A DNA stretch of 64,000 nt, from contig JANRJM010000016.1 of NCBI GenBank assembly GCA_033763975.1, forward strand, positions 1 to 64,000, in the 5' to 3' direction. Positions 1 to 64,000 of this stretch are shown piece after piece. The notes under the pieces were generated by a model, which did no database searches, was not told the origin of the DNA, and saw only the letters and a list, made by a program, of their open reading frames with translations. The translations under genes and the position numbers were made by a program. This DNA comes from Planctomycetota bacterium. GTDB taxonomy: Bacteria > Planctomycetota > Phycisphaerae > Phycisphaerales > UBA1924. The number at the start of each line of letters is the position of its first letter. The first letter of the stretch is position 1.

Positions 1-2
1 GC

Positions 3-110
3 GGTGGTGGCGGCTACGGCGGCGGCGGCGGTGGCGGCGGCTACGGCGGCGGCGGTGGCGGCCGGGGCGGCGGCGGCGGTGGCGGCGGTCGCCGCAGCGG
101 CGGGTGGTAA
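3..110 (+). CDS. C-terminal tail of a glycine-rich protein (partial, 5' end outside window)
   Basis: Reading from base 3 gives an open frame of almost only Gly with two Tyr, Arg residues and a final RRSGGW before TAA at 108-110. Such GGGY/RGG-type tails end many small bacterial RRM RNA-binding proteins, which are common in Planctomycetota. No RRM domain is visible because the gene begins before the window, so the RNA-binding call is inference from the tail alone. The other frames of this GC repeat give poly-Ala or Pro/Arg and are not coding. A strong terminator follows 45 bases later. Confidence 0.6.
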   Translation, partial: GGGGYGGGGGGGGYGGGGGGRGGGGGGGGRRSGGW

Positions 111-154
111 ACCCGACGTTCGCCCGCGGCTCTCCGCGTGCATTCAACCTTTCG

Positions 155-184
155 CGGGCCGGGATTTTCCCGGCCCGTTTTCGT
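155..184. terminator. Bidirectional intrinsic terminator
   Basis: A perfect 9-bp stem (155-163 with 169-177, CGGGCCGGG/CCCGGCCCG) with loop ATTTT is followed by TTTTCGTTT. It lies between the glycine-rich gene on the plus strand and the stop of the minus-strand FUN14 gene at 187, so it can serve both. Confidence 0.8.
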
Positions 185-186
185 TT

Positions 187-717
187 CTACGCCCGCCTCG
201 CCCCGACGATCAGCCCCAGCGTCCCCGACACCCCTGACGGGAGCACCGTCGCCAACGCCTCTTTCGCACGCTCTGACCACGCCTGCGCCTGCTCCAATGC
301 CTCCTGGGCTTCCTGTTCCATCCCACCTAGTTCGAAACTGATTACGCCCGCGGCTCGGAGCGCGAACAGCCCCACGACCACCAGCACCGCCAGAATCACC
401 GCCAGCTTGATCACCTTCCGGACGACGTAGCCCACGAAGTACGCCCCCACGAAGCTCAGCCCGATCGCGAACGCGGTGGGGGCGTAGGCCGCTAGGGACG
501 CTTCCGACGCCGATGGTGAGGGTGTGCCGGTCGCGGCGGGGGCCGACGCGAACCCGCTGGCGCCCGCCGCGCGACCGGTTCCGCCGGCGGGCTCGGCGTG
601 CAACGACGTGAACGCCCACCACCCGCCGGCCAACAGCGTCAGGCCGATTGCGACCGCGAGCCAGGTGGACCCGAACAGGGAGTGGCGGGAGGCCTTCGGG
701 GGCGGGGCGTCGGTCAT
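187..717 (-). CDS. FUN14 domain-containing membrane protein
   Basis: A 176-residue protein starting MTDAPPPKA. An N-terminal hydrophobic segment (about residues 17-38) is followed by a Pro/Ala/Gly linker. The second half (about 78-130) has the FUN14-like pattern of a glycine-rich helix (AIGLSFVGAYFVGYVVRK) followed by a long hydrophobic helix, then a charged amphipathic helix and a short C-terminal hydrophobic end. FUN14 proteins are small membrane proteins of unclear bacterial function. The ATG at 717 was chosen because the in-frame extension upstream is low-complexity and has no membrane feature. It ends beside the bidirectional terminator and is divergent from rpsT. Confidence 0.6.
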   Translation of the reverse strand: MTDAPPPKASRHSLFGSTWLAVAIGLTLLAGGWWAFTSLHAEPAGGTGRAAGASGFASAPAATGTPSPSASEASLAAYAPTAFAIGLSFVGAYFVGYVVRKVIKLAVILAVLVVVGLFALRAAGVISFELGGMEQEAQEALEQAQAWSERAKEALATVLPSGVSGTLGLIVGARRA

Positions 718-922
718 GGTCCAAGTGAAGGCGCGGTAGGGCGTGAGCGTCCGACAACCCCCGCACGCTGGCCGCGGACCGGAAGGCACTTGATTCTCGC
801 CGGGGGCACGCGAACCATGTAGACCCGTCCGGCTCCGGCGAGCCGGCGTTCATCCGTTCACGTGGGTCGCGGGCGCAGGGCGTCCGCGGCAGGTCCGCTC
901 GAAGGTACTGGAACCCCGATCC
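718..922. other. Intergenic region between FUN14 gene and rpsT
   Basis: This divergent spacer must hold both promoters, but no convincing -35/-10 pair could be picked. A perfect 7-bp hairpin (829-835 with 840-846, CCGGCTC/GAGCCGG) sits about 75 nt before rpsT. It has no T-run, so it is a 5'-UTR structure candidate and not a terminator. Confidence 0.4.
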
Positions 923-1207
923 ATGGCACACAGCCGCACCGCCAAGAAGCGCGTCCGTCAGAACCTGCAGCACCGGGCACGCAACAAGTGGCGGCTGATC
1001 ACGATGCGCACGGCGATCAAGGAACTGCAGGAGGTCCTGCTCCACGGCAGCCCCGCGGACGCCGCCGCGTCGTTCAAGAAGGTGTCGCGGATCATCGATC
1101 GCACGGCGTCGGTGGGCGTGATCCACAAGAACCAGGCGTCGCGTCGCAAGAGCCGCCTCGCGGCGAAGGTGAAGGCGAAGCAGAAGGGCGCGCCCGCCGC
1201 CGGCTGA
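923..1207 (+). CDS. rpsT: 30S ribosomal protein S20
   Basis: A 94-residue basic protein beginning MAHSRTAKKRVRQ, the typical S20 start, with the expected RNKWRLITMRTAIKEL helix and the Lys/Arg-rich C-terminal helix containing VIHKNQASRRKSRLAAKV. Length is close to the usual 85-95. S20 binds 16S rRNA in the small subunit. It is a single gene here, followed by a gene that appears to have its own promoter. Confidence 0.95.
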   Translation: MAHSRTAKKRVRQNLQHRARNKWRLITMRTAIKELQEVLLHGSPADAAASFKKVSRIIDRTASVGVIHKNQASRRKSRLAAKVKAKQKGAPAAG

Positions 1208-1286
1208 GCCGTCCGAACCCGCGCGAGCGGCGTTCGATCGATCTGAATGTGAAGGCCGCGCGAGCCCCGGGCGTCGCGTCGATTGC

Positions 1287-1292
1287 TACGCT
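1287..1292 (+). promoter_or_regulatory. -10-like box TACGCT, leaderless start of CPBP protease
   Basis: TACGCT ends 8 nt before the ATG at 1301 and no Shine-Dalgarno sequence fits. This is one of a series of identical arrangements in the window. Confidence 0.5.
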
Positions 1293-1300
1293 CGCATCGC

Positions 1301-2059
1301 ATGGGGCGACCGGACACTGTTTCGCGCGGCGCGGTGGCACGCTCGTACGCGCTCGCTTCCACCCGCCCGCTGCACGTGCTGGTGTTTCTGACCCCGCTGC
1401 TGGCGCTCTACGAGCTGGGCTCGATGCTGTACCTGTCCGAGGTCGCGCGGGGCGTCGATACGATCGGCGCGCGCGGGATCCTGGCGTCGGTGTTCGAGAA
1501 CTTCGGCGTCGCGAGCCTGCACGTCCCGCCGATCGCGTTGAGCGTGGTGCTCATCGCCTGGCACCTGCTGCTGCGCGATCCGTGGCGTGTCCGGGCGCGC
1601 GTGGTGGGGGGGATGGCGGCCGAGTCCGCGCTCTGGGCGCTCCCGCTGCTGGTCTTCAGCCTCGTGCTCGCGCGCGGCGCCCCCGCCATGGGCGTTGACA
1701 CCCCGCTCGCCGCCTTCTCGTGGCAGGCGAAACTGACGGTCTCGATCGGCGCGGGCGTGTACGAGGAACTGCTCTTCCGCCTGCTGCTCATCACCGGGAT
1801 GCACTTCCTGCTGGTCGACGTGTTCCGCATCCCCGAGCGGGCGGCCCTCGTCAGCGCGGGCGTGGCCTCGGCGGTCGCGTTCACGCTCTATCACAACATC
1901 CGCGCACCCTCCGGCGCGCTCGACCTCCGGCTGGTGCTGTTCTATGGCGTGGCGGGGGCGTACTTCGCGGGGCTGTTCATCACGCGCGGGTTCGGGATCG
2001 TGGTGGCAACCCACGCGGTGTACGACATCGTCGCGCTGCTGGCCTTCGACCGCGAATAG
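1301..2059 (+). CDS. CPBP family intramembrane metalloprotease (CAAX protease-like)
   Basis: A 252-residue polytopic membrane protein. The conserved CPBP/Abi motifs are visible: EELLFR (Glu-Glu and Arg, about residue 151), FTLYHN (His, about residue 190) and a last helix containing ATHAVYD (His). These form the presumed metal and catalytic site in the membrane. Family members process prenylated proteins in eukaryotes, while bacterial members have varied or unknown roles such as bacteriocin immunity. The ATG at 1301 was preferred to an in-frame one at 1283 because the TACGCT box at 1287-1292 would fall inside the longer version. Confidence 0.85.
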   Translation: MGRPDTVSRGAVARSYALASTRPLHVLVFLTPLLALYELGSMLYLSEVARGVDTIGARGILASVFENFGVASLHVPPIALSVVLIAWHLLLRDPWRVRARVVGGMAAESALWALPLLVFSLVLARGAPAMGVDTPLAAFSWQAKLTVSIGAGVYEELLFRLLLITGMHFLLVDVFRIPERAALVSAGVASAVAFTLYHNIRAPSGALDLRLVLFYGVAGAYFAGLFITRGFGIVVATHAVYDIVALLAFDRE

Positions 2060-2140
2060 TCGGGATATGTGCGGGTTGCACGAAGATGGGTGTTCACCCG
2101 ATGGCGGGCGGAATTCCGATAGAGCGGGGGTCTCGCTCGC

Positions 2141-2146
2141 TATACT
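2141..2146 (+). promoter_or_regulatory. Candidate -10 box TATACT
   Basis: A consensus-like TATACT lies about 98 nt before the 107-residue hypothetical gene at 2244. No good -35 is seen at the usual spacing. Confidence 0.35.
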
Positions 2147-2243
2147 GGAAGTGTTTACGGAGCGTGAACTTTCGGGCGGATGATCGCGGCCGCGGGCCGG
2201 GGTTCCGCCCTGCTGCGGGGTGTAGCACGAGAGGACGCGACCG

Positions 2244-2567
2244 ATGAGCCTGGGCTTTGCGATCGACGCGCTGTACGACTCCGGGTGGACGATGGCCGAA
2301 CCCAAGGGCATCGCCCGATTTGCGGACGGCCGCCCGTACCCGAGCCAGGAGCACATCGAGCAGGTGTTCCTCGAGAACGGGTTCTCGCTGTCCGTGCGAC
2401 ACATCCAGTTGTTCGACTGCCACCGGGCGGAATGGCGCGACGGCGCGGGGCAGGCGTGCGGGGCGGTCGTGGGGCAGACGGCCGAAGAGGCCGCCGTCTA
2501 CGCGCTGTCGCAGCTTCGCCGGCAGATGACCCAGCGTGCCTCGGCGGCGACGTCCGCCGCCCGGTGA
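2244..2567 (+). CDS. Small hypothetical protein
   Basis: A 107-residue soluble protein, MSLGFAIDALYDSGW, with an acidic/aromatic core (HIEQVFLENGFSLSVRHIQLFDCHRAEWRD) and a helical Ala-rich C-terminus. The codon pattern is coding-like and the start follows AGAGGA. No domain is recognised. The alternation of short strands and one helix suggests a small alpha/beta or dsRBD-like fold, which is only a guess. It stands alone between a protease gene and tRNA-Glu. Confidence 0.6.
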   Translation: MSLGFAIDALYDSGWTMAEPKGIARFADGRPYPSQEHIEQVFLENGFSLSVRHIQLFDCHRAEWRDGAGQACGAVVGQTAEEAAVYALSQLRRQMTQRASAATSAAR

Positions 2568-2604
2568 ATGCCCGGCACGCCCCGACGGCGCGCCCGCCGC
2601 ACGG

Positions 2605-2632
2605 TTGACCCGCCCGCTCGCCGCGCTATCCT
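2605..2632 (+). promoter_or_regulatory. Promoter of tRNA-Glu
   Basis: TTGACC (2605-2610), 16-nt spacer, TATCCT (2627-2632). Transcription would start near 2640, about 20 nt before the mature tRNA. Confidence 0.7.
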
Positions 2633-2660
2633 CGGTCAGCGGCCGCAGCGGGGCCGCCCT

Positions 2661-2735
2661 GGCCCCATCGTCTAGCCCGGTCTAGGACGTCAGGTTCTCA
2701 TCCTGAAAACAGGGGTTCGAATCCCCTTGGGGTCA
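2661..2735 (+). tRNA. tRNA-Glu (anticodon CTC)
   Basis: A 75-nt cloverleaf. The acceptor stem is GGCCCCA (2661-2667) with TGGGGTC (2728-2734) and discriminator A2735. The anticodon arm TCAGG-TTCTCAT-CCTGA (2690-2706) puts CTC at 2697-2699. The T-arm is AGGGG-TTCGAAT-CCCCT (2711-2727). CCA is not encoded. It has its own promoter and terminator and stands as a single transcription unit. Confidence 0.95.
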
Positions 2736-2745
2736 CTTGCAACAG

Positions 2746-2775
2746 CGCCGTGCACACCTCGTGCACGGCGTTTTT
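2746..2775 (+). terminator. Intrinsic terminator after tRNA-Glu
   Basis: A perfect 10-bp stem, CGCCGTGCAC (2746-2755) with GTGCACGGCG (2761-2770), loop ACCTC, followed directly by TTTTT. It closes the tRNA unit. Confidence 0.9.
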
Positions 2776-2991
2776 CGTTGTTACATTCGGCGGTGCGCCG
2801 GCCGTTGACGGGCGCATGAAATCAACATGAATCTCCGGTGCGCCGGTGTTCACGCGCTTTTCCCGCGCCGAACGCGTATGCACGCGCGTGAATCGCCCGT
2901 AGACTGTGCCGGTCGACGGAGCCTGACGCGCACGCCGGGGCGCACCGCGCGGGTTGAAATCGCCCCGTCCGACCGGGTTCGACCGGCACTC

Positions 2992-5900
2992 ATGGCACGC
3001 GATGCTCACCATGCCCCGCAGTCGTCCACGGCGACCCTGCCCGTCGCAGACGCGGGGTCGCACGACCAGCGACGGCCGCACCCCGCGTTCTTCTGGACAA
3101 CCGACGGCACCGGCGCGGGCGAGTCGTTCTCTCGCACCTGGCAGGACTTCACGGGCCAGGCGCCGGCGCAGGCCGTCGGCGCCGGGTGGCTCGCGTGCGT
3201 GCACGTGCAGGACCGCGCCGAGGTCGAACGCGTCGTGCGCGACGCCCACGCCCGGCGCGAGCCTTTCACCGCAGAGTTCCGCGTGCGGCGGCGCGACGGC
3301 GAGTACCGGCGCGTGCACGGGGTGGGACATCCGACGCTCGCCCCCGGGCGCACGGGGTTCGCGGTGGTCGCGTTCGAGGTGCACGACGCCGACGACGCGC
3401 CGGACGCTTCCGGCGCCGATACCCCGCGCGGCCTGACTGAATCGGGCACGCCGGCCGACGACGCGACCGAGCGCCGCATCGACGAGCGGTTCCGCCTGGC
3501 CGCCCAGGCGGTGAACGGGATCATCTACGACTACGACCTCCGAACCGGGCTTGTAGAGCGTTCGCGGGGACTGCGCGAGGTGCTGGGGTACGAAGAGTCC
3601 GACGTGCCCTCGACGGCGGCGTGGTGGTACGCGCAGGTGCACCCGGACGATGTTGCGCGGGTGCGCCGCGAGATCGAAGAAACGACGGGCTCGGCGTGCA
3701 CGGTCGAGTACCGCGTACGGCATCGCGACGGGCGCTGGCTGCGCCTGCAAGACCGGTGCGTGATCTCGCGCGACGCGTCCGGCGCCGCGGCGCGCGTGGT
3801 GGGGTGCACCGTAGACGTCACCGATCAACACCGCGCGACGCAGGAACTGCTGGCGAGCGAGACGATCCTGCGGGCGTTCTACGAGCACTCGCCGGTGTGC
3901 ATGGGCGTGACCGAGCCGCTCGAACACGACGTGCTCCACCTCTACGACAACGCGGCGACGTGCCGCTTCTTCGGGCTGAAAGCCGGCTCGACGATGAACA
4001 AGCTGGCGCTGCGCGATCTGGGGGCCAGCCCGGAGATCACGCGCCTGTGGCTCGAGCACTACCGGGCGAGCGCCGCGCGGGGCGAGCCGGTGCACTTCGA
4101 GCACCAGTTCGACGGGGGCGAAGAGACGCGATGGTTGTCGGTGACGGTGAGCCCGCTGGGCAAAGGCCCCTCGGGCCGGGAGCGGTTCTGCTACCTGGCG
4201 GAGGACACGACGGAGCGCAAGCGCGCCGAGCGCGCACTGCTGGAGCGTGAGCACCAGCTGCGCGTCATGACCGACGGGACGCCCGCGCTGATCGCGTACA
4301 TCGACACCGAGCGACGGTACCGGTTCGTGAACCGCCAGTACGAGCGCTGGTTCGGCATCCTGCGCGAGCAGACGCTGGGGCGGACGATGGTGGAGGTGCT
4401 GGGCCCCGGGCCGGCGAGCGTGCTCGAGCCGCACGTCGAAGCGGCGCTGCGGGGCGAGCCGACGCACTTCGAGACGCGGATCGTGTACCGCGGGCAAGAG
4501 CCGCGCTGGATCAACGCGCAATACGTGCCCGACCGCGCCCCCGACGGGCGCGTGCGCGGGTTCTTTGCGCTCGTCGTCGACGTGACGGACAGCAAGTTCG
4601 CCGAGATGAGGCTGCGCGAGAGCGAGGAGCGGTTCCGCACGCTGGCCGACAACATTAACCAGTTCGCGTGGATGGCGGACGAGTCCGGGTCGGTCTTCTG
4701 GTACAACAAGCGCTGGTACGACTTTACCGGGACGACGCTCGAGCAGATGCAGGGTTGGGGCTGGCGCACGGTGCACCATCCGGACCATGTCGGGCGTGTC
4801 GTGGAGAAGTTCACGGACCACATCCGCCGGGGCGTGGCGTGGGAGGACGTCTTCCCGCTGCGATCCAGCGCGGGCGAGTACCGCTGGTTCCTGTCGCGTG
4901 CCCACCCCATCCGCGACGCCGACGGCGGCGTGACGCTGTGGTTCGGCACGAACACCGACATCACCAGCCACCGCGAGGCCGAGCAGGCCCTGCGCGACAG
5001 CGAAGAACGCAACCGCGCGCTGCTCTCGGTGGTGACGGATGTCCCCTGGGTGACCGACCCGGACGGCAACTTCATCGTGCCCCAGACCGCGTGGGAGAAC
5101 TACACGGGCCAATCGTGGGAGCAGCACCGCGGGTTCGGGCGTCTGGAAGCGTTCCACCCCGATGATCGCGCGGCCGTCCGCGCCGCCTGGGAGCGTGCCC
5201 GCGACAGCAAATCCGTTTACGGCGCCCGCGCGCGGCTGTGGCACGCCGCGTCGCAGCGATACCGGGTAAACATGGCGCGGGGGATGGCGCTGCTCCGCCC
5301 CGACGGCGGCGTGCGCGAGTGGGTGGGCAGTTGCACCGACATCGACGATCAGGCGCGCGCCGAGGACCGGCTGCGCCGGGCGGTCGAGGACGCCACCGCG
5401 GAACTCGAGCGATCGCACCGGCGCCTGCGGATGTCCGAGCGCATGGCGTCGCTGGGGACGCTCGCCGCCGGGCTCGGGCACGACATGGGCAATCTCCTGG
5501 TGCCGATCCGCGTGCGACTGGAGTCGTTCGAGTCGTTCGACCTTCCGGCGGAAGCGCGCCAGGAACTCGCGGGCATCCGGGGCGGGGTGTCGTACCTCCA
5601 GAAACTCGCGAGCGGGCTTCGCCTGCTCGCGTCCGAGCCGGCCGCCGTCCCGACGACCCGCGCGACCGAGCTGCACGCGTGGTGGTCGGAGGCGTCGCCG
5701 GTGCTCAAGAGCACGCTCCCGCGCGGGGTCACGCTCGAGGGGGAGTTCCCGCAGGGCGAATGCTGGGTGCAGATCCACCACGCGGCACTCATGCAGGCGG
5801 TGTTCAACCTCGTGCAGAACGCCGGCGAGGCGATGCGCGACGCCACATCCGGCGAGGTACGCGTCCTGGCGTCTCAGCGCGACGACGAGATCCTCCTGGC

Positions 5901-6456
5901 CGTGAGCGACACGGGCCCGGGCATGAGCGAGGACGTGCTGGCCCGGTGCATGGAGCCGTTCTTCTCCACCAAGACGCGAGACGTCTCGACCGGGCTCGGG
6001 CTGGCGCTCGTGCACGGGCTGGTCAAGCAGGCCGGGGGCGTGGTCGAGCTCGTCTCCGCCCTGGGCCGCGGCACGACGTTCACCCTGCGGCTGAAGCCCG
6101 GGTTGCCCGACGTGCCCGCCGTGCCCGTCGGGCGTCGACGCCGCGCCTGCGTCGACATCCGCGACGCGCGGCTTCGGGCGATCATCACCGCCGATCTGCG
6201 GCACCTGGCGTTCGATATCGAGCCGAGCGCCCGGAGCGAGGCCGACCTGGTCATCACCGACGCACCGCCCGCGGACGTTCCGCCCGGCGTCCCGACCATC
6301 GCGCTCGTGGAGCCGGGCGAGGCGCCGGCCGGGTGCATCGCCATCGGCCTGCGCCCGCGGGTGGAAGTGATCCGCGAGGCCATCCGTCGGGGGGCGAACG
6401 GTGCGCCGCGGGCCGTGGCCCCGCCGGTGCCGAGCGCACCAGGGGGCGCCCCGTGA
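2992..6456 (+). CDS. Multi-PAS sensor histidine kinase with C-terminal degenerate receiver
   Basis: A 1154-residue soluble kinase with no membrane segment. Six PAS-type domains are seen at about residues 30-140, 165-280, 286-410, 421-540, 545-665 and 673-790 (for example FRTLADNINQFAWMADESG). Next come a dimerisation/phosphoacceptor helix with LAAGLGHDMGNLL (His830) and an ATPase domain with N box NLVQNAGEAM, G1 box DTGPGMSEDV and G2 GLGLALVHG. After that, residues about 1050-1135 look like a shortened receiver (ADLVITDAPP) lacking a clear acidic pocket. The start MARDAHH at 2992 was chosen over 2827, because the upstream stretch is Arg/Pro-rich and contains a TAGACT box (2900-2905). The stop overlaps the next ATG (TGATG), so the kinase and the two receivers are one operon. 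The cues sensed are unknown. Confidence 0.85.
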   Translation: MARDAHHAPQSSTATLPVADAGSHDQRRPHPAFFWTTDGTGAGESFSRTWQDFTGQAPAQAVGAGWLACVHVQDRAEVERVVRDAHARREPFTAEFRVRRRDGEYRRVHGVGHPTLAPGRTGFAVVAFEVHDADDAPDASGADTPRGLTESGTPADDATERRIDERFRLAAQAVNGIIYDYDLRTGLVERSRGLREVLGYEESDVPSTAAWWYAQVHPDDVARVRREIEETTGSACTVEYRVRHRDGRWLRLQDRCVISRDASGAAARVVGCTVDVTDQHRATQELLASETILRAFYEHSPVCMGVTEPLEHDVLHLYDNAATCRFFGLKAGSTMNKLALRDLGASPEITRLWLEHYRASAARGEPVHFEHQFDGGEETRWLSVTVSPLGKGPSGRERFCYLAEDTTERKRAERALLEREHQLRVMTDGTPALIAYIDTERRYRFVNRQYERWFGILREQTLGRTMVEVLGPGPASVLEPHVEAALRGEPTHFETRIVYRGQEPRWINAQYVPDRAPDGRVRGFFALVVDVTDSKFAEMRLRESEERFRTLADNINQFAWMADESGSVFWYNKRWYDFTGTTLEQMQGWGWRTVHHPDHVGRVVEKFTDHIRRGVAWEDVFPLRSSAGEYRWFLSRAHPIRDADGGVTLWFGTNTDITSHREAEQALRDSEERNRALLSVVTDVPWVTDPDGNFIVPQTAWENYTGQSWEQHRGFGRLEAFHPDDRAAVRAAWERARDSKSVYGARARLWHAASQRYRVNMARGMALLRPDGGVREWVGSCTDIDDQARAEDRLRRAVEDATAELERSHRRLRMSERMASLGTLAAGLGHDMGNLLVPIRVRLESFESFDLPAEARQELAGIRGGVSYLQKLASGLRLLASEPAAVPTTRATELHAWWSEASPVLKSTLPRGVTLEGEFPQGECWVQIHHAALMQAVFNLVQNAGEAMRDATSGEVRVLASQRDDEILLAVSDTGPGMSEDVLARCMEPFFSTKTRDVSTGLGLALVHGLVKQAGGVVELVSALGRGTTFTLRLKPGLPDVPAVPVGRRRRACVDIRDARLRAIITADLRHLAFDIEPSARSEADLVITDAPPADVPPGVPTIALVEPGEAPAGCIAIGLRPRVEVIREAIRRGANGAPRAVAPPVPSAPGGAP

Positions 6457-6887
6457 TGTCCGGCCCGCCCGCCGACGAGGTCATCAGCGTGCTGTGCGTC
6501 GACGACAATCAGTTCGTCGTCGAGGCGATCGCGATGAAGCTCTCGCGCACGAAGGGGTTCTCGTGGAAGGGGGAGCTCTCGCGGGCCGACACGCTCACGG
6601 AGACGGTGGTGCGAGACTGCCCGTCGCTGGTGCTGCTCGACATCGACATGCCCGGGCGAGACCCGTTCGAGGCGATCAAGGACCTGGTCGCGCACTGCCC
6701 GAGCACCCGGGTGGTGGTCTTCAGCGGGCACGTGCGCCGGGACCTGGTGGAGCGAGCGGTCGATGTCGGAGTCTGGGGGTATGTGTCCAAGAACGACGGC
6801 GAGGACGAGCTCCTCGCCGTGCTGCGGCGCGTGTCGAACGCCGAGTTCGCGCTGAGCCCGGAGGTCCAGCGTGTCTATCACCCCTGA
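6456..6887 (+). CDS. Stand-alone response regulator receiver
   Basis: A 143-residue CheY-like protein. The acidic pair is in VLCVDDNQF, the phosphoacceptor Asp in LVLLDIDMPG, the Thr/Ser switch in VVFSGH and the conserved Lys in GYVSKND. After the receiver only about 20 residues remain, so there is no DNA-binding or enzymatic output domain. The ATG overlaps the kinase stop, which implies translational coupling. The likely partner is the upstream PAS kinase. Confidence 0.85.
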   Translation: MSGPPADEVISVLCVDDNQFVVEAIAMKLSRTKGFSWKGELSRADTLTETVVRDCPSLVLLDIDMPGRDPFEAIKDLVAHCPSTRVVVFSGHVRRDLVERAVDVGVWGYVSKNDGEDELLAVLRRVSNAEFALSPEVQRVYHP

Positions 6888-7293
6888 CGCCGCCGCGGAC
6901 GCGACGATCCGCGTCCTGGTCATCGACGACTCGCCCGACATCACCGACCTGTTCGCGCGCCTCATCAGCGCGCAGCGCGGGCTGGCGTGCGTGGGCACGC
7001 TGCACCACGCCGAGGACCTCGCCGGGCACGCCGCCCGTCTGCGCCCGCACGTCATCGTCCTGGATCTCACGATGCCTGGGAAGGACCCGCTCGACGCCAT
7101 CGCCGAACTCGAGCGCGCGTGCCCCCAGGTGCGGGTCGTGGGCTTCAGCGGGTACGACTCGCCCCGTATGGCGGACGCGGTGCTGAACGCGGGCGGCTGG
7201 GGGCTGATCTCCAAGCACGGCGAGGTGGCCGACGTGATCGAGGCGATCCGCGACGTCGCGAGCGGAGAGGTCGTCGTGCGGCGGGGCGTCTGA
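6871..7293 (+). CDS. Second stand-alone response regulator receiver
   Basis: A 140-residue receiver paralogous to the previous gene, sharing the unusual PGxDPxxAI stretch after the phosphoacceptor (VIVLDLTMPGKDPLDAI). It has acidic DD in VLVIDDSPD, the Ser switch in GFSGYDS and Lys in GLISKHGE. The GTG start at 6871 lies inside the end of the preceding gene (17-nt overlap). It has no output domain, ending VVVRRGV. With the kinase it makes a one-kinase, two-receiver cassette. Confidence 0.82.
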   Translation: MSITPDAAADATIRVLVIDDSPDITDLFARLISAQRGLACVGTLHHAEDLAGHAARLRPHVIVLDLTMPGKDPLDAIAELERACPQVRVVGFSGYDSPRMADAVLNAGGWGLISKHGEVADVIEAIRDVASGEVVVRRGV

Positions 7294-7365
7294 TCCGCGC
7301 CCGCGTGACACGCTTCTCACACCGCTCTTACCCGTGGTTCGCGCATCGCCCGCATGCTCTCCCGT

Positions 7366-7373
7366 TAAGGAGG
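7366..7373 (+). promoter_or_regulatory. Consensus Shine-Dalgarno site deciding the 7380 start
   Basis: TAAGGAGG, a full match to the anti-SD, 6 nt before the GTG at 7380. Most first genes in the window have no such site. Confidence 0.8.
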
Positions 7374-7379
7374 CTGCCT

Positions 7380-7562
7380 GTGACGCTGTACACGATCCTT
7401 GGTGTGATTCACTTCATTCTCTTCATCATCGCGGCGTTCGAGATCATCGCGTCCGGGAAGTCGCTGGGCGCCAAGGTCCTCTGGCTGCTGGTCATCCTGC
7501 TGCTGCCGATCATCGGGCTGATCATCTATTACCTGATGGGACGCAGTGCGAAGACCATCTGA
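7380..7562 (+). CDS. Small PLDc_N-like two-helix membrane protein
   Basis: A 60-residue protein with two hydrophobic helices (LYTILGVIHFILFIIAAFEI and VLWLLVILLLPIIGLIIYYL) and a basic end GRSAKTI. This matches the PLDc_N/negative-regulatory two-TM domain found at the N-terminus of cardiolipin synthases and as separate short proteins. The function of the separate form is not known. The start is set by the strong RBS at 7366-7373. Confidence 0.75.
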   Translation: MTLYTILGVIHFILFIIAAFEIIASGKSLGAKVLWLLVILLLPIIGLIIYYLMGRSAKTI

Positions 7563-7744
7563 TCTGCCGTGCATGTCGTGCGCCCGGGCGGGCACCGCGC
7601 CGTCCGCCGCGCGGAACCCTGCCGGTGCGCTAGAAATGCGCAAAGATCCTCCGGCTGTGCGCATCGGCCCCCCCAGCGGGGGCGGGCCCCGCACGTCCCG
7701 CTAGACTGGCCTCCCCGCGCCACGTGGGCGCGTCCGGAGGTTTC

Positions 7745-9073
7745 ATGCTGCGCACCCGGCTCGAGCGTTCGCCCGCCATCGCCACCGTGCTCTTCGCCAT
7801 GGCGGTGTCGTTCACCACCTACCTCTGCATGTACGCGTTCCGCAGGCCGTTCACCGCGGGCACGTTCGCCGACCTCACGTTCCTGGGCACGGGGATCAAC
7901 GCCAAGACCGCGTATGTCATCAGCCAGTTGCTCGGGTACACGGTGTCGAAGTACATCGGCGTCAAGATCTGCTCCGAGATGACCCGTTCGCGCCGTGCCG
8001 CGGCCCTCGTGCTCCTCATCGCCATCGCGCAGGTCACGCTCGTGCTGTTCGCCGTGCTGCCCAAGGACCTCAAGGCGCTCGCCATGTTCGCCAACGGGCT
8101 GCCGCTGGGCATGGTCTGGGGGCTGGTCGTGTGGTATCTCGAAGGACGGCGAGCGTCCGAGGCGCTGCTCGCCGGGCTCTCGTGCTCGTTCATCGTGGGC
8201 AGCGGCATCGTCAAGGACGTCGGACGCTGGGTCATGTCCGACCTGGGCGCGAGCGAGGCCTGGATGCCCGCCGTCACCGGCGCGCTCTTCCTGCTCCCCT
8301 ATCTCCTCAGCGTGTTCCTGCTGAACCAGGTGCCCGAGCCCACCGCCGCGGACGTGGCGGCCCGGGTGCAGCGCGCCCCGATGAACGCGAGCGACCGCTG
8401 GGCCTTCGTGCGACGCTTCGCGCCGGGCCTGTTCATGCTCTTCCTGCTCTACTTCTTCCTCACCGCCTACCGCGACTACCGCGACAACTACGCCGTCGAG
8501 GTGCTGGGTCAGCTCGGCTACGCCGACGTCAAGGCGATCTTCACGAAGACCGAGATGCCCATCGCCTTCGGCGTCATGGGCACGCTTGCGCTGCTCAGCC
8601 TCGTCAAGAACAACCGCTCCGGGCTGCTGGTGGCGCTCGGCATCATGGGCTTCGGCGTCGCGCTCATGGGCGGGGCGACGCTCTTGCTCGACGCCGGCGC
8701 GATCTCCGGGCTGCTCTGGATGATCCTGGTCGGCATGGGCGCGTACCTCTGCTACGTGCCGTACGGCTCGGTGCTCTTCGACCGTCTCATGGCCTGCACG
8801 GGCTTCGTGGGCACCGCGGTGTTCGCGATCTACATGGCCGACGCGCTCGGGTACACCGGCTCGGTCGCCGTGCAGCTCTACAAGGACCTGGGGGCGGGCG
8901 ACATGAGCCGCCTGGGCTTCCTCAGGTACATGACGTACGGCGTGTCGGCGCTGGGCGTGCTCATGATCGCCGGGTCGGGCGTCTACTTCGGGGGCATCTC
9001 GCGTCGGGCGCGCGACGCCGCTCCGCCCGCGGGCGCTTCCGCGCTGGGCGCGGCCCAGGGTGCGCGTCCGTGA
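7745..9073 (+). CDS. MFS transporter, DUF5690-like, probable phosphonate importer
   Basis: A 442-residue protein with about 12 hydrophobic segments. The N-terminal signature VSFTTYLCMYAFRRPFTAG and the loop KYIGVKICSEMTRSRR belong to the organophosphate/UhpC-like branch of the major facilitator superfamily (DUF5690 group). It is the first gene of an operon with a FAD oxidoreductase (GTGA overlap at 9070-9073) and phosphonoacetaldehyde hydrolase, so the substrate is inferred to be 2-aminoethylphosphonate or an N-methyl or hydroxy derivative. The ATG at 7745 follows GGAGG (7736-7740), and a TAGACT -10 box lies at 7702-7707. Confidence 0.75.
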   Translation: MLRTRLERSPAIATVLFAMAVSFTTYLCMYAFRRPFTAGTFADLTFLGTGINAKTAYVISQLLGYTVSKYIGVKICSEMTRSRRAAALVLLIAIAQVTLVLFAVLPKDLKALAMFANGLPLGMVWGLVVWYLEGRRASEALLAGLSCSFIVGSGIVKDVGRWVMSDLGASEAWMPAVTGALFLLPYLLSVFLLNQVPEPTAADVAARVQRAPMNASDRWAFVRRFAPGLFMLFLLYFFLTAYRDYRDNYAVEVLGQLGYADVKAIFTKTEMPIAFGVMGTLALLSLVKNNRSGLLVALGIMGFGVALMGGATLLLDAGAISGLLWMILVGMGAYLCYVPYGSVLFDRLMACTGFVGTAVFAIYMADALGYTGSVAVQLYKDLGAGDMSRLGFLRYMTYGVSALGVLMIAGSGVYFGGISRRARDAAPPAGASALGAAQGARP

Positions 9074-10224
9074 CGCCCCGGTACGACGTCGCGATCATCG
9101 GCGCGGGGATCATCGGGCTCGCGCACGCGTACGAAGCCGCCCGGCACGGGCTGCGGACCGTGGTGTACGAGCGTTCCCCGCGATGCGAGGGGGCGTCGAT
9201 CCGCAACTTCGGCATGGTCTGGGTCGTCGGGCAGACGCCCGGGGAGAACCTCGCCCGCGCCAAGGTCGGGCGCGAGACCTGGCTTCATCTGTGCCGCGAG
9301 GCCGATCTGTGGCACGACGCGTCGGGAAGCCTGCACCTCGCGACGCACGAGGACGAACTGGACGTGCTGCGCGAGTTCGCCGAGCGCGGGCCCGGCCTCG
9401 GGTACGACGTGCGCCTGCTCGACCGCGGCGCGGTGGCGGCGATCAGCCCCGCCGCCCGGCGCGACACCGTGCTCGCCGGGCTCTACAGCGCCACGGAGGT
9501 CTGCGTCGATTCGCCCCGCGCCATCGCGGGCCTCGCCCGGCACCTCGCGTCGCGCTACCGCGTGGAGTTCCGCTGGAACGAGCGCGTCTCGCGCATCGAA
9601 CACCCGGCGGTGCACAGCGCGTCGCGCGAGGGGGCGCACGTGGCCGAGGCCGCCCGCGTGCTCGTGTGCGCGGGGCACGAGATCGAAGAGCTCTTCCCGG
9701 GGGCCCTCGCGGGCACGGGCGTGCGCCGCTGCAAGCTCCAGATGATGGCCTTGGAGGCCCCGCCCCCGTCCTGGAAACTGGGCCCGATGATCGCCGGCGG
9801 GCTCACGCTGCGGCACTACGAGAACTTCGCGGTGTGCCCGTCGCTGCCCCGGGTGCGGTCCCGCATCGCGCGCGACACGCCCGACCTCGACCGCTACGGC
9901 ATCCACGTCCTCGCCTCGCAGCACAGCACCGGCGAGATCATCGTCGGCGACAGCCACGAGTACGACGCCGACATCACGCCCTTCGACAACGCGACGATCG
10001 ACGACCTCATCCTCGCCGAGCTGCGTCGCCTGGTGGATCTACCCTCGTGGCGCGTCGTGCGCCGCTGGCACGGGCTGTATTCCAAGCTCCCCGGGCGTAC
10101 CGTCTTCGTGGACGAGCCGCGCCCGGGCGTGCGCCTCGTGTGCGCCGCCGGCGGCGCCGGCATGACCATGGCATTCGCCCTCGCCCGCGAGTGGTGGGGC
10201 GGCATCGGAGGAGACACACCATGA
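9070..10224 (+). CDS. FAD-dependent oxidoreductase of phosphonate catabolism (TIGR03364-like)
   Basis: A 384-residue DAO-family flavoprotein. The Rossmann motif IIGAGIIGLAHAYEAA at the N-terminus binds FAD, followed by the family pattern SIRNFGMVWVVGQTPGE and, near the end, GAGMTMAFALAREW. This subfamily recurs next to phosphonoacetaldehyde hydrolase genes, and members oxidise aminoethylphosphonate or its N-methyl form to phosphonoacetaldehyde. The exact substrate here is inferred from context. The GTG start overlaps the transporter stop and the stop overlaps the phnX ATG, so all three are coupled. No signal peptide is present and it should act in the cytoplasm. Confidence 0.8.
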   Translation: MTPRYDVAIIGAGIIGLAHAYEAARHGLRTVVYERSPRCEGASIRNFGMVWVVGQTPGENLARAKVGRETWLHLCREADLWHDASGSLHLATHEDELDVLREFAERGPGLGYDVRLLDRGAVAAISPAARRDTVLAGLYSATEVCVDSPRAIAGLARHLASRYRVEFRWNERVSRIEHPAVHSASREGAHVAEAARVLVCAGHEIEELFPGALAGTGVRRCKLQMMALEAPPPSWKLGPMIAGGLTLRHYENFAVCPSLPRVRSRIARDTPDLDRYGIHVLASQHSTGEIIVGDSHEYDADITPFDNATIDDLILAELRRLVDLPSWRVVRRWHGLYSKLPGRTVFVDEPRPGVRLVCAAGGAGMTMAFALAREWWGGIGGDTP

Positions 10225-11060
10225 CGACCGACTCCATCGTGCGCGGGGGCACCACCCCCGCCTCCGCCCCGCGAACCATCAAGGCGCTCGTGCTTGACTG
10301 GGCGGGCACCACCGTCGACTTCGGCTCGTGCGCGCCCGCCGCGACGTTCGTCGAGGCCTTCGCGCAGCACGGCGTCACCATCACGCAGGCCGACGCGCGG
10401 GCGCCGATGGGCATGGCGAAGCGCGACCACATCGCCGCGATCGCCCGCACGCCCGGCGCCACCGCCCAGTGGAGCGCGAAGCACGGGCGGCCCTTCGGCG
10501 AAGGCGACATCGACGCGATCTACGCCACGTTCCTGCCCCTGCAGGAAGCCTGCGTCGAGAGGTTCAGCGAGGTGATCCCCGGCGCGCTCGAGATGCTCGC
10601 GTGGATGCGCTCGCGCAGCATCCGCGTCGGCTCGGCCACCGGGTACACCCGCCCCATCATGGACCGCGTGATGGCGGCCGCCACGCGCCAGGGCTTCGAG
10701 GTGGATTGCATGCTCTGCGCCACGGACATCGAGCACGGGCGCCCGCATCCGTGGATCGTCTTCGAGAACATGCGCCGCCTGAACGTCTACCCCCCGGCGG
10801 CGGTCGTCGTCGTCGATGACACCGTGGTCGGCGTGCAGTCGGGCGTCAACGCCGGCGCCTGGGCCGTGGGCGTCGTGGCGTCGGGCAACCTCGTCGGCCT
10901 CGACCAGAAGTCGTTCGAGCACCTCCCCGACGCGGAGCGCACGCGCCGCATCGCCGACGCGCGCCGGACGCTGCTCGACGCCGGAGCGCACTTCGTGATC
11001 GACACCGTCGCCGACCTGCCTGAAGTGGTCCGCCGGATCGAGGCGATGCCGCGGAACTAG
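10221..11060 (+). CDS. phnX: Phosphonoacetaldehyde hydrolase (phosphonatase)
   Basis: A 279-residue HAD-superfamily enzyme that cleaves phosphonoacetaldehyde to acetaldehyde and phosphate. Motif I is LVLDWAGTTVDFGSCAP (nucleophile Asp and the phosphonatase DWAGT.VDFG signature). The cap has PMGMAKRDH with the Schiff-base Lys, and later motifs are GSATGYTRPIM and VVVDDTVVGVQSG. Length fits the family (about 270). The ATG overlaps the preceding stop (ATGA) and follows GGAGGAG. It ends 14 nt from a convergent gene with no obvious terminator. Confidence 0.92.
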   Translation: MTTDSIVRGGTTPASAPRTIKALVLDWAGTTVDFGSCAPAATFVEAFAQHGVTITQADARAPMGMAKRDHIAAIARTPGATAQWSAKHGRPFGEGDIDAIYATFLPLQEACVERFSEVIPGALEMLAWMRSRSIRVGSATGYTRPIMDRVMAAATRQGFEVDCMLCATDIEHGRPHPWIVFENMRRLNVYPPAAVVVVDDTVVGVQSGVNAGAWAVGVVASGNLVGLDQKSFEHLPDAERTRRIADARRTLLDAGAHFVIDTVADLPEVVRRIEAMPRN

Positions 11061-11074
11061 CCTCCGTCCCGTCC

Positions 11075-12352
11075 TTAGGGGCACGGCGCGCCGGCGACGA
11101 CCTGCTCCAGGGCCGCGATGTCGTCCTGGTCGACGTTGCCGTCGCCATTGAAGTCCGGGTCCTGCGCCGAGCACGACGCGTCGCCCGCGACGACCTGGGT
11201 GAGGCACGCGATGTCGTCCTGATCGACGTTGCCGTCGAGGTTGAAATCGGGCTCGCAGGCCGGGGCCATCGGCGAGACCCACAGGATCGCGTCGCTGGTG
11301 AACGCCGGGCCGGGCGTGACGGCGATGCCCGCGACGTACCAGTTCACGCCGTCGTTCCAGATGCCCAGCGCGTTGGAGCGGAGGTAGCCGGTCGGGAGCA
11401 CGTCGTGCAGGTTCTCGAAGCTGCCCGGCGTGCCGCTCCACACCAGCGCGCGGTAGTCGCTGCCGGCCATGCGCGCGTTGCCGGCCTGTCGTCCGTCGTA
11501 GGTGGCGATGGCCATGCCGTCGCGCCAGCCGGCGGGCAGGAGATCGACGTACGAATCGGCCGAACCGGTCCAGAGGGCCGGGTGCGAGATGCCCCCGCTC
11601 GCCGGGCCGTAGATTGCCCAGCCCGCCTGCTGGCCGTTGTGGGCGCCCAGCACCGCGGAGACCGAGATCTCCGGGACCTGCACGGGGTGCATGTCGACCC
11701 AGGACTCGGGCGTACCGCGCCACAGGCTCGCGTGCGAGAACCCGACCGACGCGTACCCCGCCTGCGTCTCGCCGTCGAGCGCCGTGATGATCGACTGCGT
11801 CGGGCCCGTGGGGTGCAGGCTGATGTAGCTCGCGGGCGTGCCCGTCCACAGGGCGGCCCTGGGCACGCCGTTCACCGTGACCCACCCAGCCTGCGTGGTG
11901 CTGTCCGCCGCGAGCGCGCGGGACTGCTCGAAGCCCGGCGGATGAAGGTCGACGTAGCTCTGGGGCGTTCCGCTCCACATCGCCGCCAGCGAGAAGTCGT
12001 CGCCCTCGTCGTTCACCACCGCGATGTACCCGACCTGCACGCCGGCGTGCGCGCCCAGCGCGGCCGACGCGAACAGGTTCGGCACGCCCGCGGGCGAGAG
12101 GTTGACGTACGACCCGGGCGAGCCGGACCACACCGCCGCCTGCGTCTCGCCGTTCACCACGACGATCCCCACCTGTTGCCCGGCGTGCACGCCGTACGCC
12201 TGCGAGGTGACGAGCCCGGGCGCGGTCGGTTCGAGATTGATGGCGGTCCACTGGCCCATCGCGGCGTACGCGGGGCACGCCGCCGCGAGCAAGGCGAAGA
12301 GGCGGGCGCGATCCGGTCGCGCGAGGGCAAACGTGCGGCGAGTTGAACGCAT
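11075..12352 (-). CDS. Secreted repeat protein with C-terminal dockerin-like EF-hand pair
   Basis: A 425-residue protein. It begins MRSTRRTFALARP and has a hydrophobic segment with a possible signal cleavage after PAYAA. The body holds about seven repeats of roughly 45 residues built on xAALWxGTPxSYVDLHP and GxxxGxQVGxxxV, resembling an extracellular beta-propeller. The last 60 residues carry two calcium loops, DFNLDGNVDQDD and DFNGDGNVDQDD, each preceded by a Cys. The ATG at 12352 follows CCGGAGG. Its EF-hand tail is nearly the same as that of the next gene upstream, so both may dock or be sorted alike. The function is unknown. Confidence 0.7.
   Translation of the reverse strand: MRSTRRTFALARPDRARLFALLAAACPAYAAMGQWTAINLEPTAPGLVTSQAYGVHAGQQVGIVVVNGETQAAVWSGSPGSYVNLSPAGVPNLFASAALGAHAGVQVGYIAVVNDEGDDFSLAAMWSGTPQSYVDLHPPGFEQSRALAADSTTQAGWVTVNGVPRAALWTGTPASYISLHPTGPTQSIITALDGETQAGYASVGFSHASLWRGTPESWVDMHPVQVPEISVSAVLGAHNGQQAGWAIYGPASGGISHPALWTGSADSYVDLLPAGWRDGMAIATYDGRQAGNARMAGSDYRALVWSGTPGSFENLHDVLPTGYLRSNALGIWNDGVNWYVAGIAVTPGPAFTSDAILWVSPMAPACEPDFNLDGNVDQDDIACLTQVVAGDASCSAQDPDFNGDGNVDQDDIAALEQVVAGAPCP
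11079..11255. repeat. Direct repeat copy 1 (EF-hand tail DNA)
   Basis: The 3' end of the 425-residue gene closely matches 12599-12775 at the nucleotide level, including TCGTCCTG(A/G)TCGACGTTGCCG twice per copy. Both encode the twin calcium loops. They are same-strand direct repeats about 1.5 kb apart. Confidence 0.75.
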
Positions 12353-12510
12353 GGCGGCCTCCGGTGCGGGGCGCACGCCAGCGCTCCCGCGCTGCGCACC
12401 CCGGCGAACATGAACGTACCGCCGGACGCGTCGTTGGCAAGGCGAACCGCGTCGGTCGACGAAAACGAGGGAAACCTGTCGTTGGCGGTCGTCGCGCGCG
12501 TCGATCGCAC

Positions 12511-12546
12511 AAAAAGAAAAGGGCCCCGGCGCGTTCGCCGGGGCCC
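12511..12546 (-). terminator. Intrinsic terminator of the giant secreted protein gene
   Basis: A 10-bp perfect stem (12521-12530 with 12537-12546, GGGCCCCGGC/GCCGGGGCCC) with a 6-nt loop. On the minus strand it is followed by TTTTCTTTTT. It lies just after the stop at 12595 and before the smaller dockerin-like gene, so the two are separate units. Confidence 0.88.
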
Positions 12547-12594
12547 AGAGTGCTGTCAGAGCGAGACGTGCTCTCTCAGGACGTGCGAGTCAGG

Positions 12595-15500
12595 TTAGGG
12601 GCAGGCGGAGCCGGCCACGACCTGCTCGAGAGCCGAGATGTCGTCCTGATCGACGTTGCCGTCGCGGTTGAAGTCCGGGTCAGAGCCCGAGCAGGACGGA
12701 TCACCGGCGACGACGAGCGAGAGGCAGAAGATGTCGTCCTGGTCGACGTTGCCGTCCTGGTTGAAGTCGGGGTCGCACGGCGGGACGCCGACGACACCGG
12801 TCAGACGGATGTTGCTGACGACCCACCAGCCGGCGTCCATGTCGACGAAGCGGAAGCGGACGGTGTTCTGCGTGCCGTCGGTGGGGATGTTGACGCTGAC
12901 GGGCTCATCGACCGTGGTGCCCTTGTTGGAGGGGTTCCAGGCGAGGACGGTCTGCCAGGAGGTGCCGCCGTTGAAGGAGGCCTGGATCATGCTGTTGTGA
13001 CCGGGGGCCGCGTCCCAGCCCGAGCGGAAGGAGAGGAAGATCGAGCCCGGGTTGAGCTGGCCGATGGGGAAGTCCGGCGAGGACAGGATCGTGGTGCCGT
13101 CGCAGCCGCGAGCGTCGAAGTCGGAGACGAAGACGGTGGGAGCGCCGTGCTGGTAGCGGTTGCCGCCGCCGCCCGCGCGGGCCCAGGCCTCGGTGGTCCA
13201 GGCGTTCCAGCCGTAGAAGTCATCGCCGGGGGTGCAGTTCACGAGCCCGCTGTTGTCGACGGCGTAGTTGGGGTTCTGCTCCGTGACGGTCGAGAAGTAG
13301 AAGCACTGCGCGACGGGGGGCAGCTCGGTCGGGGGCGCCGACAGGTTCGGGACGTTCTCGAAGTCCTCGGTGAAGACGTTCGAGCCGTTGACCTGCACGA
13401 CGACGTTGTCGATCGCCCACCACCAGTCGTTGCGGGACTCGATGAGGCCGATCTCGAACTTCACGTTCTCGGCGCCCGCGGGGATCGACGAGAGCGGGAT
13501 GTTGACGACCTCGTTGGGGTTGTCGTTGTGGAAGAAGGGGCTCGGCGGGATGAAGATCTGCTGGCCCGACGCCGCACGCCCGCTGTCCGAATCCCAGCGG
13601 AAGATCTCGACCGGCGACTGAGGCACGCCGCCGACGGAGTAGGTCGCCTTGATCACGGCGGTCTGGTTGTTGGTGTTGCGGGCGGTGGCCAGGCCCGAGG
13701 TCGCGAACAGGCCGGACGTGCCGGGCGTGGTGATGTCGATCGGGAGGGTGAAGGTGTCGGGCCCCGTCACGGTGACGGTGCGAGCGCCGTTGACGGCGGG
13801 GACCGAGTCGGTGCCGCCGACGAAGATCACGTCGCCGGTGTTGAGGCCGTGCGGCGCCGACGTGGTGACGGTCGCCGGGTTGCCCGTGCTGATGCTCACG
13901 ATGGTGCGGACCGCCGACGAGCTGGCGGTGAGGACCTCGGCCGGGACGGTGAAGGTGGTGGGGCTGGTCACGTTGATGCGGACGCGCCCGTTGAGCGTGG
14001 GAGCCGAGTTGCTGCCGCTGATGTCGACGTACTTCCCGTCGCGGAAGCCGTGCGGCGTCGCCGTCGTCACGACCGCGGGGTTCGTCGCGCTGATCCCCGT
14101 GATCACGGCCGCCGGCGGCAGCGGGCTGCAGGAGTTGCCGTCGTCGAACGCCTCGTCGCGCCAGGACGACACGAAGTTCAGCGACGCGGAGTTCACGGTC
14201 TGGGGCAGGCTGATCGCCGGCGTGGTCAGGAACGCGTTGAACTCGGCCTGCCCGTTCGCGAAGTCATCCCACTCGTCAGGATCGGCGATCGCCACGATGC
14301 CGTTCGCGAGGGTGAACTCGCTGCGGCGCTGGTTGTCCACGCGCTGCCACCACCAGTCCTTGAACGCGAACGCCCAGCCGCGCCACTCGGGGCGGCCGCA
14401 CTCGGACGGGCATGCGCCGCACGGAGCCCAGACCGACGTCCAGTCCGTGGGGGGCGACAGCGTCCAGGGCGAGAAGCACGCCGGGAAGTTGTACGTCGGG
14501 GCGACGGCCATGAGCGCCTGGTTCGGGGTGAACCCGGCGACGTCGACCGTCGCCTGGCCCTCGAACACGCGGATGTTGTCGATCGCCCACCACCAGTTGT
14601 TCCCGCCCGTGTAGCGGAACTTCAGCGTCACGCTCGTGGCGCCGGCCGGCACCACCATCGCGCGAGCGACGAGCTCGCCCTCGGCGTCGTCCTTGAAGAA
14701 CGGCCCGGGGACCGACTCCCAGCGGACCAGGTCGATCACTTCGCCCGTGTTGTACTCGGCCACGACCGACGCGGTCTGGGGAGCCTCCCAGCGCCACGAC
14801 GAGTCGAACGCCAGCACGAGGACGTTGCCCGAGCGACCGGAGATGTCGATCGCCGGCGTCGCCAGCGTCGTGTCCAGCCCGCCGCCCGAGCTCGCCAGGT
14901 CATCGAACGCGTCGCCGTCGGCGACCGCGATGCGCCCGGACGAGTTCACGAAGTTCGTGCCGTTGCCCTCGACGCAGTTCCAGAAGGAACGCTCGACGAA
15001 CGACCAGCCGCGCCAGTCCGGCACGCCGCCCGACGCCGGGCTCGCGACGGTCACGCTGGTGCCGCCGGGGCCGGTGTGGGTGTAGGTGTTCACGCCGCAG
15101 TACGTGTTGGCGCACGTCGCCGGCGGGATCTCGTGCACCGGGGGGAGCAGCGGGACCGCGTCGAAGTTCTCGGCGAAGACGTTCGTCGGCGAGCCGCCGA
15201 CCGTGCCGTCCACCGACAGGTTGTCGATCGCCCACCACCAGTCGTTCGCCGCCTCGATCATGCTGATCTCAAACCGCACCGCCGTCGCCCCCGCCGGGAC
15301 GTTCAGCCCCGGGAAGCGGTCGGTGCCGTCGCCCGCCGACGCGTTGGTCAGCACGACCATCTCGTTCGTGGCGTCGGGCTTGAAGAAGTTGCCCGGCGCG
15401 TTTGACCCGTTGTCCGAATCCCAGCGCATGACCTGCACCGGGGCCTGCTCGACGCCCCCGACCGTGTAGATCGCGCGGATCACCGCGGTCTGGTTGTTCA

Positions 15501-16095
15501 GGCCGTTCGCGTCGTCGAAGCCCTCGGGACGCCACGACGAGTCGAACTTGAAGGTCAGGCTGCCCGCGTCGATCGTGCTGATGTTGATCACCGGGGTGGT
15601 GACGCGCGAGTTCAGGAACCCGCAGTTGTTGTCCGGGTCCCCGCGATCGTCCCACTCGTCGGGATCAACCACGGCGACGTTGCCCGTGCCGAGCGTGAAC
15701 TGCGTGCGCTGCTGGTCGTCGGTGCGGATGCCCCAGAACGCCTTCGAGGTGATCGACCACCCCTCCCACTCGAACACGCCTTCGGTCGTCGCGCAGTCGG
15801 TTTCGCCCGAGGGATCGCAGTCGGACGGGGTTCCGCACTCGAGCGGGTTGCGGCAGGCGTAGGTCTTGGTCGCGCAGGTGTTCCACGTCCAGCCGGTCGG
15901 GAACGCGTGCGTGAACGCCGGCGCCGGCGGGGCGCACGCGTTCACAACGGAGGGGTCGCCCGACTGGTTCGTCGGAGCCGCGCCATCAAAGTTCTGCGAG
16001 TAGAACGTCGTCTGCGCGAACGCCGTCGTCGTGCAGGCCATGCCCACGACCGCGGCGAGCGCCGCAGCGCTGGGACTACCGGTAATCTTCCGCAT
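12595..16095 (-). CDS. Giant secreted multi-module protein with dockerin-like C-terminus
   Basis: A 1166-residue protein. A signal peptide ends at TTTAFAQ (about residue 27). Four related modules follow at about 30-305, 305-525, 525-925 and 925-1105, each with an ENFD start, a W.GW aromatic motif, VADPDEWDD, TPAI, SSWR and a closing NDWWWAIDN. This suggests MAM- or jelly-roll-like beta sandwiches. Inside module 3, between FDDGNSC and NTNNQTAVI, sit two tandem repeats of about 60 residues (NPAVVTTATPHGF and NPATVTTSAPHGL) of the FCCH type known from ubiquitin E1. The C-terminus has two EF-hand loops (DFNQDGNVDQDD, DFNRDGNVDQDD). The ATG at 16095 is 5-6 nt after GAAGGAGT on the minus strand. 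It is probably an extracellular or cell-surface protein whose ligand is unknown. Confidence 0.8.
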   Translation of the reverse strand: MRKITGSPSAAALAAVVGMACTTTAFAQTTFYSQNFDGAAPTNQSGDPSVVNACAPPAPAFTHAFPTGWTWNTCATKTYACRNPLECGTPSDCDPSGETDCATTEGVFEWEGWSITSKAFWGIRTDDQQRTQFTLGTGNVAVVDPDEWDDRGDPDNNCGFLNSRVTTPVINISTIDAGSLTFKFDSSWRPEGFDDANGLNNQTAVIRAIYTVGGVEQAPVQVMRWDSDNGSNAPGNFFKPDATNEMVVLTNASAGDGTDRFPGLNVPAGATAVRFEISMIEAANDWWWAIDNLSVDGTVGGSPTNVFAENFDAVPLLPPVHEIPPATCANTYCGVNTYTHTGPGGTSVTVASPASGGVPDWRGWSFVERSFWNCVEGNGTNFVNSSGRIAVADGDAFDDLASSGGGLDTTLATPAIDISGRSGNVLVLAFDSSWRWEAPQTASVVAEYNTGEVIDLVRWESVPGPFFKDDAEGELVARAMVVPAGATSVTLKFRYTGGNNWWWAIDNIRVFEGQATVDVAGFTPNQALMAVAPTYNFPACFSPWTLSPPTDWTSVWAPCGACPSECGRPEWRGWAFAFKDWWWQRVDNQRRSEFTLANGIVAIADPDEWDDFANGQAEFNAFLTTPAISLPQTVNSASLNFVSSWRDEAFDDGNSCSPLPPAAVITGISATNPAVVTTATPHGFRDGKYVDISGSNSAPTLNGRVRINVTSPTTFTVPAEVLTASSSAVRTIVSISTGNPATVTTSAPHGLNTGDVIFVGGTDSVPAVNGARTVTVTGPDTFTLPIDITTPGTSGLFATSGLATARNTNNQTAVIKATYSVGGVPQSPVEIFRWDSDSGRAASGQQIFIPPSPFFHNDNPNEVVNIPLSSIPAGAENVKFEIGLIESRNDWWWAIDNVVVQVNGSNVFTEDFENVPNLSAPPTELPPVAQCFYFSTVTEQNPNYAVDNSGLVNCTPGDDFYGWNAWTTEAWARAGGGGNRYQHGAPTVFVSDFDARGCDGTTILSSPDFPIGQLNPGSIFLSFRSGWDAAPGHNSMIQASFNGGTSWQTVLAWNPSNKGTTVDEPVSVNIPTDGTQNTVRFRFVDMDAGWWVVSNIRLTGVVGVPPCDPDFNQDGNVDQDDIFCLSLVVAGDPSCSGSDPDFNRDGNVDQDDISALEQVVAGSACP
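12599..12775. repeat. Direct repeat copy 2 (EF-hand tail DNA)
   Basis: Partner of 11079-11255, forming the 3' end of the giant secreted protein gene. The similarity is high enough for recombination or gene conversion between the copies. Confidence 0.75.
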
Positions 16096-16359
16096 CACTC
16101 ACTCCTTCCCCAAAAAACTATGTGTGCGGAACGTGCCGACGACCGACCGTCCCGACGTAATGAATGTAGACCCCGGTGCACGGCGCAACAATCGCTCGAA
16201 GCGCAAAGCTCAAGCAAGGTTGTGTGATGGTTCTGTAAATACGCAGAACTTCACACAGTCTTGATGAAAAAACGCCGCCCCCCGTCCGCGACGTCTTAAC
16301 AGGCCCGGGTACACTCGTCGGCTTGGCGGCGTCGCGGTCTGCGCGCCCGAGGAGGCACT
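16096..16359. other. Divergent intergenic region, relatively AT-rich
   Basis: This spacer between the giant secreted protein and the pseudopilin is visibly richer in A/T than its surroundings. On the minus side it has a GAAGGAGT RBS, an A/T run (CATAGTTTTTTGGGG) and TACATT as a -10 candidate. On the plus side there are TACACT (16310-16315) and the RBS GAGGAGG (16349-16355). Confidence 0.45.
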
Positions 16360-17277
16360 GTGCGAAACGCGATTCGATTCCGGCACGGACACCCGGGATT
16401 TACTCTGATCGAGCTGCTCGTGGTCATTGCCGTGATCGCGCTGCTCATCGGCATCCTCCTCCCCGCACTCGGCTCGGCCCGTGCGTCGGGCCGCCAGGTG
16501 GTGTGCGCGAGCAACCAGCGCACCATCTACAGCATCATCTTCGCGTACGCCGCCGACCACAAGGACCACCACCACGCCAAGCGCCTCAACTACGGCGCTC
16601 GGTTTCTGCGGATCAACCAGAACGGACCCTACCAGCCCACCAACCTGCGCCTCGTTCGCCCCTACGTCATCGACTACACCTCGGACGGCGGGCCGCCGGA
16701 CGTGGCGTACTGGGGCAACATCTACGATCCGTACTTCGACATCAGCGTCGACCCCGAGTGGTACACGGCCCGCATGCCCTGGCCGTCGCAGGAAAACCCG
16801 CCTTTCCCGGGCTGGAAGTTCTGGCGCTGCCCCGAGGCCAAGACCATCGATCCCTACCCCGCGGGCACCAACTTCAGCCCCGATCACTACTACCAGACGT
16901 ACGGCTTCAACGGCGTGGATGACCGGATCGACTCCGCCACCAACCGCCCGGCCGCTACGTGGTTCCGCAGGCAGTTCGTCGCGCAGTACAACCGCGTCAT
17001 CTCGGTTCCTCAGCGTGTCAGCAGCGTCCTCCAGCCCTCCGCGATCATCATCTTCCAGGACGCCTTCGAGCACATGCTCGACGCCAACGGCGACACGCTG
17101 AACGACCTGACGCAGTACAACCCCGACGTTGACAACGGCGATCCTCGCTTCCGCAACTGGCAGAAGGAGTACTTCCGCCATAACGCCGGCTGCAACTCCG
17201 CGTGGGGCGACGGGCACGTCAAGGCCATCGGCAAGGTCAACATCGACGACTCCCTGCCGTGGTACACCGGCCTGTAG
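16360..17277 (+). CDS. Type II secretion-like pseudopilin with H-X9-DG tail
   Basis: A 305-residue protein with the prepilin leader HPGFTLIELLVVIAVIALLI: cleavage after Gly, Phe+1, Glu+5, then a hydrophobic helix. The C-terminus has HNAGCNSAWGDGHVKAIGK, the H-X9-DG motif of the large planctomycetal pseudopilin family. The middle is rich in aromatic residues and lacks known domains. The GTG start follows GAGGAGG at 6-nt spacing. Such proteins would be processed by a PilD peptidase and assembled at the inner membrane. Whether they build a pilus or serve another purpose is not known. Confidence 0.88.
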   Translation: MRNAIRFRHGHPGFTLIELLVVIAVIALLIGILLPALGSARASGRQVVCASNQRTIYSIIFAYAADHKDHHHAKRLNYGARFLRINQNGPYQPTNLRLVRPYVIDYTSDGGPPDVAYWGNIYDPYFDISVDPEWYTARMPWPSQENPPFPGWKFWRCPEAKTIDPYPAGTNFSPDHYYQTYGFNGVDDRIDSATNRPAATWFRRQFVAQYNRVISVPQRVSSVLQPSAIIIFQDAFEHMLDANGDTLNDLTQYNPDVDNGDPRFRNWQKEYFRHNAGCNSAWGDGHVKAIGKVNIDDSLPWYTGL

Positions 17278-17340
17278 ACCCGCCCAAGACCCCGCACAGG
17301 TCGCTCGGCTCAGGTTTCCAAGTTGCTGTCGAATAGTAAC

Positions 17341-18684
17341 ATGCAGCGACGCCCCGATGTTTCCGAGGGGGATGTCAACGCCACTCCCGCGCGCTTGTCC
17401 TTTCAGCAACGCGTCTTGAGTGACGACGCTCGCAGCCTCCTCGACCGCGACGAGCGCCATTTCCTCCGCCAGTCGCTCTCGACGCCCTGCATCACCGCGC
17501 TCGCCGGCGTCCGCGGCTCGACGCTGGTCGATGTCCAAGGCCGCGAGTACCTCGACTTCCACGGCAACAGCGCGCACCAGGTCGGGCACGGGCATCCGCG
17601 GGTGGTCGAGGCGATCACCCGGCAACTGCACGACCTGCCGTTCTGTCCGCGCCGCTACACCAACGAGCCTGCCGTGCGCCTCGCCGAGGCGCTCGCCGCG
17701 CTGACCGGCGGGGCGCTCCCCAAGGTGCTCCTGGCCCCCGGTGGGGGGGCGGCGATGGGCATCGCCATGAAGTTGGCGCGCGTGGCGACCGGACGCTTCA
17801 AGTTCGTCTCGATGTGGGGCGCCTTCCACGGCGCGGGGCTCGACACTATCTCCATCGGTGGCGAAGGCGTCTTCCGACGCGATGCCGGCCCGTTGCTCCC
17901 GGGGTGCGAGCACGTCGCGCCGTTCGCCCCGTCGGCCTGTGCACTCGGCTGCGCCGGCGTGTGCTCGCTCGCGTGCGCCGCACAGGTCGAGGACGTGCTT
18001 GCCCGCGAGGGCGATGTCGCGGCGGTGTTCGCCGAGCCCGTCCGCTGCACGACCGTCGAGGTGCCGCCCGCGGCCTACTGGCAGCGCATCCGGGCGGCGT
18101 GCGACCGGCACGGGGCTTTGCTGGTGTTCGATGAGATCCCGACGTGCCTGGGGCGCACCGGGCGGATGTTCGCGTTCGAGCATTTCGGCGTGACGCCGGA
18201 CATCCTGGTGATGGGCAAGGGCCTGGGCGGGGGCATCGTGCCGCAGGCCGCGGTGCTGGCGCGGGGCGCGCTCGACGCCGCCCCGCACGGCGCGCTGGGG
18301 CACTACACGCACGAGAAGAGCCCGCTGGGCTGCGCGGCGGCGCTGGCCACGCTCGACGTGCTGCGCGACGAGGACCTCGTGTCCCGCAGCGCGCGGGCCG
18401 GCGAGGCCTGGCGGGCGAGCCTGCGCGAGCGGCTCGCGCCCACCGGCCTGCTCCGCGAGGTGCGGGGCGTGGGCCTGCTTGTCGGGGTCGAGCTCCGCGT
18501 CCCCGCGGGCGGCTCGACGGTCGAACTCTGCGACCGGGTGCTGTACGCCTGCCTCGAGCGGGGCCTGAACTTCAAGGTGTCGGACGGGCGGGTGCTCACG
18601 CTCACGCCGCCGCTGACGGTCACGGACGACGAGCTCGCCCGGGCGACCGAGATCATCCGGGCGTCGCTGCTCGAGGCACGATGA
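17341..18684 (+). CDS. Class III aminotransferase-fold enzyme, probable (R)-1-hydroxy-2-aminoethylphosphonate ammonia-lyase
   Basis: A 447-residue PLP fold-type I enzyme. Visible motifs are the N-terminal LSTPCITAL and FHGNSAHQVGHGHP, the substrate-phosphate region APGGGAAMGIAMKLA, MWGAFHGAGLD, the PLP Asp in LLVFDEIPTCLGRTG and Lys in ILVMGKGLGGGI, and HYTHEKSPLGCAAALATL. Ordinary class III transaminases have DEVQTGFGRTG, whereas the DEIPTCLGRTG and HEKSP forms are typical of the PbfA-type lyases linked to phosphonate genes. A lyase would turn hydroxy-aminoethylphosphonate into phosphonoacetaldehyde, the substrate of phnX 6.3 kb upstream. The ATG at 17341 was chosen over a TTG at 17323. The specific substrate is inference from motif and context. 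Confidence 0.72.
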   Translation: MQRRPDVSEGDVNATPARLSFQQRVLSDDARSLLDRDERHFLRQSLSTPCITALAGVRGSTLVDVQGREYLDFHGNSAHQVGHGHPRVVEAITRQLHDLPFCPRRYTNEPAVRLAEALAALTGGALPKVLLAPGGGAAMGIAMKLARVATGRFKFVSMWGAFHGAGLDTISIGGEGVFRRDAGPLLPGCEHVAPFAPSACALGCAGVCSLACAAQVEDVLAREGDVAAVFAEPVRCTTVEVPPAAYWQRIRAACDRHGALLVFDEIPTCLGRTGRMFAFEHFGVTPDILVMGKGLGGGIVPQAAVLARGALDAAPHGALGHYTHEKSPLGCAAALATLDVLRDEDLVSRSARAGEAWRASLRERLAPTGLLREVRGVGLLVGVELRVPAGGSTVELCDRVLYACLERGLNFKVSDGRVLTLTPPLTVTDDELARATEIIRASLLEAR

Positions 18685-18732
18685 CGCCCGGGGCGGGCGT
18701 GCCCGGATGCGCCGGCGTCGGTACGGGCTCGC

Positions 18733-18738
18733 TACGCT
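18733..18738 (+). promoter_or_regulatory. -10-like box TACGCT, leaderless start of BtpA gene
   Basis: TACGCT ends 6 nt before the ATG at 18745. No RBS is present. The box suggests the gene is not only read through from the upstream enzyme. Confidence 0.5.
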
Positions 18739-18744
18739 CGGCGC

Positions 18745-19572
18745 ATGCCTGAGTTTCTGCCGCCCCGTGCGCTGATCGGGATGATCCATGTGCGGGCCCT
18801 GCCCGGCTCGCCGTTCGCGCGCCACACGCCGGACGCCATCACGCAGACAGCCGTGGGCGAGGCGCGCACGCTGGCGGCTGCGGGGTTCGACGCGCTGCTG
18901 ATCGAGAACATGCACGACCGCCCGTACGCGAGCGCCCCGCACGCCCCGCACACGGTGGCGCTGATGACGCGGATCGGCCTGGCGGTTCGGGAGGCGACCC
19001 CGAAACTGCCGCTGGGTGTGCAGATCCTGTCGCTTGGAGAGAAGGAGGCCCTGTCGGTTGCGCTCGCGTGCAACGCCTCGTTCATCCGCGTGGAGAACTT
19101 CGTGTACGCGCACGTCGCGGACGAGGGGCTGCTGGGGCAGGCGGTCGCGCCGAGTCTGCTCCGCTACCGGCGGGAGATCGGTGCGGAGCGCGTGCGGATC
19201 TTCGCGGACATCAAGAAGAAGCACGCGTCGCACGCGCTGACCGCCGACCTGACGCTCGCCGACGCCGCCCACGCCGCGGCGTTCTTCGGCGCCGACGGGC
19301 TGATCGTGACGGGCGGCTTCACGGGGCGAGCGCCGGAGGCGGCGGACGTCGAGGCCTGCGCGGGGGCGGTGCGGCTGCCGGTGCTGCTCGGCAGCGGCGT
19401 GACGCCCCGGAACCTGCCCGGGCTCTTCCGTCACGCCTCGGGGGCGATCGTGGGCTCGTCGATCAAGCGGGGCGGCGTGTGGTCGAACGCGCTCGACCCG
19501 GCCCGGTGCCGCGAACTCGTGCGGGCGCGCGACGGAATCTCCGCCGCGCCGGGGCGGCGCGGGAAGCGGTGA
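18745..19572 (+). CDS. BtpA/SgcQ family TIM-barrel protein
   Basis: A 275-residue soluble protein with the family opening ALIGMIHVRALPGSP, then LLIENMHDRPY, LGVQILS, SFIRVENFVYAHVADEGL, VRIFADIKKKHASH, DGLIVTGGFTG, LLGSGVTPRN and AIVGSSIKRGG, matching the strand ends of a TIM barrel. BtpA affects photosystem I stability in cyanobacteria and SgcQ lies in a sugar operon in E. coli, but the reaction is unknown in most bacteria. It lies 60 nt after the class III enzyme. Any link to phosphonate use is unproven. Confidence 0.85.
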   Translation: MPEFLPPRALIGMIHVRALPGSPFARHTPDAITQTAVGEARTLAAAGFDALLIENMHDRPYASAPHAPHTVALMTRIGLAVREATPKLPLGVQILSLGEKEALSVALACNASFIRVENFVYAHVADEGLLGQAVAPSLLRYRREIGAERVRIFADIKKKHASHALTADLTLADAAHAAAFFGADGLIVTGGFTGRAPEAADVEACAGAVRLPVLLGSGVTPRNLPGLFRHASGAIVGSSIKRGGVWSNALDPARCRELVRARDGISAAPGRRGKR

Positions 19573-19600
19573 TCGACCGGCGGGCCGCTGGTCGGGCGTG

Positions 19601-19975
19601 TCAGCGCTGCTCGATGGTGGGGCGCATGCGCTGGCCGCGCTGCTTGTAGGCGTTCATGGCGCTGGCCTTGTCGGGGAACTCGGCGTTCATGAAGAGGATC
19701 TTGGTGTTGCCGATCTGGATCTCGTCGTTGTCGCGGAGTTCGCACTCGCCCTCGATGCGTCGGCCGTTGATGAACAGCCCGTTGGCGCTCTTCATGTCGA
19801 GGACGACATAGGTGTTCTTGGCGTCCTCGAAGCGGATCTGGATGTGCTTGCGCGAGACGCGTTCGTCGAGCACCTGCACGGTGCAGCCCTCGTCGCGCCC
19901 GACGACGGTGACGCGCTTGCCCAGGGGGGAGTACAGCCCTTCGCTGGGACCCGAAACGACGAGAATGCACGCCAT
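19601..19975 (-). CDS. FHA domain protein
   Basis: A 124-residue protein that is essentially one FHA domain: VTVVGRDEGC, then the phosphothreonine pocket RVSRKHIQI (Ser, His) and SANGLFINGRRI (Asn-Gly). It ends in a basic tail after an MNAYKQRGQRMRP helix. FHA domains bind phosphothreonine, so it may read out a Ser/Thr kinase such as the one at 26285. The start follows GAGGGA. It converges with the BtpA gene. Confidence 0.9.
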   Translation of the reverse strand: MACILVVSGPSEGLYSPLGKRVTVVGRDEGCTVQVLDERVSRKHIQIRFEDAKNTYVVLDMKSANGLFINGRRIEGECELRDNDEIQIGNTKILFMNAEFPDKASAMNAYKQRGQRMRPTIEQR

Positions 19976-20023
19976 TGGTAGTTCCCTCAGTGCTCGGCCC
20001 GAACAGTAGCCGGGCGGGGGGCC

Positions 20024-21487
<1,464 letters not shown>

Positions 21488-21494
21488 GGGCCGC

Positions 21495-21500
21495 AGTCTA
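21495..21500 (-). promoter_or_regulatory. -10-like box TAGACT, leaderless start of cls
   Basis: On the minus strand TAGACT is followed by 7 nt and the cls ATG. Confidence 0.5.
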
Positions 21501-21531
21501 CGCCCCGCGTGGTCTATGCTCCGCCCACGCC

Positions 21532-21984
21532 ATGCGCTACCGCGTGACATGCCGCGACCGATCGAGCGGGCAGACCTACGTCGTGGAGTACGACACCCGC
21601 TCTCCCCAGGCGGCCGAGCATCTCGCGCTGCTGGGCGGGCACGCTGTCGAGAGCGTCGGCACGCTCGAGGGCCCGTCGGCGCCGACGCCGCGGGCCGAGG
21701 GTGGCGGCGTTCTCCCGGCGCCCGCCGGTATGCCGCGCCGCGCCGCACCCCCGGACACCAAGGCGATCTTCTCGCTGGCGCTGGGCGCGGTGGGCATCCT
21801 CGCGGCGTGCGTGCCGCTGGTCGGGCTGCCGATGAACGTCACGGGCCTGGCGCTGGGGCTGCTGAGCAACACGCCCGGGGGTGTCCGGTCGTGCGGGATC
21901 ATCTTGTCGAGCGTGGGCATCGCCCTGACGGTGGTGAGCGGCGTGCTGGGCGTGCTGGCGGTGTCGAACGGGTGGCTCCCCTGA
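21532..21984 (+). CDS. DUF4190-like two-helix membrane protein
   Basis: A 150-residue protein. Residues 1-45 form a small N-terminal domain ([20 protein letters not shown]), followed by a Pro/Ala linker and two hydrophobic helices ending [26 protein letters not shown]. The second part closely resembles the C-terminal half of the GYF_2 protein at 33282 (ITGLILGLLSKQKGGVRTTGIILN), so the two are paralogous in that part. The function is unknown. TATGCT lies 11 nt before the ATG. Confidence 0.7.
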
Positions 21985-22084
21985 CGCCCGCCTCCCTCGG
22001 CGGCGCACGCCCGACTACGCTATCGACCAGACCCGGGCGCGCGGCGCGTTCCCGGCCCACGCACCCCTTCTGACGAGGGCTCGC

Positions 22085-23122
22085 ATGACCATCCGCATCG
22101 GCATCAACGGCTTCGGACGCATCGGCCGCCTGTTCTACCGCATCGCCGCGGAAGACCCCGCGCTCGAGGTGGTCGCGGTGAACGATCTCGTGCCGGCCGA
22201 CAATCTCGCGTACCTGCTGCGGTACGACACCATGCACCGGCGCTTCGCGCCCGGCGGGCAGCCCGCGTCGATCGAGGCCACCGAGAACTCGTTCACGGTC
22301 AACGGGCGCACGACCAGGACCGTCGCCGAGAAGGACCCCGCCAAGCTCCCGTGGAAGGACCTGGGCGTGCAGTACGTGCTGGAGTCCACCGGGTTGTTCA
22401 CGGAGTTCGAGAAGGCCTCGCTGCACCTGAACGCGGGTGCCAAGCGCGTGCTGATCTCGGCCCCGACGAAGTCCAACGAGCAGGTCCCCACGATCTGCCT
22501 GGGCGTGAATCAGGAGACTTACGACCCCGCGAAGCACGCGATCGTGAGCAACGCGAGCTGCACCACCAACTGCCTCGCGCCCATCTCCAAGGTGCTCAAC
22601 GACTCGTTCGGCATCGACGAAGGCCTCATGACCACGGTGCACGCCGTCACCGCGACGCAGCCCACGCAGGACGGCCCGTCGAAGAAGGACTGGCGCGGCG
22701 GGCGCAACGCCTACCAGAACATCATCCCCGCGAGCACCGGCGCCGCCAAGGCCGTCACGCTCTGCATCCCCGCCCTCAAGGGCAAGCTCACGGGCATGTC
22801 GTTCCGCGTGCCGACGGCGGACGTGTCGTGCGTGGACCTGACGTTCCGCACGGCCCGCGACACCTCGCTCGCCGACATCAACGCCGCCTTCAAGCAGGCC
22901 TCCGAGGGAGCGATGAAGGGTATCCTCGGCTACACCGAGGAAGAAGTCGTGAGCAGCGACTTCATCGGCGACCGGCGCAGCAGCATCGTCGACGCGACCG
23001 CGGGCATCGAGCTCAACAAGCGGTTCTTCAAGGTCGTGAGCTGGTACGACAACGAGGCCGGGTACGCCGCCCGCTGCGTCGACTTCATCCGCCTGTTCGC
23101 TTCCAAGGACGGCGCGAAGTAA
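22085..23122 (+). CDS. gap: Glyceraldehyde-3-phosphate dehydrogenase, type I
   Basis: A 345-residue cytoplasmic glycolytic enzyme. NAD-binding [19 protein letters not shown] opens the protein. The catalytic Cys is in [12 protein letters not shown], the partner His in [11 protein letters not shown], and the C-terminal [15 protein letters not shown] is conserved. It lies alone with a leader of about 64 nt after a TACGCT box (22016-22021). The insertion [15 protein letters not shown] is within family variation. Confidence 0.96.
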
Positions 23123-23209
23123 GCGAGAAGTTCCGGGCGGGTCGCGGTGCCGCGCCTCCAGCCTCTGCGTTGGTGACGCGCGGTCGATAGTCCCCGCGCC
23201 GTCGCGCAC

Positions 23210-24244
23210 CTACGTCCCGCTCACAAGCCGCCGGATGGTGGCGGGGCTCTCGGGCTGGCCGGTGCGGGCGGAGAGCAGGGCGGCCTGGCTCATCGCGAGG
23301 ATGGGCTCCAGCGCCACGGGCCCCTCGTCGGGGGCGCGCGGGTCGAGCAGGCGGGCGAGCGCGCCGCCCACCGCGCCGACGGCGTGGTCGGCTCGTTCCG
23401 CGTCGCCCCGCGACGCGCGCCGGAACTCGTCGCGCTTGCTGCCGTCGGGCGCGATCCACTCCCACCCGTCGTCGAAGACGCGCAGGCGTCCCTCGCCCGA
23501 GATCATCGTGATCACGGTGTTCCACCGTCCGGCGGAGTTTGAGGCCGTGAGCACCGCGGCCCGCCCGTCGGCGAAGCGGAGGGTGCCCAGGATGTCGCCG
23601 TCCAGCCCGTGCAGGGTCTCGCCGGGCATGGCGTAGAGCCCTGCGGCGGTGCGCGGGCCGACGTACGCCGCGTCCACGGTCTCGGGCTCGCCCAGCACCG
23701 CGAAGACCAGGTCCATCGCGCCGAAGAGGCGCCCGCCGAGCGACATCTGCTGCGGGGCGGCCCACGCCTCGACGCTGAGCGCGCGGGGTGTGCCGAAGGC
23801 GGCGAGGGTTTCGAGCACATCGCGCCAGGCGGTGCCGGCGCGGGAGAGGCCGAGAAACCGCAGGTGCTGCCCGGCGCCGTCGGGGCCTTCGGCGGTCCAC
23901 CCGGATCGCTTCATGATGAGCGCCGAGGCTGGCACGGCCTCAGTGGAGGCCACCCGCACGCCGCGCTGGTGCAAGGACAGCACCCAGCGGGCGTCGGCGT
24001 CGTCCTCGCCCGCGCCAAAGTCGCCGGGCGACGCGATCCACACGAGCGACACGTCGGCGTCGGTGGCGAACGCGCGCAGATCGTCGAACGGAGCCGCATC
24101 GAGGGCCTTGGCGAGCTGCCCGGACTGGCCTCTGGAAGGCGAGCCCGCGGCGGCGACATCGGCCCCGGCGTGGGCGGCGACGGCGCGGACGAAGTCGGCT
24201 TGCTCTGCCAGGGCCCAGACGGCGATGCGTGGGCGGTCCCCCAT
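23210..24244 (-). CDS. Gfo/Idh/MocA-like oxidoreductase, degenerate
   Basis: A 344-residue protein with a Rossmann-like start (RIAVWALAEQADFVRAVAAH) and a C-terminal alpha/beta domain with a long sheet pattern (LHGLDGDILGTLRFADGRAAVLTASN, ISGEGRLRVFDDGWEWI) as in GFO/IDH/MocA proteins. The usual GxGxxG and EKP motifs are not seen (the matching region is EAVPASALI), so NAD-dependent activity is doubtful. It is divergent from rnpB. TACCAT lies 7 nt before the ATG. Confidence 0.55.
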   Translation of the reverse strand: MGDRPRIAVWALAEQADFVRAVAAHAGADVAAAGSPSRGQSGQLAKALDAAPFDDLRAFATDADVSLVWIASPGDFGAGEDDADARWVLSLHQRGVRVASTEAVPASALIMKRSGWTAEGPDGAGQHLRFLGLSRAGTAWRDVLETLAAFGTPRALSVEAWAAPQQMSLGGRLFGAMDLVFAVLGEPETVDAAYVGPRTAAGLYAMPGETLHGLDGDILGTLRFADGRAAVLTASNSAGRWNTVITMISGEGRLRVFDDGWEWIAPDGSKRDEFRRASRGDAERADHAVGAVGGALARLLDPRAPDEGPVALEPILAMSQAALLSARTGQPESPATIRRLVSGT

Positions 24245-24251
24245 GAACCCG

Positions 24252-24257
24252 ATGGTA
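24252..24257 (-). promoter_or_regulatory. -10-like box TACCAT, leaderless start of Gfo/Idh-like gene
   Basis: On the minus strand TACCAT ends 7 nt before the ATG at 24244. No RBS is present. Confidence 0.45.
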
Positions 24258-24279
24258 CCAGCCGAACTAGTATTGAGTT

Positions 24280-24689
24280 GAGCGCGGCAAGACGGCCGCG
24301 GGCGGGGATGGTCCCCGTCTGAGGAAAGTCCGAGCACGGCAGGACACGCTGGTGGGTAACGCCCACCCGCCCGAACGATCACGGGCGAGGGACAGTGCCA
24401 CAGAGAACAGACCGCCGATGGCTCGAAAGAGCACAGGCAAGGGTGAAACGGTGGGGTAAGAGCCCACCGCCCCGACGGTGACGCCGGGGGCACGGCAAAC
24501 CCCAGCGCGTGCAAGGTCAAGCAGCCTCCGCCCTGTCCGGGCAAGGGAGGCGGGTAGACTGCTCGAGGCGCTCGGCGACGGGCGTCCCAGAGAAATGGCC
24601 GTCGCCTTCGGCAGGCCCGCCCCGAGCCCCCGTCAAATGGTGGGGGCGGGAACCGCCGGAGGAACAGAACTCGGCTTACCGCCGCGCAG
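24280..24689 (+). ncRNA. rnpB: RNase P RNA, bacterial class A
   Basis: About 410 nt. P1 is formed by GCGCGGC (24282-24288) and GCCGCGC (24681-24687). The conserved core elements are present: GAGGAAAGTCCG at 24321 (5' strand of P4), the CACAGAGAACAG region, AGGGTGAAACGGTGGGGTAAGAGCCCACC, AGAGAAATGGCCG and, near the 3' end, ACAGAACTCGGCTTACC. It is the catalytic RNA that matures tRNA 5' ends. A TAGTAT box (24268-24273) lies 7 nt before the predicted 5' end. End points are accurate to a few nucleotides. Confidence 0.95.
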
Positions 24690-24697
24690 ATCGCGAT

Positions 24698-24735
24698 CGC
24701 GGGCCCTTGGGAGACCAGGGGCCCGCGGCCTTTTT
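24698..24735 (+). terminator. Intrinsic terminator of rnpB
   Basis: A 9-bp stem CGCGGGCCC (24698-24706) with GGGCCCGCG (24718-24726), followed by GCC and TTTTT (24731-24735). Confidence 0.88.
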
Positions 24736-24806
24736 GGGTTCGCGATCCGGGTTCGGGCACTCCCGACGCCCCGGCCTGGAAGCCGGGCCTCGGAGGCTCG
24801 CCGATG

Positions 24807-26093
24807 TCAGGCGAGGTACGTCTCCAGTTCCTTCACAAGGAGCGTCCCCTGCGTCGAATAGTCCTGCGCCGTGTTGCGAACGCGGATCAGCACCGCGAGA
24901 GCGTCCGCGTGTGCCTTCCCGACGGCCTTGTCGTCGGTGGGAATTCCCTTCAGGCGCGACTCTATTTCCTTCATCTCGGTGATCTGCTGGGCGGTCTGCG
25001 CGATGGCGAACTGATGTTCTGACTTCAGTTGACCCCACTGCTTGGTGAGGCCCTCCTTGAGCTTCTCGTCCTTGGCCGCTTTGGCGGCCCAGGTCTTCTG
25101 CTGCTCGCGCACGCCCGCCACCTTGCCGCCGTACTTGCCGAGCGTCCCGCCCTCGATGGACTCCAGGCGCGTCTTCATCTCCGCGATCCGCTTGATGAGC
25201 GTGTCCGGGGTCACCTTGCCCATGCGGAACGCCTCGGCGCCTTCGGCGGCGGTGTTGGCCTTCAGCACTTCCGAGCGCAGCGCCGCGATGTACGTGTTCA
25301 CGTCGCGCTGCACCTTCTCCGTCGCCTGCCACGCGGCTCCGGCGTCCTTCTGATAGGCCGCCTTCTTCTCGGGCGGCACGTCGGAGAACGCCGGGTCGAG
25401 GCGGAGTTCGATCATCTCGCCGGTGGTGCTCTTGGCCTTCCAGGCCAGGTTGATCTCCTCGAGCAGTTTGCTCGCCTGCTCGGCGAACTTTGCGGACGCG
25501 CCGGCCGCTATGTCCGCGCCCATCGTGTTGCCGGAGTTCTTGGCCGCCTTGGCCGCCTGCGCCTGCTTGATCGCGTTGGCCGCGGCGGTTTCGACACCCT
25601 TCGACTTGTAGCCCGCGAGCACCGACTCGAGTGACTTCGCCAGGGCGAGGCGCTTCGCGGTGTGCTCCTTCACGGCCTTCTCGCCCTCGGCGAACTTCTT
25701 GAGCGCCTGCGGGTCCACCTTGTCCTTCAGCTTCGCGTGCGCATCCACCAGCGTCTGCATCGCGTCGCCCGCGGACGTATGGATCGACTCCAGCGCCGCC
25801 TTGAGTTTCTTGACGGCCTCGGCATACGCGGGCTTGTCGGCGATGGGCGTGGTCTTGGGGTCGGCGATCGCCTTGTCGAGGATCCCGAGGTACTCGAGGT
25901 ACGCCTTCTGAAACGAGGTCATTGCCTTCTGAAGGTCGCCCGCCGTCTTGGCCTTGTCGGCGCTCTCGAGCGCCGACCCGATGCCGGAGCCCTTGTTGAA
26001 GTGTCCGAGGAAGGTCGCCGACGGCTTCTTCTTCGCGGTGGCTTGTTCGAACGCGGTCTTCGCCTTCTTCCAGTCTTCCTTGAACGTTGGCAT
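24807..26093 (-). CDS. Large helical hypothetical protein
   Basis: A 428-residue protein starting MPTFKEDWKKAKTAFEQATAKKKP. It is Lys/Ala/Glu-rich with heptad-like stretches throughout, has no signal peptide or membrane segment, and contains no cysteine. Repeated amphipathic helices (KLKAALESI, KAVKEHTAKRLALAKSLESVLAGY, IKRIAEMKTRLESIEGG) suggest a long helical-bundle or coiled-coil protein. No family is recognised. The start is preceded by AAAGGT. It is convergent with rnpB and divergent from a Ser/Thr kinase gene, which might regulate or phosphorylate it, but this is only a neighbourhood guess. Confidence 0.65.
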   Translation of the reverse strand: MPTFKEDWKKAKTAFEQATAKKKPSATFLGHFNKGSGIGSALESADKAKTAGDLQKAMTSFQKAYLEYLGILDKAIADPKTTPIADKPAYAEAVKKLKAALESIHTSAGDAMQTLVDAHAKLKDKVDPQALKKFAEGEKAVKEHTAKRLALAKSLESVLAGYKSKGVETAAANAIKQAQAAKAAKNSGNTMGADIAAGASAKFAEQASKLLEEINLAWKAKSTTGEMIELRLDPAFSDVPPEKKAAYQKDAGAAWQATEKVQRDVNTYIAALRSEVLKANTAAEGAEAFRMGKVTPDTLIKRIAEMKTRLESIEGGTLGKYGGKVAGVREQQKTWAAKAAKDEKLKEGLTKQWGQLKSEHQFAIAQTAQQITEMKEIESRLKGIPTDDKAVGKAHADALAVLIRVRNTAQDYSTQGTLLVKELETYLA

Positions 26094-26270
26094 CGTGACC
26101 TTTCGGTGCGGAGCGCGTAGAGCGGACCTCACGATGTCCGGTGCCGCACGCTCCGGGCGGCGAGCATATGTGGCGCTTCAGGATTCCGCAAAGACCACGG
26201 GGGTGCCGCTGTGCGGAGCGGGAGAATGCGTGCGCGCCGGGCGGTACGGCGCGACGAAGAACCCCCGGGA

Positions 26271-26276
26271 TACCCT
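26271..26276 (+). promoter_or_regulatory. -10-like box TACCCT, leaderless start of Ser/Thr kinase
   Basis: TACCCT ends 8 nt before the ATG at 26285. Confidence 0.45.
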
Positions 26277-26284
26277 CGGATCAA

Positions 26285-28762
26285 ATGGAAACGCAACCAA
26301 CCAAGCCGCCTTCGGGAGAGGTGGGATCCGGAGAGTGGGGCGGGCTGAACCCCGGCGACGTGGTGGGGGTGTACACGCTGGTGTCGCCCCTGGGCGAGGG
26401 CGGGTTCGGCGCGATTTACCTGGCGGAGCAGTCGTCGCCGGTGCGTCGGCGGGTGGCGATGAAGTTCCTGAAGGCGGGGCTGGATTCGCTGGGCGTGCTG
26501 GCGCGGTTCGAGGCCGAGCGGCAGGCGCTGGCGATCATGGACCACCCGAACATCGCGAAGGTCTTTGACGCGGGAGCGACGCCGGCGGGCAGGCCCTACT
26601 TCGTGATGGAGTACGTGCCGGGGGTGGCGATCACGGAGTATTGCGATCGCGAGAAGCTGGGCCTGCGCGATCGGCTGGCGCTGTTCCTGGACGTGTGCGA
26701 GGCGGTGGCGCACGCGCACGCCAAGGGCGTGATCCACCGCGACCTGAAGCCCTCGAACATCCTGGTATCGCGTCCAGAGGCGGGCGAGCGGGTCGTGAAA
26801 GTGATCGACTTCGGGATCGCCAAGGCGGTGCAGCGCGCCGGGCGGCACGAGGCGCAGGTAACGGAAGCGGGCGCGTTCATCGGCACGCCCGAGTACATGT
26901 CGCCCGAGCAGGCGGACGGGTCGCAGGACATCGACACGGGCACGGACGTGTACGCGCTGGGGGTGGTGCTGTACGAACTGCTGGCGGGCGTGCTTCCGTT
27001 CGACCCGCGCGAGCTGCGCGCGAAGGGCGAGTACGAGATCCGCCGGATCATCCGCGAGGTGGAGCCGCCAAGGCCCAGCACGCGCCTGGGGCAGGGCGCG
27101 ACGGCCGAGCGGGCGGCGTCGGTGCGGGGCGTGCGCGTGGAGGAACTCGCGCGGTCGCTGCGCTCGGAACTGGAGTGGATCCCGCTGCGGGCGATGCGCA
27201 AGTCGCGGAAGGAGCGGTACCGCTCGCCGCTCGACCTCGCGGACGACATCCGCAACTACCTGGCGGGCAGGCCGCTGATCGCGGGGCCCGAGAGCGTGTT
27301 CTACAAGATGTCGAAGTTCGCGCGCCGGAACCGGGCGGGTGTGTTCGCCGGCGGCGCGGTGGCGGCGGCGCTGGTGGGCGGGATGGGCGTCGCGATGTAC
27401 GCGAGCGTCGAGGCGGGTCGCGCCAGGCGCGAGGCGGAGTTGACGACGGCGTTCCTGTCCGACATGCTGTCGGCGGCGACGCCCGAAGGGCGCGGACGCG
27501 AAGTGCCGATGCGGGTGGTGCTGGACCGCGCGTCCGGCACGATCGCGTCGCGCATGCGCGACGTGCCGCGCGCGGAGGCGTCGATCCGGCGGACCATCGG
27601 GCAGGCGTACCAGAGCCTGGGCGAGTTCGATCGTGCGGCGGAGCACATCGAGCGCGCGTACGAGATCCGTCGCGCCGAACTGGGCGCGTCGCACCCGGAC
27701 ACGGTGCGGGCGATGGCCGACATCGCGGGCCTGCGCATCAACCAGGGCCGGTACGAGGAGTCGGCGACCATGTCGCGCGAGGCGCTCGAGGCGTGGCGGG
27801 GCGACCCCAACGCGTTCGTGCCGGTCGGCATCAAGAACAACCTGGCGGCGGCGTACGCGCGCCTCGGGCGCGCGAACGAAGCGATCGAGATGCAGCGTGA
27901 GGCGGTCGTCGGGCTGGCGGCGGCGATGGGCCCGCGCCACCCGCACACGCTGGGCGCGACGATGAACCTCGCGTCGCTGCTCACGGACCGTGGGGACGTC
28001 CAGGAGGCCGAGCGCCTGCTCGTGGGCCTGATCGAATCGTGGCGCCAGGCCGTGCCCGAGGACCACCCCGGCGCGACCCTGGCGCGGAGCGAACTGGCCG
28101 GGCTTTACATGAAGACGGGGCGGCTGCGCGAGGCCGAGGCGACGTACCGCGCGGTGCTGGCGATCGAGGTCGGGGCGCTGGGCGAAGATCACCCGTCGAC
28201 GGCCCGGACGCGCGCGAACCTCGGGCTGGTGCTCGAGAAGCAGGAGCGTGTCGACGAGGCGCGCGAGGAGCTCGAGCGCGCGTGGCGGGTGTTGCACGAC
28301 GCGCTCGGCCCCGGGCACGCCGACACGATGAGCGTCGCGTCGTCGCTGCTCTCGATGTACGAGTCGGCCGACTGGCCCGACGCCGTGCGGGCGATGGTGC
28401 CCGCGCTGGTGCAGACGCTGCGCGCGGTGGCGGCGGACGAAACGGCGAGCCCGACGATGCTCAACGACGCCGCGTGGTTCCTGCTGCACGCCCAGCCCCC
28501 GTCGGAGCGCGACCCGGGCCTGGCGCTGCAGGCGTCCTGGCGGGCGTGCGAGCGGGCGAAAGCCGGGGGTGATCCGCTGCTGTGGTCGTACCTCGACACG
28601 CTGGCGCTGGCGCAGGCGCGCACGGGCGCGAACGCGGAGGCGGCCACGACGCAGCGTCGCGCGCTGGAGTTGCTGCCGAAGTCCGACGAGCACTACCGCG
28701 CCGAGATGACGGCGCGCCTGCACGAGTACGAGCGGGGCGACGCGGGCGGACGGGGCGACTAA
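26285..28762 (+). CDS. Ser/Thr protein kinase with transmembrane helix and TPR domain
   Basis: An 825-residue protein. The N-terminal kinase domain (about 25-330) has the glycine loop LGEGGFGAIYLAEQ, catalytic Lys in RVAMKFLKAG, HRDLKPSNILV, DFGIAKAVQ and the activation-loop end GTPEYMSPEQAD. A transmembrane helix lies at about 345-367 (AGVFAGGAVAAALVGGMGVAMYA). The rest consists of TPR repeats (for example HPDTVRAMADIAGLRINQGRYEES, HPSTARTRANLGLVLEKQERVDEA). This kinase-TM-TPR layout is abundant in planctomycetes. The target is unknown. The stop overlaps the convergent methyltransferase stop by 4 nt. Confidence 0.9.
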   Translation: METQPTKPPSGEVGSGEWGGLNPGDVVGVYTLVSPLGEGGFGAIYLAEQSSPVRRRVAMKFLKAGLDSLGVLARFEAERQALAIMDHPNIAKVFDAGATPAGRPYFVMEYVPGVAITEYCDREKLGLRDRLALFLDVCEAVAHAHAKGVIHRDLKPSNILVSRPEAGERVVKVIDFGIAKAVQRAGRHEAQVTEAGAFIGTPEYMSPEQADGSQDIDTGTDVYALGVVLYELLAGVLPFDPRELRAKGEYEIRRIIREVEPPRPSTRLGQGATAERAASVRGVRVEELARSLRSELEWIPLRAMRKSRKERYRSPLDLADDIRNYLAGRPLIAGPESVFYKMSKFARRNRAGVFAGGAVAAALVGGMGVAMYASVEAGRARREAELTTAFLSDMLSAATPEGRGREVPMRVVLDRASGTIASRMRDVPRAEASIRRTIGQAYQSLGEFDRAAEHIERAYEIRRAELGASHPDTVRAMADIAGLRINQGRYEESATMSREALEAWRGDPNAFVPVGIKNNLAAAYARLGRANEAIEMQREAVVGLAAAMGPRHPHTLGATMNLASLLTDRGDVQEAERLLVGLIESWRQAVPEDHPGATLARSELAGLYMKTGRLREAEATYRAVLAIEVGALGEDHPSTARTRANLGLVLEKQERVDEAREELERAWRVLHDALGPGHADTMSVASSLLSMYESADWPDAVRAMVPALVQTLRAVAADETASPTMLNDAAWFLLHAQPPSERDPGLALQASWRACERAKAGGDPLLWSYLDTLALAQARTGANAEAATTQRRALELLPKSDEHYRAEMTARLHEYERGDAGGRGD

Positions 28763-29589
28763 CGCCGTCCCGCGACGTAGACGACCCAGTCGTCGTCGAG
28801 GTCGTCGCCGGATTCGATGGGCCGCACGTGCAGGGTGCCCTGCTCGTCGAGCGCGCCGGCGCGCTGGTCGTAGACCTCGACGCGCGTAAACCCGGCGTCG
28901 GTGTAGGCGTCGGTGAGTTCGGGGATCGACCAGAGGCGCCAGTCGTAGACGAAGGCGTCGCGCAGCACGCGGGCGCGCCGGCCGGGCGTCTCGACGCGGA
29001 AGTGCAGCGCGTTGCGCACGCGGGCGCTCGCGATGTCGGCGTCGCGCTGCTCCCACGTGTACACGACGTGGGCGCCGCGGGAGAGCGGGAAGCGGGCGCG
29101 GGTGGTGAGACGGTCGAACGCGGAACGCCCGCCGTAGATGTCGGCGACGAACACGCCCCGCGGCAAGAGGCGGCGTCGGGCGAGGCGGAGATACGCGACG
29201 AGCGCGGGACGCGTGTGGAAGTAGCCGAGGGGAAAGTTGAGCGCCGCGATGACGTCGGCGCGGTCTCGCGCGCGGTGGACATCCGCGCAGCGGATGGTGA
29301 GATCGGGGATGCCCTCGAGGCGCGCGAGCGGCTCGGGGTCGAGGTCGACGCCGACTGCGCGATGGCGTGCGGCGGCGCGGCGCGCGCCGGGCTGGCTGGT
29401 GGGCGCCGCCATGCGGAGCCAGGCCTTGCACAGGCCGCCCCCGCCGCAGAAGTCATCGCGCAGGGCCCGGGGCGCCCGCCCGTGGATGGCGGCGAGCATG
29501 CGCGCCATGGCGTCGGGGGCCTGCACGCAGCGCTCGTAGAGATCGAAGCGGTCGGGAGTGAGCGTGGGAGAACCGGGGCGCGGGGTCAC
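28759..29589 (-). CDS. Class I SAM-dependent methyltransferase
   Basis: A 276-residue protein with a Rossmann methyltransferase pattern: motif I region LRDDFCGGGGLCKAWL, acidic end of strand 2 in AVGVDLDPEPLARL, ADVIAALNFPLGYFHTRPALVAYLRLARRRLLPRGVFVADIYGG as motifs IV-V, and a beta-rich C-terminal part. Substrate is unknown. Two starts are possible: GTG at 29589 forming a GTGA overlap with the ABC permease stop (preferred), or ATG at 29604. It is the third gene of the ABC transporter operon. Confidence 0.75.
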   Translation of the reverse strand: MTPRPGSPTLTPDRFDLYERCVQAPDAMARMLAAIHGRAPRALRDDFCGGGGLCKAWLRMAAPTSQPGARRAAARHRAVGVDLDPEPLARLEGIPDLTIRCADVHRARDRADVIAALNFPLGYFHTRPALVAYLRLARRRLLPRGVFVADIYGGRSAFDRLTTRARFPLSRGAHVVYTWEQRDADIASARVRNALHFRVETPGRRARVLRDAFVYDWRLWSIPELTDAYTDAGFTRVEVYDQRAGALDEQGTLHVRPIESGDDLDDDWVVYVAGRR

Positions 29590-31001
29590 GCCAGGCGGAT
29601 CCATCGGATGAGCGTCGCGAGGTTCGGGGGCTTGCCGTACATCAGGACGCCCACGCGGAAGATCTTCGCGGCGATGCGCACCACCACGTACACGGTGATG
29701 AGCCCGATGAGCATCGAGACGAGCACCTGCCACGTCGGGGGCGGCTCGGCGCTCGCGATGCGCAGCACCATGACGAACGGGTTCACGGGCGGGGTGAAGG
29801 ACATCACCGTCGCGAGCGTGCCCTTGGGGTTGAAGATGATCGGCATCATCAAGATCATCGGGGTCATGATCACCAGCATCACGGGCGTCATGAGCGACTG
29901 GGCCTCGTGGATGTCGGTGACGGCGGCCCCGACGGCGGCCATCATCGACGCGATGATGAAGAACGCGATGAAGAAGAACGCGACCAGGTACACCAGGTGC
30001 AAGGGCTCGATGATGTCGCTCATCGCGAACTGGATGAGCGCCACCACGCCCAGCCCCGAGTAGAGCCCCAGCACGAGCAGGCCGGCGCCCATCTGCCCGA
30101 TGATCTTGCCGGCCATGAGCTGCGTGGGCGACACGGCGCTCAGCAAGACCTCCATTACGCGGTTGGACTTCTCCTCGATCGTCGAGTACAGCAGGAACTG
30201 CCCGCCTGTAAAGACGCTGATCCACAGGAGCAGCATGAAGGCGAGGGGCACGAGCATCTGCTTGATGACGCTCGCCTTGCGTTCGCCCTCGCGGGTGAAC
30301 TCGACGGTGTCCGGCGCGTTGACTCGCATCAGGGTGCGCAGGCGCTCGGAGTTCTCGCCGTTGGCGACGATGCGAGCCTCGAGCAGCGCCTCGCGGATCT
30401 GCGTGCGCAGCAGCCGCTGGGCGCGGACGTCGAGCTTGGCCTTCACGTAGAGCTGGAAGGCGCCGAAGTCGGCCTGGCCGTCGGGCTTGATGACGGCGTC
30501 GGGCTGCACGATGACCAGCGCGAGGCGCGAGCCGTCGAAGGCGTCGCCGGTCAGCAGGGCCTCCTTGGCCTGCTGCTCGTCGGCGTCCGTGGGAAGTACC
30601 TCGACCGTGATCTCCGGCACGGTCGACTCGTCGGGCTTGACGGACCCGAGCGCTCCCTCGACCATCGGGGCCTGCGTTGGCGCGAGGGCTCGAACGGCGT
30701 TGGCGGCCTGGGCCTTGGCGGCGTCGGTGTCTTCCCTCAGTTGCTCGCGGAGCGCCTCGGGCGAGAGTTTCTCGGTGATCGCCTTCGCGGCGAGCCCGCG
30801 CGGGTCGTCGGCGGGGCGGCCCGAGAGGTCGATCACGGCGACGCTGCCCTTCACGCGGGGCGGCGCGTCGCTGATCAGCAGCGGGACGAGCACCATCGCG
30901 CCCGTCATGATGATCGGCACGATCAGGATGCCGATGAGGAACGACTTCGTGAACACCGTCGCGGAGAACTCACGCCACGCGACGGCCAGGATCTTGCGCA
31001 T
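29586..31001 (-). CDS. ABC transporter permease (ABC-2/NatB type)
   Basis: A 471-residue protein. Helix 1 (FLIGILIVPIIMTGAMVLVPLLI) is followed by a large extracytoplasmic loop (about 45-250) and then six or so C-terminal helices (MLVPLAFMLLLWISVFTGGQFLLY onwards), with the conserved EEKSNRVMEVLLSAVSPTQLMAGKIIGQ cytoplasmic segment of NatB-like exporters, which extrude sodium or small molecules. It starts directly after the ATPase stop with no gap. Confidence 0.88.
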   Translation of the reverse strand: MRKILAVAWREFSATVFTKSFLIGILIVPIIMTGAMVLVPLLISDAPPRVKGSVAVIDLSGRPADDPRGLAAKAITEKLSPEALREQLREDTDAAKAQAANAVRALAPTQAPMVEGALGSVKPDESTVPEITVEVLPTDADEQQAKEALLTGDAFDGSRLALVIVQPDAVIKPDGQADFGAFQLYVKAKLDVRAQRLLRTQIREALLEARIVANGENSERLRTLMRVNAPDTVEFTREGERKASVIKQMLVPLAFMLLLWISVFTGGQFLLYSTIEEKSNRVMEVLLSAVSPTQLMAGKIIGQMGAGLLVLGLYSGLGVVALIQFAMSDIIEPLHLVYLVAFFFIAFFIIASMMAAVGAAVTDIHEAQSLMTPVMLVIMTPMILMMPIIFNPKGTLATVMSFTPPVNPFVMVLRIASAEPPPTWQVLVSMLIGLITVYVVVRIAAKIFRVGVLMYGKPPNLATLIRWIRLA

Positions 31002-31979
31002 CTAGTCGCCCCCCGAATCCGACACGACGCCCGCACGCAGCGACTCGCGGAGTGTCGCGGCGTCGGCGTCGGCGTCGGTGCCTTCCACGATCTGCACGAA
31101 AATGTCCTCGAGCGTCGGGCGGAGCACCTCGATGCGCTTGCACGGGGCCGCCGCCGCGACCCGCGGGATCATCGAGACCGCGTCGACCCCCTCGCGCAGG
31201 TCCACGCGGATGAGCCCGTTGTCGGCGTGCGTGCCGGCGATCTCGGGGATCTCCTGCAGCGCGAGCGTCACGTTCCCCCGGGCGGGCTCGAGCACGAGGG
31301 CCCGCGGATCAAACCGCGAGCGGATCAACTCGGGCGTGTCGTCGAGCACCTTGCGCCCCCGGTGGATCATCACGACGCGATCGCACAGCGCCTCGGCCTG
31401 GGCCATCTGGTGCGTGGAGAAGATAATCGTCGTGCCGCGCTTGCGCTGCTCGTCGATGAGCGTGCGGAGCAGGCGGGAGTTGACGGGGTCGAGGCCCGAG
31501 AAGGGCTCGTCGAGGATGACGAGTTCGGGCTCGTGGATGACCGCCGAGATGAACTGCACCTTCTGCTGCATGCCCTTGGAGAGCTCTTCGCACTTCTTGC
31601 GCTCGCAGTCGGCGAGGCCGACGCGCGCGAGCCAGTCGCGCACCTTGGAGGCGAGCCCGTGCTCCGGGACGCCCTTGAGGCGGGCCATGAAGGTGAGGAA
31701 GGGGCCGACCTTCATTTTCTTGTACAGGCCGCGCTCTTCCGGGAGGTAGCCGATCCGGTCCTTGCTCTCGATGGCGGAGGCCTTCCCCAGGACGCTGACC
31801 GTGCCGGCGTCGGCGAAGAGGATGGACATGATGATGCGGATGGTGGTCGTCTTGCCCGCGCCGTTGGGGCCGATGAAGCCCGTGAGCGTTCCGCGCTCGA
31901 TGGAGAGGTCGAAGTGCTCGACGGCGACTTTGGGGCCGAAGGCTTTGCGGACGCCTCGCAGCTCGATGGCAGTGGTCAT
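31002..31979 (-). CDS. ABC transporter ATP-binding protein (NatA type)
   Basis: A 325-residue ATPase with Walker A GPNGAGKTTT, Q-loop region IGYLPEERGLYKKM, signature LSKGMQQKVQF, Walker B LVILDEPFSGLDP and switch His in STHQMAQAE. The YLPEERGLY stretch is typical of DUF4162/NatA-type drug or sodium exporters, and the C-terminal extension ends LRPTLEDIFVQIVEG as in that group. First gene of the exporter operon. Confidence 0.93.
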   Translation of the reverse strand: MTTAIELRGVRKAFGPKVAVEHFDLSIERGTLTGFIGPNGAGKTTTIRIIMSILFADAGTVSVLGKASAIESKDRIGYLPEERGLYKKMKVGPFLTFMARLKGVPEHGLASKVRDWLARVGLADCERKKCEELSKGMQQKVQFISAVIHEPELVILDEPFSGLDPVNSRLLRTLIDEQRKRGTTIIFSTHQMAQAEALCDRVVMIHRGRKVLDDTPELIRSRFDPRALVLEPARGNVTLALQEIPEIAGTHADNGLIRVDLREGVDAVSMIPRVAAAAPCKRIEVLRPTLEDIFVQIVEGTDADADAATLRESLRAGVVSDSGGD

Positions 31980-32058
31980 GCTGGCTCCCGGGGGACGCCG
32001 ATTATTCGCACCCCGCGCGAACGCGTGACAGCCGGGGCCGGACCCCGGCGCGGGACTC

Positions 32059-32064
32059 TACAGT
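32059..32064 (+). promoter_or_regulatory. -10-like box TACAGT, leaderless start of prfA
   Basis: TACAGT ends 6 nt before the ATG at 32071, with no RBS. Confidence 0.5.
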
Positions 32065-32070
32065 GGGCCG

Positions 32071-33192
32071 ATGGCAGACGTGCAGCGAGACACAGCGGGC
32101 GGCATGGCGGGCATCCCGGCGGGGGCGGTCGAAAAACTCCGCGCGATGGACGCCGAGGAGCGCGAGGTCGCCAAGCGCCTGGAGGACCCCGACGTTCTGC
32201 AGGATCACCGGCGGGTGCGGGAGTTGTCGATCCGCCGAGCGGCCCTGGAGCCGGTCGTCGGCGCCTTCCGCCGGCTGGAAGAACTCGGGCGGGAGGCCGC
32301 CGGGCTCCGCGAGATGCTGGCGCCCGGGGGCGACGCCGAACTGGCGGCGATGGCCCGCGAGGAACTCCCCCGCGTCGAAGACGCCCAGCGCGCGACGGTC
32401 GACGCGCTGCTGGCGCGCCTCGTGACGGCCGACGACCAGCGGGTCGGCTCGGTGATGCTCGAGGTGCGGGCGGGCACCGGGGGCGACGAGGCCGCCCTGT
32501 GGGCGCGCGACCTGCTGGAGATGTACCAGAAGTACGCGGTGCGCCGGGGCTGGTCGTTCGAACTGCTCGAGACCTCCGTCGAGCCGGCGACCGGGGGCAT
32601 CCGGTCCGCCCTGGCCGGCGTGAAGGGCGAGGGCGTGTGGAGCGAACTGGCGTTCGAGGCGGGGGTGCACAGCGTGAAGCGCGTGCCCGCGACCGAGGCC
32701 GCCGGACGAATCCACACGAGCACCGCGACGGTCGCCGTGCTGCCCGAGCCCGAGGAGGTCGACGTGGCGATCGACTGGGCGAACGACGTCGAGGAGCAGG
32801 CGACCCGCGCGCAGGGCCCGGGCGGGCAGAACGTGAACAAGGTCGAGACCGCCTGGCAGATCTTCCACAAGCCCACCGGCATCGTCATCAAGATGATGGA
32901 GGCCAAGAGCCAGCAGCAGAACCGCGACCGCGCCCGCCGGCTGCTCCTGGCGCGCTTGCACGAGATGGCCCTGCAGAAGAAGAACGCCGAGCGGGCGGCG
33001 GCCCGCAACAGCCAGATCGGCGGCGCCGGGCGCAGCGAGAAGATCCGCACGTATCGCTGGAAGGAGGGCATCGTCGCCGACGAGCGCCTGCCCGGCGAGT
33101 ACGCGCTGCGCGATGTTGTCGCGGGCGACCTCGCCGAACTCATGAAGGACCTGCTCGACGCGGAGACGCGCCGGCGCTTGGCGGAACTCTGA
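32071..33192 (+). CDS. prfA: Peptide chain release factor 1
   Basis: A 373-residue class I release factor that reads UAA/UAG. The PxT codon-recognition tripeptide is in [15 protein letters not shown] and the catalytic GGQ is in [30 protein letters not shown] is the domain 1-2 signature. Length is slightly over the usual 360. It is monocistronic or followed by two GYF_2 genes. Confidence 0.95.
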
Positions 33193-33281
33193 CGCGTCCG
33201 ACGCGCCGGGCGCCCTCGCGCCGCATCGGCGACGCTTCATCCCGCCGCCGGGCCAGTATCATGAGCCATCGGAGGCGACGC

Positions 33282-33917
33282 ATGGACGAGTACTACTTCA
33301 GCGTGGACGGGCGTGCCACGGGCGGTCCCGTTCCGATGCATGTGCTCGCCGAGATGGCGCGGGTGGCCGCGATCGGGCCCCGGACGCAGGTGTGGCGTGC
33401 GGGCGAGACGTCTCGCACGCTGGCACGGGCGATCCCCGAGTTGGCGCAGCTCTTCCTGCCGTCGGACGACGACCCGGCGGATGCCGGGCCGCCGGTTCCT
33501 TCCGCGCCACCGCCGCTGCCGCAAGAGCCGGCGTTCCCGCCGCCGCTGGAAACTCCGCCGCGGCTGAGCGCGCCGCAGCCGCCGCCGCTGAGCGCGCCAC
33601 CGCCGTTGCCGCCGCCAGTGAACTCGCCGCCGCCGCTGGGTGTGCCGCCTGCGCCGCCGACGATTCCAGGCCCGCTCATCGTTCCCCAGCGTCAGTACGC
33701 CGACGGCATGGGCATCACGTCGATGGTTCTGGGCATCGTCGCGATCGCGATTGTCTTCTGCGTCAACATCTTCGCCGCCCCGCTGCCCATCACCGGCCTG
33801 ATCCTGGGACTTCTCAGCAAGCAGAAGGGCGGCGTGCGCACCACGGGGATCATTCTGAACTCGATCGCGCTCGCGCTGCTCGCCGGGCTTGTCGTGGCGT
33901 TCATCATGAGCGCATAA
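33282..33917 (+). CDS. GYF_2 domain plus DUF4190 membrane protein
   Basis: A 211-residue protein. An N-terminal GYF_2-like domain (about 1-55; YYFSVDGRATGGPVPMHVLAEMA, WRAGETSRTLARAIPEL) is followed by a long Pro-rich linker (about 60-125, repeated PPPLSAPPPLPP) and two C-terminal helices (MGITSMVLGIVAIAIVFCVN, TGLILGLLSKQKGGVRTTGIILN). The ATG at 33282 follows GGAGG at 6-nt spacing. GYF domains bind proline-rich peptides, so the linker could be a self or partner ligand; that is inference. Confidence 0.82.
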   Translation: MDEYYFSVDGRATGGPVPMHVLAEMARVAAIGPRTQVWRAGETSRTLARAIPELAQLFLPSDDDPADAGPPVPSAPPPLPQEPAFPPPLETPPRLSAPQPPPLSAPPPLPPPVNSPPPLGVPPAPPTIPGPLIVPQRQYADGMGITSMVLGIVAIAIVFCVNIFAAPLPITGLILGLLSKQKGGVRTTGIILNSIALALLAGLVVAFIMSA

Positions 33918-33946
33918 GCCCGCATGCGGCGGGGTGGGGGGTACTT

Positions 33947-34441
33947 ATGACTCAGCAGTGGCATTACAGCGCGGGCTCGCAACGGGTCGGGCCGGTCAGC
34001 GATCCGGTCATGCGACAGATGATCGGGGCGGGGCAGCTCCCGCACGACACGCTCGTCTGGACCGAGGGCATGGCCAACTGGGTGCCCGCCTCATCGGTCG
34101 AGTCGTGGCGCGACGCGTTCGCTTCGGCGCCGACGGTGGTCGCCCCGCCCACGGCGCCCGGCCCGCTGGGCGTGGAGGCCGCCCGGCGCGTGGACCCGGG
34201 CATCGCCATGCTGGTGCCGGTCGGGCGCTCGGCGTACGCGATCATCGCGGGGTACCTGGGGCTGTTCAGCGTGCTGCTCCTTCCCGCGCCGTTCGCGCTT
34301 CTGTCCGGCATCCTGGCGCTGCGCGACATCAAGAAGCACCCGGAGAAGCGGGGCAAGGGGCGCGCGATCTTCGGCATCGTCATGGGCGTGCTCGGCACCG
34401 GCCTCCTCGCGTTCGTCGTGATCTCAAGCATGGCCCGGTAG
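33947..34441 (+). CDS. GYF_2 domain plus DUF4190 membrane protein (second copy)
   Basis: A 164-residue protein. The N-terminal GYF_2-type domain (QWHYSAGSQRVGPVSDPVMRQ, DTLVWTEGMANWVPASSV) has the W.EGM..W core. A short linker leads to two membrane helices around AYAIIAGYLGLFSVLLLPAPFALLSGILALRDIKKHPEKRGKGRAIFG, the DUF4190 pattern. It lies 29 nt after the previous gene on the same strand and is a divergent duplicate of it, without the Pro-rich linker. Confidence 0.82.
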   Translation: MTQQWHYSAGSQRVGPVSDPVMRQMIGAGQLPHDTLVWTEGMANWVPASSVESWRDAFASAPTVVAPPTAPGPLGVEAARRVDPGIAMLVPVGRSAYAIIAGYLGLFSVLLLPAPFALLSGILALRDIKKHPEKRGKGRAIFGIVMGVLGTGLLAFVVISSMAR

Positions 34442-34496
34442 CGCGTCAGGGCGAACGCTCGATCGACGTGCGACGCGGGTGTTCGCCGCCCGGCCC

Positions 34497-34502
34497 TAGC
34501 CT
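34497..34502 (+). promoter_or_regulatory. -10-like box TAGCCT, leaderless start of HI0933-like gene
   Basis: TAGCCT ends 7 nt before the ATG at 34510. Confidence 0.4.
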
Positions 34503-34509
34503 CGTGGGC

Positions 34510-36000
34510 ATGCAGGGCGCGCGCTGCGACATCGCGGTAGTGGGGGCCGGGGCCGCGGGGCTCTTCGCCGGCCTGTGGGCCGCCCGAACGCTCGCGGGCG
34601 AGGGCGGCACGCTCGGGCCGGGGCGCGTCGTGCTCCTCGACGGCGCCAGGACGCTGGGCGCCAAGATCCTCGTCGCGGGCGGCGGGCGCTGCAACGTCAC
34701 GCACCACGAGGTCGACGAACGCGCGTACGCCGGGTCGTCGCCGCACGCCGTGCGCCGGGTGCTCGCGGCGTTCCCGGTCTCGCGGACAGTCGACTTCTTC
34801 CGCGAACTCGGGGTCGAACTCAAGCGCGAGCCCACGGGCAAACTGTTCCCCGTGACCGACGCCGCGCGGACGGTGCTCGACGCGCTGCTGCGCGCCTGCC
34901 GCGACGCCGGCGCCGAAATCCGCCACCCGTGGCGGGTCGGCCGCATCGACTGGGTCGAACCGGCGACCGGCAACATGAGCGACGAACCGGCGAGCGGCGA
35001 TACCAACAACATGAGCGGCGGCGCACTCGGCGGCCCCGGCCACTTCCGCATCCATCGCGCCGGCGACGGGCCCCCCGAGTGGCTCGACGCGTCCCGCGTC
35101 ATCCTCGCCACCGGCGGCATGGCCCTGCCTCGCTCCGGGTCCGACGGCGCGGGGTACCAGTTCGCCCGCGCGCTCGGGCACACCACCACTCGCCGCATCT
35201 TCCCGGCGCTCGTGCCCCTCACCACGCCCGACGGGCACTGGACGCGCTCGCTCAGCGGCATCACCACCCCCGCGACCATCGAGCTTCGTTCGCCCACCGG
35301 CAAACGCTTGCGCTCGTTCACGAACTCCACGCTGCTGACGCACGTGGGGCTCTCGGGCCCGAGCGTGCTCGACATGAGCCGCTATTACACCGACGCCCAG
35401 CCGACGCACGCCCAGCCGGCGCCCGCGCACGCGCACGCCGCGCCCGCGCACGCCGCGCATCCGTCGCCCGCCGCGGATTCCCAGGCCGCCTCGCTTGTGA
35501 TCAACTGGCTCCCCGGCGTTACGCCCGAGGCGCTCGACCAGGACCTCGCCCGCGCGAAAGGCCCGGGCATCGCCCGCTACCTGGCCGAGCGCGTCGCCCA
35601 CACGCTGACGGTGCCCGAGCACGAGCCCCGCGGCATGCCGCTGCGCCTCGCGCAGGCCCTGTGCGAGCAGGCCGGCGTCGACCCGCAGACGCCCGTGCAC
35701 ACGCTGACGCGCGAGCATCGCCGGGGAATCGTTCGCTGGAGCACGCAGTGCCCGATCCCCGTCACCGGCGACCGGGGCTTCACGCACGCGGAAGTCACCG
35801 CCGGGGGCGTGCCGCTCGCCGAACTCGACCTCGCCACCATGCAATCACGCGTCCGCCCCGGGCTGCACCTCTGCGGCGAGATCCTCGACGTCGACGGGCG
35901 CATCGGGGGCTTCAACTTCCAATGGGCGTGGGCCAGCGGGTATGCTGCGGGGGTGGGGGCAGGCGCGGAAGTTCGTGGGTCAACGGAAACCGGGCGGTGA
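34510..36000 (+). CDS. HI0933-type NAD(P)/FAD-dependent oxidoreductase
   Basis: A 496-residue flavoprotein. FAD-binding IAVVGAGAAGLFAGLWAA is followed by the family signature GAKILVAGGGRCNVTH, ELGVELKREPTGKLFPVT, VILATGGMALPRSGSDGAGYQFARALGH and, at the C-terminus, GEILDVDGRIGGFNFQWAWASGYAAG. Members (YhiN/HI0933) have no settled function. A His/Ala/Pro-rich low-complexity insertion lies at about 35395-35490, and a smaller Asn/Met/Ser insertion lies near 34970-35030. Confidence 0.88.
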   Translation: MQGARCDIAVVGAGAAGLFAGLWAARTLAGEGGTLGPGRVVLLDGARTLGAKILVAGGGRCNVTHHEVDERAYAGSSPHAVRRVLAAFPVSRTVDFFRELGVELKREPTGKLFPVTDAARTVLDALLRACRDAGAEIRHPWRVGRIDWVEPATGNMSDEPASGDTNNMSGGALGGPGHFRIHRAGDGPPEWLDASRVILATGGMALPRSGSDGAGYQFARALGHTTTRRIFPALVPLTTPDGHWTRSLSGITTPATIELRSPTGKRLRSFTNSTLLTHVGLSGPSVLDMSRYYTDAQPTHAQPAPAHAHAAPAHAAHPSPAADSQAASLVINWLPGVTPEALDQDLARAKGPGIARYLAERVAHTLTVPEHEPRGMPLRLAQALCEQAGVDPQTPVHTLTREHRRGIVRWSTQCPIPVTGDRGFTHAEVTAGGVPLAELDLATMQSRVRPGLHLCGEILDVDGRIGGFNFQWAWASGYAAGVGAGAEVRGSTETGR

Positions 36001-36087
36001 CCCGCCGGCACACGGCTGCGTAGTGCACACGATGTGGGTAGACCTGGAGACTGTGAGCGGCCATGCCCACGAGTAGAGCGGTACGTG

Positions 36088-36399
36088 TCATGGTTCCTTG
36101 TGCTCGTCCGCCGCGTGCTCGCCGCATTCCGGGCACGGCGATTCGGTCGGAAGGCCCTCGGTAGAGTGATTGCAGAATGGGCAGAGGCGTGCGCCCGAGT
36201 TGGTTCTCTTAGGAAGGTTCTCGATCCGCAATCCGAGTACTACCAGCATGAGAGGGAAGACGAGCAATACCCATCCTGCCAACATGAATAGTCGGCTCGA
36301 CTTGTCGAAGAGTGCATAGAGAATCATGGCGGCGGACAACGCGACGAGCACCGTCGCGGCGGTTGCGAACACACGGCGTGACAAGTACTGCGACCGCAC
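36088..36399 (-). CDS. Small membrane protein with C-terminal zinc ribbon
   Basis: A 103-residue protein with two hydrophobic helices (VFATAATVLVALSAAMILYAL and LFMLAGWVLLVFPLMLVVLGL) followed by LCPFCNHST...SPCPECGEH, a CxxC...CxxC zinc ribbon facing the cytoplasm or periplasm. The start is GTG at 36399, 8 nt after the stop of the upstream small gene, suggesting coupling. The codon choice is less GC-rich than its neighbours. No family name is known to me. Confidence 0.65.
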   Translation of the reverse strand: MRSQYLSRRVFATAATVLVALSAAMILYALFDKSSRLFMLAGWVLLVFPLMLVVLGLRIENLPKRTNSGARLCPFCNHSTEGLPTESPCPECGEHAADEHKEP

Positions 36400-36407
36400 G
36401 TGTCATT

Positions 36408-36533
36408 CTAGATGTACAAGCCGCTCCGCAACTCCGTCTGGCGAGTCCAACTGCGAGCGACGGACGACTGCGCCGCGGCGGTGGCGGTCACGCCGAGTCC
36501 GAGAACGCAGATCGCTTGAACGTATCGTCGCAT
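36408..36533 (-). CDS. Short exported peptide (41 residues)
   Basis: MRRYVQAICVLGLGVTATAAAQ is a good signal peptide, and only about 19 residues (SSVARSWTRQTELRSGLYI) follow before TAG. TATCTT sits 8 nt before the ATG on the minus strand, like other leaderless starts here, which supports expression. It may be a real small exported peptide or the stump of a truncated secreted protein. Confidence 0.4.
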   Translation of the reverse strand: MRRYVQAICVLGLGVTATAAAQSSVARSWTRQTELRSGLYI

Positions 36534-36541
36534 GACGGACC

Positions 36542-36547
36542 AAGATA
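36542..36547 (-). promoter_or_regulatory. -10-like box TATCTT before the 41-residue gene
   Basis: On the minus strand TATCTT ends 8 nt before the ATG at 36533. Confidence 0.4.
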
Positions 36548-36598
36548 CCGTACTGCCGTGTCGGCGCACCATGAAAATCACCTGCTTCGCGCGATCTG

Positions 36599-36604
36599 TA
36601 TCCT
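36599..36604 (+). promoter_or_regulatory. -10-like box TATCCT, leaderless start of aroDE
   Basis: TATCCT ends 6 nt before the ATG at 36611. The same hexamer is the -10 of tRNA-Glu. Confidence 0.5.
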
Positions 36605-36610
36605 CGCCCC

Positions 36611-38299
36611 ATGACCCTCGTGTGCGTGCCCATCGCGGTGCATGACGTGCCGACGGCGTTGGCCGACGCCGAGGCCGCGCGCCTCGCGGGGGCCGATCTC
36701 GTCGAGTTCCGCGTCGACGCGATGCTGCCCGGCGGCGTCGGCGAAGCCGAGATCGGGCTGCTGCGCCGGCTGTGCGCCGATTCGCCCCTGCCGGCGATCG
36801 TGACGTGCCGCGCGGCGGCGGAGGGCGGGGCGTACGACGGGCCGGACGACGAACGCCTCGCGCTGTACGAGCACCTGGGCACGGCCGACCACCCGCCGCG
36901 GTATGTGGACTTGGAACTCGCGGCGTACGAGCGCTCGGCGAACCTGCGGCAGAAGGCGCACCTCGCGATCGACTGGCCGGCGAGGCGGCGTGCGAACGCG
37001 CCGGGGCTCGTGCTCTCGCTGCATGATTTCGGCGGACGCCCGGCGGACCTCTCGCGCCGCGTCGCGCGGCTCGCGGAGGCCGAGGCCGCGGCGGTGGTGA
37101 AGGTCGCGTACCGCGCGCGGTCGATCCGCGACAACCTGGAGTTGCTGGAGGTGCCATCGCAGACCGGCAGGCCGACGATCGCGCTGGGGATCGGCGAGTT
37201 CGGGCTGATGTCGCGCGTGCTGGCGCCGAAGTTCGGCGGGTTTCTTACATTCGCCTCGCTGCGGCGCGGCGGCGAGACGGCCCCCGGCCAGCCCACCATC
37301 GCCGACCTGCTCGGCGCGTACCGGTTCCGATCGATCGGCCCGCGCACGCGCGTGTACGGCGTCGTCGGGTGGCCTGTGGGGCACTCGCTCTCGCCCACGC
37401 TGCACAACGCCGGGTTCGAGCGCGTCGGGCACGACGGCGTGTACCTGCCGATGCCGCTGGCGGGCGCGGCGGGCGAGGAGTCGTTCGCGGCGCTCAAGGC
37501 GACGCTGCTGGAGTTCATCGAGCATCCGCGCCTGTCGTTCTGCGGCGCGAGCGTGACGATCCCGCACAAGGAATCGCTGGCGCGCCTCGCGTCAGCGCAG
37601 GGGTGGGAGGCCGACGAAGCGACGCGCGCCACCGGCGCGGCGAACACGCTGGTGGTGGAACGCGACGCGGACGACGCGCCCCAACGCGTGCGGGTGATGA
37701 ACACCGATGTGCCGGCGCTGGCCGCGAGTCTGGCCGAAGCGATGGGCACGCTCGCGGGCGCGACGGTGGGGGTGATCGGCGCGGGGGGCGTGGGGCGAGC
37801 CGCGGCGTGGGGGCTGGCGCGGGCGGGCGCGACGGTGGTGCTCTACAACCGCGATCTGTCGCGCGCGGAGGAGGTCGCGGCTCACGTGAACGGCGCGCTG
37901 CGAAGCGGGGGTGAGGGCCGGGGAAGCGCCGATCAACCCGCGGGGCGCGTGGTCGGTGCGTCGTGGGCGCTGCTTGCGAAGTCGTGCGCGGACGCGTTCG
38001 TCAACTGCACGCCCCTGGGCATGACGGGCGGGCCCGACCCGGCGGGCGCGGCGATGACGGCCGAGGCGATGCGCGGCTGCGCGTCGCTGCGCGTGGTGAT
38101 GGACACCGTGTATGCTCCGCGCGTCACGCCCCTGCTCGCGGCGGCGGGGGCGTGCGGGCTGCGGACGGTGGGGGGCCTGGACATGTTCGTGCGGCAGGCG
38201 GCGTTGCAGTTCGAGGCGTGGACGGGCCGGCCCGGGCCGCTGACGCTGTTCGGCGCGCTCGCGTCGGAGGCCGCCGCGGCGCGGGAGGGGTCGGGGTGA
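36611..38299 (+). CDS. aroDE: Bifunctional 3-dehydroquinate dehydratase (type I) / shikimate dehydrogenase
   Basis: A 562-residue fusion catalysing two successive shikimate-pathway steps. The N-terminal type I DHQase (about 1-235) has the EFRVD motif, catalytic His in LVLSLHDFGG, Schiff-base Lys in AVVKVAYRA and GQPTIADL. The C-terminal dehydrogenase (about 240-555) has YGVVGWPVGHSLSPTLHNAGF, catalytic Lys in SVTIPHKES, NADP motif GVIGAGGVGRAAAW, VNCTPLGMTGG and RQAALQFEAWTG. The usual NTDGxG appears as NTDVPA. The order is as in plant and chlamydial fusions. A roughly 25-residue insertion (GGEGRGSADQPAGR region) lies after the NADP site. Confidence 0.94.
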   Translation: MTLVCVPIAVHDVPTALADAEAARLAGADLVEFRVDAMLPGGVGEAEIGLLRRLCADSPLPAIVTCRAAAEGGAYDGPDDERLALYEHLGTADHPPRYVDLELAAYERSANLRQKAHLAIDWPARRRANAPGLVLSLHDFGGRPADLSRRVARLAEAEAAAVVKVAYRARSIRDNLELLEVPSQTGRPTIALGIGEFGLMSRVLAPKFGGFLTFASLRRGGETAPGQPTIADLLGAYRFRSIGPRTRVYGVVGWPVGHSLSPTLHNAGFERVGHDGVYLPMPLAGAAGEESFAALKATLLEFIEHPRLSFCGASVTIPHKESLARLASAQGWEADEATRATGAANTLVVERDADDAPQRVRVMNTDVPALAASLAEAMGTLAGATVGVIGAGGVGRAAAWGLARAGATVVLYNRDLSRAEEVAAHVNGALRSGGEGRGSADQPAGRVVGASWALLAKSCADAFVNCTPLGMTGGPDPAGAAMTAEAMRGCASLRVVMDTVYAPRVTPLLAAAGACGLRTVGGLDMFVRQAALQFEAWTGRPGPLTLFGALASEAAAAREGSG

Positions 38300-38709
38300 G
38301 GATGGACGAGCGTCCGGGCCCGGAAGAGTTGGATGAGCCGAACGGCGCCGCCCCGCAGGAGCAGGGCGCGTCCGGCCCCGGCACGCGCCCAGTGCTGTAC
38401 CCGAACCTGTACGTGTGGTACCTGCTGGCGTCGTCGCTCGACATCATGATGACGTACGCGATCATCTGGAAAATCGGCGGGCGCGAGGTGAATCAGATCG
38501 CGCAGCGCTTCGTGGACACGTTCGGGCACTGGGGGCTGATCGTCCTGAAGTTCACGACGGTCGTGTTCGTGATCGCGGTGTGCGAGGTGGTAGGACGCCG
38601 GAGCGAGCGGGCCGGGCGGCGGCTCGCGATCGCGGCGATCGCGCTGTCGGCGTTCCCGGTGGGGTACGGCGTGGTGCAGATCGTTGCGTGGACCCACCTG
38701 TGGGGCTAG
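38296..38709 (+). CDS. Small polytopic membrane protein (DUF5658-like)
   Basis: A 137-residue protein. An acidic/Pro N-terminus (about 1-32) is followed by three hydrophobic helices (LYVWYLLASSLDIMMTYAIIW, LIVLKFTTVVFVIAVCEVV, LAIAAIALSAFPVGYGVVQIVAW). The pattern with DIMMTY in helix 1, NQIAQ and LKF in helix 2 resembles DUF5658 proteins of unknown function. The GTG at 38296 overlaps the aroDE stop (GTGA) after GGAGGGG. An ATG two codons on (38302) is an alternative. Confidence 0.65.
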   Translation: MRMDERPGPEELDEPNGAAPQEQGASGPGTRPVLYPNLYVWYLLASSLDIMMTYAIIWKIGGREVNQIAQRFVDTFGHWGLIVLKFTTVVFVIAVCEVVGRRSERAGRRLAIAAIALSAFPVGYGVVQIVAWTHLWG

Positions 38710-38725
38710 GCGGCGGCGAGGGCGT

Positions 38726-39241
38726 TCAGGCCGGGCATTCCACGCCGCCCATGCGCAGCAGCGTGCGGAACGCGTCGCCGAAGACGAAGTTGTGCGCGGG
38801 GAACTCGATGCCCGCCATGTTGCGATCGGCGTAGCTGAACATCATGTCGACGGCGCCGATGGTGCGCGGCTCGGCGGGGTGGGCCGGGTCGATGAGCTCG
38901 ACACGGGCGGTGGTCGCCGCCCCCACGCGGTCCATCTGCACCACGTCGCAGGTGTAGCGCAGCGTGAAGCCCGGGGAGACGTCCTCGGTCAGCTCGGCGC
39001 GGCTGATCTTGGCGAGCACGACCTTCTCGCGGAAGCCCTCCGCGTGCCCCACGAGCATGCCCGCCGACTGCGCCACGCCCTCCAGGATCAGGCTCGCGGG
39101 CATCAGCGGCAGCGCCGGCCGATCGGCGCACGCCGGGAAGTGATCGCCCAGGTGCTCCTCGGCCAGCGAGACGTTCTTGATGGTGACGATCCGCTCTCGC
39201 GGACGGAGTTGAAGGACCCGGTCGATCCACATCCAGCGCAT
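38726..39241 (-). CDS. FabZ-like hot-dog dehydratase (proximal to ACP)
   Basis: A 171-residue hot-dog-fold protein similar to 3-hydroxyacyl-ACP dehydratase: IVTIKNVSLAEEHLGDHFP, then PLMPASLILEGVAQSAGMLVGH with Glu in the position of the catalytic FabZ acid, and FRTLLRMGG at the end. The active-site His is in GDHFP. Together with the ACP gene (32 nt upstream) and the second FabZ-like gene it forms a three-gene operon. Confidence 0.82.
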   Translation of the reverse strand: MRWMWIDRVLQLRPRERIVTIKNVSLAEEHLGDHFPACADRPALPLMPASLILEGVAQSAGMLVGHAEGFREKVVLAKISRAELTEDVSPGFTLRYTCDVVQMDRVGAATTARVELIDPAHPAEPRTIGAVDMMFSYADRNMAGIEFPAHNFVFGDAFRTLLRMGGVECPA

Positions 39242-39273
39242 GCGCGGAGGCTCCCTCGCATCGGGCGGGCACG

Positions 39274-39660
39274 CTAGGCCTTCGCGAGGCGCGCCTGCAC
39301 GAACTTCACCAGCGATTCGACCGTGAACAGCTCCGCGACCTTCGTGATCTGCGGATCCTGCTCCCACGCGCTGAAGTCCACGTGCGGCATGCGGTCCTTG
39401 AGCATCGAGATACCGCGGGGCGTCACCTTCCCGTTCTGCACGTACTGCGGGTCCTGCGCCACGTTGTCGGGGAACAGCTCGCCCTGCGGGATCTTCATCG
39501 AGAAGGCCTGCTCGAGCTTGAACACGATGTCCAGGAAGTCGATCGACTCCGCCCCCAGGTCCTTTGTCAGCACCGCCTCGGGGGTCACTTCTTCTTCGTC
39601 GACCGCCAGGGCGTCGACGAGGATCGTGCGGACCTTTTCGAAAATCTCGTCGCGTGTCAT
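39274..39660 (-). CDS. Acyl carrier protein (extended)
   Basis: A 128-residue ACP. The pantetheine Ser is in DLGAESIDFLDIVFKLEQAF, the DSL motif written as ESI. It is acidic and helical like ACPs but has about 45 extra residues in the middle and C-terminus (FPDNVAQDPQYVQNGKVTPRG). Such long ACPs belong to dedicated lipid or polyketide-like systems and not to the main FabD/F/G set. It sits between two hot-dog genes on the minus strand, so the acyl chain it holds is presumably processed by them. Confidence 0.85.
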   Translation of the reverse strand: MTRDEIFEKVRTILVDALAVDEEEVTPEAVLTKDLGAESIDFLDIVFKLEQAFSMKIPQGELFPDNVAQDPQYVQNGKVTPRGISMLKDRMPHVDFSAWEQDPQITKVAELFTVESLVKFVQARLAKA

Positions 39661-39739
39661 CGTCTCGGTCTCTCCAGCGTCCCGCGGTGCGCTCGCGAGC
39701 GGCGCCTCGCGGAGTGCCTTCCCGCGGACGCGGTTCGAA

Positions 39740-40186
39740 CTAGCATGATACCGCCGACTCGCGTGCGGAAGCCAACGGGGCCTCCGCCAGGCGCACCGGC
39801 CGAAGAATGAACCGCCCGCTGACGGCGGTGGGGAGGTCGGCCGCCGGGATTCCCGCCTCCACGAGCAGGCCCTCGCCTCGGAACTCCAGCGACCCGTCGT
39901 CCAGGGCCTTGAGCAGCGAGACCTCGACGCGCAGCGACGCCCCGGGCTTGACAAACCGTCCGTACTTGAGCGCCCGCACTTGTCCCAGCACGGCCCGGTG
40001 CATGCCCCGCGCGTCGCACAGTCGCCGGGCCGCCTGCACCATCGCCTCGAGCATCAGCACCCCCGGCAGCACCGGGAACGTCGGGAAGTGGTCCTGCAGA
40101 TACTCCTCCGCCGCGGTGACCTGCTTCAGCGTCACGATGCGCTCGGGAGTCTGCTCCAGTACGCGGTCGACAAGGTCGAAGTGCAC
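39740..40186 (-). CDS. 3-hydroxyacyl-ACP dehydratase, FabZ type
   Basis: A 148-residue hot-dog protein with IVTLKQVTAAEEYLQDHFPTFPVLPGVLMLEAMVQAARRL, the FabZ signature with catalytic His (DHFP) and Glu (MLEAM). The GTG start at 40186 has TAGGAT 6 nt upstream and is divergent from recO over a 29-bp spacer. It is the first gene of the FabZ-ACP-FabZ operon. No ketosynthase or ketoreductase is next to it. Confidence 0.85.
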   Translation of the reverse strand: MHFDLVDRVLEQTPERIVTLKQVTAAEEYLQDHFPTFPVLPGVLMLEAMVQAARRLCDARGMHRAVLGQVRALKYGRFVKPGASLRVEVSLLKALDDGSLEFRGEGLLVEAGIPAADLPTAVSGRFILRPVRLAEAPLASARESAVSC

Positions 40187-40192
40187 GGGTCC

Positions 40193-40198
40193 ATCCTA
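40193..40198 (-). promoter_or_regulatory. -10-like box TAGGAT, leaderless start of the FabZ operon
   Basis: On the minus strand TAGGAT ends 6 nt before the GTG at 40186. Confidence 0.5.
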
Positions 40199-40204
40199 CC
40201 CCAC

Positions 40205-40210
40205 TACGCT
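40205..40210 (+). promoter_or_regulatory. -10-like box TACGCT, leaderless start of recO
   Basis: TACGCT ends 5 nt before the GTG at 40216. It is back to back with the minus-strand box at 40193-40198, so each promoter's -35 region must lie in the other gene. Confidence 0.5.
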
Positions 40211-40215
40211 GGGCG

Positions 40216-40962
40216 GTGCCCGTCATCGGCGATGAGGGGGTCTGCCTGCGTGTCTGGGACTGGTCCGAGACCAGCCAGACCCTCGCGGTCTTCTCGCGCC
40301 AGCACGGCGTGCTCCGCTGCGTCGCGAAAGGCTCCAAGCGAGGCGACACCCGGTTCTCCGGCGGGATCGAGCCCCTCACCCGCGCCGAGTTCCAGGTGAG
40401 CGTCCGCAAGTCCGACGCCATGTCGGTGCTGGCCTCCTGGGAACTCGCCGAGGTCTTCCCCGCCGCCCGCCGTTCGCTCGAGGCCTTCTACGCCGGCACC
40501 ACGATGCTCGACGCCGTGCGACACTGCCTCCACGAGCAGGACCCGCACCCGGACCTATACGACGCGCTGCTGCGCGACCTGCGGGGCCTCGACGCCCCCG
40601 CGGGCCCCGGCCCCGCGCTGCTCGGTTTCCTCTGGAGCACGCTCGCCGACACCGGGCACGCCCCCGAACTTGCCCGCGACGTCGGCGCGGGGACCGACCT
40701 GCCCGCCGCGCCGTCGTACGTCTTCGACGCCCGGCGGGGCGGGCTCACCACCGACGCCCCCGCCAACGCCGAGCGCCCCGGCGCCTGGCGCATCCGCGCC
40801 GAAACGGTCGACCTGCTCCGCGCCGTCAGCACCGGGTCGTCCAGCGCGGCCCCGCCCGCCGCGGTCGATCGCGCCACGCGTCTGCTCGCCCTGTGCTTCC
40901 GCGAGGTGTTCGGCGTCGAGCCCCCGACGTTCCGCCGCCTGCTCGGGACCGACGCCAAGTAG
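40216..40962 (+). CDS. recO: DNA repair protein RecO
   Basis: A 248-residue protein. The N-terminal OB-fold begins VIGDEGVCLRVWDWSETSQTLAVFSRQHGVLRCVAKGSKR, characteristic of RecO, and an Arg-rich loop and helical C-terminal domain follow (LLRDLRGLDAPAGPGPALLGFLWSTLADTGHAPEL). RecO loads RecA with RecR in gap repair. The zinc-finger cysteines of some RecO proteins are absent. GTG start. Confidence 0.88.
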   Translation: MPVIGDEGVCLRVWDWSETSQTLAVFSRQHGVLRCVAKGSKRGDTRFSGGIEPLTRAEFQVSVRKSDAMSVLASWELAEVFPAARRSLEAFYAGTTMLDAVRHCLHEQDPHPDLYDALLRDLRGLDAPAGPGPALLGFLWSTLADTGHAPELARDVGAGTDLPAAPSYVFDARRGGLTTDAPANAERPGAWRIRAETVDLLRAVSTGSSSAAPPAAVDRATRLLALCFREVFGVEPPTFRRLLGTDAK

Positions 40963-40974
40963 GCCCCCGGCCCG

Positions 40975-42198
40975 CTAGCCCGCGGGCAAGAGGCGACCGA
41001 CCGTGACGGGCCGCACCGGGAACTCGCCCCGCAGGGCACGCAGGTTGTCGAGCGTCACGCCCGAGAGCATCGCGAGTTCTTCTTCCAGCGTCGCGTACCG
41101 CCCGAGGTAGGTCCACAGACGCCCCAGGCGCTGCATGCGGTCGTGGGGGCGTTCGCCGTTGATCGTCGCGCTGGTGATCATCTTCTCGCGCAGGCGCTCG
41201 AGGTCGGCGGGCTCCAGCGAATCCGAGAGCGTCCGCATCTCGCGCTCCAGGATCTCCCACGCCTCGTCCACACGCGCGGGGTGCAGCGTCGCGAACACCA
41301 TGAAGTCGCCCAGCCCGTCGTGCGGGTCAAAGCTCGCCTGCGCGTCGTCCGCGATTCCAGGCTCGATCAGGCTCCAGTGCAGGCGGCTGTTGTCGCCCCC
41401 GCCGAGCACGTGCGCCAGGATCGACGCGGCGTACCGCCGGTCGTCCGCCATCGCCGGCGCCGGGCACATCGCGAGCACGTAGGCCTGTGTCACCTTCTCC
41501 GAGCGCAGCTCGAACGTCCCCCCCGCGATCGCCGGCGGGCGCGGGTCGCGGTCGGCGCGCGTCGGTGACCACGAGGCGGTCAGCGCTTCCAGTTGGCGGC
41601 ACGCCGCCTCGAAGTCCACGTTCCCCGCCAGCGCCACCACCGTGTTGTCCGGCGAGTATCGCGCGTCGAAGTACGCCCGCATCTGCTCGGCGCGCATGGC
41701 CCCGATCGTCTGCGGCGTGCCCAGCACGCGGTGCGACACCGGGTGGTTCCCGAAGTGTCGCTCCAGCGTCTCCTCGAACAGCACCCAGAACGGGTTGTCG
41801 TGGTACATCGCGATCTCTTCGAGGATCACCCCGCGCTCCACCTCGAACTCCTCGGGCGCGAGCGTCGGACGCATCATCCGCCCCAGCAGCTCCAGCGCCC
41901 GCGGGAACTGCTCGGGCAGCGCGTCGGCGTAGAAGCACGTGATCTCGTTCGACGTGTACGCGTTGTTTCGCGCCCCGATCTCGTCGAACGCCCGGTTCAA
42001 CTGCTCGGCGCTCAGCCCCGCGCACCCCTTGAACATCATGTGCTCGAGGAAGTGGCTGACCCCCATGATCTCGCGCGGCTCGTCTCGCGCGCCCGTGCGC
42101 ACGAAGAAACCCCCCGCCGCGGTGTGCGCCGCGGGCGAGCACTCCGCCAGGATCGTCAAACCGTTCGCAAGTCGGTGCAGGCGATACTCGTACGACAC
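40975..42198 (-). CDS. M16 family metallopeptidase
   Basis: A 407-residue protein with the inverted zinc motif HFLEH in GVSHFLEHMMFKG and the downstream Glu in the EERGVILEEIAMY-type stretch. The C-terminal half is the non-catalytic M16 lobe (VTQAYVLAMCPAPAM, VLGGGDNSRLHWSLIE). It resembles the mitochondrial-processing-peptidase/PqqL-like branch and may be a cytoplasmic or periplasmic oligopeptidase; no signal peptide is seen. The GTG at 42198 (VSYEYRLHRLANGL) was preferred to an ATG 90 nt upstream, because TACCCT lies 5 nt before it. Confidence 0.9.
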   Translation of the reverse strand: MSYEYRLHRLANGLTILAECSPAAHTAAGGFFVRTGARDEPREIMGVSHFLEHMMFKGCAGLSAEQLNRAFDEIGARNNAYTSNEITCFYADALPEQFPRALELLGRMMRPTLAPEEFEVERGVILEEIAMYHDNPFWVLFEETLERHFGNHPVSHRVLGTPQTIGAMRAEQMRAYFDARYSPDNTVVALAGNVDFEAACRQLEALTASWSPTRADRDPRPPAIAGGTFELRSEKVTQAYVLAMCPAPAMADDRRYAASILAHVLGGGDNSRLHWSLIEPGIADDAQASFDPHDGLGDFMVFATLHPARVDEAWEILEREMRTLSDSLEPADLERLREKMITSATINGERPHDRMQRLGRLWTYLGRYATLEEELAMLSGVTLDNLRALRGEFPVRPVTVGRLLPAG

Positions 42199-42203
42199 GG
42201 GCG

Positions 42204-42209
42204 AGGGTA
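42204..42209 (-). promoter_or_regulatory. -10-like box TACCCT, leaderless start of M16 peptidase
   Basis: On the minus strand TACCCT ends 5 nt before the GTG at 42198. Confidence 0.45.
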
Positions 42210-42396
42210 CGGCCCCTCGCGCCCCGCCCGGAGCCCCCCGCGCCCGCCGCCCCACGTCCGAGAGTTCCCAGAACAACCACCGGCACACTTCGTGTGGTCA
42301 AAGTTCGGCTATCAGTCACGCGGCGATTTGCTATATTCCCGGCGTCCGGCCGCCCCCGGGAGCGGGCAACGCCGGACGCACGTCCTGGGAGTCCGC

Positions 42397-43833
42397 ATGG
42401 AACGAGATAGCCGGTTCGAGGCGCTCGAGCGCCGCGTGGTGCTGGACGGGCACCTCACGAATGTCCTGTACTACCCCGAAGGCTTCACCAGCGCGAACGT
42501 GAACGAGTACGTTCCGATCACCAACCCCAACGACGTTGCCGTCGAGTTCGAACTGCACGCGCGATACGAGTGGGGCGAGCGCGACGCGCTGATCGCCCGC
42601 GGGACCATCGCGCCGCGCTCGCGCGACGGCGTCACGATCTCGGAGATCACCCGCCCGGACGACCGCCTCGTGCGGACGGACGTCCCGTACGCCCTGGTGC
42701 TCCGGTCCACCATGCCGCTGGCCGCCACCCTCAGCCACTACGACTTCGGCACGGCGGTGGGCGAGTCGTTCGTCGCGACGACGGGCCCTCTCTGGTCGTT
42801 CGCCGACGGCCGCAAGGACTCTGCCGGATCGCGCGACTTCATCCTGGTCTTCAACCCGAACGCGACCGTCGCGAACGTCACGCTGACGGTGATGGACTCG
42901 GCCGGGGGCATCACGACCCGCTCGATCGTGGTCGAGGCGGAGCGACGCGCGGGGTGGAGCCTGGACGACATCCCGGGGATCGCGCCCGGCGCGTTCGCCG
43001 CCACGGTCGTGTCGGACGTGCCCATCGTCGCCGCCCAGTCGCACTACGAACTGGAGTCGCAGCGCGGGTACGGGCTGATCGGCACCGTCGGCGGTGGCTC
43101 GCTGGCCGGCGTGCTGCCCACCATCGATTTCGACGACTCGTTCTACGAGATCAACGGGGATGAGCCCAGCGGGGTGCGATTCGAGGGCAACGCGTTCGTC
43201 TCGATCGTGAACCCCAACGGGGCGCCCGCGACCGTGACCCTCACGTTCCTGCTCGACGAATCGGGCTCGGGCGATCCGCCCCCGATCCGGCGCGTCGCCA
43301 TCGTCCCGGCGCAGTCGCGCTCGCAGATCTCCATCCGTGACCTGGGCGTCGCGCAGGACGTGGAGATCGCCGTGGTGTACCGGTCGAACGTGCCCGTGAC
43401 GGTGTCGGGGTCGGTGTATCAGGGCCGCGATGGGACGGGCTTCAACGCGGCGACGCAGGCCGCGACGACGTGGGACTTCGGCGAGGGGTTCATGAGCCGC
43501 TCTCGGGCGGGGCGCGAGGTCGAGGAGGACATCTACGTCTTCAACCCGACGAGCCAGGACGTCTCCGTGACGGTGACGTTCTTCATGCTCGATGGGACCA
43601 CGCGCACGATCTCCGATGACATCAGTTCCCTCGAGGTCGAGGACATCAAGATCCACGAGCTCGCGGAGTTCATCACCGGGCCGGAGAACCAGTTCTTCGG
43701 CTTCCGCGTCACGTCGCCCTCGCCCATCGTGGCGAGCGTCGAGCACTGGGACGGCAGCATCGGCGGCGGGTTCTCAACCTTCGGCATGCCGCGCGGCACG
43801 GTGGTGGACCTCGCCTCGGTTCTCGCGATCTAG
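42397..43833 (+). CDS. LEPR-XLL-like surface/secreted protein with beta-sandwich repeats
   Basis: A 478-residue protein. It begins MERDSRFEALERRVVLDGHLTN, close to the planctomycetal LEPR-XLL motif found at the N-terminus of exported giant proteins. The body has about four repeats of the type IVNPNxxxATVTLTFL / NPTSQDVSVTVTFF and SHYxL/EHWDGS, the pattern of the DUF5719-like beta-sandwich. No signal peptide of the usual form or anchor is seen. A TATATT box (about 42332) precedes it by 60 nt. Its stop shares CTAG with the convergent thiE stop. Confidence 0.72.
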   Translation: MERDSRFEALERRVVLDGHLTNVLYYPEGFTSANVNEYVPITNPNDVAVEFELHARYEWGERDALIARGTIAPRSRDGVTISEITRPDDRLVRTDVPYALVLRSTMPLAATLSHYDFGTAVGESFVATTGPLWSFADGRKDSAGSRDFILVFNPNATVANVTLTVMDSAGGITTRSIVVEAERRAGWSLDDIPGIAPGAFAATVVSDVPIVAAQSHYELESQRGYGLIGTVGGGSLAGVLPTIDFDDSFYEINGDEPSGVRFEGNAFVSIVNPNGAPATVTLTFLLDESGSGDPPPIRRVAIVPAQSRSQISIRDLGVAQDVEIAVVYRSNVPVTVSGSVYQGRDGTGFNAATQAATTWDFGEGFMSRSRAGREVEEDIYVFNPTSQDVSVTVTFFMLDGTTRTISDDISSLEVEDIKIHELAEFITGPENQFFGFRVTSPSPIVASVEHWDGSIGGGFSTFGMPRGTVVDLASVLAI

Positions 43834-44900
43834 CGCGCCGGCGCAGCGTCGAAGGCCGCCCGTATCTCGCGGCAGGCGCCCGCCGGGTCCGTCGCGGCGC
43901 ACACCGCCGCGCTCACGGCCACACCGCGCACGCCCGCGGACGCGAGCGTCCCGACGTTGTGCGCGGTGATCCCCCCGATCGCCAAATGAGGGACTGCGCT
44001 CAGCCCGGGGTCGGCCAGATACGACGCCGCGTAGGCCGGGCCGGCGAGCCGGGGCTTGTCCTTCGTCCGGGTCGGGAACATCGGCCCCAGGCCGCACACG
44101 TCCGCCCCGCCCGCGACCGCGGCCCGCGCCTGGTCGAGGTTCTCGGTCGAGACGCCGATGAGCAGTCCCTCGCCCGCGAGCCGGCGGGCGACGTCGGGGG
44201 CGAGGTCGCTCTGGCCCAGGTGCACGCCGTCGGCACCCGCGAGCAGCGCGAGGTCGACCCGGTCGTTGACGACCAGGGCCGCACCGTGCGCGCGGGTCAT
44301 CGCCCGCAGGCGTGACGCGCGGCGGAGCAGTTCGGCGTCCGCGAGCGTTTTCTCGCGCAGTTGAATGCAGTCGGCCCCGCCCGCGAGCGCCTCCGATGCC
44401 ACGGCGTCCCACGGGCGTGCGCACACCGATTCGGTGAGCAGCACGCACAGCCGCCACTGGCGACGCGCGCCCGCGCCCAGCGCGAGCGACACGGCGCGGC
44501 CGAGGTCGTATGCCTGATATCGCAGCGCCTTGAACGGGCCGGGCGGGCCGGCAGAGGCGGGTTTGCCCGCTTCCTCCAGCACGCGGAGCGCCTCTTCCAG
44601 GCGGGCGGCGTTCGCGCGTGCGAGGTCGGCGGCCCCGCGGCGCGCCGATTCTTCGGGGAGCGTCAGCGGGCCCCCGACGTCGCCCGGCACATCGCGGGAC
44701 GCGACGCGGGCGAGCGGGTCGAGCCCGAGGGTGCCCGACGCGTCGGTGACGGCGTGTCGCAGCGATTTCGCCCGGGACGCCAGGTCCTCGCGCGACAGCA
44801 CGAACCGAGAGAGGTCCTCGAGCACGCGGCACGCCTCGCGGGCGCGGTTGAGGTTCGCGTCGAGCAGGCGGGCGAGGTCCGGTCGGGGCGGCAGGGGCAC
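43830..44900 (-). CDS. thiE: Thiamine-phosphate synthase with N-terminal ThiD2 domain
   Basis: A 356-residue protein. Residues 5-140 match the ThiD2-type domain (RLLDANLNRAREACRVLEDLSRFVLSREDLA, PEESARRGAADLARANAARLEEALRVLEEAGK). Residues 150-350 are a ThiE TIM barrel with CIQLREKTLADAELL, VVNDRVDLALLAGADGVHLGQSDL, IGVSTENLDQA, LGPMFPTRTKDK and LAIGGIT. ThiE joins the thiazole and pyrimidine units of thiamine, while ThiD2 likely phosphorylates the pyrimidine. The GTG start has TACGCT 5 nt before it. No TPP riboswitch fits in the 59-bp divergent spacer. Confidence 0.88.
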   Translation of the reverse strand: MPLPPRPDLARLLDANLNRAREACRVLEDLSRFVLSREDLASRAKSLRHAVTDASGTLGLDPLARVASRDVPGDVGGPLTLPEESARRGAADLARANAARLEEALRVLEEAGKPASAGPPGPFKALRYQAYDLGRAVSLALGAGARRQWRLCVLLTESVCARPWDAVASEALAGGADCIQLREKTLADAELLRRASRLRAMTRAHGAALVVNDRVDLALLAGADGVHLGQSDLAPDVARRLAGEGLLIGVSTENLDQARAAVAGGADVCGLGPMFPTRTKDKPRLAGPAYAASYLADPGLSAVPHLAIGGITAHNVGTLASAGVRGVAVSAAVCAATDPAGACREIRAAFDAAPAR

Positions 44901-44905
44901 GGCCC

Positions 44906-44911
44906 AGCGTA
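44906..44911 (-). promoter_or_regulatory. -10-like box TACGCT, leaderless start of thiE
   Basis: On the minus strand TACGCT ends 5 nt before the GTG at 44900. Confidence 0.5.
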
Positions 44912-44947
44912 CGCAAAATGGCAGTGGCGGACCGGGCCGAACCCCGC

Positions 44948-44953
44948 CACAAT
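44948..44953 (+). promoter_or_regulatory. Weak -10-like box CACAAT before the 6PGL-like gene
   Basis: CACAAT ends 6 nt before the ATG at 44960. Confidence 0.3.
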
Positions 44954-44959
44954 GACCGG

Positions 44960-45745
44960 ATGAGCGACGGGCCGATGTACGAACTGTCCCCGATCGCTTC
45001 GCAGCGGACACCCCGCCTGCCGGGGCTGGTGGTGCAGCGCCCGACGGGCGACGCGCTGATCGACGCGCTGCTGGCGGACCTGTTCATCCACGCGGGCAAC
45101 TGCGTGCGTGAGTTCGGCGATTTCCACCTCGTCATCGACGCCGACCCGGCGATCGAGCCCGTGCTGCGGCGCCTGCTCTACGACCCGGCGTACCGCGAGA
45201 TGCCCTGGACGCGCACGCGCGTGTGGCTCGCGAGCGAGCAGCGCGTGCCGCCGGACGATCCCGCCCGCGCCTGGCCCATCGTGCGCGACATGATCGGCGC
45301 GCACTCGGGCATCCCCGACGACCAGATCCACGCCATCGACCCCGACGCGCCCGAGGCGTACGACGCCCTGCTGCGCGAGCACCTGGGCTGGCGCCCCAAG
45401 GGGCACGACCGCCCGGACTGCGCGCTGCTCGTGCTCCGCGCCGACGCGGGCGTCGGGGCGGTGCGGGGCGCCAACAGCATCGCGCGCGGCGATTTCTGCG
45501 TCGAGCACGGGTCCACGCCCACCTCGCCCGCGACGGTCGGCGTGAACGACGCGATTCTCAACGCCTCGCGTCTCGTTGCGGTGTATGTTTCCGGAGAAGA
45601 TGCCCGGCGCGGGCTTTCGCTGCTGGAGCGTGCCCGGGGCACAAGCGCCGCGCTGGGCGCCATGGCGCTGCGCCCGCCCGCGGGCGAGCTGCGCTGGTAC
45701 GTCGATCCCGCCTGCTGCACGCGTGTGCCCGCGGAGCATTCCTGA
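44960..45745 (+). CDS. 6-phosphogluconolactonase / glucosamine-6-phosphate isomerase-like protein, divergent
   Basis: A 261-residue protein. The order of elements fits the sugar-P isomerase/6PGL fold: FGDFHLVIDADPAIEPVLRRLLYD, MPWTRTRVWLASEQRVPPDDPARAWPIVRDMIGAHSGIPDDQIHAID, then PATVGVNDAILNASRLVAVYVSGEDARRG. The catalytic DGHTASLFPG motif is not found; the corresponding stretch reads DAGVGAVRGANSIARG. Activity is therefore uncertain. The pseudouridine synthase starts 12 nt later. Confidence 0.6.
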   Translation: MSDGPMYELSPIASQRTPRLPGLVVQRPTGDALIDALLADLFIHAGNCVREFGDFHLVIDADPAIEPVLRRLLYDPAYREMPWTRTRVWLASEQRVPPDDPARAWPIVRDMIGAHSGIPDDQIHAIDPDAPEAYDALLREHLGWRPKGHDRPDCALLVLRADAGVGAVRGANSIARGDFCVEHGSTPTSPATVGVNDAILNASRLVAVYVSGEDARRGLSLLERARGTSAALGAMALRPPAGELRWYVDPACCTRVPAEHS

Positions 45746-45756
45746 AGGAGCCCCGC

Positions 45757-46605
45757 GTGGGTCTGCTGTCCGTCGAGCCCAACCCGAGGATCACCTTCAA
45801 GGTGCGCCACGAGGACGCCGACCTCCTCGTCGTCGGCAAGCCCGCGGGCGTCGTCACCACGCCGGGGCTCGGGCACGAGCGCGACTCGCTCCTCAACGGG
45901 CTCTTCGCCCGGCACGGCCCGCGCCTGCAGAAGCTCGGCAAGGCCCGCGATTTCGGCCTGCTGCACCGCCTCGACCGCGAGACCAGCGGGCTGGTGCTCT
46001 GCGCGCTCACCGTCGAGGCCTACGAGGCGCTCCGCGAGGCGTTCACGAGCCGCCAGGTCGAGAAGTACTACTGGGCCGTGGTCTTCCAGGCCCCCAAGTC
46101 TCCCAAGGGGCTGATCCGCCGGGCGATCCTCGAGTACGACGGCAAGGCGCCCGGCGACCCGCGCACGAAGAAGCTCGCCCGCATCTCCCCCGCGGGAAAG
46201 CCCGCCCTCACCGCGTACCGCACGCTCGCCGAGTCGATGGCGGGGGCCCTGCTCGAATGCCGCGCCGTCACCGGACGTCTCCACCAGGTCCGCGTCCATC
46301 TCGATTCCATCGGGTGCCCGATCCTGGGCGACGATTTCTACGGCCCGCACTCGGCGCGCGGCGCGTCCCGGCGCCTCGCGCTCCACGCGCACCGCCTGGT
46401 GTTCAAGCACCCCACCTCGGGCGAGCGCATCGACGTGCGCAGCCCCTGGCCCAGCGACCTGCGCGCGCTGCTGAAGCGCCTGCACCTGCCCCGCCCGGAC
46501 TTGCTCGGCACCGACCCTGCCGGCGCGGACGCGGGGGCGCCGTCAGCGCGGGTCGAGCGCGCAGAGGAAATCGACGGCGAGCCGGTCGGCGACGAGGAAG
46601 CCTGA
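45757..46605 (+). CDS. RluA-family 23S/tRNA pseudouridine synthase
   Basis: A 282-residue enzyme: VRHEDADLLVVGKPAGVVTTPG, then the catalytic Asp in FGLLHRLDRETSGLVL, then ALTAYRTLAESMAGALLECRAVTGRLHQVRVHL and GDDFYGP. This is the RluA/RluD family that isomerises uridine in rRNA or tRNA. There is no N-terminal S4 domain, so it is an RluA or TruC-like type. The GTG at 45757 follows GAAGGAG. The acidic 20-residue tail overlaps the convergent hemW by 63 bp. Confidence 0.88.
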   Translation: MGLLSVEPNPRITFKVRHEDADLLVVGKPAGVVTTPGLGHERDSLLNGLFARHGPRLQKLGKARDFGLLHRLDRETSGLVLCALTVEAYEALREAFTSRQVEKYYWAVVFQAPKSPKGLIRRAILEYDGKAPGDPRTKKLARISPAGKPALTAYRTLAESMAGALLECRAVTGRLHQVRVHLDSIGCPILGDDFYGPHSARGASRRLALHAHRLVFKHPTSGERIDVRSPWPSDLRALLKRLHLPRPDLLGTDPAGADAGAPSARVERAEEIDGEPVGDEEA

Positions 46606-47832
46606 ATCCGTCGGCGCCCACCGCGCGCCGGAGGAAAGCAGCCCCTCGCCCGCGAGCTTCCGCGCCAGCGCCTCCAGACGCGCGGGCGCCGCCGCGTCGA
46701 GCGCGCCCGCGCGGGCGAGCATCTCGGAGGCGTCGAGCCCCTCGCGCAGGCGCAGGCCCGTCATCAGGCGCTCGGCCAGCGCGCGGCGCGCGTCGGGCCC
46801 TTCAAAGTCCACGATCGGCGAGAACCCGCCGCGCGAGCGATCCAGGTAGTCGTCCAGGCGGGGCGTGTTCTTCCACCGCCGCCCCGCGACGTGCGCCGAG
46901 GCCGACGGCCCGGCCGCCAGCCACTGGTCGTCGCGCCAGTACGCCAGGTTGTGCCGGCACTCGGCGCCGGGGCGGGCGAAGTTGCTCACCTCGTACCGGT
47001 CAAGCCCGTGCGCGCGCAGCACGCCCACGGTGTCCTCGAACAGGTCGGCCTCCAGGTCCTCGTCGGCCCGCGCGAACTCGCCCCGCTTGAGGCGCGCGGT
47101 CATCGCCGTGTTGGGCTCGTACGTCAGCGCGTAGCACGAGAGATGCTCCGTGCCCAGCGCGAGCGCCGCGTCGAGATCGTGGCGCCACTCGTCCCGCGTC
47201 TGCCCGGGCACGGCGTAGATGAGGTCGACCGAGAGCCGCTCGACGCCCGCGTCGCGCGCCAGCGCGATCGCGCGCGGCACGCTCGCCGGGTCGTGCCGGC
47301 GCTCCAGCGTCACCAGGTGCGCCGCGTGGAACGACTGCGCGCCCATGCTCAGCCGGTTCACTCCGCCCGCGACCAGCACGCGCAGCAGGTCGGGCGTGAC
47401 GGTCTCGGGGTTGCACTCGACGGTGAACTCGCACGGCGCGCCGCCCCCCGCCGCGAGGTCGCCGCACGTCGCGAGGCCCCTGCCCGCTCCAAGGTCATAG
47501 TGCGTGTGCAGCGCGCCGAGCACGCGCTCCCACAGGCGCGGCTCGAGCATGCTGGGCGTTCCGCCCCCGACGAACACGGTGCGCAGGGGCCTGGCGGCCC
47601 ACGGCGCGAGCGCCCGCAGTTCGTCCACGAGGCGATCGGTGAACGCCTCCTGCCGCCCGCGCGTGTCGACGATGCTGTAGAAGTCGCAGTAGTGGCACTT
47701 GTGCGAGCAGAACGGGACGTGGATGTACAGCGAGGTCGCGATGGCCCGCGCCGCGACGCCGCCCAGCGCGTCGCCGGCGTCGGAGGGGCCGCCGGGCGAC
47801 GCGGGCGGGAGTTGGGGAAGGCTGACGGGCAC
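46543..47832 (-). CDS. hemW: HemW-like radical SAM protein (heme chaperone)
   Basis: A 429-residue protein. The radical SAM cluster motif is IHVPFCSHKCHYCDFYS (CxxxCxxC), with FVGGGTPSMLEPRL, VECNPETVTPDLL, RLSMGAQSFHAAHLVTLERRHDP, DLIYAVPGQTRDEWRHDL and the C-terminal HemN_C region. HemW inserts heme into respiratory enzymes and is often mislabelled coproporphyrinogen oxidase. The GTG at 47832 has TACTCT 6 nt before it. The 3' end overlaps the opposite-strand pseudouridine synthase. Confidence 0.9.
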   Translation of the reverse strand: MPVSLPQLPPASPGGPSDAGDALGGVAARAIATSLYIHVPFCSHKCHYCDFYSIVDTRGRQEAFTDRLVDELRALAPWAARPLRTVFVGGGTPSMLEPRLWERVLGALHTHYDLGAGRGLATCGDLAAGGGAPCEFTVECNPETVTPDLLRVLVAGGVNRLSMGAQSFHAAHLVTLERRHDPASVPRAIALARDAGVERLSVDLIYAVPGQTRDEWRHDLDAALALGTEHLSCYALTYEPNTAMTARLKRGEFARADEDLEADLFEDTVGVLRAHGLDRYEVSNFARPGAECRHNLAYWRDDQWLAAGPSASAHVAGRRWKNTPRLDDYLDRSRGGFSPIVDFEGPDARRALAERLMTGLRLREGLDASEMLARAGALDAAAPARLEALARKLAGEGLLSSGARWAPTDSGFLVADRLAVDFLCALDPR

Positions 47833-47838
47833 GCCGGC

Positions 47839-47844
47839 AGAGTA
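47839..47844 (-). promoter_or_regulatory. -10-like box TACTCT, leaderless start of hemW
   Basis: On the minus strand TACTCT ends 6 nt before the GTG at 47832. On the plus strand TATCAT (47879-47884) may serve the FHA gene. Confidence 0.45.
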
Positions 47845-47927
47845 CGGGTCCGGTGCGGGTCGCGAGCGGGGATGGGGCTATCATGGGAACACACGCGGGG
47901 GCGGTTCGCCGCGGAAGGGGTCGCGCG

Positions 47928-48425
47928 ATGGATGTGAGCTTGGTGCTCGTGACGCCGCAGGGCAAGCAGTCGGAGATCCCGCTGCGCCGTCCCGTGCAGG
48001 TGATCGGGCGTCAGACCGATTGCCAGATCCGCGTGCCGAGCAGCGCGGTGTCGCGGCATCACTGCGAAGTTTCGGTCGACGACGGCAAGGTCTCGGTCCG
48101 CGATCTTGGATCGAGCAACGGCACCTACGTGAACCGTCGGCGCGTGACGCAGACCGACCTCTCGCCCGGCGACCTGCTGGCGGTGGGAGAAATGGTGTTC
48201 GTCGTGCGTGTGGACGGGCGTCCGGCCGCCATCGATTCCGACGACGTGCTGGAAGACGGGCAGGTCCAGGTCCCGGCGGCGGCGTCGGCCGCGGCGGCCC
48301 CGCGACCGGCGAGCAAGCCCGCGTCCCGCGCGCCCGCGCGGCCGGTCGATCCCGACGACAGCGGCGCCGACGACTTCGATTTCCTCGGCGAGGACGACGA
48401 CATCAAGAAGCAGCCCAAGCTCTGA
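47928..48425 (+). CDS. FHA domain protein with acidic tail
   Basis: A 165-residue protein. The FHA domain (about 1-85) has VQVIGRQTDCQIRVPSSAVSRHHCEVSV and DLGSSNGTYVNRRRVTQ with all phosphothreonine-binding residues. An Ala/Pro linker leads to an acidic end, DDSGADDFDFLGEDDD. It is probably a phospho-dependent adaptor. The start follows GGAAGGGG. It converges with the zinc-ribbon gene. Confidence 0.9.
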   Translation: MDVSLVLVTPQGKQSEIPLRRPVQVIGRQTDCQIRVPSSAVSRHHCEVSVDDGKVSVRDLGSSNGTYVNRRRVTQTDLSPGDLLAVGEMVFVVRVDGRPAAIDSDDVLEDGQVQVPAAASAAAAPRPASKPASRAPARPVDPDDSGADDFDFLGEDDDIKKQPKL

Positions 48426-48441
48426 GCCCGCGCGGCGGGCG

Positions 48442-48612
48442 CTACGCCGCCGGCTTGCCCTGCTGGGACGTGCTCCCCGCCGCCGGCACCCGGATGTTCG
48501 TCGCGCACGCCCGGCAGCGGACGGTCTTTCCGCGGCACTCCTTCGGAACCGCCAGGATCTTCCGGCAGCTCAGGTTCGGGCACATCATGCGGATAGTCGG
48601 CGAAGACGACAT
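48442..48612 (-). CDS. Very small zinc-ribbon protein
   Basis: A 56-residue protein with MCPNLSCRKILAVPKECRGKTVRCRACATNIRVP. The pattern C-x4-C-x-KIL-x-VP-x-E-C-x-GK-x-x-RC-x-x-C is a zinc ribbon of a type common as an N-terminal domain in planctomycetal proteins, here on its own with a short Gly/Ser/Lys tail. The ATG is at 48612, with purA beginning 105 nt away on the other strand. Confidence 0.7.
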   Translation of the reverse strand: MSSSPTIRMMCPNLSCRKILAVPKECRGKTVRCRACATNIRVPAAGSTSQQGKPAA

Positions 48613-48716
48613 CGTGCGTGGAATCGACACACGGCGCCCGCCGCTTGAGGCGTGGGCGTCCCAGAATCGCCCCGGATACGCTGTGCCCCGATACACCCGG
48701 ACCCTGCGAGCACGAC

Positions 48717-50102
48717 ATGGCTGCACCTGACACGCGCGCACTCTTCTCGGACGCCCCCCGCGGCACGGTGGTCGTGGGCCTGCAGTGGGGCGACGAGGGC
48801 AAGGGCAAGCTCGTCGACCTGCTCGCCAAGGAGCACGACGCCGTCGTCCGCTACAACGGCGGCGCCAACGCCGGGCACTCCGTCGTCGTCGGCGGAACCC
48901 GCTACTCCCTGCACCTCATCCCCTCCGGCATCCTCTATCCGGGGAAGGTCGCGGTCATCGGCAATGGCGTCGTCGTCGATCCCTGGAAACTCGTCGAGGA
49001 ACTCGACGGCCTCGCCGCACGCAACATCGACACCTCGAACCTCGTCGTCTCCGACCGTGCCCACGCCGTCCTCGCCTATCACAAGTCCGAGGACGCCCTC
49101 CGCGAGGACCTGCTCAAGCACGTCGGCGGCGCCCGCGTGCCCAGCGGCGAGGACCGCGCGGACGCCCCCGCCCCGGTCTCCGAGATCGGCACCACCCGGC
49201 GCGGCATCGGCCCGGCCTACGCCGACAAAGTCCAGCGCGCCAGCGCCGTCCGCCTGGGCGACCTGCTCCGCCCCGACGTGCTCCGCGATCGCATCCGCGT
49301 CGCCCTCACCCTGAAACGCCCGCTGCTGGAAGAACTCGGCCCGCAGTCCGGCGTGCCCGACGAGGCCGAACTGATCGCGGCGTGCGAAGCCATCGGCACG
49401 CGCCTCGCCCCGATGATCCGCGACACCACCTCGCTCCTGCACGGGATGCTCCGCCAGGGCAAGCGCGTGCTCTTCGAGGGCGCGAACGGGTCGCTGCTCG
49501 ATGTCGATCACGGGACATACCCGTACGTCACCGGGTCCACGTGCATCGCGTCCGGGGTCGGGCCAGGCACGGGCGTGCCCCCCACGCACATCTCGCGGGT
49601 GCTGGGCGTCATGAAGGCGTACTCGACGCGCGTCGGGGCCGGGCCCTTCCCCACCGAGCTGCACGACGCCCTGGGCGAGCGGATCCGCGTGCGGGGGCGC
49701 GAGTACGGCACGACGACCGGGCGCCCGCGCCGGGTCGGCTGGCTTGACCTGGTCGCCGTGCGCTACGCCGCGATGATCAACGGCGCCACCGGCATCGCGC
49801 TCACGATGCTGGACGTGCTGAGCGGGATCGACGAACTGCGGGTGTGCGTGGGGTACACGATTCACGGGCGCGAGACGAACGATTTTCCGCCCGACTCGTA
49901 CGACCTGGCGCGGGCCGTCCCGCGGTACGAGGTGCTGCCTGGCTTTGCCGAGGACATCGCCTCGTGCCGCGACGCGGGCGGCCTCCCGCCGAACGCGGCC
50001 CGCTACGTGGAGTTCATCGAGTCGTTCGTCGGCGTCCCGGTGGAGGTGGTGAGCGTGGGACCGGATCGCGCGCAGACCATGATCCGAACGGAGCGGGCGT
50101 GA
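48717..50102 (+). CDS. purA: Adenylosuccinate synthase
   Basis: A 461-residue enzyme of AMP synthesis. GTP-binding VVVGLQWGDEGKGKLVDLLA contains the catalytic Asp, followed by YNGGANAGHSVVVGGTRYSLHLIPSGIL (His), VLFEGANGSLLDVDHGTYPYVT, STCIASGVGPG and GTTTGRPRRVGWLD. It is slightly longer than the usual 430 because of an insertion after RAHAVLAYHK. It overlaps uppS by TGATG, starting a purA-uppS-cdsA run. Confidence 0.96.
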   Translation: MAAPDTRALFSDAPRGTVVVGLQWGDEGKGKLVDLLAKEHDAVVRYNGGANAGHSVVVGGTRYSLHLIPSGILYPGKVAVIGNGVVVDPWKLVEELDGLAARNIDTSNLVVSDRAHAVLAYHKSEDALREDLLKHVGGARVPSGEDRADAPAPVSEIGTTRRGIGPAYADKVQRASAVRLGDLLRPDVLRDRIRVALTLKRPLLEELGPQSGVPDEAELIAACEAIGTRLAPMIRDTTSLLHGMLRQGKRVLFEGANGSLLDVDHGTYPYVTGSTCIASGVGPGTGVPPTHISRVLGVMKAYSTRVGAGPFPTELHDALGERIRVRGREYGTTTGRPRRVGWLDLVAVRYAAMINGATGIALTMLDVLSGIDELRVCVGYTIHGRETNDFPPDSYDLARAVPRYEVLPGFAEDIASCRDAGGLPPNAARYVEFIESFVGVPVEVVSVGPDRAQTMIRTERA

Positions 50103-50947
50103 TGCCGGATCGCGCCGCCGAATCGCCCGTTGCGACGGGGCACAACGGGCAGCACGCCGCCGCCCTCGCGCGCATCCGCCAGCGCAACCCCGACGCGGAC
50201 CCGGCCCGCCTGCTCCCCGACGTCGACCCAGCCCGAATCCCGCGCCATGTCGCGATCATCATGGACGGGAACGGGCGCTGGGCCGCGGCCCGCGGGCTGC
50301 CCCGCGAGTTCGGGCATCGCGCCGGCGCCAAGGTGGTGCGCGAGGTGGTGGAGCACGCCGGGAACGTGGGCGTGGAGGTCGTGACGCTGTATTCGTTCTC
50401 GCTGGAGAACTGGAAGCGTCCGCCCGGCGAGATCGAGGCGCTCATGCACCTCTGCCGCGTGTACCTCGACGGCGAAGAGGCCGAGCTCGTGCGCCGGGGC
50501 ATCCGATTCCGCGTCATTGGCCGCCGCGCGGGCCTGCCTTCGGGCGTGGTCGAGGCCATCGAGCGGGTGGAGCGGTCGACCTCCGGCGGCACGCGCGGCA
50601 CGCTCTGCCTGGCGATCAACTACGGCGCCCGCGCCGAACTCGCCGACGCCGCCCGCCGGCTGGCGCGTGACGTCGCTTCGGGCGCGATCGCGCCCGACGC
50701 TGTCGACGAAGGTTCGCTGGCGTCGCGCCTGTACGCCCCGGACCTGCCGGACCCGGACCTGCTCATCCGCACCGCCGGCGAGATGCGCGTCAGCAACTTC
50801 CTGCTCTGGCAGATCAGTTACGCCGAACTGCACGTCACGCCCGTGCTGTGGCCCGACTTCGGGCCCGCCTGCCTCGACGCCGCCATCCGCGACTTCGCGT
50901 CCCGCTCCCGCCGCTTCGGGGCGATCAGCGAGCAGGCGCATGCGTGA
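50102..50947 (+). CDS. uppS: Isoprenyl (undecaprenyl diphosphate) transferase
   Basis: A 281-residue cis-prenyltransferase that makes the lipid carrier for cell-wall precursors. Signature HVAIIMDGNGRWAAARGLPREFGHRAG (catalytic Asp), then EVVTLYSFSLENWKRP, LLIRTAGEMRVSNFLLWQISYAELHVT. The N-terminal 50 residues precede the conserved domain. It overlaps purA upstream and cdsA downstream (8 nt). Confidence 0.95.
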   Translation: MPDRAAESPVATGHNGQHAAALARIRQRNPDADPARLLPDVDPARIPRHVAIIMDGNGRWAAARGLPREFGHRAGAKVVREVVEHAGNVGVEVVTLYSFSLENWKRPPGEIEALMHLCRVYLDGEEAELVRRGIRFRVIGRRAGLPSGVVEAIERVERSTSGGTRGTLCLAINYGARAELADAARRLARDVASGAIAPDAVDEGSLASRLYAPDLPDPDLLIRTAGEMRVSNFLLWQISYAELHVTPVLWPDFGPACLDAAIRDFASRSRRFGAISEQAHA

Positions 50948-51857
50948 GCGGCTGCTGCTGGGCCCGCTGCTGATCCTGCTCCTCGTCGGCGGGCTGGCGC
51001 TCGACCAGTGGCTCGACGCGCGCCCGCTGCCGTCGGCGCTCCGCGTCATCGGGTCCGACACCGTTCCCCCGGGGGTCATTGTCTTCGTGGTGATGGCGAT
51101 CCTCGGCGCGCTGGCGGCCCGCGAACTCGCCGCCATCCTTGCCGCGAACGGCGTGCTCGCCTCGCGCCGCGTCACCACTTTCGCCGCGATGTGCGGGCTT
51201 CTTGCCTCCGGGCTCATCCCCGGGCACGCGACCGGAACCGAGGCCTTCGCCGGCGTCGGCACCGCCGGCGTGCTCGCGCTCATCACCGCGCTGGGCTTTT
51301 ATTCGCGTCATCGCAGCGTCGAGGGTGTCGTCGCCGGCACCGGCGGCGCGCTCCTCGCGTTCGTGTACATCGGGCTCATGCTCGGGTTCCTGCTCGCCAT
51401 CCGGCGCGAGCACACCGCGTGGATCCTGCTGTGGGTCCTCATGGTCACCAAGGCCTGCGACATCGGCGCGCTCTTCGCCGGCAAGGCCTTCGGCCGCCAC
51501 AAACTCATCCCCTGGCTCAGCCCCGGCAAGACCTGGGAAGGTCTGGTGGGCGGGGTCGTGCTGGCGGCCCTCGTCGCCTGGGGCGGGTTCGCGGTCATCC
51601 ACGCCGGCACCGGCGCGCCCGTGCCGGGGGTCTTCGCCAGCCTGGGCGCGGGCGTCGTGCTCGGTCTGGTCGGCCAGGCCGGCGACCTCCTCGAGAGCCT
51701 GCTCAAACGCGACGCGGGCATCAAGGACTCCGGGCGATCACTGCCGGGGTTCGGCGGCGTGCTCGACCTCATTGATTCACCGCTGCTCGCCGCGCCCGTC
51801 GCCTACTGGATGCTCCACAGCTTCCAGCGAATCGCGACAACGCACGGCGTCGACTGA
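50940..51857 (+). CDS. cdsA: Phosphatidate cytidylyltransferase
   Basis: A 305-residue membrane enzyme with about eight hydrophobic helices. The CDP-diglyceride synthase signature is near the C-terminus: SLLKRDAGIKDSGRSLPGFGGVLDLIDSPLLAAPVAY. CDIGALFAGKAFGRHKLIPWLSPGKTWEG is the other conserved region. It makes CDP-diacylglycerol for phospholipids, used in turn by enzymes such as cls. Confidence 0.95.
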   Translation: MRERLLLGPLLILLLVGGLALDQWLDARPLPSALRVIGSDTVPPGVIVFVVMAILGALAARELAAILAANGVLASRRVTTFAAMCGLLASGLIPGHATGTEAFAGVGTAGVLALITALGFYSRHRSVEGVVAGTGGALLAFVYIGLMLGFLLAIRREHTAWILLWVLMVTKACDIGALFAGKAFGRHKLIPWLSPGKTWEGLVGGVVLAALVAWGGFAVIHAGTGAPVPGVFASLGAGVVLGLVGQAGDLLESLLKRDAGIKDSGRSLPGFGGVLDLIDSPLLAAPVAYWMLHSFQRIATTHGVD

Positions 51858-51907
51858 CGCGACGTGTTCCGGCGCTCTACACTGCGTCGGGTCCCCAGGG
51901 GAATCGG

Positions 51908-52672
51908 ATGGACGCTACGACGCGGTTGCTCAAGGTCTTTCAGGTCGAAAAGCAGATGCGGGAACTGAGATCCCGCCTTGAATCGGCGGAGCGCTTCCTC
52001 GCCGAGCAGGACAAGGATCTCGCCCAGATCAACGCGAAGCGCGCGGCCCTGGAAGCGCAGGCCAAGGCGCTCATGGTGCAGGCCGCCGACCGCGAGGGCG
52101 AGGCTCACCGCCTCGACGCCAAGATCGCCACCATCCGCGAGCAGATGGGGCAGGCGCAGACCAACCGCGAGTACCAGGCCTTCCTCGTCGAGATGAACAC
52201 GCACAAGCTCGAGCGCGACAAACTCGAGACCACCGCGATCGAGTTCATGCAGAAGGTCGACGAGGCCAAGCGCCTCCACGCCGACGCCGAGGCCGCCCGA
52301 GACCAGAGGCTCCAGGTCCGCCAGGTCGCCCAGCAGGAACGCGACGCGCGCCACGCCGAGATCGCGGCCCGTCTCGCGGTGCTCAAGGCCGAGCGCGCCG
52401 CGCTCGCCGCCGAGGCGACCCCCGACTCGCTCAAGATGCTCGAGGACCTCCTCCGGCGCAAGGGCGAGGACGCCATGGCCACCATCCAGGTCGAGGACCG
52501 CAAACGACACGAGTACACCTGCGGGTCGTGCCAGATGACGATCCCCGTCGAGGCCGTCAGCGGCCTGCTCTCGCGCGGCGTCATCACCCGCTGCGTCTCG
52601 TGCCAGTGCCTGCTGTTCCTCGACGAGACCGCGCGCAACGCGCTCCAGCCCCCCGCGTCCAGCAAGCGATAA
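51908..52672 (+). CDS. Coiled-coil protein with C-terminal C4 zinc ribbon
   Basis: A 254-residue protein. Residues 1-195 are one long helical hairpin (REQMGQAQTNREYQAFLVEM in the turn region), and the end carries YTCGSCQMTIPVEAVS and TRCVSCQCLLF, a four-Cys zinc ribbon. This is the CT398/CdsZ-like family widespread in bacteria, whose function is poorly known. TACACT (51878-51883) lies 24 nt before the start. Confidence 0.85.
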   Translation: MDATTRLLKVFQVEKQMRELRSRLESAERFLAEQDKDLAQINAKRAALEAQAKALMVQAADREGEAHRLDAKIATIREQMGQAQTNREYQAFLVEMNTHKLERDKLETTAIEFMQKVDEAKRLHADAEAARDQRLQVRQVAQQERDARHAEIAARLAVLKAERAALAAEATPDSLKMLEDLLRRKGEDAMATIQVEDRKRHEYTCGSCQMTIPVEAVSGLLSRGVITRCVSCQCLLFLDETARNALQPPASSKR

Positions 52673-52689
52673 CGCACGCCATCGGGAAC

Positions 52690-53724
52690 TCACGCCCCGG
52701 GGAACAGGCCGCCCGGGCCCGGCGCGGGCGGGGCGATGCCCAGGTGCCGCCCGGCCGCCGGCGTCAGCGAGCGCCCCTGGCGCGTCCGCGCCAGCAGCCC
52801 GATCTGCAGCAGGTAGGGCTCCACGGTGTCTTCGAGTGTCCCGGCGTCCTCGTTCATCGTCGCGGCGATCGCCTCGATCCCCACCGGCCCGCCCGCGTAG
52901 GTCCCCGCGATGCACCGCAGGTACGCGCGGTCCAGCCCGTCCAGCCCCAGCGCGTCGATCCCCTCCAGCGCGAGCGCGCCATCGATCATCGCGGCCGACA
53001 GCCGCCCGTCGCCCTTGACGGCGGCGAAGTCGCGCACGCGCCGGAGCAGGCGGTTGGCGATGCGGGGCGTGCCGCGCGAGCGCGAGGCGAGGCGCGCGAG
53101 GTCCGACCGTTCGGGCGCCGCGAGGTTGAGCAGTCGCGCGCTCCGCGCGAGGATCTCCACCAGTTCGTCGGTCGAGTAGTACTGCAGGTGGTGCACGATG
53201 CCGAAGCGCGACCGCAGGGGCGACGACAGCATCCCCGCGCGCGTCGTGGCGCCCACGAGCGTGAAGGGCTTGCAGCGCACCTGCACCGTGCGGGCCGAGA
53301 GCCCCGCGTCGAGCGTCACATCGATGCGGAAGTCCTCCATCGCCGGGTAGATGAACTCTTCCACGGCGACGGGCAAACGGTGGATCTCGTCGATGAACAG
53401 GATGTCGCGCGCCTGCAGACGCGTGAGCGTCGCGACCAGGTCCGTCCCTCGCGCGAGCGCCGGCCCGCTCGTCAGCACGACGCCCGCGCCCATCTCCTTC
53501 GCCAGGACATGGGCCAGGGTCGTCTTCCCCAGCCCGGGCGGGCCGTGCAGCAGCAGGTGCTCCATGGGCTCGCTGCGCTGCGAGGCGGCCCGGATGGCGA
53601 TGCGCAGGCGCTCCAGCAGATCGCGCTGCCCGACGTACTCGTCGAGCTGCGTCGGGCGGAGCGCCCAGTTCTGGGGCTCTTCTTCCGGGGCCTGCTTGCC
53701 CGAGAGCACACGCTGCGTCGCCAT
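52690..53724 (-). CDS. ruvB: Holliday junction DNA helicase RuvB
   Basis: A 344-residue AAA+ motor: ALRPTQLDEYVGQRDLLERL, Walker A LLHGPPGLGKTTLAHVLA, Walker B ILFIDEIHRLP, sensor 1 VGATTRAGMLSSPLRSRFG and the C-terminal winged helix ending near QGRSLTPAAGRHLG. It drives branch migration with RuvA. ruvA is not adjacent. It lies 53 nt after the secreted protein gene, same strand. Confidence 0.96.
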   Translation of the reverse strand: MATQRVLSGKQAPEEEPQNWALRPTQLDEYVGQRDLLERLRIAIRAASQRSEPMEHLLLHGPPGLGKTTLAHVLAKEMGAGVVLTSGPALARGTDLVATLTRLQARDILFIDEIHRLPVAVEEFIYPAMEDFRIDVTLDAGLSARTVQVRCKPFTLVGATTRAGMLSSPLRSRFGIVHHLQYYSTDELVEILARSARLLNLAAPERSDLARLASRSRGTPRIANRLLRRVRDFAAVKGDGRLSAAMIDGALALEGIDALGLDGLDRAYLRCIAGTYAGGPVGIEAIAATMNEDAGTLEDTVEPYLLQIGLLARTRQGRSLTPAAGRHLGIAPPAPGPGGLFPGA

Positions 53725-53777
53725 GCACCTTGCTCCACGCTTCGGACGGGCCCGGACCCCGCGGCCGACGGTCGAGC

Positions 53778-55262
53778 CTAGTCCATCGGCAGGCCCTTGC
53801 GCCGCCAGAGCGACACAAGTTCATCGAGGCTGATGGGCTCGGCGACCGTGCCGCGGGGCAGTTCGGCGCGCACCAGCGCGCCCCGCTCGTTGTACTCGCT
53901 CACCTGCGGGCGCGACTGGTCGTGCAGGCGCGTCGTGAGACGCCACAGCCCCGGGCGATCCGCCGGCTGCTCCAGCAGGTCACGACGCAGGCGGATGGTC
54001 TCGCGGTCGGACTGGTAGACGTAGAACGCCATGTCCGCCGTGATCCCCGCGCGCACCAGGATCTGCGGGAGCAGCAGCGACTCCAGGCGGCTGACATACC
54101 CCTCGCCCTGGATCACCGGCCTCACCGTGCGCGGCGGCTGGCCCGGCGTCTCCACCTCCACCTGCATCGTGCCCCCGTCACGCACGCCCAGCTCGCTCGC
54201 CTGGATCACGCGGTCGCCGTCGCGCACCACGTTGCGCACGCTCCAGCCTTCCCGCTCGCGGTCGAGCGACAGAAAAAAGATCGACTGCGAGTCCACGATC
54301 CGGGGCTTCGCGCCCGCCTCGTTCGGACGATCGAGCCAGCGCGCGTCCATCCGCACCACGAACCCCTGCTCGCGGTCGCCCGCCCCCGTGTGCTTCTTCG
54401 TCGGGTCGAGTTCACCACGGCGCCCGAGCGCGCAGCGGACGCGGCGGTAGCCAACCTCTTCTTCGTCGGCCTTCGCGCCCGTCGGCGACGGGCGATAGAG
54501 ACGTTCCCACCGCTCGGGCATCGCTTCCACGATTTCGCGCAGCACGTCCGGCGTCGTCCGCTCGAACACCTTGAGCCCCGTCTTGATCGCCGCCGCGCGG
54601 GCGTTGCCGACCTTCGCCGGGTCCTCGAACGTCGCCGTCCCGATCATCCCCTCGCTCTCGCGGCGCGCCCCGGCCAGCACCGGCTCGGTCGTGATCAGTT
54701 CGAACGTCACGAACTGCTGGGGCGTCAGGCGGAAAATCGTGTACCCGCGCACCACCGCCGGCGAGCCGCCCTCCGGCGGCATCAGCACGTACGCACGTTC
54801 CGCGGGCATCCCGTTTATCTCGACCGTCGAACGCGGCACGATGATCGTGCCCCGATACCCCACCACCTGCCCGGGCTTCGTCCGGTCGTAGACCTCGCCG
54901 CTGGTCTTCAGGATCTGCGTCACCACCTCGTCCATCGCGTGCGCCGCCGTGACCTCCGGATTCGCCGTGCGTGGCGTGGTGATGTTCACCAGCCACGTGC
55001 CGTCCTCGGGCTTGATGGTCGCCGTCACGCGCCCGCCCACCGAACCCGACTCCGCCTTGCTGCCCATGGGCAGCAGCATCTCGAGCCCGACCGAGTCGAG
55101 GCGGAACGCCTCGTCATCGAACTCCACCGTGCCCGTCACGCCCGCTGGCGCGGTGGGGGGGGTGTTCGGCACCGCGCGCTGCGCCAGCGCCGGGCCGCCC
55201 AGCGCAAGCAGCGTGCACGCGCAGGCGAGCAGTTGCGGTACGGCATTCGGACGGGTGGGCAT
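53778..55262 (-). CDS. Secreted protein of unknown function
   Basis: A 494-residue protein. The signal peptide QLLACACTLLALGGPALAQ is clear. The mature protein alternates strands and short helices (AFRLDSVGLEMLLPMGSKAESG, QVVGYRGTIIVPRSTVEINGMPAERAYVLMPP, SIFFLSLDREREGWSVRNVVRDGD, MAFYVYQSDRETIRLRRDLLEQ). No domain is recognised. ATG at 55262 follows CGGAGGCCGCC, the same element as before the dockerin-like gene at 12352. It is divergent from the S10 operon. Confidence 0.7.
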   Translation of the reverse strand: MPTRPNAVPQLLACACTLLALGGPALAQRAVPNTPPTAPAGVTGTVEFDDEAFRLDSVGLEMLLPMGSKAESGSVGGRVTATIKPEDGTWLVNITTPRTANPEVTAAHAMDEVVTQILKTSGEVYDRTKPGQVVGYRGTIIVPRSTVEINGMPAERAYVLMPPEGGSPAVVRGYTIFRLTPQQFVTFELITTEPVLAGARRESEGMIGTATFEDPAKVGNARAAAIKTGLKVFERTTPDVLREIVEAMPERWERLYRPSPTGAKADEEEVGYRRVRCALGRRGELDPTKKHTGAGDREQGFVVRMDARWLDRPNEAGAKPRIVDSQSIFFLSLDREREGWSVRNVVRDGDRVIQASELGVRDGGTMQVEVETPGQPPRTVRPVIQGEGYVSRLESLLLPQILVRAGITADMAFYVYQSDRETIRLRRDLLEQPADRPGLWRLTTRLHDQSRPQVSEYNERGALVRAELPRGTVAEPISLDELVSLWRRKGLPMD

Positions 55263-55371
55263 GGCGGCCTCCGGGCGAGGGTAGGTCCGAACATCGGTTC
55301 GGGCTCAGGACGGGACCGAGGACTGACATCGACAACCGGTGTGACCCGGCTTGATCGAGGAGCGTGCGGGG

Positions 55372-55433
55372 AAGTGGCAAAGTGGCAGAGTGGCAGAGTG
55401 GCAGAGTGGCAAAGTGGCAAAGTGGCAAAGTGG
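55372..55433 (+). repeat. Octamer tandem repeat (AAGTGGCA)n
   Basis: Seven full 8-bp units (AAGTGGCA or GAGTGGCA) plus a 6-bp partial unit, 62 bp in total, with no spacer variation other than A/G at the first base. It ends about 75 bp before the S10 promoter. It is not a CRISPR, since there are no spacers. Confidence 0.92.
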
Positions 55434-55507
55434 AGACTGAGAAGAGGTCGAGGGAGGGGGTGCGGGGGTGACGCCGTGGCGGGTCGAAGCTGCGCATGTT
55501 GCCCGGG

Positions 55508-55535
55508 TTGACTTCTGTGCGGCCCCGTCTACGCT
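55508..55535 (+). promoter_or_regulatory. Promoter of the S10 operon
   Basis: TTGACT (55508-55513), 16-nt spacer, TACGCT (55530-55535). Both boxes are close to consensus and match the -10 type used elsewhere in the window. Confidence 0.75.
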
Positions 55536-55637
55536 TCCCTCCCACCTCTCCGGAAAGAGGGGCGGTCGCGTGTCTTCGGTGGCGGTCGCCACGCGGAGCA
55601 GCGAGCGCCGACGGCGGGTGGACTGGACGGACACTGC

Positions 55638-55946
55638 ATGACGGGCGGGCGAATCAGAATCCGGATGGAAGCGTACGACCACATCGCTTTGGACGCGTCG
55701 GCCAAGGAGATCGTGGAGCACGCGAAGCGCACGAACGCGAAGGTCGCGGGCCCGGTGCCCCTGCCGACGCGCGTGGAGCGCTACACCGTTCTGCGCTCTC
55801 CGTTCATCGACAAGAAGAGCCGCGAGCAGTTCGAGATCCGCACGCACAAGCGGATCATCGACATCATCGACCCCAACGCGCGGACGGTCGAGGCGTTGAA
55901 CCGACTGGTCGTGCCGGCGGGCGTGTTCGTGAAGATCAAGGCGTAA
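55638..55946 (+). CDS. rpsJ: 30S ribosomal protein S10
   Basis: A 102-residue protein, [41 protein letters not shown], with the S10 core and end [12 protein letters not shown]. First gene of the S10 operon. The start aligns with the usual RIRIRLKAFDH opening. It binds 16S rRNA and, with NusB, can serve in antitermination. Confidence 0.96.
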
Positions 55947-55958
55947 GAAGAAGGCACT

Positions 55959-55979
55959 CGGCATTCGGCATTGGGCATT
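55959..55979 (+). repeat. Heptamer tandem repeat (CGGCATT)3
   Basis: Three 7-bp units (CGGCATT, CGGCATT, GGGCATT) in the rpsJ-rplC spacer. Confidence 0.75.
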
Positions 55980-56085
55980 AGAAATCGGGGATCAGGAACG
56001 AGGCAGAAGGCAATCGGGAACGCAGATTGACGGACGATCAGGGGACGCGTGAACGCGGCCGCCGGATTCCGCGAGGATGAATGCG

Positions 56086-56775
56086 ATGGGCGTGTCGTTG
56101 CTGGGCAAGAAGATCGGGATGACCCGTGTCTACACGGACAAGGGAGTCTCCCTGCCGGTGACGGTGATCGAGTGCGGGCCGTGCGTGGTGACGCAGGTTC
56201 GCACGCCGGACGTGGACGGCTACGCGGCGGTGCAGATCGGGTACGAGGCCATCGACCCGCGCAACTCGACGATGGCGATGATCGCGCACGACGTGAAGGC
56301 CGGGGCCGCCCCCATGCGTCACCACCGCGAGTTCCGCGTGGACGCGAAGGACCTGGGGTCATTCCAGGCCGGGCAGGAGCTGAAGGTCGATTCGTTCGAC
56401 GGCACGATGTTCGTTGACGTGATCGGCACGTCGAAGGGCAAGGGCTTCCAGGGCGTGATGAAACGCCACCACTTCAAGGGCATGTTCGCGTCGCACGGCA
56501 CGGAGCGCAAGCACCGCTCGCCCGGCTCGATCGGCTCGCTGTGCTCGAACCGCGGGTACGGCGGCGGCCTGAAGAAGGGCAAGCGCATGGCCGGGCACAT
56601 GGGCGCGGTGCGCGTCACCTGCCGCTCGCTCGAGGTCGTGCAGCGCATCCCCGAGAAGAACCTGCTGCTCGTCAAGGGCACGGTCCCGGGCGGCAAGAAC
56701 GGCGTCGTCGAGGTCCGCCCGGCGGTCCGGCTGTACAAGAGCAAGGCGGCGAAAGCCAAGGCGGCGTCGAAGTAG
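56086..56775 (+). CDS. rplC: 50S ribosomal protein L3
   Basis: A 229-residue protein beginning MGVSLLGKKIGMTRVYTDKG. The usual glycine loop region FQGVMKRHHFKGMFASHGTERKHRSPGSIGS is present. ATG at 56086 was preferred to 56077 because GAGG (56073-56076) is then 9 nt upstream. The spacer after it is unusually long and ends the first block of the operon. Confidence 0.95.
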   Translation: MGVSLLGKKIGMTRVYTDKGVSLPVTVIECGPCVVTQVRTPDVDGYAAVQIGYEAIDPRNSTMAMIAHDVKAGAAPMRHHREFRVDAKDLGSFQAGQELKVDSFDGTMFVDVIGTSKGKGFQGVMKRHHFKGMFASHGTERKHRSPGSIGSLCSNRGYGGGLKKGKRMAGHMGAVRVTCRSLEVVQRIPEKNLLLVKGTVPGGKNGVVEVRPAVRLYKSKAAKAKAASK

Positions 56776-57127
56776 AAGTGTGCACCCGGGCGATGGTCGT
56801 CCGGGTGTTTTCGTTCGTGGTCGGATGGTGCACAGGAGCAGCAGGCGTCTGATTCGCCGTCGCCCTCGCGGAACAAGGGCGGCGGGTCCGGAAGGTCAGA
56901 ACCCCCGACGGGGGCGACGAAACCACCGGGCGGCGACAAGCGACCGGAGCCGGGCCTGCCCCGTGCTCCGCTTGGACGGCCGAGTCGAATCCGATCCAAC
57001 CCCCGCGTCCGGTGACGCGTGCCGCGAGTGGCGGCGAGTGGAGGGTGGACGGATAGGCAACCAACGGCGTCACGTTCGGGCCGCATGCCCGGGCGGGGCG
57101 TCAGGCGTCAGGACGAGGTAAAGACCC
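56776..57127 (+). other. 352-bp gap between rplC and rplD with terminator-like hairpin
   Basis: No gene is seen. It begins with a hairpin and T-run (56783-56813). Further on there are GC-rich inverted segments such as CCCCCGACGGGGG. GAGGTAAA before rplD is its RBS. It may carry an internal promoter or a regulatory leader for L4, but no known leader motif was recognised. Confidence 0.5.
56783..56813 (+). terminator. Candidate terminator or attenuator between L3 and L4
   Basis: CACCCGG (56783-56789) pairs with CCGGGTG (56801-56807), followed by TTTTCGTTC. In an operon that should be read through, this suggests attenuation or a partial terminator. Confidence 0.6.
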
Positions 57128-57850
57128 ATGGATGTCCCCGTCTACAACATGCAGGGCACGCAGGTGGCGTCCCTTACGATCGATGAGCACACGCTGGGCG
57201 GCGAGGTGAACGCGGCGCTGATCAAGCAGGCGTACGTGATGTACCACGCCAACCTCCGCCAGGGCTCGTCTCGCACGAAGAACCGGCACGAGGTCGAGGG
57301 CTCGACCCGCAAGCTCTACAAGCAGAAGGGCACCGGCAACGCCCGTCACGGCGACAAGAAGGCCAACCTGTTCAAGGGCGGCGGGCACGGGCACAGCAAG
57401 AAGCGCACGCGCGAGGACTTCCGCGTCGACATGCCCAAGAAGATGCGGCGCAAGGCCAACCGCAACGCGCTGCTCGCCAAGCTCGTGGACCAGGAAGTCC
57501 GCGTGATCGACTCGCTGCAGTTCGGCGAGCCCCGCACGCGGGCCTTCAAGGACTTCCTGGGCGCGATCAAGGTGGACAACACCGCGGTGGTCGCGCTCTC
57601 GTCCGACGAGGCGCGCGTCAAGAACACCCGCCTCAGCGGGCGCAACATCGACGGGGTCCGGATGATCCGCAGCGACCAGCTGACGGCGTACGAGATGCTC
57701 GGGCACCGGTACGTGGTGATCGAGCGGGCCGAACTGGAGGCGTGGCTGCACGGGCCGACCTCGCAGACCGGCAAGGACGCGAAGGTTTCGCCCCTGGGGC
57801 GCGAGGCGGGGGCCGAGGGCGGGCGCGCGAAGAGTGAGGTGAAGTCATGA
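57128..57850 (+). CDS. rplD: 50S ribosomal protein L4
   Basis: A 240-residue protein: MDVPVYNMQGTQVASL, SRTKNRHEVEGSTRKLYKQKGTGNARHGDKKANLFKGGGHGHSKK (the extended loop) and a C-terminal hydrophilic tail (GREAGAEGGRAKSEVKS) beyond the normal end. L4 is the autoregulator of the S10 operon in E. coli. It overlaps rplW by ATGA. Confidence 0.95.
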   Translation: MDVPVYNMQGTQVASLTIDEHTLGGEVNAALIKQAYVMYHANLRQGSSRTKNRHEVEGSTRKLYKQKGTGNARHGDKKANLFKGGGHGHSKKRTREDFRVDMPKKMRRKANRNALLAKLVDQEVRVIDSLQFGEPRTRAFKDFLGAIKVDNTAVVALSSDEARVKNTRLSGRNIDGVRMIRSDQLTAYEMLGHRYVVIERAELEAWLHGPTSQTGKDAKVSPLGREAGAEGGRAKSEVKS

Positions 57851-58137
57851 GCGTGAAGCTGGACGCGACGCACGTCATCAAGCGCCCGCTGCTCACCGAG
57901 CGGACGACGTTCGCGATGAACGAGCGCAAGCAGTACACGTTCGTCGTCGACACCCGGGCGACCAAGCCCGACATCAAGGCGGCGATCGAGACGCTGTACC
58001 GCGTGCGGGTGGTGGGGGTGAACACGCTGGTGCAGAAGCACAAGGCGCGTCGCACCCGGTTCGGGGTGAGCCAGCCGGCCCCGACCAAGAAGGCGATCGT
58101 GCGCGTGCACGACGAGGACACGATCGAACTGTTCTGA
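57847..58137 (+). CDS. rplW: 50S ribosomal protein L23
   Basis: A 96-residue protein with VIKRPLLTERTTFAMNERKQYTFVVDTRATKPDIKAAIETLYRVRVVGVNTL. It forms the exit-tunnel docking site. The ATG overlaps the rplD stop. Confidence 0.95.
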   Translation: MSVKLDATHVIKRPLLTERTTFAMNERKQYTFVVDTRATKPDIKAAIETLYRVRVVGVNTLVQKHKARRTRFGVSQPAPTKKAIVRVHDEDTIELF

Positions 58138-58165
58138 GCATCTTTCCAGGGACCGGAGCACGCAC

Positions 58166-59023
58166 ATGCCCATCCGCATCTACAAGCGAACGAGCGCCGG
58201 CCGACGCAACGCGTCGGTGAACATGCACGCCGAGGTGACCAAGAAGCGCCCCGAGCAGGCGCTGCTGCGTCCGATCCCCAAGACCGGCGGACGCAACCAC
58301 CACGGCAAGATCACGATGCGCGGGATCGGCGGCGGGGTGAAGCGTCGCTACCGCGTGATCGACTTCAAGCGCAAGGACCGCGACGGGGTCATCGGCAAGG
58401 TCATCGGCATCGAGTACGACCCGAACCGCTCGTGCCACATCGCGCTGATCGAGTACACCGACGGGGTCCGCCGGTACATCCCCAGCCCGCAGGGCCTGAA
58501 GGACGGGCAGGAGATCGAGTGCTCGAGCACCGGCCCGGTGGAGCCCAACCCGGGCAACGCGATGCCGCTGCAGTACATCCCCACGGGGCTGGACGTGCAC
58601 TGCGTGGAGCTGAAGCCCGGGCGTGGGGCGCAGATGTGCCGCTCGGCGGGCGTGTACGCCCGTCTGACGAACAAGGAAGGCGGGTACGCGACGCTGGTGC
58701 TGCCCAGCGGCGAGATGCGGATGGTCCCGCTGGCATGCCGCGCGACGATCGGGCAGGTCGGCAACGGCGACCACCGCCTGCGGATGCTGGGCAAGGCGGG
58801 CATGTCGCGTCTGCTGGGCATCCGCCCGAAGACGCGCGGCGTGGCGAAGAGCCACCACGCTCACCCGCTGGGCGGCGGGTCGGGGCGCAGCAAGGGCAAC
58901 CGCCCGCTGTGCGGGCCGACGGGCGTGCACGCCAAGGGCGGGAACACGCGCAACCCGAAGAAGCACAGCGGGAAGCTGATCATCCGGCGTCGCGTGTCGA
59001 AGCGGTACGGGCAGAAGAAGTAA
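58166..59023 (+). CDS. rplB: 50S ribosomal protein L2
   Basis: A 285-residue protein: GRRNASVNMHAEV, TGGRNHHGKITMRGIGGGVKRRYRVIDFKR and the conserved HHAHPLGGGSGRSKGNRPLCG end. Slightly longer than the usual 275. It is central to peptidyl transferase assembly. Confidence 0.96.
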   Translation: MPIRIYKRTSAGRRNASVNMHAEVTKKRPEQALLRPIPKTGGRNHHGKITMRGIGGGVKRRYRVIDFKRKDRDGVIGKVIGIEYDPNRSCHIALIEYTDGVRRYIPSPQGLKDGQEIECSSTGPVEPNPGNAMPLQYIPTGLDVHCVELKPGRGAQMCRSAGVYARLTNKEGGYATLVLPSGEMRMVPLACRATIGQVGNGDHRLRMLGKAGMSRLLGIRPKTRGVAKSHHAHPLGGGSGRSKGNRPLCGPTGVHAKGGNTRNPKKHSGKLIIRRRVSKRYGQKK

Positions 59024-59041
59024 GACGCCGCGGAGCGGCAC

Positions 59042-59082
59042 GGGACGGTGGTCGGGGACGGTGGTCACGAAGGCACGAAGGG
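59042..59082 (+). repeat. Short tandem repeats in the rplB-rpsS spacer
   Basis: GGGACGGTGGTC occurs twice (59042-59053, 59055-59066), then ACGAAGGC/ACGAAGGG (59067-59082). Confidence 0.7.
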
Positions 59083-59096
59083 ACTGAGGAACGCGC

Positions 59097-59402
59097 ATGG
59101 GACGCAGTCTGAAGAAAGGGCCGTACGTCGACGAGGGTCTCTACATGAAGGTGGAGCGGCTGAACGCCTCTCGCCGGAAGGAGGCGATCAAGACGTGGGC
59201 GCGCCGGTGCACGATCGTTCCGGAGTTCGTGGGGCACACGTTCAAGGTGCACAACGGGAAGCAGTTCCTGGACGTGTTCGTGACGGAGGACATGGTGGGG
59301 CACAAGCTGGGCGAGTTCAGCAGCAGCCGCACGTTCCGCGGGCACACGAACAAGAAGGAAGGCATCGACGCGGGGGCGGGCGCCGGGCCGGCGAAGAAGT
59401 AA
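59097..59402 (+). CDS. rpsS: 30S ribosomal protein S19
   Basis: A 101-residue protein, [20 protein letters not shown], with [50 protein letters not shown]. It is typical apart from a Gly/Ala tail. Confidence 0.95.
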
Positions 59403-59455
59403 GGCGGCGGGTGATCAGGGGCGCGGGACCGCGCACAGCAGAAGGACGGTAAGCC

Positions 59456-60010
59456 GTGAGGATCCGAGGCAACAAACTCAAGGCGGCGCTCGAGCGGGCG
59501 GAGATGACCGTGGACCGGGCGGCGGAGGCGCTGGCCGAGCCGGGGTTCGCGAAGGACGACGCGGCGCGCGCGATCCGGAACTGGATGGCGGGTCGCGACC
59601 ATCCGCGCTGCCGCGCGTCGCGCCTGAAGAAGCTGGCGGGCGTGCTGAAGGTCGACGTGAAGGACCTGGCGGCGTTCACGAGCGAGGTGCGGTACCACCG
59701 CGGGAGCCCGCGCAAGGCGGCGCTGTTGGCGACGCTGATCCGCGGGAAGAACGTGGACCAGGCGCTGAACCTGCTGGCGTTCACGACGAAGCGTGCGGCG
59801 GTGAACATGCGCAAGTGCCTGAGCGCGGCGGTGTCGGACGCGGAGCAGGCGGAGTGCGACGTGACGCGCCTGTACGTGTCGGAAAGCCGCGTCGATTACG
59901 CCGCGGTGATGAAGCGATTCCAGCCGAAGGACCGCGGTCGAGCGCACCCGATCCTGAAGCCCTTGAGCCACATCACGATCTCGGTGGAGGAGCGCCCGTC
60001 GAGGGGCTAA
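59456..60010 (+). CDS. rplV: 50S ribosomal protein L22 with N-terminal XRE-like helix-turn-helix
   Basis: A 184-residue protein, well above the usual 110-120. The L22 body starts about residue 79 with YHRGSPRKAALLATLIRGKNVDQALNLLAF and ends with the HITISVEE hairpin. Residues 5-73 (KLKAALERAEMTVDRAAEALAE..., RAIRNWMAGRDHPRCRASRLKKLAGVLKVDVKDL) have the helix spacing and the W.AGRDHP turn of XRE/HTH_3 DNA-binding domains. GTG start at 59456. L22 lines the exit tunnel, so the extra domain would sit on the ribosome surface. Confidence 0.9.
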   Translation: MRIRGNKLKAALERAEMTVDRAAEALAEPGFAKDDAARAIRNWMAGRDHPRCRASRLKKLAGVLKVDVKDLAAFTSEVRYHRGSPRKAALLATLIRGKNVDQALNLLAFTTKRAAVNMRKCLSAAVSDAEQAECDVTRLYVSESRVDYAAVMKRFQPKDRGRAHPILKPLSHITISVEERPSRG

Positions 60011-60019
60011 GAGCGAACC

Positions 60020-60721
60020 ATGGGACAGAAGACGCATCCATTCGGGCTTCGCCTGGGCATCACCGAGGCGCACAAGAGCAGGTGGTACGCGCCCAAGGCG
60101 CTGTACGGGGAGCTGCTCGTCGAGGACGAGAAGATCCGGCGCTGGCTGGACAAGCGTCTGAACCGCAGGCCGCCAAACGCGGCGGTGTCGGACGTGCACA
60201 TCGAGCGCACGCGCGAGGAACTGAAGATCATCATCAAGACGGCGCGCCCGGGCCTGGTGATCGGCCCCAAGGGGGCCGAGGTCGAGCGGATGACCGAAGA
60301 GCTGCAGTACATGACGGGGCGCAAGGTCGCGATCTCGATCATCGAGATCAAGAACGCCGACATGGACGCGAAGCTGGTGGCGGAGAGCGTGGCGGAGCAG
60401 CTGTCGAAGCGGTCGAGCTTCCGTCGCGCGGTGAAGATGAAGGCCGAGGCGTGCATGAACGCCGGGGCGCGCGGGTGCAAGATCCGCATCGCCGGGCGTC
60501 TGGGCGGGGCGGAGCTGGCGCGGGTGATGGAAGAGAAGCGCGGCTCGCTCCCGCTGTCGACGCTGCAGGCGAACGTGGAGTACGGGGTGGCGGAGGCGCA
60601 CACGACGTACGGGGTGATCGGGGTGAAGTGCTGGATCTTCAAGGGCATGTTCACGACCGAGCGGACGGAGGAAGAGTCCAACGCGGCGGGCGGTCGGGCA
60701 CGGGCGCGTGGCCGCAAGTAG
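60020..60721 (+). CDS. rpsC: 30S ribosomal protein S3
   Basis: A 233-residue protein: MGQKTHPFGLRLGITEAHKSRWYA, KH region KTARPGLVIGPKGAEVERM and RAVKMKAEACMNAGARGCKIRIAGRLGGAELARVMEEKRGSLPL. It has a Gly/Arg C-terminal tail. Confidence 0.96.
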   Translation: MGQKTHPFGLRLGITEAHKSRWYAPKALYGELLVEDEKIRRWLDKRLNRRPPNAAVSDVHIERTREELKIIIKTARPGLVIGPKGAEVERMTEELQYMTGRKVAISIIEIKNADMDAKLVAESVAEQLSKRSSFRRAVKMKAEACMNAGARGCKIRIAGRLGGAELARVMEEKRGSLPLSTLQANVEYGVAEAHTTYGVIGVKCWIFKGMFTTERTEEESNAAGGRARARGRK

Positions 60722-60727
60722 CGCGGG

Positions 60728-60775
60728 CCGGTGCGGAGGTCGGTGCGGTGATCGGTGCGGAGATCGGTGCGGTCG
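60728..60775 (+). repeat. 12-bp tandem repeat in the rpsC-rplP spacer
   Basis: Four 12-bp units based on GGTGCGGNGATC (60728-60739, 60740-60751, 60752-60763, 60764-60775). Confidence 0.8.
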
Positions 60776-60808
60776 GGTGAATCGTGATCGTGTGAATCGG
60801 AGTCAGCC

Positions 60809-61228
60809 ATGGCGTTGATGCCCAAAAGAGTGAAGTACCGCAAGGAGATGCGCCGGATCCGCCCGCGCAAGGCGACGAAGGGCAACTACGTCGCGTACGG
60901 GGATTTCGGGCTGCAGTCGCTCGAGGGGTGCTGGCTGCCCGGCAACGTGATCGAGGCGGGTCGCATCTCGTGCCAGCACTTCCTGAAGCGCGAGGGGAAG
61001 CTGTTCATCCGGGTCTTCCCGGACAAGCCGATCTCGAAGAAGCCGCTCGAGACGCGAATGGGAACGGGCAAGGCGGACGTCGACTACTGGGCGGCGCGGA
61101 TCAAGCCCGGGACGATGCTGTTCGAGATCGCGGGCGTTCCGGAGAGCACGGCGAAGCTGGCGCTGCTCCGGGCGGCGATGAAGATGCCGGTGCGCTGCCG
61201 GTTCGTGGGTCGGCGGGTGCGGGTCTAA
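60809..61228 (+). CDS. rplP: 50S ribosomal protein L16
   Basis: A 139-residue protein, MPKRVKYRKEMRRIRPRKATKGNYVAYGDFGLQSLEGCWLPGNVIEAGRIS, with KPLETRMGTGKADVDYWAARIKPG. Standard length. Confidence 0.96.
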   Translation: MALMPKRVKYRKEMRRIRPRKATKGNYVAYGDFGLQSLEGCWLPGNVIEAGRISCQHFLKREGKLFIRVFPDKPISKKPLETRMGTGKADVDYWAARIKPGTMLFEIAGVPESTAKLALLRAAMKMPVRCRFVGRRVRV

Positions 61229-61244
61229 CCGGGAGGGCGGGTTC

Positions 61245-61448
61245 ATGAAGGGCAAGGACGTGCACGGGATGAAGGACGAGGAGCTGTCGCTGGAGGCCCG
61301 GAACCTGCGGGTGAAGCTCTTCGACCTGCGCTCGCAGTCGGTGACGGAGAAGGTGGAGGACACGTCGCAGTTCGGGAAGATCCGCAAGGACGTCGCCCGG
61401 CTGCTGACGGAACAGCGGGCGCGTCGGGGAGCGAAGCAGAACGGGTAA
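61245..61448 (+). CDS. rpmC: 50S ribosomal protein L29
   Basis: A 67-residue helical protein: MKDEELSLEARNLRVKLFDLRSQ, then IRKDVARLLTEQRARRG. It normally begins near MKGKDVHG, as here. Confidence 0.93.
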   Translation: MKGKDVHGMKDEELSLEARNLRVKLFDLRSQSVTEKVEDTSQFGKIRKDVARLLTEQRARRGAKQNG

Positions 61449-61486
61449 AGGTGCGCGGGCACCGGTGACGCAGGGGAACACAGGCG

Positions 61487-61828
61487 ATGGCGGACGCGAG
61501 CAACAGGGCGGGCGAGGGCGTGGAGTCGCTCACGGGCACCAAGATCGGGGTGGTGGACTCCGACGCGCGGGCGAAGACGCGGCGCGTGGTGCTGAGCTAC
61601 ATGGCGCAGCACCCCAAGTACGGGAAGTACGTCCGCCGGCGCACGATCCTGCACGTCCACGACGAGGCGAACGAGTCGCACGTGGGCGACGTGGTGGAGG
61701 TGGCGCCGTGCCGCCCCATCAGCAAGACCAAGTCGTGGCGCCTCGTGCGGGTGGTCGAGCGTCGCTCGGCGGAGGCGGCGGCGATGAAGAGCGTGAAGGA
61801 ACTCCAGGGGCCGGTCGTACAGGGATGA
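61487..61828 (+). CDS. rpsQ: 30S ribosomal protein S17
   Basis: A 113-residue protein. After about 18 extra residues comes TKIGVVDSDARAKTRRVVLSYMAQHPKYGKYVRRRTILHVHDEAN, SHVGDVVEVAPCRPISKTKSWRLVRVVE. The N-terminal and C-terminal extensions are small. Confidence 0.94.
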   Translation: MADASNRAGEGVESLTGTKIGVVDSDARAKTRRVVLSYMAQHPKYGKYVRRRTILHVHDEANESHVGDVVEVAPCRPISKTKSWRLVRVVERRSAEAAAMKSVKELQGPVVQG

Positions 61829-61859
61829 CCGCGCGGGATCGCGCGTCGGACGGTGAACC

Positions 61860-62246
61860 ATGCTGCAGCAAGAAACACGGTGCGAGGTGGCGGACAACAG
61901 CGGCGCGAAGATCGCGTACGTCATCCGCGTGTACGGCAGCTCGACGGCGAGCGGGAAGTTCACGCGTCGGACGGCGGCGGTGGGCGACCGGGTGTTCGTC
62001 TCGATCAAGCGGGCGCTTCCCGGGGCGGACGTGAAGCCCGGGGACAAGTCCAAGGCGGTGGTGGTGCGGACGACGAAGGCGACCCGCCGGGCGGACGGGA
62101 GCTACGTGAAGTTCGACAGCAACGCCGTGGTGCTGATCCAGGACGACGGGAACCCCAAGGGCACGCGCATCTTCGGGCCCGTGGCGCGCGAGCTGCGGGA
62201 CAAGAACTACATGAAGATCGTTTCGCTCGCGTCGGAAGTGATCTGA
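61860..62246 (+). CDS. rplN: 50S ribosomal protein L14
   Basis: A 128-residue protein, [28 protein letters not shown], then [43 protein letters not shown]. About six residues longer than E. coli. Confidence 0.96.
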
Positions 62247-62260
62247 AAGGACCGAGAGTC

Positions 62261-62602
62261 ATGCCAGCGCACGTGAAGAAGGGCGACACCGTGATGATCA
62301 CCTCCGGCGACCTCAAGGGTCAGATCGGGGAGATCCTGCGCGTGATGCCCGACAAGCAGCAGGTGGTGGTGAAGGGGCTGAACCTGGTGACCAAGAACCT
62401 GCGCCCGACGCAGGCGAACCCCAAGGGCGGGGTGATCACCAAGGAGGCGCCGCTGCACATGAGCAAGGTCTCGCCGGTGGTGGACGGGCGGGCGGTGCGG
62501 GTGGGCTTCCGCACCGAGAAGGACGGGAGCAAGGTGCGCGTGGCGCGTCACGCCGGCAAGGACATCAAGGTGTTGTCCACGCTGCGGGGGCCCCGGGGCT
62601 GA
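62261..62602 (+). CDS. rplX: 50S ribosomal protein L24
   Basis: A 113-residue protein, KKGDTVMITSGDLKGQIGEILRVMPDKQQVVVKGLNLVTKNLRPTQANPKGGVITKEAPLHMSKV, with the KOW motif at the start. 14 nt after rplN. Confidence 0.95.
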   Translation: MPAHVKKGDTVMITSGDLKGQIGEILRVMPDKQQVVVKGLNLVTKNLRPTQANPKGGVITKEAPLHMSKVSPVVDGRAVRVGFRTEKDGSKVRVARHAGKDIKVLSTLRGPRG

Positions 62603-62657
62603 GTGAGCACGGACAGGACGGGCGCCCGCGGCGCCACAACGGACAGCGAGCACGATC

Positions 62658-63392
62658 ATGGCGAAAGAGACCGACAAGCAGGCACAGGGCGGCGAGGGCA
62701 AGAAGGGGCCCCCTCCGGGGAAGGGCCCGCAGGGCAAGGGGGCGCCCGGGCGCGCCGCGGGCGGGAAGAAGCCCGGCCCCGCGAAGCACGAGGCGCACGA
62801 CGCGCCCGAGGACACCGGCCCGCGCGTGCCCGCACGCCTGAAGGTGGCCTTCGAGGAGAAGGTCCGCCCGGCGTTCGCCGAGAAGTTCGCCGAGACGAAC
62901 CGGATGGCCCAGCCCCGCCTCGAGAAGATCGTGCTGAACGTGAACATGGGGCGCCACCTGGAAGGGACGAAGATCCCCCCGCACATCCGGGCGCAGGTGA
63001 TCGACACGCTGACGCGGGTGACGGGGCAGAAGCCGGTGGTGGTGAAGGCGCGCAAGAGCGTGTCGAACTTCAAGCTCCGCGCGGGGTTCGAGGCGTCGGC
63101 GATGGTGACGATCCGGCGCGACCGGATGTGGCACTTCCTGGACCGGCTGATCAACCTGGCGACGCCCCGCATCAAGGACTTCCGGGGGCTGAACGACAAG
63201 GCGTTCGACCGGCAGGGCAACTACTCGATGGGTCTGACGGAGCAGGGGGTGTTCCCCGAGATCAACATGGCCGAGGCGCAGTTCACGCACGGGATGCACA
63301 TCAACATGTGCTTCCGGAACAGCACCCCGGAGCGGTCGCGCTTCGTGCTGGAGCAGTTGGGCATGCCGTTCCGCAAGCCGGAGCAGCGGTAA
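62658..63392 (+). CDS. rplE: 50S ribosomal protein L5 with N-terminal Gly/Lys/Pro extension
   Basis: A 244-residue protein. The L5 body starts about residue 57 (VPARLKVAFEEKVRPAFAEKF) and has QPRLEKIVLNVNMG, TGQKPVVVKARKSVSNFKLRAG and MGLTEQGVFPEI. Residues 1-55 are low-complexity (GKKGPPPGKGPQGKGAPGR) and Lys/Gly/Pro-rich, not found in the usual 180-residue L5. Confidence 0.94.
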   Translation: MAKETDKQAQGGEGKKGPPPGKGPQGKGAPGRAAGGKKPGPAKHEAHDAPEDTGPRVPARLKVAFEEKVRPAFAEKFAETNRMAQPRLEKIVLNVNMGRHLEGTKIPPHIRAQVIDTLTRVTGQKPVVVKARKSVSNFKLRAGFEASAMVTIRRDRMWHFLDRLINLATPRIKDFRGLNDKAFDRQGNYSMGLTEQGVFPEINMAEAQFTHGMHINMCFRNSTPERSRFVLEQLGMPFRKPEQR

Positions 63393-63437
63393 GGGAAACG
63401 CGGCGTCGCGTGGGCGACGGCCGGGGAGACACGGGCA

Positions 63438-63623
63438 ATGGCGACCAAGGCGCAAGTAGCCAAGTCGAATCGCAAGCCGAAGTTCAGCACACGCGTGGTG
63501 CGTCGGTGCGAGCTGACGGGGCGGGCGCGGGGCGTGTACCGCAAGTTCCGCATCAGCCGCATCATGCTGCGGAAGTTGGCGCTCGAGGGCAAGATTCCGG
63601 GGATGCGCAAGGCGAGCTGGTGA
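63438..63623 (+). CDS. rpsN: 30S ribosomal protein S14, short type without full zinc ligands
   Basis: A 61-residue protein, [46 protein letters not shown]. The length is of the short zinc type, but only one of the four zinc Cys remains (CELTG; the second pair reads SRIM), so it should not bind zinc. Confidence 0.93.
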
Positions 63624-63659
63624 AGACGGGGCGCCGCCCCGCTCGAGGGAAGGACGACG

Positions 63660-64000
63660 ATGGCTATCGGTGATCCAATCGCGGACATGCTGACGCGGAT
63701 CCGCAACGCCGTGCGGAACCGGGCGAAGACGGTGAACTGCGTGAACTCGAAGGTGTGCCGCGGCATCGCCGGGGTGCTTCGCGACGAGGGGTTCGTCGAG
63801 TCGTTCGACGTGGTGGAGGACGGGCGGCAGGGCCTGATCCGCATCCGCCTGCGCTACGGGCCCGGGGGCGAGGCGGTGCTGCACCGCCTGACGCGGGTGA
63901 GCAAGACGGGGCGTCGGGTGTACCGGGGCGTGGAGGAGATCCCGCGTCCGCTGCAGGGGCTGGGCATCGCGGTGGTGTCCACGAGCAAGGGCGTGATCAG
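63660..64000 (+). CDS. rpsH: 30S ribosomal protein S8 (partial, runs off the window end)
   Basis: The first 113 residues are present: MAIGDPIADMLTRIRNAVRNRAKTVNCVNSKVCRGIAGVLRDEGFVESF, RIRLRYGPGG, and near the end PLQGLGIAVVSTSKGVI. Typical S8. The stop codon lies outside the window. Confidence 0.95.
   Translation, partial: MAIGDPIADMLTRIRNAVRNRAKTVNCVNSKVCRGIAGVLRDEGFVESFDVVEDGRQGLIRIRLRYGPGGEAVLHRLTRVSKTGRRVYRGVEEIPRPLQGLGIAVVSTSKGVI

Follow-up and report, generated by a model that had tools for sequence, protein, structure and literature searches.

A ribosomal protein L22 with a predicted XRE/Cro-C1-type helix–turn–helix domain at its N-terminus in nine families of Phycisphaerae

The stretch of DNA analysed in this work (64,000 nucleotides, called the window below) carries ribosomal protein genes in the S10-operon order L3-L4-L23-L2-S19-L22-S3-L16-L29-S17-L14-L24-L5. 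The rplV gene (59456..60010, + strand), recognized as an open reading frame and by its Pfam match, starts with GTG and encodes an L22 of 184 amino acids with an N-terminal helix–turn–helix (HTH) domain, compared with about 110 residues for an ordinary L22. It lies between the S19 gene upstream (59097..59402, + strand) and the S3 gene downstream (60020..60721, + strand), both assigned from their reading frames and from operon comparison, which agrees with the operon position ascribed to it in an earlier note on this DNA. The reading frame opens one codon 5' of the GTG, and a Shine-Dalgarno word, AAGGA (59442..59446, + strand), stands in the sequence 9 nt before it. The Pfam model Ribosomal_L22 (PF00237) spans residues 78–177 with an E-value of 1.5e-30 (105.8 bits for a cut-off of 28), the NCBIfam L22 model (TIGR01044) gives 88.7 bits against a curated cut-off of 73.65, and a protein search finds a single L22 match in the genome. 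By every test run on the sequence, namely profiles, operon place and copy number, the protein is uL22, and its fold is also that of uL22 (9h91_S, Z 17.3). It differs from known uL22 by an extra N-terminal globular domain; a domain of this kind is seen in no solved uL22 among the best 60 of 65 profile matches, whose best-scoring stretches begin no earlier than profile position 63. A search of the same genome for a free-standing copy of the extension gave no good match, the next best after L22 having an E-value of 0.047. Further downstream in the window, ribosomal protein L5 (62658–63392) has a long low-complexity N-terminal extension rich in lysine, glycine and proline.

The predicted structure divides the protein into an XRE/Cro-C1-fold domain, residues 1–71 (59456..59668, + strand, as are all features that follow), supported by the model, structure comparison and profile matches of relatives, and L22 proper, residues 72–184 (59669..60007), which is delimited by Pfam and the full-length model and opens with a strand at 72–81. 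The four predicted helices cover residues 5–14 (59468..59497), 19–26 (59510..59533), 33–44 (59552..59587) and 54–64 (59615..59647). Helix 3 occupies the position of the recognition helix and ends with the invariant N42-W43 and residue 44, and it is joined to helix 4 by a conserved basic loop, AGRDHPRCR (residues 45–53 in the alignment, 59588..59614). The earlier note had described the helix spacing and a W.AGRDHP turn of XRE-type domains, and both the alignment, where the turn reads NWMAGRDHP, and the predicted structure agree with it. It had also counted an extension of 78 residues; the N-terminal domain is indeed present, but it is about 71 residues long, since L22 proper opens with a strand at about residue 72.

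The AlphaFold model of the extension, computed with 40 alignment rows, has a mean pLDDT of 89.6, and the model of full-length L22, in which the L22 strand starts at residue 72, has a pLDDT of 90.6. Among the best 50 of the 480 chains aligned by VIA-align, Z ranges from 8.0 to 10.0; the top chain is CylR2 (2xiu_B, Z 10.0, rmsd 1.9, 65 residues aligned), and C.Csp231I, HppE, SinR, P22 c2 and 434 Cro are also in this group. Foldseek against the PDB gave no match at an E-value of 0.001 or better; the best, at 0.010, is a phosphonate dioxygenase, and the best 50 of 280 matches are mostly XRE-type regulators and phosphonate enzymes. With Pfam at E ≤1, relatives match HTH_31 (27/40), HTH_26 (22/40) and HTH_3 (19/40), with a best E-value of 2e-7, while no HTH model of Pfam (E ≤1) or NCBIfam matched the window's own copy. 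A profile of the extension matched PDB sequences weakly, the nonstructural RNA-binding protein 1knz_A at E 0.0039 and then the HTH domain 7t5u_A (CapH) at E 0.29. The predicted turn between helices 2 and 3 has six residues (27–32), to which one relative, L008, adds nine alignment columns; the classical turn of XRE domains at this place is shorter than six residues. Taken from these models and comparisons, the extension very probably has the XRE/Cro-C1 fold, as the earlier note had proposed, with CylR2, C.Csp231I and SinR among its nearest structures.

The question of whether the extension is translated was addressed with 103 homologous loci, 73 of which were fetched by narrow exact peptide patterns over all species of the collection and 30 by a protein search of the phylum. 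They were first sorted by start position, which gave 66 loci with a long frame and a start at the matching place, 36 short L22s, mostly starting eight codons before reference residue 80, and one fragment (L073). The sorting was then verified with the extension profile, and one locus, L065, was left out of the extended set, its upstream reading being neither HTH-like nor matched by the profile. All 65 loci kept, which represent 62 distinct proteins, match the profile (weakest E 7.2e-13) and have GTG or ATG as the far start. A Shine-Dalgarno word of at least 4 nt precedes this start in 57 of the 62 distinct proteins, to be compared with 29 of 35 distinct short L22s at their own start, and an internal start with such a word within codons 63–84 is found in 13 of the 62. 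In all 13 pairs of near relatives tried, dN/dS within the extension is 0.04–0.33, higher than in the L22 core in 12 pairs, the exception being L035/L036; by this measure the extension is under purifying selection. That translation would truly begin near residues 68–78, the upstream frame never being made, is extremely improbable. The window L22 does have in-frame GTG codons at 68 and 78, the first of which is preceded by a 4-nt AAGG at 5 nt, the second by none, but a misread start is rejected because of the class-wide amino-acid conservation, the dN/dS values and the conservation of the far start with its Shine-Dalgarno word. The earlier note had held the GTG start to be genuine rather than the start of a misread upstream ORF, and had named a start near residue 75 as the contrary case; the far start, conserved in 65/65 loci, speaks for the former. 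Start-site callers may trim proteins of this kind.

In the genomes searched, the domain is restricted to part of one class. Among 392 Planctomycetota genomes, the extension profile matched 26 at E ≤0.01; in 22 of these, all from the class of the window, the match is in an L22 frame, and the remaining four contain five weak places (best E 9.4e-4) outside the L22-sized protein-search matches, so that the extension was found in L22 nowhere else in the phylum sample. In a set of 298 genomes of the class, which overlaps with the phylum set, the profile matched 91, in L22 for 89 of them (for G561 and G586 the link to L22 came from additional searches) and not in L22 for G231 and G497. L22 itself was found in 283 of the 298 genomes. 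The extended L22s belong to nine families, f1 (28 genomes), f5 (2), f6 (6), f7 (4), f8 (14), f114 (24), f115 (9), f117 (1) and f118 (1), and in these families every L22-bearing genome has the domain (89/89), two additional f8 genomes giving no L22 match. In the other families of the class the profile search found it in none of 194 L22-bearing genomes. The conservation across Phycisphaerae, which the earlier note had proposed to check, is complete among the L22s found in nine families and nil in the others. Outside the phylum, the scan of all species with exact peptide patterns, which are narrow, returned two Pseudomonadota loci, both short L22s, and the extension profile has no match in these two genomes, a result of little weight. 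An HTH-L22 of the Phycisphaerae type is also encoded on contigs L003 and L041, whose records are named Leptolyngbya sp. PLA1 and Vicinamibacteraceae bacterium PLA1; these names look wrong.

In a tree of 12 other ribosomal proteins (72 genomes, LG+G4, quick search), families f1 and f5 lie apart from a clade formed by f6, f7, f8, f114, f115, f117 and f118, with plain lineages between them. This tree rejects a single clade of all 35 extended rows (p-AU 8.9e-6) and is compatible with f1 and f5 as one clade (p-AU 0.572), which would make two places of occurrence out of the three changes drawn. In the tree of the L22 core (98 columns) the extended rows are also apart in the best form, and one clade is not rejected (p-AU 0.117; 0.309 for f1 and f5), so far as these sequences go a transfer of L22 or of its N-terminus being possible. 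The profile built on the pattern-scan loci matches the L22s of the second clade at E-values of 3.5e-22 to 2.8e-13, with three weaker matches (G331, G311 and G586) down to 2.1e-6. Because the domains are alike and the junction is shared, with the same 42-residue spacing in 65/65 loci, these comparisons make it most likely that the fusion arose once and was followed by several losses or by transfer. A domain remnant in plain relatives was also considered: some plain L22 matches align upstream of the L22 start, some of them with stop codons inside, and these alignments were taken as chance, since the extension profile reaches no better than E 1.2 in any of the three frames over the 300 nt that precede each of the 36 short starts. 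The domain would also lack room in 36 of the 37 plain operons, where no more than 97 nt separate the end of S19 from the L22 match; the remaining one has no S19 in the stretch. One of the compared operons (L190, G448) exceeds the others by about 1.7 kb between L23 and L2.

The spacing just mentioned separates the NW pair at the end of helix 3 from an SxxK motif (62 loci were scored by regular expression, and three that it missed were added afterwards). The distance from M1 to NW varies from 38 to 50 among the extended loci, and hardly any linker separates the domain from the first L22 strand. An invariant spacing next to a variable N-terminal part implies, from the alignment, a fixed pose and a rigid attachment of the domain to the ribosomal core. 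Conservation reaches 3.47 bits for the C-terminal half of helix 3 and 2.85 bits for the loop 45–53, against a mean of 2.17 bits for the extension. Fold requirements may be enough to explain why N, W and P are invariant and G nearly so. The net charge of the first 76 residues has a median of +5 (range -2 to 9, the lowest value being that of L098), and the L22 core contains no strong extension-specific residue, the best clade-weighted difference being 0.56.

These properties bear on the two functions that the earlier note had offered, a link to gene control and a stabilization of rRNA. DNA binding is the usual function of XRE folds, operon autoregulation is known for several ribosomal proteins, and repressors are among the nearest structures in the best 50 of 480 VIA-align chains; through its HTH, free L22 that is not yet assembled might bind its own operon, as DNA or as mRNA, or other genes, and couple ribosome supply to expression. 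We regard such autoregulation as unlikely. In repressors of the XRE fold it is the N-terminal half of the recognition helix that reads bases, and residues 33–38 of helix 3 are poorly conserved, at 1.54 bits, below the mean of the extension, a region that can also vary in true regulators. In addition, a tethered DNA reader would not need an invariant spacing to L22, and with six residues the loop that leads into helix 3 exceeds the classical turn, whose length is taken from general knowledge. A related view, that a captured repressor-type domain still reads nucleic acid off the ribosome, making L22 itself a transcription or mRNA regulator that senses surplus L22 or the state of assembly, is improbable. 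The domain resembles XRE/Cro-C1 regulators such as CylR2, SinR and C.Csp231I by its fold (Z from 10.0 to about 9) and by the profile matches of its relatives; it differs from them by its fusion to a ribosomal protein, the six-residue loop before helix 3 and the poorly conserved base-reading half. We would not class it among DNA-binding XRE regulators, given that no HTH profile matches the window copy, that helix 3 follows a long loop and that DNA binding is only putative.

Of the two functions, rRNA stabilization fits better, given the rigid spacing, the mostly positive charge and the presence of the domain in each L22 detected across nine families, together with the site known in Cutibacterium acnes, where an N-terminal extension of uL22 is described as anchoring H2, H24, H46 and the tip of H19 (PMC10085706). 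We consider it on balance probable that the domain is a lineage-specific ribosomal extension which clamps 23S rRNA where the L22 N-terminus lies. In this bacterium the only L22 would be made with the XRE/Cro-C1 domain fused to it, and because the domain joins the first L22 strand with almost no linker, every ribosome would have it at the same fixed position of the 50S subunit, close to the exit-tunnel region. There the former DNA-binding fold, through the basic loop between helices 3 and 4, would clamp the 23S rRNA helices beside the L22 N-terminus and help the assembly or the stability of the ribosome. By analogy with C. acnes, the helices gripped would be H2, H24, H46 and H19; presence in the ribosome, contact with rRNA and an effect on assembly are all presumed here.

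A comparison of 23S genes looked for rRNA features that accompany the domain. A search of 44 genomes with RF02541 located 23S in 37; second copies and fragmentary matches were set aside, and 9 extended sequences were compared with 14 plain ones, then 18 extended with 14 plain; the assembly of the window gave no 23S match and is outside this comparison. No gain or loss of an rRNA segment or helix tracks the domain among the 18 extended and 14 plain sequences. With helix borders taken from general knowledge, the association falls short of significance around H46 and H19, whose scores are equalled or exceeded by 6% and 13.5% of windows of equal length, and is absent for H2 and H24 (43% and 41%). 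Because this test is negative or weak, the domain seems, at the level of sequence, to have been added to an ordinary 50S subunit and not to replace a lost helix. The five top 23S columns, 2101, 2019, 2102, 2789 and 2187, are all outside the four regions expected near L22. Bases at 2101, 2102 and 2187, which in E. coli numbering we take to be the base of the L1 stalk, distinguish extended and plain lineages more clearly than does any site in those four regions, possibly by chance. Some 23S genes have insertions of about 90–450 nt that resemble intervening sequences, near E. coli positions 541–560 (L208, L213), 1861–1880 (L209) and 1161–1180 (L230).

A location near the exit could also make the domain a docking platform for a factor peculiar to these bacteria that acts on nascent chains or in membrane targeting. 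XRE-like folds do occur in enzymes such as HppE, which to our knowledge does not bind DNA, and in ribosome-bound Mbf1 (9f9s_CN). Four proteins, uL22 among them, surround the exit (PMC5071890), but no tie to a partner was seen and the C. acnes extension is described as lying on rRNA (PMC10085706), and a docking role appears doubtful. Still further from what we expect, indeed very unlikely, is a ribosome-bound sensor of stalled or collided ribosomes, like eukaryotic Mbf1/EDF1. The fold class is the same, an XRE fold on a ribosome according to the title of 9f9s_CN (Foldseek E 0.15), and chain 7o81_AU, presumably Mbf1/EDF1, aligns with Z 8.1, but Mbf1 is one among many XRE neighbours. Moreover, Mbf1/EDF1 is a separate protein described as acting with uS3 of the small subunit (PMC6301793), whereas the window domain is fused in one frame to L22, on the other subunit.

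The clamp on 23S rRNA that we favour has parallels among other ribosomal proteins. Extensions of these proteins are common, and those of uL22 in C. acnes, Deinococcus (about 20 extra N-terminal residues from chain ranges) and chloroplasts are, like that of the window, lineage-specific additions at the N-terminus. The window extension differs from these tails in being a predicted folded HTH: chloroplast ribosomal protein extensions are described as mostly in extended conformation (PMC5071890), and the passages of PMC10085706 on the C. acnes extension mention no HTH. The L22/unknown domain fusion (NF008917, PRK12279) also consists of L22 plus an added domain, but only its L22 part matches the window protein (residues 84–177), with 50 bits for a cut-off of 526. 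Searches of the open-licence literature listed no paper with an HTH-L22 fusion in its title or abstract opening. If our inference holds, the domain acts in the manner of other ribosomal extensions confined to a lineage, except that a folded HTH replaces the tail.

In conclusion, L22 in these bacteria has a conserved and constrained coding extension with its own start, a predicted fold, an invariant attachment to the core and a defined distribution. A universal exit-region protein is apparently joined rigidly to a whole repressor-type fold, which every L22 found in the nine families retains. Sister families manage without it, and its role is therefore not universal; extended and plain families are natural with/without pairs for the effect of an added globular domain on the ribosome, and they offer a case for studying how a fold that binds DNA could come to serve on rRNA.
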